From: Candidatus Nitrosopumilus sp. | GTDB lineage: Archaea; Thermoproteota; Nitrososphaeria; Nitrososphaerales; Nitrosopumilaceae | DNA: 32,163 nucleotides | Reading direction: 5' to 3' | Assembly: GCA_024644105.1 (NCBI GenBank) | Contig: JAHELP010000011.1 | Span: 1 to 32,163 of the forward strand | Shown here: one piece after another, positions 1 through 32,163 of the stretch | Layout of the letters: each line of letters begins with the position of its first letter | Position numbering within the stretch: position 1 is the first letter of the stretch | The notes under the pieces: generated by a model | What the model saw: only the letters and a program-made list of their open reading frames with translations | The model's database searches: none | What the model was told of the DNA's origin: nothing | Position numbers and translations under genes: made by a program

Positions 1-266
1 TTTCAATACCTGATTGGATTAAAAACAATGCTTTATGGTGGTCTCAAGAACAAATTGATGACAGTACATTCATTCAAGGTATTGAATACATGATTAAAAA
101 TAAAATAATTTTAATTCCTAAAATTCAACAAGAAACTTCAACATCTCAGGAAATTCCGTCTTGGATTAGAAATAATGCAGAGTGGTGGGCTGATGGTCAA
201 ATTGATGATAAAACATTTGTTCAAGGCTTGGAATATTTGATAAAAGCTGGAATTTTACGTGTTTGA
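1..266 (+). CDS. C-terminal part of an exported protein with W..NA.WW modules (partial)
   Basis: The reading frame is open from base 3 to a TGA at 264-266, so the start lies outside the window. Two copies of a roughly 40-residue module are visible. Each begins I-P-x-W-I-(K/R)-N-N-A-x-W-W, continues with a Q-I-D-D-x-T-F segment, and ends in a hydrophobic G-(I/L)-E-Y-(M/L)-I helix. The second copy finishes the protein. Such modules are common at the C-termini of predicted surface proteins of Nitrosopumilus and relatives; their function is not established. Two diverged copies end the protein at 1189-2439. An envelope location is inferred from the family and from the neighbouring copy, because the signal peptide is not in view. 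Confidence 0.8.
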   Translation, partial: SIPDWIKNNALWWSQEQIDDSTFIQGIEYMIKNKIILIPKIQQETSTSQEIPSWIRNNAEWWADGQIDDKTFVQGLEYLIKAGILRV

Positions 267-294
267 TTGATTCTGTTCGATCAATGAACCAGTC

Positions 295-306
295 GCTTTA
301 AATTTA
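295..306 (+). promoter_or_regulatory. TATA-like box for the membrane protein/regulator operon
   Basis: An AT-only stretch (TTTAAATTTA) lies about 20 bases before the TTG at 320. No Shine-Dalgarno site is present, which fits a leaderless or very short leader transcript. Confidence 0.45.
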
Positions 307-319
307 AAAAATAACAATT

Positions 320-721
320 TTGATCACTTTGTTTAGACCTGAAAGAATAGTAGAAAGAAAATCAACATTATTCTCAATTGTAGTTACAGGTGTAGTTGCA
401 ATTTTAGCTTTACCGATAATTATACCTCATCTTTTACATGGATATCATTTAGCCCACATCTTTTTGCATGTAGGTGGAATTTCACTTGCAGTATTCATTT
501 CAGTACTTGCAGGATTTGCATATTATCGATTAAGAACAAAACGACTCTTACTTAGTGCAATTGCTTTTACAAATTTTATTGGAGCTGAATTTGTACTGCT
601 TGTAGATGCTACATGGCCATCAATATATGATATTGGTGATATGTCACTTCAGGAAGTAGGACATTTATTGACTTTTGGCACTTTAGGATTATTAGCATTA
701 GGAGTGTTTAGAAATGACTGA
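320..721 (+). CDS. Small multi-pass membrane protein, unknown function
   Basis: This is a 133-residue protein with four predicted membrane helices, at roughly residues 17-39, 43-67, 72-95 and 110-130. The short connecting loops include the basic stretch R-L-R-T-K-R-L. Histidines lie within or near helices 1, 2 and 4. I recognise no family or catalytic motif. The start is a TTG with a TATA-like box upstream. The gene overlaps the next one by 8 bases, so the two are almost certainly co-transcribed with the winged-helix regulator. A membrane-located partner or sensor for that regulator is plausible, but this is inferred from position only. Confidence 0.75.
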   Translation: MITLFRPERIVERKSTLFSIVVTGVVAILALPIIIPHLLHGYHLAHIFLHVGGISLAVFISVLAGFAYYRLRTKRLLLSAIAFTNFIGAEFVLLVDATWPSIYDIGDMSLQEVGHLLTFGTLGLLALGVFRND

Positions 722-1214
722 AAGAGATTTACAATTACAAGAAATCATAGAGCAAAATCCTGGAATTCAATTCCGTGAGATAATGCGTTCATCTGGTTTA
801 AAAAATGGAGTTCTAAGTCATTATTTAGGAAAATTAGAAAAAAGTGGAATTATCAAAGTAATTCGTGGACCACGTCAAACAAGATTCTATTCACCAAAAA
901 TTACAGAAGATGAATCAATTGTAATCAAAGCTTTGCGAAAACAAACTCCCAGGGATTTACTACTTGCATTAATTCAAAATGATGGAATGGAGTTTTCAGA
1001 ATTAGTTAAGGAAGTTAAAAAATCCCCATCAACAGTGTCACTATACTTATCACAAATTATAGAGGATGGATTAGTAGAGATTAGATTTGTTGAACTCAAA
1101 AAAAGATATCATATTAAAGCAAGAGATCTTATTGATAAATTAATTGAAGACTATAGACCAAGCTTGCTTGAGAAACCCACTTCTGGATTTGAAGATATCA
1201 TCAATTCTTTCTAG
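714..1214 (+). CDS. Tandem winged-helix transcriptional regulator
   Basis: The 166-residue protein contains two consecutive winged helix-turn-helix units. The first, about residues 5-62, has a recognition helix near N-G-V-L-S-H-Y-L and a wing ending R-F-Y-S-P. The second, about residues 67-140, has a helix near S-P-S-T-V-S-L-Y-L and a wing ending K-R-Y-H-I. This layout is frequent in archaeal MarR/ArsR-like regulators of membrane-protein operons. The ATG lies inside the end of the membrane-protein gene (8-base overlap), and the exported-protein gene starts before this one ends, so all three form one transcription unit. No ligand-binding or metal motif is visible. DNA binding is well supported; the target is unknown. 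Confidence 0.85.
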   Translation: MTERDLQLQEIIEQNPGIQFREIMRSSGLKNGVLSHYLGKLEKSGIIKVIRGPRQTRFYSPKITEDESIVIKALRKQTPRDLLLALIQNDGMEFSELVKEVKKSPSTVSLYLSQIIEDGLVEIRFVELKKRYHIKARDLIDKLIEDYRPSLLEKPTSGFEDIINSF

Positions 1215-2439
1215 TTCTTTAGCCTCAAAATCAAGTATTATCTTTGCAGGTTTTTTATTTTCTTTAATGTTCATACCTCAAGTCTCTTTTTCAGAAGTAT
1301 TTGTTCCAGAGGATGAATACATTGGTTACTTTGATTCCAATGGAGTCTACACAGTTGTAGGAAATGTAAAAAATGAATATGACTATGCAATAATTCCAAC
1401 CATCACTGTATCAATTCAAGATAATTCAGAGTTATTCTCTAAAACAATTACACATGTGCCATTGGGTTCTGGTGCTGAAATTCCATTTAAAATAAAATTC
1501 CAAAATATCTCTAATGTTCCCATTTTACTTCCAGTCCAATTATCATATGAAAAAACCATCAAAGATGTAATTCCTATAATTGTTCTTTACGATGAAACTC
1601 TGATTAAACACGATGATGGTCATCTGACTGGAAGAATTCAAAATACTGGAGAGCAAACCATCTATAATCCTAAAATTTTTGCAGTAATTCACGGTTATGA
1701 AAAAGTCTTAGACATTGGTCAAAATATTGAATCGATTGAAAAGATTGAGCCTGGTGAAATTTTAGAATTTTCAATGTATCCCGATCCTTCAATCACTGAT
1801 GAAATTTTCTATTATAGCTGTTTTGCACCAGTTGATACTACTGTAATTCCAATCACTGCAAAGAAAAATGAAGGGAATTTTGATTTCAGATATGATTCAG
1901 GAGCATGGTATTCTGCAGCACAATTTGATGAAACAGGAACAATACTCAGTGTTCGTGGATACAACAGTTATCCATTGGAGACATATGCTAATTTTGAATT
2001 CCCCCCGATTTCAGGCAATGAAAAATTTTCTGTTACACTAAATGATGAGCCAGTAGAATTTATTCAAAGTATTGATGAGATGGGATTATGGCATGTTGCA
2101 TTTAACGTAGGACCAACATCACAAGGTACGCTCAAAATTTCAGGTTTTGATAAAGGATTACCTCCAGAATTACCAAAAATTCCACAATGGATTAAAACTA
2201 ATGCAGAATGGTGGAGAACAAACCAAATTTCAGACTCGGAATTTCTTGAAGGAGTAGATTTTCTTTTTGAAAAACAAATTGTATCAGTTCCTCAAAGAGA
2301 AGTAGTTTCAGAATCAAAATGGAGTATCCCTTCATGGGTAAAAGTCTCCGTAGGTTGGTGGTATGAAGACAAAATTTCAGATGATGATTTTCTAAATATA
2401 ATTGAGAATCTTGTTAAAAGAAAAATTATTGTAATCTAA
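1189..2439 (+). CDS. Exported protein with two C-terminal W..WW modules
   Basis: The frame is open from 1144 (TTG), but a TTG at 1189 gives a much better N-terminus: M-K-I-S-S followed by a hydrophobic stretch ending V-S-F-S, a plausible Sec signal peptide. About 300 residues of beta-rich extracellular sequence follow, with phrases typical of Ig-like or CARDB-type domains (V-G-N-V-K-N-E and N-T-G-E-Q-T). The last 85 residues hold two diverged modules, I-P-Q-W-I-K-T-N-A-E-W-W and I-P-S-W-V-K-V-S-V-G-W-W, related to the two complete ones at the left edge of the window. The gene overlaps the regulator upstream. It is probably a surface or pseudoperiplasmic protein. Its binding partner is unknown, and the exact start is uncertain between 1144, 1168 and 1189. 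Confidence 0.75.
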   Translation: MKISSILSSSLASKSSIIFAGFLFSLMFIPQVSFSEVFVPEDEYIGYFDSNGVYTVVGNVKNEYDYAIIPTITVSIQDNSELFSKTITHVPLGSGAEIPFKIKFQNISNVPILLPVQLSYEKTIKDVIPIIVLYDETLIKHDDGHLTGRIQNTGEQTIYNPKIFAVIHGYEKVLDIGQNIESIEKIEPGEILEFSMYPDPSITDEIFYYSCFAPVDTTVIPITAKKNEGNFDFRYDSGAWYSAAQFDETGTILSVRGYNSYPLETYANFEFPPISGNEKFSVTLNDEPVEFIQSIDEMGLWHVAFNVGPTSQGTLKISGFDKGLPPELPKIPQWIKTNAEWWRTNQISDSEFLEGVDFLFEKQIVSVPQREVVSESKWSIPSWVKVSVGWWYEDKISDDDFLNIIENLVKRKIIVI

Positions 2440-2451
2440 GTGGTACATTCG
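2440..2451 (+). repeat. GTGGTACATTCG element, left copy
   Basis: Directly after the stop codon at 2437-2439, the 11-mer TGGTACATTCG occupies 2441-2451. Its exact reverse complement lies at 3185-3195, so the pair flanks the CHRD gene. It sits just upstream of the TATA-like box of that gene. Confidence 0.55.
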
Positions 2452-2467
2452 ACGAATAATCCAGATC

Positions 2468-2477
2468 TATTTAATAA
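2468..2477 (+). promoter_or_regulatory. TATA-like box for the CHRD gene
   Basis: CTATTTAATA is centred about 26 bases before the ATG at 2499, the spacing expected for a leaderless archaeal transcript. No Shine-Dalgarno site lies between box and ATG. Confidence 0.6.
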
Positions 2478-2498
2478 AAAATTTCTAAATTACTTTTA

Positions 2499-3140
2499 AT
2501 GCAAACAAAAAGAAGCATGCTAGTATTTTCACTAGCAACAATACTTGCTCTTTCTGCAGTCTCTGTAATTTCATTACAAGAAGCAGAAGCAGCAGATGAC
2601 AAGTGGAAGTTTAAGAAAGATCCAAGCTTTATTGCAACACTAAGTACAGTTCCTTCTACACCTGAGGGTTTTGAGGGTACTGCAACAGCCAAATTTTGGT
2701 TGGATAAAAATGGTGAAGCTCTAAAGTATAAAATTTCCATTGATAATATGGATATTAGTGGTGGAGCAACTTCAGATACATCTGATGATGTTACTAAATT
2801 ACATCTTCATGAATCACACCACGGAGCACACGTTCTAAATGTCTACAAAGCACCTGGAGAAGATGATAATAATTTAGTTGTAAAACCAACTAAAGGAATT
2901 ATCAAAGGAATTTGGGATGATAGTGATGAGAACCAAACTTATGGTGGTCACAATAACTCCGAAACCTTGACCTCACAACTAAAGAATCTGTGTGAAGGAG
3001 AACTCTTTACAATGATTCATGGTGCTGGTGGCGCAGGAGTTCTCAAAGGAGACATTGCACCAACAAATGAAGGCGAAAAAATCTGTAAAAAATTAGATAA
3101 AAAAGGCCTTCTTGATGGTGGAATGGAAGAAGAACACTAA
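2499..3140 (+). CDS. Exported CHRD-domain protein
   Basis: The 213-residue protein begins with a clear signal peptide (M-Q-T-K-R-S, a hydrophobic core, then E-A-E-A-A near residue 32). About residues 42-180 look like a CHRD domain. They contain A-T-L-S-T-V-P-S-T, then G-T-A-T-A-K-F-W and Y-K-I-S-I-D-N, a histidine-rich L-H-L-H-E-S-H-H-G-A-H segment, and near the end M-I-H-G-A-G-G-A-G-V-L-K-G-D-I. CHRD domains occur in chordin and in many microbial exported proteins of unknown role. The H-L-H-E-S-H-H-G-A-H cluster could bind metal, which is my inference. The gene stands alone, with its own promoter and a T-rich end. Confidence 0.85.
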   Translation: MQTKRSMLVFSLATILALSAVSVISLQEAEAADDKWKFKKDPSFIATLSTVPSTPEGFEGTATAKFWLDKNGEALKYKISIDNMDISGGATSDTSDDVTKLHLHESHHGAHVLNVYKAPGEDDNNLVVKPTKGIIKGIWDDSDENQTYGGHNNSETLTSQLKNLCEGELFTMIHGAGGAGVLKGDIAPTNEGEKICKKLDKKGLLDGGMEEEH

Positions 3141-3150
3141 TCCTAGTACA

Positions 3151-3173
3151 TCTTTTATTTTTCTTATTTTTTT
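3151..3173 (+). terminator. T-rich transcription terminator after the CHRD gene
   Basis: A run dominated by T (TCTTTTATTTTTCTTATTTT and beyond) starts 10 bases after the stop. Poly-T tracts without a strong hairpin are typical archaeal terminators. Confidence 0.5.
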
Positions 3174-3184
3174 AATACATCTAA

Positions 3185-3195
3185 CGAATGTACCA
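3185..3195 (-). repeat. CGAATGTACCA element, right copy (inverted)
   Basis: This is the exact reverse complement of 2441-2451. It lies after the T-rich terminator of the CHRD gene and in opposite orientation. Confidence 0.55.
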
Positions 3196-3222
3196 ATTTT
3201 GTTTTAATCTACAAGTCCATAG

Positions 3223-3284
3223 ATTTCTCATACAAGCCATAGTTAGGTGAGAAACATAGGAGTCATTTTGGTAGTCGTTTCTCA
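3223..3284 (+). promoter_or_regulatory. Three-arm repeat able to form two exclusive hairpins
   Basis: TTTCTCA (3224-3230) can pair with TGAGAAA (3248-3254). Alternatively TGAGAAAC (3248-3255) can pair with GTTTCTCA (3277-3284). The middle arm is shared, so only one hairpin can form at a time. The element lies 60 to 120 bases before the rhomboid gene in the 206-base gap 3141-3346. It could be a transcribed leader structure, a small RNA or an operator. I see nothing else in this gap apart from the terminator and the repeat listed separately. Confidence 0.35.
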
Positions 3285-3346
3285 TCTTATTTTTTTATTA
3301 TATTGAATAATCTTATTATACAATTTTTCTAGAGTCTAATCATCAA

Positions 3347-4114
3347 ATGTTTCCATTAAGAGATGAAAATCCTACTACTCCAGGATTCAAACCTAAAGTA
3401 ACATACGCGCTAATCATCGTAAATGTAATTGTATTTTTTATGGAAGTTGCATATACAGGACAATTTTTTGATTTTTCTAATCAAAATGCATTTGTAATGT
3501 TTTACAACTGGGGTGCAGTTCCTGCTTGTGTTACAGGAGAATTTAGTGCAATAGATACAGGAAATGGAGTAATACAATGTCCCGCATTTCCAGAAATTTC
3601 TTTACTAACTTCTACATTCATGCATGGTGGTTTACTTCATCTTGGTGGTAATATCTGGTTCTTGTGGATCTTTGGTGATAACATTGAATACAAATTTGGT
3701 AAAATAAAATATCTAGGAATTTATTTAATGTGGGGAATTGCTGCAGGACTAATTCACATACTTGGAGATACTAGTAGTGCAATTCCTGCAGTTGGAGCCT
3801 CTGGTGCAATTTCAGGTGTATTGGGTGCATATTTGATTATGTTCCCAAGAGCTAGAATACAGACTTTCATGATGCTTGGTTTCTTTTGGAGAATGATGCA
3901 TATTCAGGCTCGTTGGTTCTTACCTTTTTGGTTAGTATTCCAAAACTTACTTCCATTTTTCATTGGTGGATTTGGTGTTGCAGGAGGTGGAGTAGCATAT
4001 CTTGCACACATTGGTGGATTTGTTGTTGGTTTAGGAACTGGATATCTCTACAAAAAAATGTACAGTACTGATTCCACTTATGGTACACGTTATGGTTACA
4101 GACCAGATTATTGA
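3347..4114 (+). CDS. Rhomboid-family intramembrane serine protease
   Basis: The 255-residue membrane protein carries the rhomboid signature. H98 and N102 lie in the segment H-L-G-G-N-I-W-F-L (oxyanion-side residues), the catalytic Ser152 is in G-A-S-G-A-I-S-G, and the partner His221 is in L-A-H-I-G-G-F-V-V-G. The catalytic dyad is therefore complete. Six membrane helices can be placed, with a periplasmic-side loop of about 45 residues after helix 1 that contains two cysteines (C61, C78). Rhomboids cut transmembrane substrates within the membrane; no substrate is suggested by the neighbours. The ATG at 3347 has an AT-rich stretch at about 3295-3320. The tyrosine-rich cytoplasmic tail (Y-G-T-R-Y-G-Y) is unremarkable. 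Confidence 0.92.
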   Translation: MFPLRDENPTTPGFKPKVTYALIIVNVIVFFMEVAYTGQFFDFSNQNAFVMFYNWGAVPACVTGEFSAIDTGNGVIQCPAFPEISLLTSTFMHGGLLHLGGNIWFLWIFGDNIEYKFGKIKYLGIYLMWGIAAGLIHILGDTSSAIPAVGASGAISGVLGAYLIMFPRARIQTFMMLGFFWRMMHIQARWFLPFWLVFQNLLPFFIGGFGVAGGGVAYLAHIGGFVVGLGTGYLYKKMYSTDSTYGTRYGYRPDY

Positions 4115-4147
4115 AAGAATAAATTCCTGAATTTCTTTGAATCTCTC

Positions 4148-4324
4148 ATGCCTTTGATAACTGTGTCAATGTATCCTGGTAGAACTCAGGAGCAAAAAGA
4201 CGAATACGCAAAAGCAATCACAAAATCAGCAGTTGATATTCTAAAAACAAAAGAAAGTCATGTTATTGTTGTTTTTGAAGACAATCCTAAAGAAAATTGG
4301 TTTTTGGCTGGAAACCAACTTTAA
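4148..4324 (+). CDS. Small 4-oxalocrotonate-tautomerase-like protein
   Basis: This short gene encodes 58 residues. It begins M-P-L-I-T-V, giving the N-terminal proline (after Met removal) that is the catalytic base of the tautomerase superfamily. It continues with P-G-R-T-Q-E-Q-K and ends F-E-D-N-P-K-E-N-W-F-L-A-G, a good match to the conserved E-x-P-K-E-N-W-x-x-G end of 4-OT-like proteins. The length fits the 58-65 residues usual for the family. A TATA-like AGAATAAATTC lies about 26 bases before the ATG. The physiological substrate is unknown in archaea. It stands alone between the rhomboid gene and a hairpin. Confidence 0.88.
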   Translation: MPLITVSMYPGRTQEQKDEYAKAITKSAVDILKTKESHVIVVFEDNPKENWFLAGNQL

Positions 4325-4340
4325 TTATTTTTAAAAATAT

Positions 4341-4367
4341 TTGACTGGAAAATATCCCCCCAGTCAA
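4341..4367 (+). terminator. Hairpin after the tautomerase gene
   Basis: TTGACTGG (4341-4348) pairs perfectly with CCAGTCAA (4360-4367) across an 11-base loop. It starts 16 bases after the stop codon. No T-run follows, so it may stabilise the 3' end or bind a protein rather than act as a classical terminator. Confidence 0.4.
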
Positions 4368-4430
4368 GGGATGACATACACACTATGATCGGTTTGTATT
4401 GTATAGTATGAATTTACTTAAGAAGAAAAT

Positions 4431-4451
4431 GGTACATTTCTGATTTGTACC
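4431..4451 (+). promoter_or_regulatory. GGTACA(9)TGTACC palindrome before the amidase gene
   Basis: GGTACA (4431-4436) and TGTACC (4446-4451) form an inverted repeat with a 9-base spacer, just upstream of the TATA-like TTTATCCTTTTA. This is the position and shape of a protein operator. Its core is shared with the TGGTACATTCG elements around the CHRD gene. Confidence 0.45.
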
Positions 4452-4473
4452 ACAAGTTTATCCTTTTATTGTA

Positions 4474-5298
4474 ATGTCAACAACCAATTGCATGAAAGTA
4501 GCTGTAGTTCAATTCAAGGCCTCAACAAACAAGGAAACTAACCTTAAAAAAATTATCTCATACATTTCAAAAGCAGCATCAAAGAATGCAACACTTTGTG
4601 CTTTTCCAGAGTTTATGATGTTTTATACAAGCTCATCACAAAGTTCAAAACAACTAGCAAGCTTGGCTGAAACTATCAAAGGAAACTTTGTTACAACTAT
4701 AGCAAAAGCTGCAAAAGAAAACAAAATTCAAGTTGTAGGTTCATTTTATGAGAAGAGTAGAACAAAAGATAGAGTTTATGATACTGCGTTTGTTATTGAC
4801 AAATCAGGTAAGGTAATCTCTACTTATCGTAAAATACATCTCTATGATGCATTAGGATTCAGAGAGTCAGACAAAATGATTTCAGGCTCAAAAATATCAA
4901 AACCAATCAACACATCAATTGGTAAACTTGGAATGATGATTTGTTATGATTTACGATTTCCTGAGATGTCAAGATCTCTTGCTGCAGCTGGCTCTGAAGT
5001 ATTAGTTGCACCATCAGCTTGGGTCAAAGGAAACATGAAAGAAGAACATTGGATAACAATTAACAAAACACGTGCTATTGAGAATGGTTGCTATGTAATT
5101 GCACCAGACCAAGTTGGAAATATCTACTGTGGACGAAGTCTAGTAGTTGATCCCTATGGAAAAATTCTCCTTGATATGAAAAAGAAGCAAGGAATTAGTT
5201 TTGTAAATATAGATTTAAACAAAGTTAAACAAACAAGAAAAATTTTACCTTTACTAAAGAATAGAAGAACTGATGTTTATCCTACTTTGAAGGCTTAG
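4474..5298 (+). CDS. Carbon-nitrogen hydrolase (nitrilase superfamily)
   Basis: The 274-residue protein contains the nitrilase catalytic triad: Glu46 in F-P-E-F, Lys120 in Y-R-K-I-H-L-Y-D, and Cys157 in C-Y-D-L-R-F-P-E. The C-Y-D-L-R-F-P-E form and the overall length are typical of the Nit1/Nit2 branch, which contains omega-amidase and deaminated-glutathione amidase. It is therefore probably a cytosolic amidase removing toxic keto-amide products, although the exact substrate is not certain. The start is ambiguous. The ATG at 4474 adds six residues to M-K-V-A-V-V-Q-F, whose ATG at 4492 is the usual family start and lies about 26 bases after the AT-rich CTTTTATTG. The 3' end overlaps the convergent zinc-finger gene by 17 bases. 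Confidence 0.9.
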   Translation: MSTTNCMKVAVVQFKASTNKETNLKKIISYISKAASKNATLCAFPEFMMFYTSSSQSSKQLASLAETIKGNFVTTIAKAAKENKIQVVGSFYEKSRTKDRVYDTAFVIDKSGKVISTYRKIHLYDALGFRESDKMISGSKISKPINTSIGKLGMMICYDLRFPEMSRSLAAAGSEVLVAPSAWVKGNMKEEHWITINKTRAIENGCYVIAPDQVGNIYCGRSLVVDPYGKILLDMKKKQGISFVNIDLNKVKQTRKILPLLKNRRTDVYPTLKA

Positions 5299-5746
5299 TC
5301 TTTCTGCTTTCACAGTTATAATTTCCACATTGTTTAGTCCATTTTTGATTTCGCGAATAACGAAAAATTATCATCGGCCATTGGCATACTATACATGGCA
5401 TCTTTGTTGCACGCATTCTTGCTTTTTGTAATAAAGGAGATGATGCTTTGCATCCACCATAAAAGTTTGAACAACCCATGAATCGCTTTCTTGTTGCTTT
5501 TGATCTAATTACCATCAATTCTCCTAGTTTACATTCAGGGCATGGCACCAACCCATTTTTGGGAGAATTTGTTCCAAGAATTATGTATTTTCTCTCTTTT
5601 GATGACCAGGAAAGAAATCCATTACTATCAAAATATTGAATTATTTCTTTTTTGAAGATACTAGTTTTTGATTTTGTAGTTTTGACTACATGTCTCATTA
5701 CAGGTTTTTTGATCTGAACAGTTTTGAGATTTGATTTTCTTGGCAT
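5282..5746 (-). CDS. Topoisomerase-type C4 zinc-finger protein
   Basis: The 154-residue basic protein has two four-cysteine units. The first (C69, C72, C92, C99) has the form C-P-E-C ... R-F-M-G-C-S-N ... G-G-C-K, which is the C-terminal zinc finger of bacterial-type DNA topoisomerase I. The second (C118, C121, C140, C145) is a related finger. The first 55 residues are lysine-rich and probably contact nucleic acid. There is no topoisomerase catalytic domain, so this is a stand-alone finger protein. Single-stranded DNA or RNA binding is inferred. It is transcribed towards the nitrilase gene, sharing its last 17 bases, and divergently from the thiolase. Confidence 0.8.
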   Translation of the reverse strand: MPRKSNLKTVQIKKPVMRHVVKTTKSKTSIFKKEIIQYFDSNGFLSWSSKERKYIILGTNSPKNGLVPCPECKLGELMVIRSKATRKRFMGCSNFYGGCKASSPLLQKARMRATKMPCIVCQWPMIIFRYSRNQKWTKQCGNYNCESRKTKPSK

Positions 5747-5772
5747 TTTCTATGATGAATTTACTAAAACAA

Positions 5773-5780
5773 TTTTTATA
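5773..5780 (+). promoter_or_regulatory. TATA-like box for the thiolase operon
   Basis: TTTTTATA lies 47 bases or less from both divergent genes. It is 27 bases before the GTG at 5803 and 18 before the GTG at 5794, which favours 5803 as the start if the mRNA is leaderless. Confidence 0.45.
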
Positions 5781-5793
5781 GGGAAATGGGTCA

Positions 5794-6957
5794 GTGACAT
5801 TTGTGGAAAAGGTTTGTGTTCTTGGCGCTGGTAGCACCAAATATGGAAAATTAAGTGAAAGTATTGCCGATATTACTACTCAGGCATCAGTTTCAGCCAT
5901 AGAAAGCGCAGGGATAGAACCTAAAGATATCAAAGCCTCTTACATTTCAAATGTTTTCGGAGTGGCCGATAAACAAGTCCACATTGGTCCAGTATTAATG
6001 AGTAGATTAGGAATTCCAGATAAACCATCATTAACAATAGAGTCTGCATGTGGCAGTGGTTCTGTATCTTTTAGAGAAGCATATGCAAACGTTGCAGCAG
6101 GATTTTATGATTGTCTTGTAGTAACTGGTGTCGAGAAAGTAACTCATACAGGAACCGAATGGACCACAACTTACTTTGCATACTGTTCAGACTTTTTCTA
6201 TGAAGGTCAAGCAGGTGCATCATTTCCTGGTTTATTTGCATCAATGGCAAGAGCTTACTTGACGGAGTTTGATGCAACTGAAGAAGACTTTGCAGCAGTT
6301 GCAGTAAAGAATCATGATAATGGATTTTTAAATCCTAAAGCACACATGCAAAAGAAAATTACTGTTGATGATGTAATGAAATCTGCAGTAGTTGCTAGTC
6401 CTCTAAAACTTTATGACTGCTGTCCATTCTCTGATGGAGCAAGTTCTGTTATTTTATGTTCTGAAAAGTTTGCAAAAGAAAATGGTGGTGACTATGTTGA
6501 AGTAATAGGTTCAGGTAGAGGTGGTTCACCAGCTGCATTACAAGGACGTGAACACTTGACAACAATCCCAAGTACAAAGCTTGCAGCAGCTGATGCATAC
6601 AAAATGGCAGGTATTACTGCAAAAGATATTGACTTTGCAGAAGTTCATGATTGCTTTACAATTGCAGAAGTAGTTGATACAGAAGACTTGGGATTCTTTG
6701 ATAAAGGTCAAGGCATTCAAGCTGTTCGTGAAGGTAGAACAAAATTAAATTCTGATATTTCTATTAATCCATCAGGTGGTCTTAAATCAAAAGGACATCC
6801 AATTGGTGCTACAGGAGTTGGACAAGTAGTAGAAGTGTATGATCAACTTACCGGAAGAGCTGGTGCAAGAACTGTAAAGGATGCAAAAATTGGTTTAACT
6901 CATAACTTTGGCGCAACTGGTGCTAGTTGTGCTGTTCACGTGTTCCAAAGTGTGTAA
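5794..6957 (+). CDS. Thiolase (acetyl-CoA acetyltransferase type)
   Basis: The 387-residue protein is of the SCP2/archaeal thiolase type. The nucleophilic Cys86 lies in E-S-A-C-G-S-G-S, His335 in K-G-H-P-I-G-A-T-G, and the second cysteine C379 in the G-A-T-G-A-S-C-A-V-H end motif, so a full active set is present. It is followed one base later by a DUF35 zinc-ribbon/OB-fold protein. In archaea such pairs form a complex that makes acetoacetyl-CoA for mevalonate synthesis. In ammonia-oxidising archaea a thiolase is also needed to cleave acetoacetyl-CoA at the end of the 3-hydroxypropionate/4-hydroxybutyrate cycle. Sequence alone does not separate these roles. The start may be GTG 5794 or GTG 5803 (M-E-K-V-C-V-L). 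Confidence 0.92.
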   Translation: MTFVEKVCVLGAGSTKYGKLSESIADITTQASVSAIESAGIEPKDIKASYISNVFGVADKQVHIGPVLMSRLGIPDKPSLTIESACGSGSVSFREAYANVAAGFYDCLVVTGVEKVTHTGTEWTTTYFAYCSDFFYEGQAGASFPGLFASMARAYLTEFDATEEDFAAVAVKNHDNGFLNPKAHMQKKITVDDVMKSAVVASPLKLYDCCPFSDGASSVILCSEKFAKENGGDYVEVIGSGRGGSPAALQGREHLTTIPSTKLAAADAYKMAGITAKDIDFAEVHDCFTIAEVVDTEDLGFFDKGQGIQAVREGRTKLNSDISINPSGGLKSKGHPIGATGVGQVVEVYDQLTGRAGARTVKDAKIGLTHNFGATGASCAVHVFQSV

Positions 6958-6958
6958 A

Positions 6959-7324
6959 ATGACAATAGAAGAACAACTTATTGAATATGCCAAACAAGGC
7001 AAGCTCCTAACTCACAAATGTACTAAATGTGGTTATCTTCATTTGTCTACTGCGTATTATTGCAAGAAATGCGGAAGTAAGGGGTTCGAGGATGCGATTT
7101 TGGATGGTGTAGGCTCAGTTGCCACTTATACTATAATCACTGTGGCTCCTGCAGGCTTTGAAAAATACACGCCATATGCGTTTGTTATACTTAATCTAGA
7201 TAATGTAGAATTGAGAATATCTGGATTTATGGCAAATATTGCAACCCCAGCAGATTTACCTGTTGGAACAAGAGCCAAAATTTCTGGCTTTGATGAACGT
7301 GGAATTATCATCGAAAAACAGTAA
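6959..7324 (+). CDS. DUF35 OB-fold / zinc-ribbon protein, thiolase partner
   Basis: The 121-residue protein starts at the ATG one base after the thiolase stop; the longer upstream reading frame only overlaps the thiolase and is not needed. The N-terminal helix is followed by a rubredoxin-like zinc ribbon (C21, C24, C35, C38). An OB-fold follows, with the typical G-V-G-S-V-A-T-Y-T strand and a proline-containing turn P-Y-A-F-V-I-L. DUF35 proteins bind acyl-CoA and bridge thiolase to its partner enzyme. Tight coupling to the thiolase supports a stable complex. No HMG-CoA synthase gene is adjacent here. Confidence 0.88.
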   Translation: MTIEEQLIEYAKQGKLLTHKCTKCGYLHLSTAYYCKKCGSKGFEDAILDGVGSVATYTIITVAPAGFEKYTPYAFVILNLDNVELRISGFMANIATPADLPVGTRAKISGFDERGIIIEKQ

Positions 7325-7394
7325 AATAATTTGCTTGATTTATTAAAAAAATTCTAAACATTTTCTTAATTATTTTGCATTTCTGATCATTTTC

Positions 7395-7556
7395 ATGTCA
7401 GTAGAAATTACATGTGGTAAATGTGGAGAAAAGATCACAAACATGAAAATGTTAAAATCTCTAAAAGATGTACTAAATCCCTCAAATGGAAAATGTCCAT
7501 CATGTGGACAGAAACTTTCTACATCAGAATTTTCACTTGATGTTCAAGAAAAATGA
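7395..7556 (+). CDS. Small two-CxxC zinc-ribbon protein (53 aa)
   Basis: A short gene encodes 53 residues with two zinc knuckles, C7-G-K-C10 and C34-P-S-C37, separated by a basic helix (K-M-L-K-S-L-K-D-V-L). This is a complete zinc ribbon and nothing more. The ATG has an AT-rich box (TTAATTATTTT, about 7366-7376) at leaderless spacing. The sequence GATCATTTT at 7385-7393 lies between this box and the ATG, and recurs at 7568 and 9853 near the ribonucleotide reductase-related genes. The stop codon lies in the left arm of a strong hairpin. The function is unknown. A nucleic-acid-binding or adaptor role is possible but not shown. Confidence 0.75.
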   Translation: MSVEITCGKCGEKITNMKMLKSLKDVLNPSNGKCPSCGQKLSTSEFSLDVQEK

Positions 7557-7577
7557 TCTTGATGGAAGATCATTTTT
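7551..7577 (+). terminator. Hairpin terminator of the small zinc-ribbon gene
   Basis: AAATGATCTT (7551-7560) pairs with AAGATCATTT (7566-7575) over the 5-base loop GATGG and runs into Ts. The stem contains the stop codon and two GATC sites. It may be both terminator and part of the GATC element cluster. Confidence 0.55.
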
Positions 7578-7610
7578 GAAAAATTTGATCAAGAATGTGA
7601 TATAATGATC
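7555..7610 (+). promoter_or_regulatory. Cluster of four GATC elements before the wHTH/ATP-cone gene
   Basis: GATC occurs at 7555, 7568, 7587 and 7607, the last three spaced 19 and 20 bases apart, immediately upstream of the TATA-like CTTATTTA at 7622-7629. The block from 7568, GATCATTTTTGAAAAATTTG followed by ATCA, closely resembles the block at 9853. This is a candidate operator array. Confidence 0.45.
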
Positions 7611-7621
7611 TAGTCACAAGT

Positions 7622-7629
7622 CTTATTTA
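7622..7629 (+). promoter_or_regulatory. TATA-like box for the wHTH/ATP-cone gene
   Basis: CTTATTTA is centred about 27 bases before the GTG at 7653, the leaderless spacing. The GATC cluster abuts its upstream side, where an activator or TFB competitor could act. Confidence 0.55.
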
Positions 7630-7652
7630 CTGCATTTAATTTAGGAAATCCA

Positions 7653-9827
7653 GTGAAACAAACCGAAGAAGATTTGGAGTTAGACCTAGATGTTGATGCT
7701 GATCTAGATGATGACTCTGAATTGGATATGGATGTAGATGACGATGTAGACGACTCTGATCCAAAACGAGGTGGAATCTTACAATCTACCTCAAAACGAG
7801 TCAGAATGATATTCTCTGTTATGGCAAGTCCAAACAGAATAGATATTCTTAGAATCCTTAATTCCAAAGGACCATTAACTTATTCAGAATTAAAATCCCT
7901 TGCTGGATTCAAATCAAAAAAAGAAAGTGGAAAATTTGCATACCACTTGAGAAAATTACTTAGACAGTCACTTGTTGCATTAAACAAATCAGAAAGACGT
8001 TACACCATCACAAATCTTGGAAAACTTGTTTTAAGTTTGGCAAGACAAATTGAAGAAAGATCAATTATTGAAAGCGGAAAAATGTATGTTAGAACTTCAT
8101 CAGAATCGATTGAGGAATTTAACTCACATAAAATTATCCAATCACTAGTTCGTGAAGGAAGCCTTCCATTAGAACTTGCACAAAAAATAACAGAAGAAGT
8201 TGAAAATAGAATTTACAAATATCAGACTACCTATCTTACAGGCGCATTAATTCGTGAGATGGTCAATTCTGTGCTGCTTGAGCACGGCCATGAGGAATAT
8301 AGGAACAAACTCGCACGCCTAGGCATTCCTGTCTATGATGTTCAAGAGATGATATCTAATTTAGATAATGTAGATAACGGTGCTGAAGGCCTTTTGTTTA
8401 ATACAGGTCAAAGAGTTTTTGCTGAACATCTTCTTACAAACGTTTTACCAAAAGATGTAGCCGACTCACATCTTTCTGGTGACTTGCATATTTCTAATCC
8501 TGGAATTTGGTCCATGATTCCTGATACAATATTTGTAAACGTTAAAGAATTAATTGAAGATGGAATTGAACTTGGTGGAAAATATTTAGATGTATCACGA
8601 ATTCCTGCATCAAAACAACTAGGTGAAATTACAAGTTCACTGTCTGTTATCATTGCACTCTTATCAAAAGAAGCTTCTCAAGAGATTGTTCTTGATGGAT
8701 TGACTTCATTATTTACAAAACATTCAAAATCTCTTCCTGAACTTGAAGAAAAACTAACTGAGGCTTTTGCAACTGCATCAACCACTTCTAAATACAATAA
8801 GACTAGTACAAATGTTTCAATTCGTTTACAGTTAGGATCTGATACAAAAATAATTACTTCAATAATTAATGCATACAAAAATTACACAAAGATTACACCA
8901 ATTCCAAAAATTGGTTTGATAATTGATGCTGAGAAGGGAAAGATTACAGATGTATCACAAGCTGTATCAGAAATTCTATCTCTTGGTGGTAAAGTAATGT
9001 TCGCTAAAGGTCAAACATCTAGTTATGGTATTACAAATGGTTCCACAAAGACCACTGGTCCTCTATCAATAACATTACAATCAGTTTCAATTAATCTTCC
9101 AAGATTAGCTTTTGAATCAAACAAAGATGAAACTTACTTTAGAGCAAGACTTGCTTTGCTAATGAAACCAGCTTTAGCTTCAATGGCATTAAGAAAGAAA
9201 GAAATTTCAGATTTAACAAGACGAGGATTAAATCCTATTCTTGCAAAGAACACTCAATACATGCAAAGAAGTTCAGTATCACTTGTTGTAAACTTGGTTG
9301 GACTCAAAGAAGCAGTCTTTAACATTTTAGGATTCCAAGACAATAAAGAAGGTCGAGATATTCTACACAAAGTCATTCAAACAGCAGTTGATGTTGGAGC
9401 CAAAAAAGGTAAAGAATTAGGCGATACCGTGGCCATTTCCATGACTGAAACTGAAGGTTCTGTCCGATTTGCAACTCTAGATGGTGAAAAATATGGTAAA
9501 AATTCTAGTCTAAACTCTATGGATGCTGAATATTATTCTCAAGGAATAGTGGTAAATGCCTCAGAAGTTTCTGACTATACTGCCAAAAGTGAGCCTATTT
9601 CTGAATGTAATAAACTCTCAAAATTGCTTAATGGTGGATTACTTGTAACATTAGATATTGACCAAGATGCAAAGATTGAGGATATCAAAAAATCAATTGA
9701 AAAGACATCTGAACTTACACCGTCTTTCAAACCTGTAAGACATACTGCAATTTGTGGTGAGTGTGGTTTTAAGGATGAACCATTTGATGACAAATGTCCA
9801 AAGTGTAAGTCACCATACGTTGTCTGA
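7653..9827 (+). CDS. wHTH + ATP-cone + degenerate class III ribonucleotide reductase, putative regulator
   Basis: The 724-residue protein has an unusual domain order. Residues 5-36 are a run of Asp/Glu, residues 48-125 a winged helix-turn-helix (S-P-N-R-I-D-I-L, K-F-A-Y-H-L-R-K-L), and residues 144-235 an ATP-cone as in reductases and NrdR. From about 248 on there is an NrdD-like body, with H-L-S-G-D-L-H-I, I-N-L-P-R-L-A-F at 480-487, N-L-V-G-L-K-E-A at 547 and R-F-A-T-L-D at 605. The end is a C701/C704/C715/C718 zinc ribbon. The only other cysteine is C652. The catalytic radical cysteine region reads N-G-S-T-K-T, and the glycyl-radical tail after the ribbon is absent. It cannot be a working class III enzyme. 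I infer a nucleotide-sensing transcription factor; the class II reductase gene follows. GTG start. Confidence 0.85.
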   Translation: MKQTEEDLELDLDVDADLDDDSELDMDVDDDVDDSDPKRGGILQSTSKRVRMIFSVMASPNRIDILRILNSKGPLTYSELKSLAGFKSKKESGKFAYHLRKLLRQSLVALNKSERRYTITNLGKLVLSLARQIEERSIIESGKMYVRTSSESIEEFNSHKIIQSLVREGSLPLELAQKITEEVENRIYKYQTTYLTGALIREMVNSVLLEHGHEEYRNKLARLGIPVYDVQEMISNLDNVDNGAEGLLFNTGQRVFAEHLLTNVLPKDVADSHLSGDLHISNPGIWSMIPDTIFVNVKELIEDGIELGGKYLDVSRIPASKQLGEITSSLSVIIALLSKEASQEIVLDGLTSLFTKHSKSLPELEEKLTEAFATASTTSKYNKTSTNVSIRLQLGSDTKIITSIINAYKNYTKITPIPKIGLIIDAEKGKITDVSQAVSEILSLGGKVMFAKGQTSSYGITNGSTKTTGPLSITLQSVSINLPRLAFESNKDETYFRARLALLMKPALASMALRKKEISDLTRRGLNPILAKNTQYMQRSSVSLVVNLVGLKEAVFNILGFQDNKEGRDILHKVIQTAVDVGAKKGKELGDTVAISMTETEGSVRFATLDGEKYGKNSSLNSMDAEYYSQGIVVNASEVSDYTAKSEPISECNKLSKLLNGGLLVTLDIDQDAKIEDIKKSIEKTSELTPSFKPVRHTAICGECGFKDEPFDDKCPKCKSPYVV

Positions 9828-9852
9828 AAATCGTAAATGAAAAACTAGTAAC

Positions 9853-9900
9853 GATCATTTTTCAAAACTTTTTGATCAGTTTCAGATCTGGCGATCATCG
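9853..9900 (+). promoter_or_regulatory. Cluster of four GATC elements before the reductase gene
   Basis: GATC occurs at 9853, 9874, 9885 and 9893 between the regulator gene and the class II reductase gene. The first two sit in GATCATTTTTCAAAACTTTT followed by TGATCA, nearly the same as the block starting at 7568. The TATA-like GTAAATATGA at 9921-9930 lies just downstream. The rest of the 234-base gap holds the features listed separately. Confidence 0.45.
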
Positions 9901-10018
9901 TCAATCATTACCAATTATGTGTAAATATGAATTTCATACTAATGTCTAACCCGATCCAATCCAAATTGGAGCGTTGTCAACTTTATTGAATCAAAGTTTT
10001 AGGAAAACCGGACAAACA

Positions 10019-10027
10019 GTTTATACA
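10019..10027 (+). promoter_or_regulatory. TATA-like box for the class II reductase
   Basis: GTTTATACA lies about 40 bases before the ATG, predicting a start site near 10047 and a short leader. A second possible box at 9921-9930 would give a leader of about 110 bases. Confidence 0.5.
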
Positions 10028-10049
10028 GTAATTCTTTCTAACCCTCTTC

Positions 10050-10055
10050 GGGGAG
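10050..10055 (+). promoter_or_regulatory. Shine-Dalgarno site of the reductase gene
   Basis: GGGGAG lies 6 bases before the ATG at 10062. Most genes here show no such site, so this one is expected to have a true leader and efficient ribosome binding. Confidence 0.55.
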
Positions 10056-10061
10056 ATTATA

Positions 10062-12713
10062 ATGGATAATTCACAGATAGAAAATACGATCAATGAGATC
10101 CGTAAGCGCAGTGGCGCAGTAACGGCTTTCAATAAAGATAAAATTTCAAATGCCATTTACAGGGCATTGGCAGCCACCTCTAAAGCCGATCGTGGCGTTG
10201 CCGACAAACTAGCCGAAGATGTAGTTAACAAGTTAGTAGAGCAAGGATTTACTAGTTCTAGAGCACCTACAGTTGAAGATATTCAAGATATTGTAGAATC
10301 AACTTTAATTGATAGCGGCAATAGCGATATTGCAAAAGCATACATCGTATACAGACATGAGAGAAGAAAATTAAGAGACGAAAAGATGAAGGTCTTAAAT
10401 CTAAAGGCCCTAGACCCAGTTTCAAAAAAGTTTGATTTGAACTGCTTGAGAGTTTTGGCCTCAAGATATCTTTTCAGAAATTCAAAAAGTGAGATTATTG
10501 AATCTCCAACTCAAATGTTTGAGCGAGTTGCAATTCTGGTAGGAATTGGTGACATGCTATATGATTCACAAATATTTGATAAATCTGGAAGTAACAAACA
10601 GGATATAGAGGAAGCAAAATCTTATCTTGAAAAACTTGATGCCTTTGATTATAAATTCAAAGTTGGAGATTATTTCTTTAACAAATGGCATTTTAGAGCC
10701 TTAATCAATCACTATGTGACTCTTGCAAACAAGGGTCAGATGAAAGTAAGTTTCAAAGATCTTTTGACACTTTTAGCAGGAAAGAAACTGGACAGTTATT
10801 CAGACAAAATTACAGAATACTTTAAGCTGATGACTGGCCAAGACTTTCTACCAAATTCACCAACAATGATGAATGCAGGTGGTAGATTAGGACAGCTTTC
10901 TGCATGCTTTGTACTTGGAATGCAAGATGGCATGGAAGAAATAATGAAATCTACTTCTGATGCAGCTCTAATCTTCAAATCTGGTGGTGGAGTCGGGATT
11001 AATTATTCTGATCTTCGTGAAGAAGGTGATATTGTAGCATCAACATCTGGTGTTGCATCTGGACCTGTATCTTTCATGAATATCATCAATACAGTCACTG
11101 AAGTTGTAAAACAAGGAGGAAAAAGACGTGGTGCAAACATGGGAATTATTGAGGCATGGCATCCTGATGTTGAAAAATTCATCACAAACAAAACAGAAGC
11201 CGGAGTTTTAGAGAATTTCAACGTAAGTGTTGGAATCTGGGAAGACTTTTGGCATGCACTTGTAAACACAACTGATGGTAACTATGTTCTACGAAGTCCT
11301 CGAGACAAAAAACCTGTTAAAGAAATCAATGCACATCAATTAATTGATCTAATTGCATTATCTGCATGGAAAAGTGCCGAGCCTGGTTTGATCTTCTTTG
11401 ATCAAATTAACAAATACAATGTATTTGCAAAAGCAAGACAAGCACCATTACGAGCAACAAATCCATGCGGTGAACAAAGTCTCTATCCATACGAATCATG
11501 TAACTTGGGTTCTATCAACTTGGTAAATCTTGCAAAAAGACAAGCTGATGGTTCTTATGAATTTGATTGGCAAGGATATGAAGAGATTATCCGAAAGACA
11601 ACAAGATTCTTGGATAATATCATTGATGTAAACAATTATCCAGTTCCAGAAATTAGTTTAGCTTCAAAAGAGTCTAGACGAATTGGACTAGGAGTTATGG
11701 GAGTAGCTGATTTACTATACAGACTCAAAATTCCATACAACTCTAGAGAAGGATATGAACTACAATCAAAACTATCTGAAGCACTGACATACTATTCTAT
11801 GGAAGAGAGTGTTGCACTTGCAAGATCTCGTGGTGAATTCCCACTTTGTGCAAAGACAGAATATCCTGAAGGAAAGATTCCTGTATCTGGATATTATGAA
11901 AAATCAAAAGATTCTCATTCATACGAATGGGATCCACTAATTGCGGAAATCAAAAAACATGGAATTAGAAATGTCTTAACTACTACAGTAGCTCCTACTG
12001 GAACACTATCTATGATTGCAGACTGTTCAAACGGAATGGAACCTGCATTTGCACTAGTGTTTGAAAAGAGAGTCACTGTTGGAAGATTCTTCTACACAAA
12101 CAAGATTCTTGAAGAAGCCCTAAAAGAAGAAGGACTCTACACTGATGAAATTCTTGAAAAGATTGCAGACAATTATGGTTCATTAAAAGGAATTGAAGAA
12201 ATTCCACAATGGATGCAAGATGTCTTTGTTACCGCAATGGATATCCATTGGGCTGACCATCTTATGGCTCAAGGTGTATGGCAAGATTGGATTGGAAATG
12301 CAATTGCAAAAACAATCAACATGCCATATGATGTCACAGTAGAGGATGTAAAATCTGCATATCTACTAGCACATGAGATTGGTCTAAAAGGAATGACTGT
12401 CTATCGTGATGGTTCTAGACACAAACAAGTACTTCACATGACAAGTGAGAATGCAACAAAAACATTTGAAGTATCACCAAGTGACTACATGACTGAATTT
12501 GTAACTAAAAATATTACAAATCCATACATCAAATCTCAAGTTAATGCTGCATTAGCATTAAAAGTTCATGATGAAGAAATCCAACTAGAGGCTCCAAAGG
12601 CTGAAGAGATTTCTGAAGACAAATTATGTCCTACTTGCAAAAACAATTTGGTATTTGTAGAAGGTTGTAGTATCTGCATAGAATGTGGATACAGTGGTTG
12701 TACTTCTGGATAA
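10062..12713 (+). CDS. nrdJ: Adenosylcobalamin-dependent (class II) ribonucleotide reductase
   Basis: The 883-residue enzyme makes deoxyribonucleotides and is the working reductase in this region. An N-terminal ATP-cone covers about residues 12-105 for allosteric control. The catalytic barrel follows, with Cys282 in S-A-C-F-V-L and the loop N467-P-C469-G-E471 carrying the radical cysteine and general base. The specificity segment includes G-G-K-R-R-G-A-N. The C-terminus ends with a cysteine-rich segment (C-P-T-C ... C-S-I-C-I-E-C) that supplies the re-reducing thiols typical of B12-dependent NrdJ. No class I diiron ligands or small subunit are present. It follows the degenerate NrdD-like regulator. 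A T-rich tract at 12729-12750 ends the transcript. Confidence 0.95.
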   Translation: MDNSQIENTINEIRKRSGAVTAFNKDKISNAIYRALAATSKADRGVADKLAEDVVNKLVEQGFTSSRAPTVEDIQDIVESTLIDSGNSDIAKAYIVYRHERRKLRDEKMKVLNLKALDPVSKKFDLNCLRVLASRYLFRNSKSEIIESPTQMFERVAILVGIGDMLYDSQIFDKSGSNKQDIEEAKSYLEKLDAFDYKFKVGDYFFNKWHFRALINHYVTLANKGQMKVSFKDLLTLLAGKKLDSYSDKITEYFKLMTGQDFLPNSPTMMNAGGRLGQLSACFVLGMQDGMEEIMKSTSDAALIFKSGGGVGINYSDLREEGDIVASTSGVASGPVSFMNIINTVTEVVKQGGKRRGANMGIIEAWHPDVEKFITNKTEAGVLENFNVSVGIWEDFWHALVNTTDGNYVLRSPRDKKPVKEINAHQLIDLIALSAWKSAEPGLIFFDQINKYNVFAKARQAPLRATNPCGEQSLYPYESCNLGSINLVNLAKRQADGSYEFDWQGYEEIIRKTTRFLDNIIDVNNYPVPEISLASKESRRIGLGVMGVADLLYRLKIPYNSREGYELQSKLSEALTYYSMEESVALARSRGEFPLCAKTEYPEGKIPVSGYYEKSKDSHSYEWDPLIAEIKKHGIRNVLTTTVAPTGTLSMIADCSNGMEPAFALVFEKRVTVGRFFYTNKILEEALKEEGLYTDEILEKIADNYGSLKGIEEIPQWMQDVFVTAMDIHWADHLMAQGVWQDWIGNAIAKTINMPYDVTVEDVKSAYLLAHEIGLKGMTVYRDGSRHKQVLHMTSENATKTFEVSPSDYMTEFVTKNITNPYIKSQVNAALALKVHDEEIQLEAPKAEEISEDKLCPTCKNNLVFVEGCSICIECGYSGCTSG

Positions 12714-12728
12714 ATAACAGAATCACAA

Positions 12729-12750
12729 CTTTTTTACTTTCTTTTATTTT
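12729..12750 (+). terminator. T-rich terminator after the reductase gene
   Basis: A pyrimidine tract (CTTTTTTACTTTCTTTTATT and more) begins about 15 bases after the stop codon and is a typical archaeal poly-T terminator. Confidence 0.5.
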
Positions 12751-12759
12751 CCAACACGT

Positions 12760-13878
12760 ATGGAGAAAAAATTCCTAGGCGTAATTGTAGGCATAATTGT
12801 AGTTATTGCCATAGGATCTCTGATATTGAGTACTTTAGATACTGAAATTATTACTAAACAACAAACAAATGAAAAAATTGGGTTAGTAATTAATTCTCCA
12901 AATCAAGCAACAACATTACAAGAATTAGATCAGATTTATTCTGAAGCATCTGATACTGGAATTGGGAGAAGCAATGTCTATCTTTTTTGGAATTTGATAG
13001 AACCTGAACGAGGTGAATTTGATTGGAGTCAATCAGATATTTTGATGGGATTTAATGAAAAAAATAATTTCAAAGTTACTTTGTATTTTTCTATAATTAA
13101 TGGTGAAACACTTGGACCCTTCCCAAATTGGATTGGAAAACCATCTATCAATTCTATTGGTGAAGATAGAGTTGTTAGTGTACTAGATGAAATCTTATCC
13201 AGATATCATATAGTAGATACCGTAATCCTTGCAGGGCAAACAGAATCTCAATTCCGATTTCATGAACAAAATATCCCTGTCTATAAAGAATTGTTCAATG
13301 GAGTATATGATAAAATCAAAGAAAAACATCCTGATGTAAAAATTGGAAATTCATTTGCTTTAGATCAAATTTTGAATAAAAATTTACGTTACATCGTTAC
13401 TGACTTATCTATTGGTGATTTTGTATCCTTTTCATATTCTCCAGTTGATACTCTAAATGATATTGTTAAAACTCCAGAGCAAGCAAAAGAAGAACTACAG
13501 CAAATCTTTGATTTAGCAGGTGATAAGAAAGTTGGAATTTTTGAAATTAGTTGGAGTACATCTGAATTTGTTGGAGGTAGTGACCCAACACAGGCAGAAT
13601 TTATAGAAAAATCATTTGAATTTTACACAGAAAATGAATCTGAATTGGAATTTTTTACTTGGTATAGACAGTATGATAGACCTGAAGGAAGCTGTATAGT
13701 AGAGGCCCCACAAATTGGTGAAGATAAACTAACAGTAGGAGGCTCTGGTTTTGGAAGTAGTGAACATGTAGCTGAAAGATTAAGTCACTACATCTGTAGT
13801 GCTGGTTTGATAAATAATGATGGAAATCCAAAATCTAGTTGGAATGAATTTAAGAAGCAAATTGAAATGTTAAACTAA
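12760..13878 (+). CDS. Membrane-anchored glycoside-hydrolase-like TIM-barrel protein
   Basis: The 372-residue protein has one N-terminal membrane anchor (about residues 5-24) and an extracellular domain. The segment V-Y-L-F-W-N-L-I-E-P-E-R-G-E-F-D-W at 73-89 is the hallmark of clan GH-A glycosidases. E162 in A-G-Q-T-E sits where the acid/base Glu after strand 4 is expected, although the usual N-E is T-E here. E262 in I-F-E-I-S-W fits the strand-7 nucleophile. The substrate is unknown; trimming of surface glycans is one possibility. It precedes Nep1 by one base, an odd pairing of an exported enzyme with an rRNA methyltransferase, probably just co-transcription. Confidence 0.75.
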   Translation: MEKKFLGVIVGIIVVIAIGSLILSTLDTEIITKQQTNEKIGLVINSPNQATTLQELDQIYSEASDTGIGRSNVYLFWNLIEPERGEFDWSQSDILMGFNEKNNFKVTLYFSIINGETLGPFPNWIGKPSINSIGEDRVVSVLDEILSRYHIVDTVILAGQTESQFRFHEQNIPVYKELFNGVYDKIKEKHPDVKIGNSFALDQILNKNLRYIVTDLSIGDFVSFSYSPVDTLNDIVKTPEQAKEELQQIFDLAGDKKVGIFEISWSTSEFVGGSDPTQAEFIEKSFEFYTENESELEFFTWYRQYDRPEGSCIVEAPQIGEDKLTVGGSGFGSSEHVAERLSHYICSAGLINNDGNPKSSWNEFKKQIEMLN

Positions 13879-13879
13879 A

Positions 13880-14548
13880 ATGATTTCTTTAATTTTAGCT
13901 GAATCTTCATTAGAACTTGTTCCATCTGAATTAATCAATCATCCTTCAGTTATCTCACATGCAAATAAACTTGGAAAGAAACCATCTGAAATTTTACTAG
14001 ATAATTCATGGCATTTTGCAGCTATGAAAGGAATTGAAAATGAACTGAAAAGAGGACGACCAGATCTTGTACATTTTTCAATTCTTGAAGCTACAACAAT
14101 TCCATTATATCTTACAAATAAAATGAAACTTTATGTTCATACAGTTGATGATAAAGTAATTTCTTTTGGTAAGAACGTTCATCTTCCAAAGTCATATCAT
14201 AGATTTGAAGGTGTAATAGAAAAATTGTATAAAGAAAAAAAAATTACAACCAATGAAGGTGTTTTATTAGAAATTAAAGATCAAACATTTTCTGAGCTAC
14301 TTGATGAAATAAAACCATCAAAAGTAATTGGTTTTTCTACTAAAGGCAAGAGATCTACATATGAAAAAATTGTAGAAGAGGTTGTTGATGATACTTGCAT
14401 TGTAATTGGTGGTTTCCAAAAAGGACATTTTTCTGAATCCGTCGAAAACAAAATTACAGATCTTTATTCTCTTGATGATAAAGCATTTGAAGGACATGTG
14501 GTAGTAGCTAGAATGCTCTATGAGTATGAAAAAACCATTTTTATGTAG
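13880..14548 (+). CDS. nep1: rRNA pseudouridine N1-methyltransferase Nep1 (Emg1)
   Basis: The 222-residue SPOUT-class enzyme methylates a pseudouridine of 16S rRNA during small-subunit assembly. The N-terminus L-I-L-A-E-S-S-L-E-L-V-P and the R-G-R-P-D-L-V-H segment with H-F-S-I-L-E following are characteristic of Nep1. The I-G-F-S-T-K-G-K-R-S and V-I-G-G-F-Q-K-G-H-F segments near the C-terminus form the S-adenosylmethionine-binding knot. Length matches the archaeal family. The ATG is one base after the preceding stop. The downstream tRNA, RNase P component and eS19 genes form an RNA-maturation and translation neighbourhood. Confidence 0.93.
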   Translation: MISLILAESSLELVPSELINHPSVISHANKLGKKPSEILLDNSWHFAAMKGIENELKRGRPDLVHFSILEATTIPLYLTNKMKLYVHTVDDKVISFGKNVHLPKSYHRFEGVIEKLYKEKKITTNEGVLLEIKDQTFSELLDEIKPSKVIGFSTKGKRSTYEKIVEEVVDDTCIVIGGFQKGHFSESVENKITDLYSLDDKAFEGHVVVARMLYEYEKTIFM

Positions 14549-14570
14549 GAAATAAAATTTGCATTCTATT

Positions 14571-14644
14571 GCAGTCATAGTATAGCCTGGTTAGTATTCG
14601 GGGTTTCCAACCCTGTGACGCGGGTTCGAATCCCGCTGACTGCA
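14571..14644 (+). tRNA. tRNA-Gly (anticodon UCC)
   Basis: A complete cloverleaf can be drawn. The acceptor stem GCAGTCA (14571-14577) pairs with TGACTGC (14637-14643), and the discriminator is A14644. The D arm carries the A14/G15/GG/A21 invariants. The anticodon stem CGGGG/CCCTG has the loop TTTCCAA, giving anticodon TCC at 14606-14608. The T arm is GCGGG-TTCGAAT-CCCGC. There is no intron and no encoded CCA. Anticodon UCC reads GGA and GGG glycine codons. The gene lies between nep1 and the RNase P component gene, on the same strand. Confidence 0.95.
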
Positions 14645-14694
14645 TTTTTAATCCTTATGAGAACCAATTTTTAGGTCAAGTTTCAGATAATATT

Positions 14695-14997
14695 GTGAAA
14701 CTTGGAGCAAAAAAAATTGCAATGGAGAGAATGGAAATTCTTATTGAAAGTGCAATTAGTAATGCAAAGATAAATCCTGAACTATCTCAGAGACAAGCTT
14801 CTATTGCCAGAAGAATTAGTACTAGACACAAAATTCGAATGCCATATTATCTTAGAATGGTTTTTTGCAAAAAATGTAAATCCTTTATTGCGCCTGGAAT
14901 AAATTCTAGAATTCGTTTGGGTAGAGCATCCGTCAAGTCGATCAGAATTTCTTGCAACTTGTGTGGGCATACTTATCGCAAAATTATATCTCAATGA
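14695..14997 (+). CDS. rnp4: RNase P protein component 4 (Rpr2/Rpp21)
   Basis: The 100-residue protein matches archaeal Rpp21. A helical N-terminus (A-M-E-R-M-E-I-L) is followed by the R-Q-A-S-I-A-R-R-I-S-T-R-H-K segment and a zinc ribbon with C58, C61, C87 and C90 (F-C-K-K-C-K and C-N-L-C-G-H). It is part of the RNase P holoenzyme that trims tRNA 5' ends, and lies directly after a tRNA gene. The start is GTG at 14695. A later ATG (14722) would remove the first nine residues and is less likely. Confidence 0.92.
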   Translation: MKLGAKKIAMERMEILIESAISNAKINPELSQRQASIARRISTRHKIRMPYYLRMVFCKKCKSFIAPGINSRIRLGRASVKSIRISCNLCGHTYRKIISQ

Positions 14998-15028
14998 TTT
15001 ATAAGACGATTATCGAGTTTTTGATTTT

Positions 15029-15481
15029 ATGGCAAAGGTATACGATGTACCAGCAGATGTATTGATAGGTAGACTATCTTCAGCATTAAAAAATGAAGAC
15101 ATTCCTGCACCCTCTTGGATACCATTTGTCAAAACAGGAGCTCATGCAGACAAACCTCCACAAAATAGAGATTGGTGGCATACAAGATGTGCATCAATCC
15201 TGAGAAAAATTTACCTTAATGGTCCTATTGGAATTAATGCTTTAAGAAATGATTATGGTGGTGGTAAACCATCAGGATACGGAGCTGCACATCACAGAGA
15301 TGCAGGTGGCGCAATCATTAGAAATGCAATTCAAGGATTAGAAAAACTAGGTTATCTAGAAAAAGTTGAGAAGAAGGGTCGTATAGTTTCTAAACAAGGA
15401 ATGCAAAAACTTGATAGACTATCAACAGAAATTCTTAAAGAACTAATCGTTGAGAATCCTCAATTGAAAGTATACTCTTAG
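15029..15481 (+). CDS. rps19e: 30S ribosomal protein eS19
   Basis: The 150-residue protein is a clear eS19. It has V-Y-D-V-P-A-D-V-L at the N-terminus, then P-S-W-I-P-F-V-K-T-G, D-W-W-H-T-R-C-A-S-I-L-R-K, and the conserved Y-G-G-G-K turn. It ends with a winged-helix-like fold (L-E-K-L-G-Y-L-E-K). It belongs to the head of the small ribosomal subunit. The PDCD5-like gene follows after 7 bases, the usual archaeal arrangement. Confidence 0.97.
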   Translation: MAKVYDVPADVLIGRLSSALKNEDIPAPSWIPFVKTGAHADKPPQNRDWWHTRCASILRKIYLNGPIGINALRNDYGGGKPSGYGAAHHRDAGGAIIRNAIQGLEKLGYLEKVEKKGRIVSKQGMQKLDRLSTEILKELIVENPQLKVYS

Positions 15482-15488
15482 ATTCAAA

Positions 15489-15770
15489 ATGGATTTTCCT
15501 GATTCTAACGAACAACCTACCGATAACAACAATAATGAATTAGCTGCACAAAAAGAACAAATTCTAAAACAAGTTCTAACACCTGAAGCTAGAAGTAGAC
15601 TAAATAATATCAAAATGGTAAAGCCTGAACTCTCTGATATGGTTGAACAATATCTGATCGGAATGGCAACTCAAGGAAAGATACCTGGTCAAATCAGTGA
15701 CGATCAATTAAAGCAAATTTTGCTCTCAACACAGCAACCTAAACGTGATTTTAAGATAAATCGAATCTAA
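15489..15770 (+). CDS. PDCD5-family nucleic-acid-binding protein
   Basis: The 93-residue protein has the three-helix PDCD5 core: E-Q-I-L-K-Q-V-L-T-P-E-A-R-S-R-L, then M-V-K-P-E-L-S-D-M-V-E, and the I-S-D-D-Q-L-K-Q-I-L-L end. An asparagine-rich N-terminus precedes it. Archaeal members bind DNA or nascent ribosomal complexes and are nearly always next to eS19, as here. The precise role is not settled. Confidence 0.92.
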   Translation: MDFPDSNEQPTDNNNNELAAQKEQILKQVLTPEARSRLNNIKMVKPELSDMVEQYLIGMATQGKIPGQISDDQLKQILLSTQQPKRDFKINRI

Positions 15771-15811
15771 ATCAGAAAAAATATAATTATGGGTACAAAG
15801 TCGGTAATAAC

Positions 15812-16891
15812 ATGAAAGCCGTTGTATACAATGAATATGCACCAGATGATAATTATGCTAAGATCCTCAAAGTCCAGGATATAGATGAACCAAAACCAAA
15901 ATCAGATGAGGTAATTTTTACCAATAAAGCATCTGCCCTAAATTATAATGATATTTGGGGAATGAGAGGAGTTCCAGTAGCAGTTCCTCTTCCACATGTT
16001 TCCGGTTCTGATGTAGCTGGAGATGTTATAGCAGTAGGTGAAGATGTAACAAATTTCAAAGTTGGAGATAGAGTAGTTTCTCATTCTAACCTTGCATGCA
16101 GAGTTTGTAAAGCATGTACTGATGGAAGAGAATTTGATTGTATCAAAAGACAAGTTTGGGGTTTCCAAACTGGACCTCTATGGGGTGCATACTCTGAACA
16201 AATCCATTTACCAGAAGTTAATGTATCCAAAATTCCTGAGGGAGTCTCATATGATGATGCAGCAGCAGCATCAATGACTTTACTAACTTCCTGGCACATG
16301 TTGGTAGGAAGAGCAAAAATTACTCCAGGTCAAACCGTACTCATTATGGGTGGTGGTTCTGGAGTTGGTAGCTTTGGAATTCAAATTGCAAAATTGTATA
16401 ACTGTGATGTTATTGCAACTGCAAGTCCAGATAAACTAGACAAATGTCTGGAGTTAGGAGCAGATCATGCAGTAGATCATAGAAAAGATGACTGGCAAAA
16501 AGAAGTCTTTAAGATTACTAAAGAAATAGCAAAAACAAAAGGTGAAGCACCTGGAATTGATATTGCATTTGATCACATTGGTCAAACTCACTTCAACAAG
16601 CAACTAACCCTGCTCAAATATGGTGCATCTCTTGTTTCATGTGGTGCTACAACAGGATATGATGCAAACATAGACCTAAGACACATCTTCTTCAAAGGAA
16701 TTAACGTCCTAGGTTCTACACAGGGAACAAAAGCCGAACTTGATCAAGGATTGTATTGGATGGGTCAAGGAAAAATTAAAGCAGCAATTGACTCTACTTA
16801 CACATTTGAGCAAGCAGCAGAGGCTCACACAAAGATGTTAACCGGAAAAGGAATGTTCGGTAAAATCTTGATGAAGCCCGAGGGCGCTTAG
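15812..16891 (+). CDS. Zinc-type medium-chain dehydrogenase/reductase
   Basis: The 359-residue MDR enzyme has a GroES-like N-terminal domain with a structural zinc site C96, C99, C102, C110. The Rossmann nucleotide site G-G-G-S-G-V-G-S-F-G lies near residue 175. The segment A-L-N-Y-N-D-I-W-G at 42-50 replaces the C-x-x-D catalytic-zinc site of alcohol dehydrogenases with N-Y-N-D, as in quinone and enoyl-CoA reductase branches. A role as a CoA-ester reductase, for example acryloyl-CoA or crotonyl-CoA, is therefore more likely than alcohol oxidation. In a 3-hydroxypropionate/4-hydroxybutyrate organism acryloyl-CoA reductase is an attractive candidate, inferred only. The CitE-like gene follows after 7 bases. 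Confidence 0.87.
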   Translation: MKAVVYNEYAPDDNYAKILKVQDIDEPKPKSDEVIFTNKASALNYNDIWGMRGVPVAVPLPHVSGSDVAGDVIAVGEDVTNFKVGDRVVSHSNLACRVCKACTDGREFDCIKRQVWGFQTGPLWGAYSEQIHLPEVNVSKIPEGVSYDDAAAASMTLLTSWHMLVGRAKITPGQTVLIMGGGSGVGSFGIQIAKLYNCDVIATASPDKLDKCLELGADHAVDHRKDDWQKEVFKITKEIAKTKGEAPGIDIAFDHIGQTHFNKQLTLLKYGASLVSCGATTGYDANIDLRHIFFKGINVLGSTQGTKAELDQGLYWMGQGKIKAAIDSTYTFEQAAEAHTKMLTGKGMFGKILMKPEGA

Positions 16892-16898
16892 TCATTTA

Positions 16899-17753
16899 AT
16901 GACTCAGCTTTTTCGTAGTCTTATTTTTGTTCCTGGAAATAATTCCAGATTCTTAGAAAAAGCTAAAAGCCTTCAAGCTGACATTGTTTGCTTTGATTTA
17001 GAAGATTCTGTACCTGATAATGAAAAAACAAATGCACGAAAATTAATCAAATCTGCATTAAAATCTAGAAAAGCATACTCATCTTCAATCTTTGTTAGAA
17101 CAAATTCTCCTAGTTCTGGGAAAATCCCATCTGATTTGAAAGAAGTTATTCAAAAGGGAATTGATGGAATAGTTATTCCCAAAGTCAACAATGTCAAAGA
17201 ATTAAAAAAAATTGAAAAAACACTTTCTAGCTTTGAAAAAACTCGAAAATTAAAACCCATACAAATTATTCCTTCAATTGAATCTGCAGAAGGGGTTGTT
17301 AACACATACAATATTGCATCTTTTAGTAAACGAATATCTGCTGTGGTTTTCGGTGTTTTTGATTTGTTAAATGATTTGGGAGTAGAGTATACAAAAAATT
17401 CTGAAGGAGAAAAATACTCTAGAAGAAAAATTCCGGTTGATGCACATGCTGCGGGTGTGGCTGTAATTGATTCAATCTGGCAGGATTTGAAAGATTCTAA
17501 AGGATTGGAACAAGATTGTAAATTAGGAAAAAGCCTAGGATATACTGGAAAAAGTATCATTCATCCTGATCAAATTTTAATTGTACACAAATTATTTCAT
17601 CCAAACAAAAATGAAATATCCTGGGCTGAGAAAGTCTGTAAAATTTACCTTGAATCCACGAAGAAAGGTAAAGGTGCAACTACAGTTGAGGGAAAAATGA
17701 TTGATGAGGTTCATTTCAAACAGGCAAAAGCCTTACTAGATCTTGTAAAATAA
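16899..17753 (+). CDS. CitE-like HpcH/HpaI-family lyase
   Basis: The 284-residue TIM barrel starts R-S-L-I-F-V-P-G-N and has D33-L-E35-D36-S-V, R93 in F-V-R-T-N, and E143 in S-I-E-S-A-E-G-V. The F-G-V-F-D-L segment follows strand 6. These are the Mg2+ and CoA-thioester contacts of citrate-lyase beta subunits and malyl-CoA or citramalyl-CoA lyases. No citrate lyase alpha or gamma subunit is nearby, so it acts alone, probably cleaving or condensing a malyl-CoA type ester. Coupling to the MDR reductase suggests a CoA-ester pathway. It converges with the winged-helix gene, leaving 12 bases between stops. Confidence 0.87.
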   Translation: MTQLFRSLIFVPGNNSRFLEKAKSLQADIVCFDLEDSVPDNEKTNARKLIKSALKSRKAYSSSIFVRTNSPSSGKIPSDLKEVIQKGIDGIVIPKVNNVKELKKIEKTLSSFEKTRKLKPIQIIPSIESAEGVVNTYNIASFSKRISAVVFGVFDLLNDLGVEYTKNSEGEKYSRRKIPVDAHAAGVAVIDSIWQDLKDSKGLEQDCKLGKSLGYTGKSIIHPDQILIVHKLFHPNKNEISWAEKVCKIYLESTKKGKGATTVEGKMIDEVHFKQAKALLDLVK

Positions 17754-17765
17754 TATTTTTCTAAT

Positions 17766-18377
17766 TTACTTAATTGCGTCTAAAATTATTTTCATACTAG
17801 TACTATTTTCAAATACTTTCTTATCCATAATTCCATTTACAGTAATTGTATCTTTTTTAATATCTAGTTTTATTTCTTCAAAAATACATTGTAATTCAGA
17901 TATTTTTTTACTATCACTCAGTACTTTTCTATTCTCAATAATTAATCCATGAAGTATCATATTCTCTATTTTTCTATATCCTGAAGTTTTGGGAACTTTA
18001 GATTGCTTAAGAATTTCTGGTATGGTGTATTTTTTTTCCAAAAGAGTAGAAATAATTTTTCTTGATTCAACTTCTCCAAACATTCCTAAAATTAAATCTG
18101 TTAAATTTGATTCAATAATTGTTACAATATATTTTTCATTTCTTTTTTTTACTTTGAGGATTTTTTTCATACAATCATTAAGTATTTTTTTAATATCTAA
18201 ACTGGAATTTTTTCTTAGAACACTTTCCAATTTTTGAAAATGTTCAATAGAAAGTTTTATTGACATCCCATGCTCTAAAAATAATTCACGTTCAGTATCT
18301 TTGAGAATCTTTCCCTTCAAATTTTTCTTAATCTCTGATGATAATGCATTTGCAATGAATCTATCAATTCCACCCAT
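17766..18377 (-). CDS. Winged-helix putative transcriptional regulator
   Basis: The frame is open further upstream, but the ATG at 18375-18377 (M-G-G-I-D-R-F) gives a sensible 203-residue protein. The longer version would run through the divergent response-regulator gene. Residues 1-105 are helical and charged. A winged helix follows: S-R-K-I-I-S-T-L-L, I-P-E-I-L-K-Q-S-K-V-P, S-G-Y-R-K-I-E-N-M and G-L-I-I-E-N-R-K-V. The C-terminal 40 residues, ending in beta strands, may form a sensor or dimer region. It is divergent from the response regulator across 58 bases and may control or be controlled by it. No phospho-acceptor is recognisable. Confidence 0.75.
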   Translation of the reverse strand: MGGIDRFIANALSSEIKKNLKGKILKDTERELFLEHGMSIKLSIEHFQKLESVLRKNSSLDIKKILNDCMKKILKVKKRNEKYIVTIIESNLTDLILGMFGEVESRKIISTLLEKKYTIPEILKQSKVPKTSGYRKIENMILHGLIIENRKVLSDSKKISELQCIFEEIKLDIKKDTITVNGIMDKKVFENSTSMKIILDAIK

Positions 18378-18398
18378 GCAATACTTGTAATTTATGGA

Positions 18399-18406
18399 AA
18401 ATATTA
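18399..18406. promoter_or_regulatory. Shared AT box between divergent regulator genes
   Basis: The palindromic AATATT at 18400-18405 is centred 26 bases from the minus-strand ATG (18377) and about 33 from the plus-strand ATG (18436). One box may serve both directions. Confidence 0.35.
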
Positions 18407-18435
18407 AAGCACCGCTCTTTGTACAATGACTAGAT

Positions 18436-18786
18436 ATGACTAAATCAGTAATTGTAATTGATGATGACGAAGACACTGTTAGATTATTTACTGAATTTCT
18501 AGAAGAAAATGACATTAAAGTAATTGGTAATGGTTTTGATGGTGTAAGTGCTGTCAAATTATTCAAAGATAAAAAACCAGATGTAGTACTAATTGATCTT
18601 AACATGCCAAACGGAAGTGGATTTTATGCAATTAAGAAAATCCAGGAAATTGAACCCAAAGCAAAAATAATTGCAGTATCTGCTGATGGAAGTTATACTA
18701 CTGAAGAAAAATTAGAAAAATTAGAAATTCCTTTAATCCAAAAACCTTTCAAAATGGATCAAGTAATTTCAATTATCAAAAATTAA
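18436..18786 (+). CDS. Single-domain response regulator (receiver)
   Basis: The 116-residue receiver domain has the acidic pocket D10-D11-E12, phospho-acceptor Asp54 in L-I-D-L-N-M-P, switch residue Ser78 in A-V-S-A-D, and Lys104 in Q-K-P-F. All key residues are present. There is no output domain, so it signals by protein-protein contact, in the manner of CheY or Spo0F. No histidine kinase lies in the window. The divergent winged-helix protein next door is a possible output partner. Confidence 0.93.
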   Translation: MTKSVIVIDDDEDTVRLFTEFLEENDIKVIGNGFDGVSAVKLFKDKKPDVVLIDLNMPNGSGFYAIKKIQEIEPKAKIIAVSADGSYTTEEKLEKLEIPLIQKPFKMDQVISIIKN

Positions 18787-18852
18787 TTTTCCCATTTTTG
18801 GAACTTTTCATATAGTGTTATATTACAAAGTTCATAAAATAAAGTGTTTAAA

Positions 18853-18996
18853 ATGAGTAAACGCGTAACTATAATGATTGATGAGGATCTTGACAAGAAA
18901 CTTAGACTACGTCAAGCCAAATTAATTCAACAAGAACAGGCATCATATAGTTATTCTAAAGTTTTGAATGAAACACTTCGTAAAACTTTGAAATAA
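18853..18996 (+). CDS. Small ribbon-helix-helix-like protein (47 aa)
   Basis: This short gene follows the response regulator after 66 bases. The peptide begins M-S-K-R-V-T-I-M-I-D-E-D-L-D-K-K-L. This is the beta-strand plus helix opening of CopG/MetJ-type ribbon-helix-helix DNA-binding proteins, and a second helix follows (Y-S-K-V-L-N-E-T-L-R-K-T-L). The length fits the minimal RHH unit, which acts as a dimer. No toxin gene accompanies it, so an antitoxin role is unlikely; the target is unknown. An AT-rich stretch with TATATTA lies about 35 bases upstream. Confidence 0.78.
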   Translation: MSKRVTIMIDEDLDKKLRLRQAKLIQQEQASYSYSKVLNETLRKTLK

Positions 18997-19068
18997 TTAG
19001 ATATTTTCTACATCTATGATATTGATTAGAATAGATTAAAGAATAATGATTTTCAATTAATTTTATCA

Positions 19069-19773
19069 ATGGTTGATTTACTTGATCCTTCAAATGTGAT
19101 TACTAGGTTATTTAATGCTAAAAAATATGATGAGATGTATAATTATTGTAAAAAATTACTTGAAAAAATCCCAAATGATATGCTTGCTCTACAAAACATC
19201 TCATTATCTTTAATTTATTTAAAAAAATATGATGAAGCTATTGAATATTGTAATAAAGTTCTAGAGATCAAAGAATCAGATCTTTATGCCTTAAAAAATA
19301 AGATTTTTGCTCTTGAGAACTTGAATCAATACGAGCAAGTAATAGAATTATGCAGACAAATTCTTCTAACTAACCCAAAAGACATTTGGACTTTAAACAG
19401 TATGGGGTTGTCTCTAAATGAATTAAATCGTCATAAAGAAGCTCTAGAATGTTATAATACAACTTTGCTAATAGAGCCAAATGATGTTACTGCATTAATT
19501 AACAAAGCAATATCTCTTAGCCACTTGGGAAATTATCTAGATGCAATTGATTATTACGATAAATCACAAATAATTGATCCAACATTAAAAGAAATACCCC
19601 TTGCTAAATCTCGTTTATTTGAAAAACTAGGTAAGACTGATGATGCATTTTTAGCTGCTCAAGGAGTACTCAACAAGGATATGGAAAAAATCAAAAATGC
19701 TGCAAAGGAAAACAAATGTTCAGTTTTTCACCAATTTTGTAATGATGAATTTGAAAAATCAGATTCTGATTAA
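19069..19773 (+). CDS. Tetratricopeptide-repeat protein
   Basis: The 234-residue protein is built of about six TPR units of 34 residues from residue 9 to 205, with signatures such as K-K-Y-D-E-A-I-E-Y-C-N-K-V-L and H-K-E-A-L-E-C-Y-N. Four successive units have a cysteine at or near the same helix-B position (C27, C61, C95, C129). There is no signal peptide or membrane segment, so it is a cytosolic scaffold. It follows the receiver and RHH genes but appears to have its own promoter. The partner is unknown. Confidence 0.9.
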   Translation: MVDLLDPSNVITRLFNAKKYDEMYNYCKKLLEKIPNDMLALQNISLSLIYLKKYDEAIEYCNKVLEIKESDLYALKNKIFALENLNQYEQVIELCRQILLTNPKDIWTLNSMGLSLNELNRHKEALECYNTTLLIEPNDVTALINKAISLSHLGNYLDAIDYYDKSQIIDPTLKEIPLAKSRLFEKLGKTDDAFLAAQGVLNKDMEKIKNAAKENKCSVFHQFCNDEFEKSDSD

Positions 19774-19845
19774 GACTATTACAACCTAGAGAATCATTTG
19801 AAGAGAGCCATTTACATTAAAATTCATCTGTATACATATGAAGAA

Positions 19846-19857
19846 TTTTATAGATAT
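19846..19857 (+). promoter_or_regulatory. TATA-like box for riboflavin synthase
   Basis: The AT-rich stretch ATTTTATAGATA lies about 20-26 bases before the ATG at 19872, and there is no Shine-Dalgarno site. Confidence 0.5.
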
Positions 19858-19871
19858 TATCCTTAATTGGA

Positions 19872-20459
19872 ATGATGTTTACTGGTATTGTTGAGGGAAT
19901 AGGAAAAGTAGAAAAAATTTCTAAAACTACTAAAAACAGAAGTGCAATCCAAATGACCGTAAATCTAGGAAAACATGGTAAGGGATTAAAAATTGGACAA
20001 AGTGTGGCTTTAAATGGTGTTTGTCTTACAGCTACCAAACTTTCTAAATCCAGCTGTATTTTTGAAATGATCGAGGAAACTACTAAAAAAACTGATCTGG
20101 GAAATTTGAAAGTTGGAGGAATTGTAAATATTGAACGCAGTTTAAAAGCTGGTGAACGATTAGAAGGACATTTTGTTTTGGGTCACGTTGATGGTGTGGC
20201 AGTAATTAAAAAAATCATGAAAAAACCAAAGGAGGTACAAGTATGGTTTGAAGTTCCTAAAAAATTATCAAAATATATTGTGAAAAAAGGTTCTATTGCA
20301 GTGGATGGAATTAGTTTAACTGTCGTTGATGTTAAAAATTCTCTTGCATCAGTTTCATTGATTCCACATACAATTGATGTTACAAATTTTCATACTAAAA
20401 AAATAGGCGATAAAGTTAATATTGAAACTGACATTCTTGGTAAATACATTCTAAAATAA
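19872..20459 (+). CDS. ribE: Riboflavin synthase, bacterial alpha-chain type
   Basis: The 195-residue protein begins M-(M)-F-T-G-I-V-E-G-I-G-K-V, the signature of bacterial and eukaryotic riboflavin synthase. It contains the two similar beta-barrel halves (about 1-90 and 91-190), each with a lumazine-binding segment: N-G-V-C-L-T in the first and V-D-G-I-S-L-T-V in the second. The enzyme dismutates two 6,7-dimethyl-8-ribityllumazine molecules into riboflavin. Many archaea use a different, lumazine-synthase-like RibC, so the bacterial type here is notable. It heads the riboflavin cluster. The second ATG (19875) is equally possible as the start. Confidence 0.94.
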   Translation: MMFTGIVEGIGKVEKISKTTKNRSAIQMTVNLGKHGKGLKIGQSVALNGVCLTATKLSKSSCIFEMIEETTKKTDLGNLKVGGIVNIERSLKAGERLEGHFVLGHVDGVAVIKKIMKKPKEVQVWFEVPKKLSKYIVKKGSIAVDGISLTVVDVKNSLASVSLIPHTIDVTNFHTKKIGDKVNIETDILGKYILK

Positions 20460-20506
20460 AGCCAATTAACTACAATTTTAGTGGTAATTACCAATTTTTT
20501 AGTAAA

Positions 20507-20516
20507 CTTTATAATT
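20507..20516 (+). promoter_or_regulatory. TATA-like box for the ribB operon
   Basis: CTTTATAATT is centred 26 bases before the ATG at 20537, ideal for a leaderless mRNA. It suggests that ribB and the genes after it have their own promoter, separate from ribE. Confidence 0.6.
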
Positions 20517-20536
20517 AGATTAGAAGTTTTTTTTGT

Positions 20537-21202
20537 ATGTCACTTGAATCTGCATTACAATCACTGAAGCGTGGTGAATTTGTTTTGTTGTTTGATTCAG
20601 CTGGTAGAGAAAATGAAATTGATATGGTTGTAGCAGCAGAATTTGTAACACCTGAGCATATTGCAAGGATGCGACAAAATGCCGGAGGATTATTGTGTAT
20701 TGCAATTGATAACAATTTTGCCGCATCTCTTGAATTACAATATATGCATGAAATTCTTTCAGAATCTTCTATGCCAAATAAAGAAATGATTATGGGTTTG
20801 GCACCATATGGTGATCATCCAACTTTTTCATTATCTGTAAATCATTATCAAACATACACTGGAATAACAGACAAAGATAGAGCTTTAACGATTAGTGAAA
20901 TGGCTAAAATCTATAATTTAGAAAATAAACAGAAAAAATTTGCTTCCTCTTTTAAAACTCCAGGACATGTTCCACTATTAATTGCATCAAAAGGCTTGCT
21001 AGCTGCACGTCAAGGTCATACAGAAATGTCGGTTTATTTGGCCCAAGTAGCAGGTTTAACTCCCGTAACTGCAATTTGTGAAATGATGGATGCTGAGACC
21101 TATACGGCATTATCTGTAGAAAAAGCTGAAAAATTTGCAAAACAAAATGGAATTCCATTAATTGATGGAAAAGAACTGTTAGAATACGCTAAGGTGAATT
21201 AA
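20537..21202 (+). CDS. ribB: 3,4-dihydroxy-2-butanone-4-phosphate synthase
   Basis: The 221-residue enzyme converts ribulose 5-phosphate to the four-carbon unit of riboflavin. Conserved elements are F-D-S-A-G-R-E-N-E-I-D near residue 19 (acidic metal loop), G-G-L-L-C-I-A, Y-T-G-I-T-D-K-D-R-A-L-T-I, and R-Q-G-H-T-E-M-S-V near 161 with the metal-binding His. It is full length without the GTP cyclohydrolase II domain seen in bacterial RibBA, matching the use of the archaeal cyclohydrolase downstream. The ribH start follows after 2 bases. Confidence 0.95.
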   Translation: MSLESALQSLKRGEFVLLFDSAGRENEIDMVVAAEFVTPEHIARMRQNAGGLLCIAIDNNFAASLELQYMHEILSESSMPNKEMIMGLAPYGDHPTFSLSVNHYQTYTGITDKDRALTISEMAKIYNLENKQKKFASSFKTPGHVPLLIASKGLLAARQGHTEMSVYLAQVAGLTPVTAICEMMDAETYTALSVEKAEKFAKQNGIPLIDGKELLEYAKVN

Positions 21203-21204
21203 TT

Positions 21205-21621
21205 TTGAATATAGCAGTAGTGGTTTCGGAATTTAATGAAAAAGTGACATCTAGGATGCTTGCAGTAGCTCAAGAAAAGGCAAAATCAATAAATCTGAAA
21301 ATTACATACACCTGTTCTATTCCAGGTGCATATGACATGCCTATAATCGTAGATTCATTATTGAAAAAGAAAGATGTTGATGCAGTAGTAACCCTTGGTG
21401 CTATAATTAAGGGACAAACTAAACATGATGAAGTTATTTCACATTCTGCCGCCCAGGCCCTTACCAATTTATCAATAAAATATCAAAAACCTGTTTCTCT
21501 AGGGATTTCAGGCCCTGGAATGCAGGAAAGACATGCATATGCTAGAATTAGACCCGTTGCAGAACGTGCTGTTGAAGCAGTTGTAAAAATATCTGATGAA
21601 CTAAAAAGGATTCAAAAATGA
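21205..21621 (+). CDS. ribH: 6,7-dimethyl-8-ribityllumazine synthase
   Basis: The 138-residue protein joins the four-carbon unit to the ribitylamino-pyrimidine. V-V-S-E-F-N-E near the N-terminus binds the pyrimidine, I-P-G-A-Y-D-M-P is the substrate loop, G-A-I-I-K-G-Q-T-K-H-D-E contains the catalytic histidine (KHDE), and the end contains R-A-V-E-A-V. The start is TTG at 21205, 2 bases after the ribB stop, and the last four bases overlap the next ATG (ATGA), so expression is translationally coupled. Confidence 0.95.
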   Translation: MNIAVVVSEFNEKVTSRMLAVAQEKAKSINLKITYTCSIPGAYDMPIIVDSLLKKKDVDAVVTLGAIIKGQTKHDEVISHSAAQALTNLSIKYQKPVSLGISGPGMQERHAYARIRPVAERAVEAVVKISDELKRIQK

Positions 21622-22370
21622 TTCAATTAAGTATTTTAAAAATTACTGAATATGGTCCTTGGACACTTACTTTAGGTAGTGACAGAGAGCACGAACTTCA
21701 AATGCTCCAAGCATCATTATACAAAGAAGTACAAAAATTATTTTCAGAAAAACATTGTATAGTTTTTCTTAATCGTGCTGATGAATTTTTTGTAGTCTCA
21801 AATGGTCTAGAGTTAGAAGATCACATTCAAATACAAAAAAATCTTGAAAAACTCTTTGATGTTAAATTAACCATATCTATTGGATATGGCAATTCTCCAT
21901 TTGAAGCAAACCTGAAAGCATATGAAGGAAAGAAAAATAATATTATTTTAAATACGGAACATAATATTTTTGGTTTTGTTAATGGTAAATCTGATTCTAA
22001 AGTAACTATTATGCACTTGGATGTAGATGATTTAACATCTAAAAGAAAAACTAATTCCCCCTATGAAATATCATCAATAATTTTTGATTTGTATTCAAAG
22101 ATGTCTAAATTCTTTCTTGAAAAAAATTCTCTCACATTTTTTATGGGTGGAGATAACTTTATGGTTATTTCAAATGATGATGCAAAAAAATCAGTACAAG
22201 AGTTTATCAATAAAATGAAAACTGATGATAATATATTTCTGAATTGTGGAATTGGAAATGCATCTACAGGAAGAGATGCGGTAAAATTAGCCACAAAATC
22301 TCTTGATACTATACGGGAAATTCGAGATTCAGGAAAAGAAAAACCTGAAATTTATGAATTATCATGTTAA
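21618..22370 (+). CDS. arfA: GTP cyclohydrolase III (archaeal type)
   Basis: The 250-residue protein matches archaeal GTP cyclohydrolase III: I-T-E-Y-G-P-W-T near residue 9, then N-R-A-D-E-F-F-V-V-S-N-G, I-S-I-G-Y-G, and in the second half M-H-L-D-V-D-D-L-T and M-G-G-D-N-F-M-V. The two halves are related GGDEF-like folds binding metal and GTP. It makes the formamido-pyrimidine that begins the archaeal riboflavin and F420 routes. Gene overlaps of 4 bases upstream and 7 bases downstream indicate strict co-expression with ribH and the amidohydrolase. Confidence 0.93.
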   Translation: MIQLSILKITEYGPWTLTLGSDREHELQMLQASLYKEVQKLFSEKHCIVFLNRADEFFVVSNGLELEDHIQIQKNLEKLFDVKLTISIGYGNSPFEANLKAYEGKKNNIILNTEHNIFGFVNGKSDSKVTIMHLDVDDLTSKRKTNSPYEISSIIFDLYSKMSKFFLEKNSLTFFMGGDNFMVISNDDAKKSVQEFINKMKTDDNIFLNCGIGNASTGRDAVKLATKSLDTIREIRDSGKEKPEIYELSC

Positions 22371-23554
22371 TTAAAAACATCAGCATACTATCTGGTCCAG
22401 ATTTAGATTATATTCCAAAGACTGATGTCAGAATTGAAAACAATAAATTCAAAAAAATTCAATCACATATCAAACCAATTCAGAAAGAAGAATCTATAGA
22501 TTGTGAGGGATTGCTGATGATTCCTGGATTTATTAATGCGCATACACATATTGCAGATTCAATTGGAAAAGATATTTCTTTAAACAGAACAGTTGATCAA
22601 AAAATTCATCCTGTCTTTGGTGCAAAATCAAAAATTCTCAAAAATACTTCAAATGAAAATCTAGGTAATTTTATGAAAAATACCTGCTATTCTATGATTA
22701 GAAAAGGAATAACGACTTTTGTTGATTTTAGAGAAGGTGGGGCAGATGGTGCTATTTTACTAAAGAAAATCTTAACAGATATCCCCATCAAATCAATTAT
22801 TTTGGGAAGGTTAGAATTTTACCACGATTCTAAAGAAATCAAACAAAATTCATCTTTTCCTAATACAAAATCTTCCGAATTTCTTACTCTGCTAAAGAAT
22901 TGTGACGGAATAGGTATTAGTGGAGCAAATGAGAATAGCACTTCACTATTAAATTACTATTCAAAAATAACTAAACTTCGAGCAATACATTCTGCTGAAA
23001 CCAAACAAAGTATAACTAAATCAAAAAAAATTACTGGGAAATCTGAAACTATCAGGGCTTTAGCACTAAAACCTGATTTTTTAGTTCATATGACTTATGC
23101 ATCAAAATCTGATCTTCGAATTGCTTCGAAAAAAACAAGAGGTATTGTAATTTGTCCAAGAGCAAATTCATCTCTTGCTGAGGGAATTCCAGATATAGAA
23201 TTGATGCAAAAGTCTGGTTGTACCTTAGCTTTAGGCACAGATAATGTTATGATAAACTCACCTGATATGTTTAGAGAAATGGATTTTATTTGGAAAGTTA
23301 CAATGGGGATTCATAAAAAAAGAATTGATCCAAAAGATATTCTTAAAATGGCTACTGTAAATGGTGGAAAAATTTTAAATAAAAATATTGGAATGATTAA
23401 ATCTGGAAAGATTGCAGATTGTATTTTTCTAGATAAGCATTCATTGGATTTGGAACCAATGCATAATCCACATGCTTCAATTGTTCATAGAGCAACTGAA
23501 TCTGCAATTAAAGCTGTTATGATTGAGGGAAAGATTGTACATGGAAAAATCTAA
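22364..23554 (+). CDS. Metal-dependent amidohydrolase, candidate riboflavin-pathway deaminase
   Basis: The 396-residue TIM-barrel protein belongs to the amidohydrolase superfamily (cytosine, guanine and S-adenosylhomocysteine deaminase branch). The full metal and catalytic set is visible: H60 and H62 in N-A-H-T-H, H209 and E212 in I-H-S-A-E, H242 in L-V-H-M-T-Y, and D293 in L-G-T-D-N. The H-x-x-E pair and T-D-N are typical of aminohydrolases acting on nitrogen heterocycles. The gene is locked between arfA and arfC by overlaps of 7 and 14 bases. It is therefore likely to act on a pyrimidine intermediate, deaminating the reduced ribitylamino-pyrimidine or removing the formyl group. The function is inferred from context. 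Confidence 0.85.
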   Translation: MLIKNISILSGPDLDYIPKTDVRIENNKFKKIQSHIKPIQKEESIDCEGLLMIPGFINAHTHIADSIGKDISLNRTVDQKIHPVFGAKSKILKNTSNENLGNFMKNTCYSMIRKGITTFVDFREGGADGAILLKKILTDIPIKSIILGRLEFYHDSKEIKQNSSFPNTKSSEFLTLLKNCDGIGISGANENSTSLLNYYSKITKLRAIHSAETKQSITKSKKITGKSETIRALALKPDFLVHMTYASKSDLRIASKKTRGIVICPRANSSLAEGIPDIELMQKSGCTLALGTDNVMINSPDMFREMDFIWKVTMGIHKKRIDPKDILKMATVNGGKILNKNIGMIKSGKIADCIFLDKHSLDLEPMHNPHASIVHRATESAIKAVMIEGKIVHGKI

Positions 23555-24197
23555 ACCTTTTGTTATTCTAAGTGCAGGAATTTCCATCGATGGAAAAATT
23601 TCTACAAAAAATGGTCATTCAAACTTTTCTTCAACTGAAGATATTAGGAGACTTCACAAACTTAGATCTAAAGTAGACGCAATTTTAATTGGAAAAAATA
23701 CAGCATTGCAAGATAATCCTTTGTTGACAGTGCGTTACACAAAAGGAAAAAATCCTATTAGAATTATAGTGGATTCTAATGGTGAAATATCAACAAAATC
23801 TAAAATTCTAAAAACATCAAACAAAGTTCCTACAATTATAGCTGTATCAAAAAGAATAAGCAAAAATAATCTTCAAAAATTAAACAAATATCCTGTTAAA
23901 GTAATAGTTACTGGAGAAAAAACTGTAAACATGAAATCCTTGTTAAAGAAACTTTCAGATCAAAATATCAAAACATTACTAGTTGAAGGAGGAGGAACAA
24001 TAAATTGGGAATTTATAAAAAAAAATCTTTTTGATGAATTGATTGTTACTATCTCTCCTCATCTCATTGGAGGAAAAAATGCAATCTCTCTAGTACAGGG
24101 AGAAGGATTTGATAAAATTTCAAAATCTCCTAAACTTCGACTCAAATCTATCAAGAGGCTCAAAAACCATCTTGTTTTAGATTATCTCAAGGTGTAA
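23541..24197 (+). CDS. arfC: 2,5-diamino-6-(ribosylamino)pyrimidinone 5'-phosphate reductase
   Basis: The 218-residue protein starts best at ATG 23541 (M-E-K-S-K-P-F); an upstream TTG at 23523 is possible but less likely. It has the DHFR-like fold of the RibD reductase domain: L-S-A-G-I-S-I-D-G-K, then D-A-I-L-I-G-K-N-T, N-P-L-L-T-V-R, L-L-V-E-G-G-G-T-I-N, and P-H-L-I-G-G-K-N-A. It reduces the ribose of the pyrimidine to ribityl with NAD(P)H. No RibD deaminase domain is fused, the archaeal arrangement in which reduction precedes deamination. It overlaps the amidohydrolase by 14 bases and is the last gene of the cluster. Confidence 0.93.
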   Translation: MEKSKPFVILSAGISIDGKISTKNGHSNFSSTEDIRRLHKLRSKVDAILIGKNTALQDNPLLTVRYTKGKNPIRIIVDSNGEISTKSKILKTSNKVPTIIAVSKRISKNNLQKLNKYPVKVIVTGEKTVNMKSLLKKLSDQNIKTLLVEGGGTINWEFIKKNLFDELIVTISPHLIGGKNAISLVQGEGFDKISKSPKLRLKSIKRLKNHLVLDYLKV

Positions 24198-24207
24198 GTT
24201 ATTATAC
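24198..24207 (+). promoter_or_regulatory. TATA-like box for the lysine-rich protein gene
   Basis: An AT-rich box (GTTATTATAC region) follows directly after the arfC stop, about 30 bases before the TTG at 24234. Confidence 0.4.
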
Positions 24208-24233
24208 TTTCTTTGAAATAAAATTACAAGAAA

Positions 24234-24506
24234 TTGGCAGTAAAAAAGAAAACAACAAAAAGAAAAGCTACTACAAAAAAGAAGGCTGCACCAAAAAAGA
24301 AGGCTGCACCAAAAAAGAAGGCTGCACCAAAAAAGAAAGCAAGTAAATCAAAAGCTAAGAAACCAGCATTTGGTGGATATGCAATCAGTTTTGCAGGTAG
24401 ATCTGAAACTGTAGAACAAGTATTTGGTAAAAAACCAATTGCACCAAGTGAAATGACTAAAAAGATTTGGGCATTTGTAAAATCAAAAAGCCTTTCTAAT
24501 CGTTAA
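24234..24506 (+). CDS. Lysine-rich chromatin-like protein with a SWIB-like end
   Basis: The 90-residue protein has a histone-H1-like N-terminal tail made of K-K-K-A-A-P repeats (residues about 14-32). The last 45 residues include V-F-G-K-K-P-I-A-P-S-E-M-T-K-K-I-W-A-F-V-K, resembling the second half of a SWIB domain (… K-K-L-W-x-Y-I-K … L). SWIB domains are usually about 75 residues, so only part is present, if the match is right. A strongly basic tail plus a small folded unit suggests DNA compaction; this is inference. The start is TTG. It stands alone after the riboflavin cluster and ends with a hairpin. Confidence 0.75.
   Translation: MAVKKKTTKRKATTKKKAAPKKKAAPKKKAAPKKKASKSKAKKPAFGGYAISFAGRSETVEQVFGKKPIAPSEMTKKIWAFVKSKSLSNR
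24275..24340 (+). repeat. 18-base tandem repeat in the lysine-rich gene
   Basis: Three perfect copies of AAAAAAGAAGGCTGCACC (24275-24328) are followed by a partial fourth. Each encodes K-K-K-A-A-P. Copy number may vary between strains. Confidence 0.9.
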
Positions 24507-24513
24507 ACAAATT

Positions 24514-24533
24514 GTTAACGAATAATCGTTAAC
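24514..24533 (+). terminator. Perfect hairpin after the lysine-rich gene
   Basis: GTTAACGA (24514-24521), loop ATAA, TCGTTAAC (24526-24533). It lies 7 bases after the stop and is followed by TTTTAATTATTTTTC at about 24545, as in a terminator. The perfect dyad could also bind a protein. Confidence 0.5.
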
Positions 24534-24604
24534 TAATTTCTATCTTTTAATTATTTTTCATTAAATGAATAAGATATAGATATTGGATTTTATTTCAAAT
24601 TATT

Positions 24605-25162
24605 ATGTCGACTACCTCATTAAGACGCGATCATGAATTAATAGAAAAAGTCATCAAAGCAATGGAATCTACCATTCAATTACTAAATGATGGCAAGCAA
24701 ATACCTGAATCAATTTTATTACCTGTAATTGATTTTTCAAAAAACTTTACCGATGTTTGTCATCATAGTAAAGAAGAAAAATCATTATTTCCAGCTTTAG
24801 AGCAGGCTGGATTGCCAACGAATATGGGACCTATTGCTATGATGTTAATTGATCATCAACGTTCCAGAGAAATTGGTTCTGAGATGGAAGCATCTGCAAA
24901 AAAATATCTTACATCTGGAGATTCAACAAAATTGATTAGTGACATGCAACAATATGTTGAACACATTACTGAACATTTATGGAAAGAGAATAATAAATTA
25001 TTCATGATGGCAGAAGCAAGATTACAATATGTCTCTGAAAAAGTTGATAAGGAATTATCAGAAATTGAAAAATCTAAACTTGATGAACTTGGTAAGACAA
25101 GGGAACATTATGAAGAATTAGCTGAAAATCTTACAAAAGATGTTTCTCAGCAGAGCCAGTAA
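24605..25162 (+). CDS. Hemerythrin/HHE-domain protein
   Basis: The 185-residue protein carries the diiron ligands of HHE hemerythrins: H10 (R-D-H-E), H53/H54 with E57/E58 (C-H-H-S-K-E-E), H84 (D-H-Q-R), and H120, H124 and E128 (E-H-I-T-E-H-L-W-K-E-N). A charged helix of about 50 residues follows, possibly a coiled coil. Such proteins bind or sense O2, NO or iron; an ammonia oxidiser produces NO, which makes sensing or detoxification plausible but unproven. The next gene starts 2 bases later. Confidence 0.9.
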   Translation: MSTTSLRRDHELIEKVIKAMESTIQLLNDGKQIPESILLPVIDFSKNFTDVCHHSKEEKSLFPALEQAGLPTNMGPIAMMLIDHQRSREIGSEMEASAKKYLTSGDSTKLISDMQQYVEHITEHLWKENNKLFMMAEARLQYVSEKVDKELSEIEKSKLDELGKTREHYEELAENLTKDVSQQSQ

Positions 25163-25164
25163 CT

Positions 25165-25467
25165 TTGACTCATAGTATTTTTGGTCAGGTAATAGGCGTT
25201 AGAAAATTTACTAATGGTGATATTGAAGTCGATTTTTATCACGATGATGAAATTACCCAATATAGGTACTCATCAGATCCTAGTAGATTAGGTAATTTTC
25301 CAAAAGAATTAACTGAAAGTCTGGCTTCTACATTGGCTTCTGATATCTGCATTGAAATTTTCTTTGGAGATGATGGTAATCCAACATATGTTGAACTTGA
25401 AGAATGTGATGATGAGGATGATTCTGAAGATGAGGAAGAATTTGATGAGAATAATTCTGACCAATAA
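25165..25467 (+). CDS. Small protein with a strongly acidic tail
   Basis: This 100-residue protein is unrecognised. The first 75 residues look beta-rich (I-F-G-Q-V-I-G-V-R, I-E-V-D-F-Y-H-D-D, C-I-E-I-F-F-G). The last 22 are almost only D, E, S and N. The start is TTG at 25165, 2 bases after the hemerythrin stop, so the two are probably co-transcribed and functionally linked. The acidic tail may bind basic partners or metals. Confidence 0.65.
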   Translation: MTHSIFGQVIGVRKFTNGDIEVDFYHDDEITQYRYSSDPSRLGNFPKELTESLASTLASDICIEIFFGDDGNPTYVELEECDDEDDSEDEEEFDENNSDQ

Positions 25468-25492
25468 AATGAACTAAAGATGAATTAATTAT

Positions 25493-26884
25493 CTATTCAA
25501 CATAATGATGATGTGTCAAATTATCATAAAATCTGACTGATTTCAAATTTACAAATTCTAGCATACCATATCTGGATAATTCTCTTCCAAATCCACTATG
25601 TTTAATTCCGCCAAATGGAATTCTTGGATCTGAAATTACCACATTATTGACACTGACAATTCCTGATTCAATTCTTCTAGACATTTTATCTGCTTTTGCA
25701 AGATCTTTTGTCCAAATACTTGCACCCAGACCAAATTCACTTTCATTTGCTAATTTTACTGCTTCACTCTCATTTTCAACGATTGTAATTGGAGCTACCG
25801 GTCCAAAAGTTTCTTCTTGTGCTATTCTCATATTTGATTTTATATTTCTAAGAATTGTTGGTTTATAGAAGAATCCTTTACCTTCCATTTTAGATCCACC
25901 TAGAAGTATATCTGCACCTTTTTCTTTTGCATCATCAACTATTCCAGAAATAGTTTCTAAACCATCTTTACTTGATAACGGGCCAATATCAGTTTCAATT
26001 GACATAGGATCCCCTATTTTTAATTGGGATGCTTTTTTAATAAATAATTCAATAAACTCATCTGCAATATTTTTTCCAACAAAAAATCTTTTTGATGCTA
26101 CACAACTCTGACCACAATTGATGAATCTTCCTTTTACTGCCCCTTCTGCTGCTTTTTCAATAATTGCATCATCTAATACTATGAAAGGATCACTTCCACC
26201 TAATTCTAATACACATTTTTTTAGATTCTTGGCTGCTCTTTCTCCAACTTTTGCTCCTGCATTTGTACTACCAGTAAAAGTTACAGCATTGACATCTGAA
26301 TCAATAAGATGATTTGCAGATTCCACACTTCCCACTACTGTTTGGAAAATTCCATCAGGAATTCCAGATTCAGTAAATGCTTTTTCAATTTCAATACCTG
26401 ATTGCATTGTTACTCTTGATGGTTTCATAACAATCACATTTCCTGCCATTAGACAAGGAGCTGCAAATCTTAATGCTTGCCAATAAGGAAAATTCCATGG
26501 CATAATTGAGCCTATAACACCAAGTGGTTCAAAAGTTAGAAAACTCTTTCTTGCATCCGTGTTTAATACTTCATCTGTAAGAAAACTATCTCCATGATCA
26601 GCATAAAACTCCAAAGCCCATGCACATTTTTCAATCTCCCCAATGGATTCTTTTAGTGGCTTACCCATTTCTGATGTAGCGACTGTTGCAAGTCTTGTTT
26701 TGTTTTTCTTTAGATATTCTACTAAATTGTAAATGTAACTTCTACGTTTCTCATAATCTTTTTTCCATTCTGGATATGCCCTCTTTGCTTTCCCTACCAA
26801 ATCAAAGACCTGATTTTTATCCATTGCAGAATAATCTGTGATATTTTCACCTGTTGCTGGATTTACTGTAGTAATTTGACTCAA
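25493..26884 (-). CDS. Aldehyde dehydrogenase (succinate-semialdehyde dehydrogenase-like)
   Basis: The 463-residue enzyme has the complete ALDH set: N131 (P-W-N-F-P), K154 (M-K-P-S), G205-S206 in T-F-T-G-S, E228 (L-E-L-G-G) and catalytic C261 (G-Q-S-C). Sequence and length fit succinate-semialdehyde dehydrogenases. In organisms of this type, homologues have been discussed as candidates for semialdehyde or CoA-reductase steps of the 3-hydroxypropionate/4-hydroxybutyrate cycle (from memory). The sequence cannot tell which direction or substrate. The start is TTG at 26884 with an AATAAATAG box at leaderless spacing, so it is probably transcribed separately from the TFE group. Confidence 0.92.
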   Translation of the reverse strand: MSQITTVNPATGENITDYSAMDKNQVFDLVGKAKRAYPEWKKDYEKRRSYIYNLVEYLKKNKTRLATVATSEMGKPLKESIGEIEKCAWALEFYADHGDSFLTDEVLNTDARKSFLTFEPLGVIGSIMPWNFPYWQALRFAAPCLMAGNVIVMKPSRVTMQSGIEIEKAFTESGIPDGIFQTVVGSVESANHLIDSDVNAVTFTGSTNAGAKVGERAAKNLKKCVLELGGSDPFIVLDDAIIEKAAEGAVKGRFINCGQSCVASKRFFVGKNIADEFIELFIKKASQLKIGDPMSIETDIGPLSSKDGLETISGIVDDAKEKGADILLGGSKMEGKGFFYKPTILRNIKSNMRIAQEETFGPVAPITIVENESEAVKLANESEFGLGASIWTKDLAKADKMSRRIESGIVSVNNVVISDPRIPFGGIKHSGFGRELSRYGMLEFVNLKSVRFYDNLTHHHYVE

Positions 26885-26906
26885 GGATATTCCACAGATT
26901 TTCTCC

Positions 26907-26916
26907 TATTTATTCT
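26907..26916 (-). promoter_or_regulatory. TATA-like box for the aldehyde dehydrogenase
   Basis: On the minus strand GAATAAATAG is centred about 27 bases before the TTG at 26884. Confidence 0.45.
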
Positions 26917-26963
26917 AGTAACCCAATTTACAATTATTCTATTTAATAAATCTCAAAAATTAA

Positions 26964-27479
26964 TCAAAAAGTTTGCTGCATATCTTTTTTTATTTCATCT
27001 ATCTTCTTTTGATATGCTTTTTTAGATTTATCATTCTTTTTTAGATTCAAAACATTTTGACAGTATGGGCATTTGAACATCCCATCAAGAGCATTTTCAA
27101 ATGTTACTCTGGGACAATCTTCGTTTCCACAGTGATAGAAATCTGATGCATTTTCATAATCTAATCTTTGTTGTAATCTTTCATCAATTTTCTTCTTTTG
27201 ATTTTCAATAAAATGTTCCACTTCTTCTCTTCTAGTTCTCCATCTATACACAAACCATCCTTTTCTTTCATCTTTTACCCTAATTCCTGTAATGAGAGAT
27301 TTTCCAAATAGATCATACAATACTTTTCTTACCATATTGATTCTAAGACCAGTAGAACTAGCAATTTCTTCATCAGTAGCATCTTCTGCTTTTAGTAGAG
27401 ATCTTGCGACTTTGAGGTATTCATCTCCTCCAATCATTGAAGCAATTCTAACAAAAGGGTCTTCGTATTTGTCTACCAA
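26964..27479 (-). CDS. tfe: Transcription initiation factor E alpha (TFE)
   Basis: The 171-residue protein is archaeal TFE. An N-terminal extended winged helix (about 10-85: V-A-R-S-L-L, A-T-D-E-E-I-A, R-K-V-L-Y-D-L, G-W-F-V-Y-R-W) is joined by a charged helix to a zinc ribbon with C117, C122, C137 and C140. It helps open the promoter with TBP and TFB. The start is TTG. It lies 26 bases after trm56 in a minus-strand group with HflX. Confidence 0.94.
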   Translation of the reverse strand: MVDKYEDPFVRIASMIGGDEYLKVARSLLKAEDATDEEIASSTGLRINMVRKVLYDLFGKSLITGIRVKDERKGWFVYRWRTRREEVEHFIENQKKKIDERLQQRLDYENASDFYHCGNEDCPRVTFENALDGMFKCPYCQNVLNLKKNDKSKKAYQKKIDEIKKDMQQTF

Positions 27480-27505
27480 CTCTAAAGACTCCTAATTTTC
27501 TACTA

Positions 27506-28039
27506 TTAATCCCTTGTTTCTACCACTTGCACATTTTTGCCATTTTTGGTAGGAATGATCTTTCTTTTTGCATTGGGAAACTCTTTTTCAAATTGCTTGC
27601 CTTCTTGAATACGATCTAATAGAATTGCTAAAGCACTAATCTCTGAATGAGGTTGATTTCCAACCCCTACATTATAATCTGCTAATTCGTAAATATCTCT
27701 TGGAACTTTTTCAGCACCTACAACAATCAATAGATTATCTTCATCCCGAATTTTTTCTTGAGCATCACTGATTTTTTCACCATACATAGAAAGATGAACT
27801 ATTTTGAATCCCTCATCTTTTTTCTTTTTTACAATTGGTTTCCATTTTTCAATAAACTCAACTTTAAAATTTCCTCCCCAAGTAGTGTTTATCTTTTCAA
27901 TAGTATCTTTGATTTCTGGATTAATCTCAGTCATGTAGATTCGTTCTGCACCAAATCCTCTAGAAACAAGTGCAACATGTGTTGTTACTCTATCGTCTCT
28001 TACTAGACGTTGTCCTATTCTAACTACTTCAATTACCAA
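27506..28039 (-). CDS. trm56: tRNA (cytidine-56-2'-O)-methyltransferase
   Basis: The 177-residue archaeal SPOUT enzyme methylates the ribose of C56 in the tRNA T-loop. Typical are [17 protein letters not shown] at the N-terminus, G-A-E-K-V-P in the knot, and [13 protein letters not shown]. The start is TTG at 28039, inside the end of hflX (11-base overlap), so the two are translationally linked. Confidence 0.94.
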
Positions 28040-29150
28040 ATGTTTTCTCTACTCCTGACAATGTGTTATTTTTTGGTTTTTGATAATTTTGACTTTCTAT
28101 AATTTCTTTAATTAGTTCTTTAAGTTGATTAATATTTTTTCCAGTTTTAGCAGAAACTGAAATTACTTTTTTATTTTCAGTTAAATTAAGGAATTTGATT
28201 TTTCGCTCTATCTCTGAATTTTCTAATAAATCTGATTTATTTAGAGCAAAAACTACTTTGTTTTGTTCTACTCCTAACTCACTTAATGTTCTCATGCAAC
28301 TAGAAAATTTCTTTTTTAATTCAGTAATTGCATCATTGATATCAATTACTAAAATAATTACGTCTGTATGTTTCAATTCTTCTAGTGTAGATTTGAATGC
28401 ATCAATCATGTATGCAGGTAATTTACTGATAAAACCAACAGTATCTGCAATCAAAAATGGTTCCTGATTAATCATCAATCTTCGAGTAGTTGTCGTAAGT
28501 GTTGTAAACAATTCTTTACTTTGGGTCTTTGCCTCACCAGTTGCTTTGTTAAACAATGTTGTTTTTCCAGCAGAAGTATATCCTGCCAGTGAAATTGTCT
28601 TGAATCCCATCCTCTTTCTTCCTTGTCTATGTAGCTCTCTTTGTTTTCCAGCTTTTTCAAGCTTGGATCTTATTGTTTGCATTCTATGTTTGATATCATT
28701 ATAATACACATCAACCTCAAATTTTCCTATTCCCATAAATCCAGGCTGTTCTCCCATATTTGCAAGTCTAACTTTTTCTTTAGCTCTTGCCATTTCATAT
28801 CTTAATTGTGCTAATTTTACTTGTAATTTTGATTCTGCACTTGATGCTCTACTTTCAAAAATTTCAAGAATTAATGCTTCTCTATCTAAAACTTCTCTAT
28901 GCAATACTGTAGCAAGATTATAGTTTTGACTTGGTTTTAGAATCTCATCATATATGATAACATCTGGTCTTAATTTTTCTGATATTTCTTCTAATTGTTC
29001 TACTACTCCCCCACTGATACCATACTTTGGTTTTTGTAGATAATTTTGTCTAATCACATGAACTACGCTATAACCTGCAGCATTACACAATCCTTTTGCT
29101 TCATTTACTGAGTCTTCCTGATCATATGTGATTAAAATTGCAGAATTCAT
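28029..29150 (-). CDS. hflX: GTPase HflX
   Basis: The 373-residue ribosome-associated GTPase splits or rescues stalled ribosomes. The N-terminal HflX domain (about 1-120) is followed by a coiled-coil linker ([10 protein letters not shown]). The G domain has G1 G190-Y-T-S-A-G-K-T, G3 D236-T-V-G-F and G4 N304-K-S-D. Length and order match the family. The start ATG is at 29150 and the gene heads the hflX-trm56-tfe group. Confidence 0.95.
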
Positions 29151-29206
29151 TCTAATTTACTGGTTTATTTGAATCTAAGATAATTGTATTGGACATATTT
29201 TTGAAA

Positions 29207-30253
29207 TCAATCAGATTTTTTTAGTGTTTTTTCTATATTCATATTCAACACAATTTCAGCTATATCGCTAGCGTATTCAGAAATTCTTCGAATATTCTCC
29301 GTCATCCTTCGAATCCTGTAAATCTCCTCATCATCCTTTAATGATTTTGAAGCATCCCTTACTTTTTTCTCATATTTTGTAATTTCATTAATTTTTGTAA
29401 TTGTTTTTTCAGCCTGGATATAATCTTCTTTGAATAATGCTAAACATGAATCATCTAAAACAGACAAACAAAATTCATTCATTTCTTGCAATTTTTTTAA
29501 AATCTCTTTTTTTACAGGTTTTTTAAATTCAATTATATCTTTGGCAATAAATGCTGCATGATCCCCAGTTCTTTCTATGTTTTTTACAATCAGTCTATAC
29601 CCTAAACAATTCCTAGCATTTCTGAAACCCATTTCTTTTAACATGTGCTCATTTTGAATTGCAATCTTTAGTTGTCGAATAATATAGAATCCAAACCTAT
29701 CAACTTCATCATCTGTATTGATGACTTCTTGAGCCAATTCTAAATTATTTTCTTTTACTGCTAAAATTGCATCACTAGACATTGATTTTGCCAAGTGAAT
29801 CATACGTTTGAAAGCACCATCCACTGATAATTCTAATAAATTAACCAGAACCTGGACTGTAATTCCACCACTGGAGTCTGCAATTATTTCAGAACCCATC
29901 AACATTCGTTTTACTGCTTCTTTGACTGTGTTTCTTTGATGAGCACTTAATCTTCCATTTTTTGGCTTTACATTAATCGTCTTAAATCCTAAAAAATACA
30001 ATGAAATTAATTTTCTAACAATTGCAGATGCTTCTTCTTCTCCATCAATTTCAATTACTGCATCTTCTTTTTTTTGCGTTCTAGATTCAAATTTTGGGGG
30101 ATACAGCTCTAATGTTGATGAACCTTTCCTTACCATTCTAATTTGATCTCCTTGTTTGAGCCCTAATTCCATAATCCATTGTTTTGGTAGAGAAACAATG
30201 TATGATGATTTGCCAGTAAATTGAATTTTCCTTGTTTCTTCACCCTCTACCAT
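29207..30253 (-). CDS. AbrB-type / PhoU-domain regulator
   Basis: The 348-residue protein begins with a SpoVT/AbrB-like swapped-hairpin DNA-binding domain (about 8-52: T-G-K-S-S-Y-I-V-S-L-P-K-Q-W, G-D-Q-I-R-M-V). Two PhoU three-helix units follow (about 125-225 and 235-335, with R-T-G-D-H-A-A and R-I-S-E-Y-A-S-D-I-A). PhoU domains bind metal and control phosphate transport signalling. Joining to a DNA-binding domain suggests a direct transcriptional regulator of phosphate genes in archaea. No pst genes are in the window. The start is ATG at 30253; it is divergent from the PUA gene. Confidence 0.9.
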   Translation of the reverse strand: MVEGEETRKIQFTGKSSYIVSLPKQWIMELGLKQGDQIRMVRKGSSTLELYPPKFESRTQKKEDAVIEIDGEEEASAIVRKLISLYFLGFKTINVKPKNGRLSAHQRNTVKEAVKRMLMGSEIIADSSGGITVQVLVNLLELSVDGAFKRMIHLAKSMSSDAILAVKENNLELAQEVINTDDEVDRFGFYIIRQLKIAIQNEHMLKEMGFRNARNCLGYRLIVKNIERTGDHAAFIAKDIIEFKKPVKKEILKKLQEMNEFCLSVLDDSCLALFKEDYIQAEKTITKINEITKYEKKVRDASKSLKDDEEIYRIRRMTENIRRISEYASDIAEIVLNMNIEKTLKKSD

Positions 30254-30314
30254 AATCTAAAGGGAAAATTCTATTCTATATAGATTGATCTTTCGAATAT
30301 AGTCTAACATTGAA

Positions 30315-30325
30315 CTAATATTTAG
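30315..30325 (+). promoter_or_regulatory. TATA-like box for the PUA-NAC operon
   Basis: CTAATATTTAG lies about 20-26 bases before the ATG at 30339, at leaderless spacing. Confidence 0.5.
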
Positions 30326-30338
30326 AAAAAATCCTGCT

Positions 30339-30818
30339 ATGTATATGGATCATATTCTAAAACTTCAGTATTCTCTTGATGCATTGTTTGGTACTGGAAC
30401 ATCAAAATTTTTGCCAAAAGAAATTGAGATGACTTTTTCACGAAAAACTGGAAGAATTAGAACAGTATCCCATAAAGGAAAACTACTTTGCACTTTGCGA
30501 ATTGATGGAAGCCTGGCTATTTCTACTCATTTTGCTCAGTTATTGTTAAAAAATAAAAAATTTAGAGAAAACTGTGTTGAGATAAATGCAGATGCGGCTC
30601 CATTTGTTGAACAAGGGAGATCAGTATTTTGTAAGCATGTAGTATTCTGTGGAAAAAATGTACGTATTGCTTCAGATACTCCTGTTTTATTCAAAAATAA
30701 AGTAATTGCAGTTGGAAGGGCAATTTTATCTTCAAAAATGATATCTGATTTTGATAGGGGAGTAGCCATCAAAGTCAGAGATAGTTTAAAAAGTCGCAAT
30801 GAGGAAATAAAATCATGA
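30339..30818 (+). CDS. PUA-domain RNA-binding protein
   Basis: The 159-residue protein has an N-terminal alpha/beta pre-PUA region (F-S-R-K-T-G-R-I-R). A PUA domain follows (about 80-155) with V-E-I-N-A-D-A-A-P-F-V, G-R-S-V-F-C-K-H-V and the G-R-A-I-L-S strand. Archaeal relatives without a catalytic domain bind tRNA or rRNA. It overlaps the NAC gene by 4 bases (ATGA), a linkage that ties it to translation. The exact role is not known. Confidence 0.88.
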   Translation: MYMDHILKLQYSLDALFGTGTSKFLPKEIEMTFSRKTGRIRTVSHKGKLLCTLRIDGSLAISTHFAQLLLKNKKFRENCVEINADAAPFVEQGRSVFCKHVVFCGKNVRIASDTPVLFKNKVIAVGRAILSSKMISDFDRGVAIKVRDSLKSRNEEIKS

Positions 30819-31156
30819 TGCGAGGAGGCAACCGCGAAATGCGACGAATGATGGATAAGATGGGTCTAGATATGAATGAATTATCCAATGTTCAAGAGGT
30901 AATTATTAAAACTGATAAAAAAGAAATCATAATTTCAAAACCTTCTGTTACTGAAATGAAAGCAAAAGATAATTCTATTTTTACAGTTACTGCTGATAGT
31001 TATGAAGAAAGAGAATTAGAGGTTCCTATTTTCTCAGAAGAAGATATTCAGTTGGTCAGCCAGCAAGCTGGTGTTGATGAGGAAAAAGCTAAAAGTGCTT
31101 TAGAAGAGGCTGGAGGCGATCTAGCTAGAGCAATATTGCTTTTAACCACAGGATAA
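30815..31156 (+). CDS. nac: Nascent polypeptide-associated complex alpha
   Basis: The 113-residue archaeal NAC binds nascent chains at the ribosomal exit. R-G-G-N-R-E-M-R-R-M-M-D-K-M-G at the N-terminus is the ribosome-binding segment. The NAC beta domain (about 20-70) includes V-Q-E-V-I-I-K-T, and a C-terminal UBA domain (about 73-113) has V-S-Q-Q-A-G-V-D and A-L-E-E-A-G-G-D-L-A-R-A. Its ATG overlaps the PUA stop codon. Confidence 0.96.
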   Translation: MMRGGNREMRRMMDKMGLDMNELSNVQEVIIKTDKKEIIISKPSVTEMKAKDNSIFTVTADSYEERELEVPIFSEEDIQLVSQQAGVDEEKAKSALEEAGGDLARAILLLTTG

Positions 31157-31235
31157 TTTCAGAATTTTCTCATTTTTGTGCGTAAAATTGAATGGTTTGA
31201 CAATATGTTTTGATTCTAAATTCTATAACAATTTT

Positions 31236-31937
31236 TTAAAGTGACTTTACGAATTCACGTAATTTTTGAGTTTTTTCTTCAACTGATAACGGTAATAGTT
31301 CTTCCATCATTAATTTCATTTCAATTTTTTTTGCTTCCTTCTCTTCATCAGATAAAGACTCGAATTGTAGTTTCATAGACATAAAATACATGATCATCTT
31401 TGCCCTTTCATCAAGTGATAATGCAAAGAAAGCATCTTTCACTTCGCTCCATTGTTGTTTTTTAATTTCCCTTTCTTCAGGACTTAAATCAGCATAGTGG
31501 TCTTTCCATTTTTTGTTAGATTCTTTATCAGAATGTTTAGAGTGTTTCCAATCCTTTTTTGAAACACCATCTGAAACATACAATGCTTCTCCATTTCCAG
31601 CATCAACTACAACTTTATGGAAAATGTCATCATTGGCTAAAACACCAATTTTGTAGACAAGAAATCCTTGAGTAACATCAAGTTTTCCCCACAATGCTTT
31701 ACCATTTTCAACAGAATTTTCAGCTACAGCCATTGCAACACTAAGTACGATTTGTGCTTTATCTGAATAATCATTAGATGTTTCAGTAATTACTATGGTT
31801 CCCGTAATTTCTGGAATAGTAAATTGTCCATATTCAGCACTAACATCATTTGGTGAATAAGATAGAGCAGTAATTGTGAAAATACTTGCAATTATCATCA
31901 ATGGAATTGTAATTTTTGATTTAGGGATTTTAGTCAA
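31236..31937 (-). CDS. Exported protein with PepSY-like segment and charged helical tail
   Basis: The 233-residue protein starts with a signal peptide (K-S-K-I-T-I, hydrophobic core, then D-V-S-A-E at about 30-35). Residues 35-125 resemble a PepSY domain, with G-F-L-V-Y-K-I-G-V-L and V-V-V-D-A-G-N-G-E-A-L-Y-V. The C-terminal 105 residues are Lys/Glu/Met-rich helices with a repeated L-S-x-(E/D)-E-(R/K) phrase (four times: 151, 174, 195, 216). An envelope role such as protease inhibition or metal/protein binding is possible but unproven. Confidence 0.75.
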   Translation of the reverse strand: MTKIPKSKITIPLMIIASIFTITALSYSPNDVSAEYGQFTIPEITGTIVITETSNDYSDKAQIVLSVAMAVAENSVENGKALWGKLDVTQGFLVYKIGVLANDDIFHKVVVDAGNGEALYVSDGVSKKDWKHSKHSDKESNKKWKDHYADLSPEEREIKKQQWSEVKDAFFALSLDERAKMIMYFMSMKLQFESLSDEEKEAKKIEMKLMMEELLPLSVEEKTQKLREFVKSL

Positions 31938-32017
31938 GGAATATTTTGCAATTTTAATCTCTTATAACGATCTCTACTAACTTTGCCTGCTGCTAATTTG
32001 AACCTAAAATCTTTGAT

Positions 32018-32036
32018 TTAGGCATAGATCACGCCT
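32018..32036 (+). promoter_or_regulatory. TAGGC(9)GCCTA inverted repeat
   Basis: TAGGC (32018-32022) and GCCTA (32032-32036) lie between the divergent exported-protein gene and the gene at the right edge. They form a possible but weak operator; another loose dyad (CCTAAAATC/GATTTAGG) overlaps it. Confidence 0.25.
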
Positions 32037-32082
32037 ATGAAATGAATGATTTAAGTAATGGAATTATTAGATTCGATGTATA

Positions 32083-32163
32083 ATGAGTAGCATGGCTGAA
32101 TCAAAAGTTACAGGAATTATCAAATCTTTGAATGCTTTAGAAGACGATTTAGATTCATTAACC
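32083..32163 (+). CDS. Start of an unidentified gene (cut at window edge)
   Basis: An open frame begins at ATG 32083 (or ATG 32092, M-A-E-S-K-V) and runs off the window after 27 codons. The visible peptide is a charged helix (S-L-N-A-L-E-D-D-L-D-S-L), compatible with a coiled-coil protein. A TTTAAGTAAT box at about 32050-32059 has the leaderless spacing. No family can be named. Confidence 0.55.
   Translation, partial: MSSMAESKVTGIIKSLNALEDDLDSLT

Follow-up and report, generated by a model that had tools for sequence, protein, structure and literature searches.

Positions 7653 to 9827 (forward strand) of the window, the whole 32,163-nucleotide stretch of Candidatus Nitrosopumilus DNA analyzed here, hold a gene with a GTG start whose 724-residue product joins a winged helix and an ATP-cone to a catalytically dead version of the class III ribonucleotide reductase (NrdD) fold. 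What may such a protein do, if its reductase part no longer works as one? A preliminary description of the gene proposed that the reductase shell binds nucleotides through its allosteric sites and that the winged helix passes this signal to promoters, as an archaeal counterpart to NrdR. The explanation we favor is that of a dead NrdD paralogue turned transcription regulator, to which we give a probability of roughly 0.6 as a whole, its dimer, DNA and ligand steps included.

Domain layout and lost reductase motifs

Pfam and an AlphaFold model bear out the domain order proposed earlier, that is, winged helix, ATP-cone, NrdD-like body and zinc ribbon. The chain, encoded throughout on the forward strand, opens with an acidic tail of low model confidence (residues 1-47, positions 7653..7793), which shows little conservation and, in most other genera of the alignment, is shorter. 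It continues with a winged helix resembling those of ArsR/SmtB regulators (48-142, 7794..8078), the best-conserved domain; an ATP-cone (143-240, 8079..8372) in which T148-S149 occupy the place of the KR pair of the KRDG motif; an NrdD-fold body (241-690, 8373..9722) devoid of the enzyme's cysteines and substrate motifs; and a C-terminal zinc ribbon (691-724, 9723..9824) with C701, C704, C715 and C718. Pfam places DUF7347 at residues 53-127, HTH_20 at 57-109 (32.8 bits, cut-off 27), the ATP-cone at 144-216 (35.5 bits, cut-off 25.8) and NRDD with its best stretch at 469-720 (93.7 bits, cut-off 26.2). Translation and alignment confirm that the protein has exactly five cysteines, residue 652 and the four of the ribbon. 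Counterparts on the nearest named contigs, from Nitrosopumilus, are up to 98% identical to it.

The predicted structure (pLDDT 81.8, pTM 0.75) was compared with NrdD, as the preliminary description had suggested, and contains a class III reductase fold: residues 240-707 superpose on T4 NrdD 1h78 with a Z score of 29.6 and an rmsd of 2.9 Å over 437 residues, and the best Foldseek match of the whole model is the NrdD of S. thermophilus (E 1.5e-20, TM 0.53). Residues 44-245 modeled alone (pLDDT 83.4, pTM 0.59) match ArsR/SmtB winged helices at Z 11.8 (83-90 residues, rmsd 2.2-3.2), a score shared by many tied rows that include other winged helices. The best Foldseek match of this N-terminal model is an NrdR model, 9a6n, at E 1.1e-4 (with no aligned range stated), and the cones of NrdA and NrdB align to its residues 99-193 and 101-191 (Z 11.2 and 10.7, respectively). 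All these fold comparisons cover the families among the matches listed. The regulators SqrR, CzrA, CadC and HlyU of the ArsR/SmtB type share their fold with residues about 44-140, where HTH_20 also scores above its cut-off, but the winged helix here is one domain of a 724-residue chain. With NrdD the protein has in common the fold, the position of the ATP-cone, the NLPR motif and the C-terminal zinc ribbon; in contrast to NrdD, it lacks the RPFC cysteine, the radical cysteine, the glycyl radical, the NxN flap and the HxHD motif, and a winged helix has been added.

The extent of this loss appears from an alignment of 54 homologues (34 from the class, hand-picked for diversity, and 20 from outside it) with 37 NrdDs, of which 36 come from the phylum and one, misaligned at the QCC motif, from E. 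coli. The RPFC cysteine is found in none of the homologues and in all 37 NrdDs. The radical cysteine, correctly reported as missing from the window protein, occurs in two homologues and 36 NrdDs; the glycine of the glycyl radical occurs in one homologue and all 37 NrdDs, and the tyrosine of that motif in no homologue. No sequence among the 54 keeps two of these three core residues (RPFC cysteine, radical cysteine, glycyl-radical glycine), which is the outcome of the homologue alignment proposed earlier as a check on the lost cysteine and glycine. The second Asn of the NxN flap and the second His of HxHD, substrate motifs named for P. copri NrdD in the accessible portion of PMC11226230, are each absent from all 54 homologues and present in all 37 NrdDs. 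In 52 of the 54, glycine replaces the first cysteine of the QCC pair, and three homologues (L036, L047 and L055) have no zinc ribbon. Relics can be seen outside the class: a single glycine in L160, a displaced GY pair in L161, and a cysteine at the radical position in L162 and L164; some outside-class homologues also retain part of the old C-terminal extension, free of the motif.

The chain stops after the ribbon, none of the three frames between 9741 and 10061 contains an RVxGY-like motif, and none of the 33 class homologues aligned with the window protein has a glycyl-radical tail, so that the earlier statement that no glycyl-radical loop follows the ribbon holds. A frameshift or sequencing error masking an active enzyme was also considered but finds no support: homologues end alike and the frames 3' of the stop contain no motif. 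We are thus almost certain that the 724-residue protein is a dead reductase. The preliminary description was right on this point, as judged from the 54 homologues and 37 NrdDs, but its argument from the aerobic life of the organism was too narrow: genomes with an NrdD that has all motifs also carry the dead paralogue, and loss of the chemistry is therefore not tied to aerobic life. The activase NrdG was above the TIGR02491 cut-off in none of 150 class genomes; however, only 3 of 14 controls pass this cut-off, so that archaeal NrdG may be missed by the model.

Gene naming is affected as well. The window protein scores 83.4 bits with the NrdD equivalog model of NCBIfam (TIGR02487), below the cut-off of 326.35, whereas one homologue (genome G281, C9:33387-35009) narrowly passes it with 327.4 bits. 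Dead homologues thus match NrdD models, one of them above a curated cut-off, and an anaerobic reductase may be ascribed to genomes that lack one.

The ATP-cone has changed too. The KR pair of KRDG, which we take to be an ATP-cone motif, occurs in none of the 54 homologues and in 29 of the 37 NrdDs. Other cone positions are retained: E154 in 53 of the 54, K/R160 and T196 in all of them and R217 in 48, positions that, as in E. coli NrdA, are presumably the nucleotide contacts of other ATP-cones. For P. copri NrdD, two residues are placed close to the phosphates, Lys7 and Arg8 (PMC11226230, accessible portion), and we infer that they are the same KR pair. The proposal that nucleotides are bound through the allosteric sites is weakened by the loss of this pair, of the second Asn of NxN and of the loop-2 Gln, which is kept in two of 54 homologues, whereas the four cone positions just named are retained. 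With the KR pair gone from every homologue, nucleotide sensing by the dead NrdD is putative, and we give it an even chance: in the altered cone, a nucleotide may be bound through other contacts, a different nucleotide may be bound, or there may be no binding at all.

Conservation and distribution of the family

The dead-NrdD family is present in 133 of 150 class genomes, and in 123 of the 124 that are at least 90% complete. These figures follow removal of six genomes with weak matches (G010, G018, G024, G030, G036 and G047) from an initial 139; two of the six were read and proved to hold a true NrdD (L059) and another winged-helix protein (L060), and the remaining four were removed on E-value alone. 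In family f7, none of the 11 genomes among the 150 has more than a weak match. Outside the class, we read 20 homologues from 20 genomes, hand-picked from the best rows of a search of the phylum; matches in that search came from 344 of 398 genomes, many near E 1e-4, and this figure is not used. Within the class set of 34 sequences, Pfam recognizes DUF7347 in all, NRDD in 33, the ATP-cone in 32 and HTH_20 in 30, while DUF7347, ATP-cone and NRDD are found together in all 20 homologues from outside.

Selection acts unevenly along the chain. Comparisons with 13 close relatives, of which 11 are distinct because two pairs have identical values, give dN/dS values of 0 to 0.018 for the winged helix, 0 to 0.035 for the cone and 0.03 to 0.11 for the body. 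In the 33 class homologues, the winged helix has a median identity to the window protein of 79%, the cone of 63% and the body of 30%. Taken together, dN/dS and identity values indicate that selection is strongest at the end with the DNA-binding-type domain; in homologues from outside the class, the winged helix is much less similar, with identities down to 26%. Judged from these substitution patterns, the dead NrdD is under strong purifying selection. That it could be a decaying pseudogene of an old NrdD, as the vanished catalytic residues might suggest, is scarcely credible: frames are full-length in most class genomes, the winged helix is near-invariant, and dN/dS far below 1 leads us to reject this reading.

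A different enzymatic or nucleotide-handling activity could also persist in the old barrel, with the winged helix as an accessory. The NLPR motif, whose Asn is kept in 54 of 54 homologues and whose Arg in 52, is what one would expect of such an activity, but the RPFC and QCC cysteines (two rows excepted), NxN and HxHD are all gone and the body, at 30% median identity, is far less conserved than the winged helix at 79%, so that we consider it very unlikely.

In a tree of the NrdD body, the homologues form one side of a branch with SH-aLRT 95. This is a quick tree with a midpoint root and long branches, and it fits a single origin of the dead homologues while falling short of proof. A virus origin was rejected, since 37 pattern matches in viral contigs included no relative of the protein.

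Neighboring reductase genes and the comparison with NrdR

Immediately downstream, on the same strand, lies nrdJ (10062..12713), which encodes a class II (B12-dependent) ribonucleotide reductase with an ATP-cone of its own and is the likely target of the regulator. The two products share the cone, yet NrdJ belongs to the class II reductase family and its cone scores 78.9 bits against 35.5 in the 724-residue protein. Two other observations concern the surrounding DNA: a 53-codon ORF with CxxC pairs lies 5' of the regulator gene (7395-7556) and is found in several relatives, and near the start of the window (714-1214) is encoded a protein with two winged-helix motifs (HTH_24 and HTH_5).

In the own order, 127 loci extend far enough to show the next gene, and 125 of them have nrdJ directly downstream on the same strand (the misses being L047 and L055; three loci at contig ends were left out, as was L062 from the other set). 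These loci are not independent, for the collections overlap and some genomes are counted twice (for example, L006/L071 and L007/L078). In other families of the class, nrdJ is adjacent but convergent in 3 of 12 loci (L048, L049 and L063), and no reductase neighbor was found in the other 9; the window NrdJ was the sole query for such genes, and distant relatives may have escaped it. Of the 20 loci outside the class, 6 have a reductase gene immediately downstream: in five (L152, L156, L162, L164 and L165) it encodes an NrdD that retains every catalytic motif, and in the sixth, L161, it is NrdJ-like. None was found in the remaining 14. At L158 and L162 the body of the homologue scores higher as NrdD, and neighbors there were read individually. 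The neighbor can thus be a reductase of either class. In its own order, the dead NrdD has a near-constant place beside nrdJ, and it may thus be the regulator of DNA-precursor supply that is otherwise missing there.

The ArsR/SmtB-type fold, the superior conservation of the winged helix and the place beside nrdJ support the earlier proposal of a regulator with putative DNA binding. We hold it probable that the protein is a DNA-binding regulator; judged from sequence and gene order, a transcription regulator is the most likely identity, and control of the reductase gene is rather likely. The protein might instead be a partner of active NrdJ or NrdD, forming complexes that adjust enzyme activity, with the winged helix as a protein contact. 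Its NrdD fold, its gene pairs with both NrdJ and NrdD, and a body under selection (dN/dS 0.03-0.11) all agree with such a role. However, a specific subunit contact hardly explains why the same protein stands beside two reductase classes, and the most conserved part is a domain of DNA-binding type; we therefore regard a partner role as unlikely.

The known ATP-cone protein tied to reductase genes is NrdR, a repressor that recognizes paired boxes in reductase promoters and which also provides, with 9a6n, the best Foldseek match to our N-terminal model. NrdR is described as rare in archaea (PMC9110341, accessible portion) and as having its zinc ribbon in front of the ATP-cone (PMC12176259, accessible portion). 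This order is not that of the 724-residue protein, whose zinc ribbon is C-terminal, whose putative DNA binding would be through the winged helix, whose cone is without the KR pair and which has a whole NrdD shell, whereas NrdR chains number about 150 residues. Among 300 genomes of the phylum, a sample that possibly does not include class families f6-f12, NrdR (TIGR00244) was above cut-off in 22, all from family f13; it was above cut-off in none of the own-order genomes of the sample (at least 50 as listed), and the model has no match in the own genome. As an analogy, the term counterpart to NrdR is fair. In all 22 genomes, the coordinates of NrdR adjoin an nrdD. In the five f13 loci that we read (L153, L155, L159, L168 and L169), the dead NrdD has no reductase neighbor, and two of these five genomes, G150 and G311, are also among the 22 with NrdR. 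NrdR and the dead NrdD may share one task.

A search of the literature, which covered GATC and the cell cycle and left subscription papers mostly outside, returned no description of the dead-NrdD family. Term searches in the accessible portions of PMC3019208, PMC9531940, PMC9669993 and PMC2795772 did not find it either.

Promoter elements and a possible regulon

Upstream of nrdJ, a TATA-box-like TTTATA was recognized by eye at 10020..10025 (forward strand). It is preceded by two conserved sequences: the palindrome TATGAATTTCATA (9926..9938), whose arms are kept in relatives while the center base is free, and the element CGTTGTCAACTTTATTGA (9972..9989, forward strand), which corresponds to the consensus CGKTGTYAAN5TTGA and may be called the CGTTGTCAA element. 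Exact copies of the palindrome pattern TATGAANTTCATA were counted in 62 of the 126 regions upstream of nrdJ, as opposed to 10 of 630 random windows; with at most one mismatch, the counts are 76 and 12. CGKTGTYAAN5TTGA is found, with at most two mismatches, in 100 of the 126 regions against 14 of the 630 windows. In these counts the random windows may overlap true sites, and the relatives among the 126 loci are not independent. The center base of the 62 exact copies is C in 20, G in 20, A in 11 and T in 11, so that selection must be on the arms. Within the genus, TATGAANTTCATA is present in 21 of 38 genomes. Upstream of the regulator gene, the palindrome was found in 0 of 126 loci and the CGKTGTYAA element in 3; the promoter of the regulator itself thus does not have them in common with nrdJ, and the two sequences lend no support to autoregulation. 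A second genomic copy of TATGAANTTCATA lies just 5' of a 36-residue, one-finger C2H2-like ORF (L205, 1501-1641), and a copy is seen at the homologous place in eight genomes (L205, L202, L206, L214, L215, L217, L221 and L223).

Both promoters contain GATC clusters. Four GATC words lie 5' of the regulator gene (at 7555, 7568, 7587 and 7607; span 7555..7610) and four 5' of nrdJ (at 9853, 9874, 9885 and 9893; span 9853..9896), with a fifth at 9953. Over 124 loci, GATC is enriched 8.7 times upstream of the regulator gene and 5.8 times upstream of nrdJ, with 350 further intergenic stretches from these loci as the background; the highest enrichment among the other 15 self-complementary 4-mers is 2.9, for CTAG. 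A GATC triple alone means little, as the own genome has 28 of them against 20 for the reversed pattern. Five further intergenic triples occur elsewhere in this genome. One observation concerns three GATC words 5' of a purF-like gene (L244, 1555-1605, contig C73), the product of which falls narrowly short of the cut-off of 350 with 346.6 bits; this triple may reflect either the same regulon or chance.

Runs of at least four GATC words (spacing 3-30) occur at four places in the own genome, which is 90% complete: the two promoters in the window, the divergent gins23-mcm/rfcS promoter, and a site within the coding sequence of a groEL gene. The latter lies on a bacterial-type contig (C59, L241), where GroEL and GroES score above bacterial family cut-offs and which is probably assembly contamination. 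The longest GATC run found with this pattern is that of the gins23-mcm/rfcS promoter (L240, 2664-2855, contig C67 of the own genome; also L250-L279). Gins23 and the clamp-loader small subunit pass NCBIfam cut-offs and MCM passes those of Pfam. In the best-scoring 30 of 61 family genomes, GATC reaches a density of 39 per kb in this promoter, compared with 3.4 in the rest, and 29 of 30 loci have at least three.

The clusters at the regulator, nrdJ and gins23-mcm/rfcS promoters suggest, as a pattern in the DNA, a replication regulon, which makes it likely that reductase, helicase and clamp loader have a factor in common in Nitrosopumilus and its relatives. That the window protein is the factor reading the GATC boxes is a guess. 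Some genera of its own family have few or no boxes (L036-L039), and GATC clusters, palindrome and CGKTGTYAA element are all absent from the nine f2-f5 loci that were tested. In seven of these nine (families f3 and f5, which belong to the same order as the window), the winged helix is 93-98% identical to that of the window, with helix 89-105 the same except for one K in place of R, and the regulator and nrdJ upstream DNA have no word in common other than A/T-rich ones. Since the sites are missing despite such similar winged helices, GATC, palindrome and element are not simply assignable to this protein.

These observations bear on who commands the regulon. The dead reductase could be its nucleotide-sensing master, binding GATC at its own promoter and those of nrdJ and gins23-mcm/rfcS; we consider this doubtful, and it is weakened by sister families that lack the boxes and keep the winged helix so closely. 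In a bolder variant, the protein may read the methylation state of GATC once the replication fork has passed; some restriction enzymes have winged helices that recognize methylated adenine (PMC11037411, accessible portion). Alternatively, the dead NrdD may be a member of the regulon and act downstream of another factor that binds the GATC boxes of all three promoters. The clusters common to these promoters, and their absence in the f3 and f5 loci despite the near-identical winged helix, argue for such a second factor, but boxes of its own regulon on a regulator gene are the usual picture of autoregulation, and that the dead NrdD is a member and not the master is likewise doubtful.

Our preferred model of a dead NrdD turned transcription regulator would involve a dimer held by the old NrdD interface, whose winged helices would bind promoter DNA and control both the adjacent reductase gene and the regulator's own gene. 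A ligand in the altered ATP-cone, perhaps also in the NrdD shell, would change DNA binding; it would most likely be an adenine nucleotide reporting dNTP supply. If the conserved elements 5' of the TATA-like box are sites of the dead NrdD, they would fit activation better than simple promoter blocking. Several facts run against this model: the KR pair of the cone is gone in 54 of 54 homologues; no reductase neighbor was found at 9 of the 12 loci from the other families of the class, or at 14 of the 20 from outside it; the GATC clusters, palindrome and element are missing in the nine f2-f5 loci; and the body is kept almost whole though a small domain could serve as sensor.

If the regulator model is true, a complete enzyme shell has been reused inside a transcription factor. 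NrdR is described as rare in archaea, and the dead-NrdD family is present in nearly all good class genomes sampled, beside a reductase gene in its own order. Should the dead reductase also be master of the regulon, dNTP supply would be coupled to helicase and clamp-loader expression, in the manner of the G1/S transcription program. The GATC promoter signature offers a direct handle on this possible replication regulon in Nitrosopumilus and its relatives.
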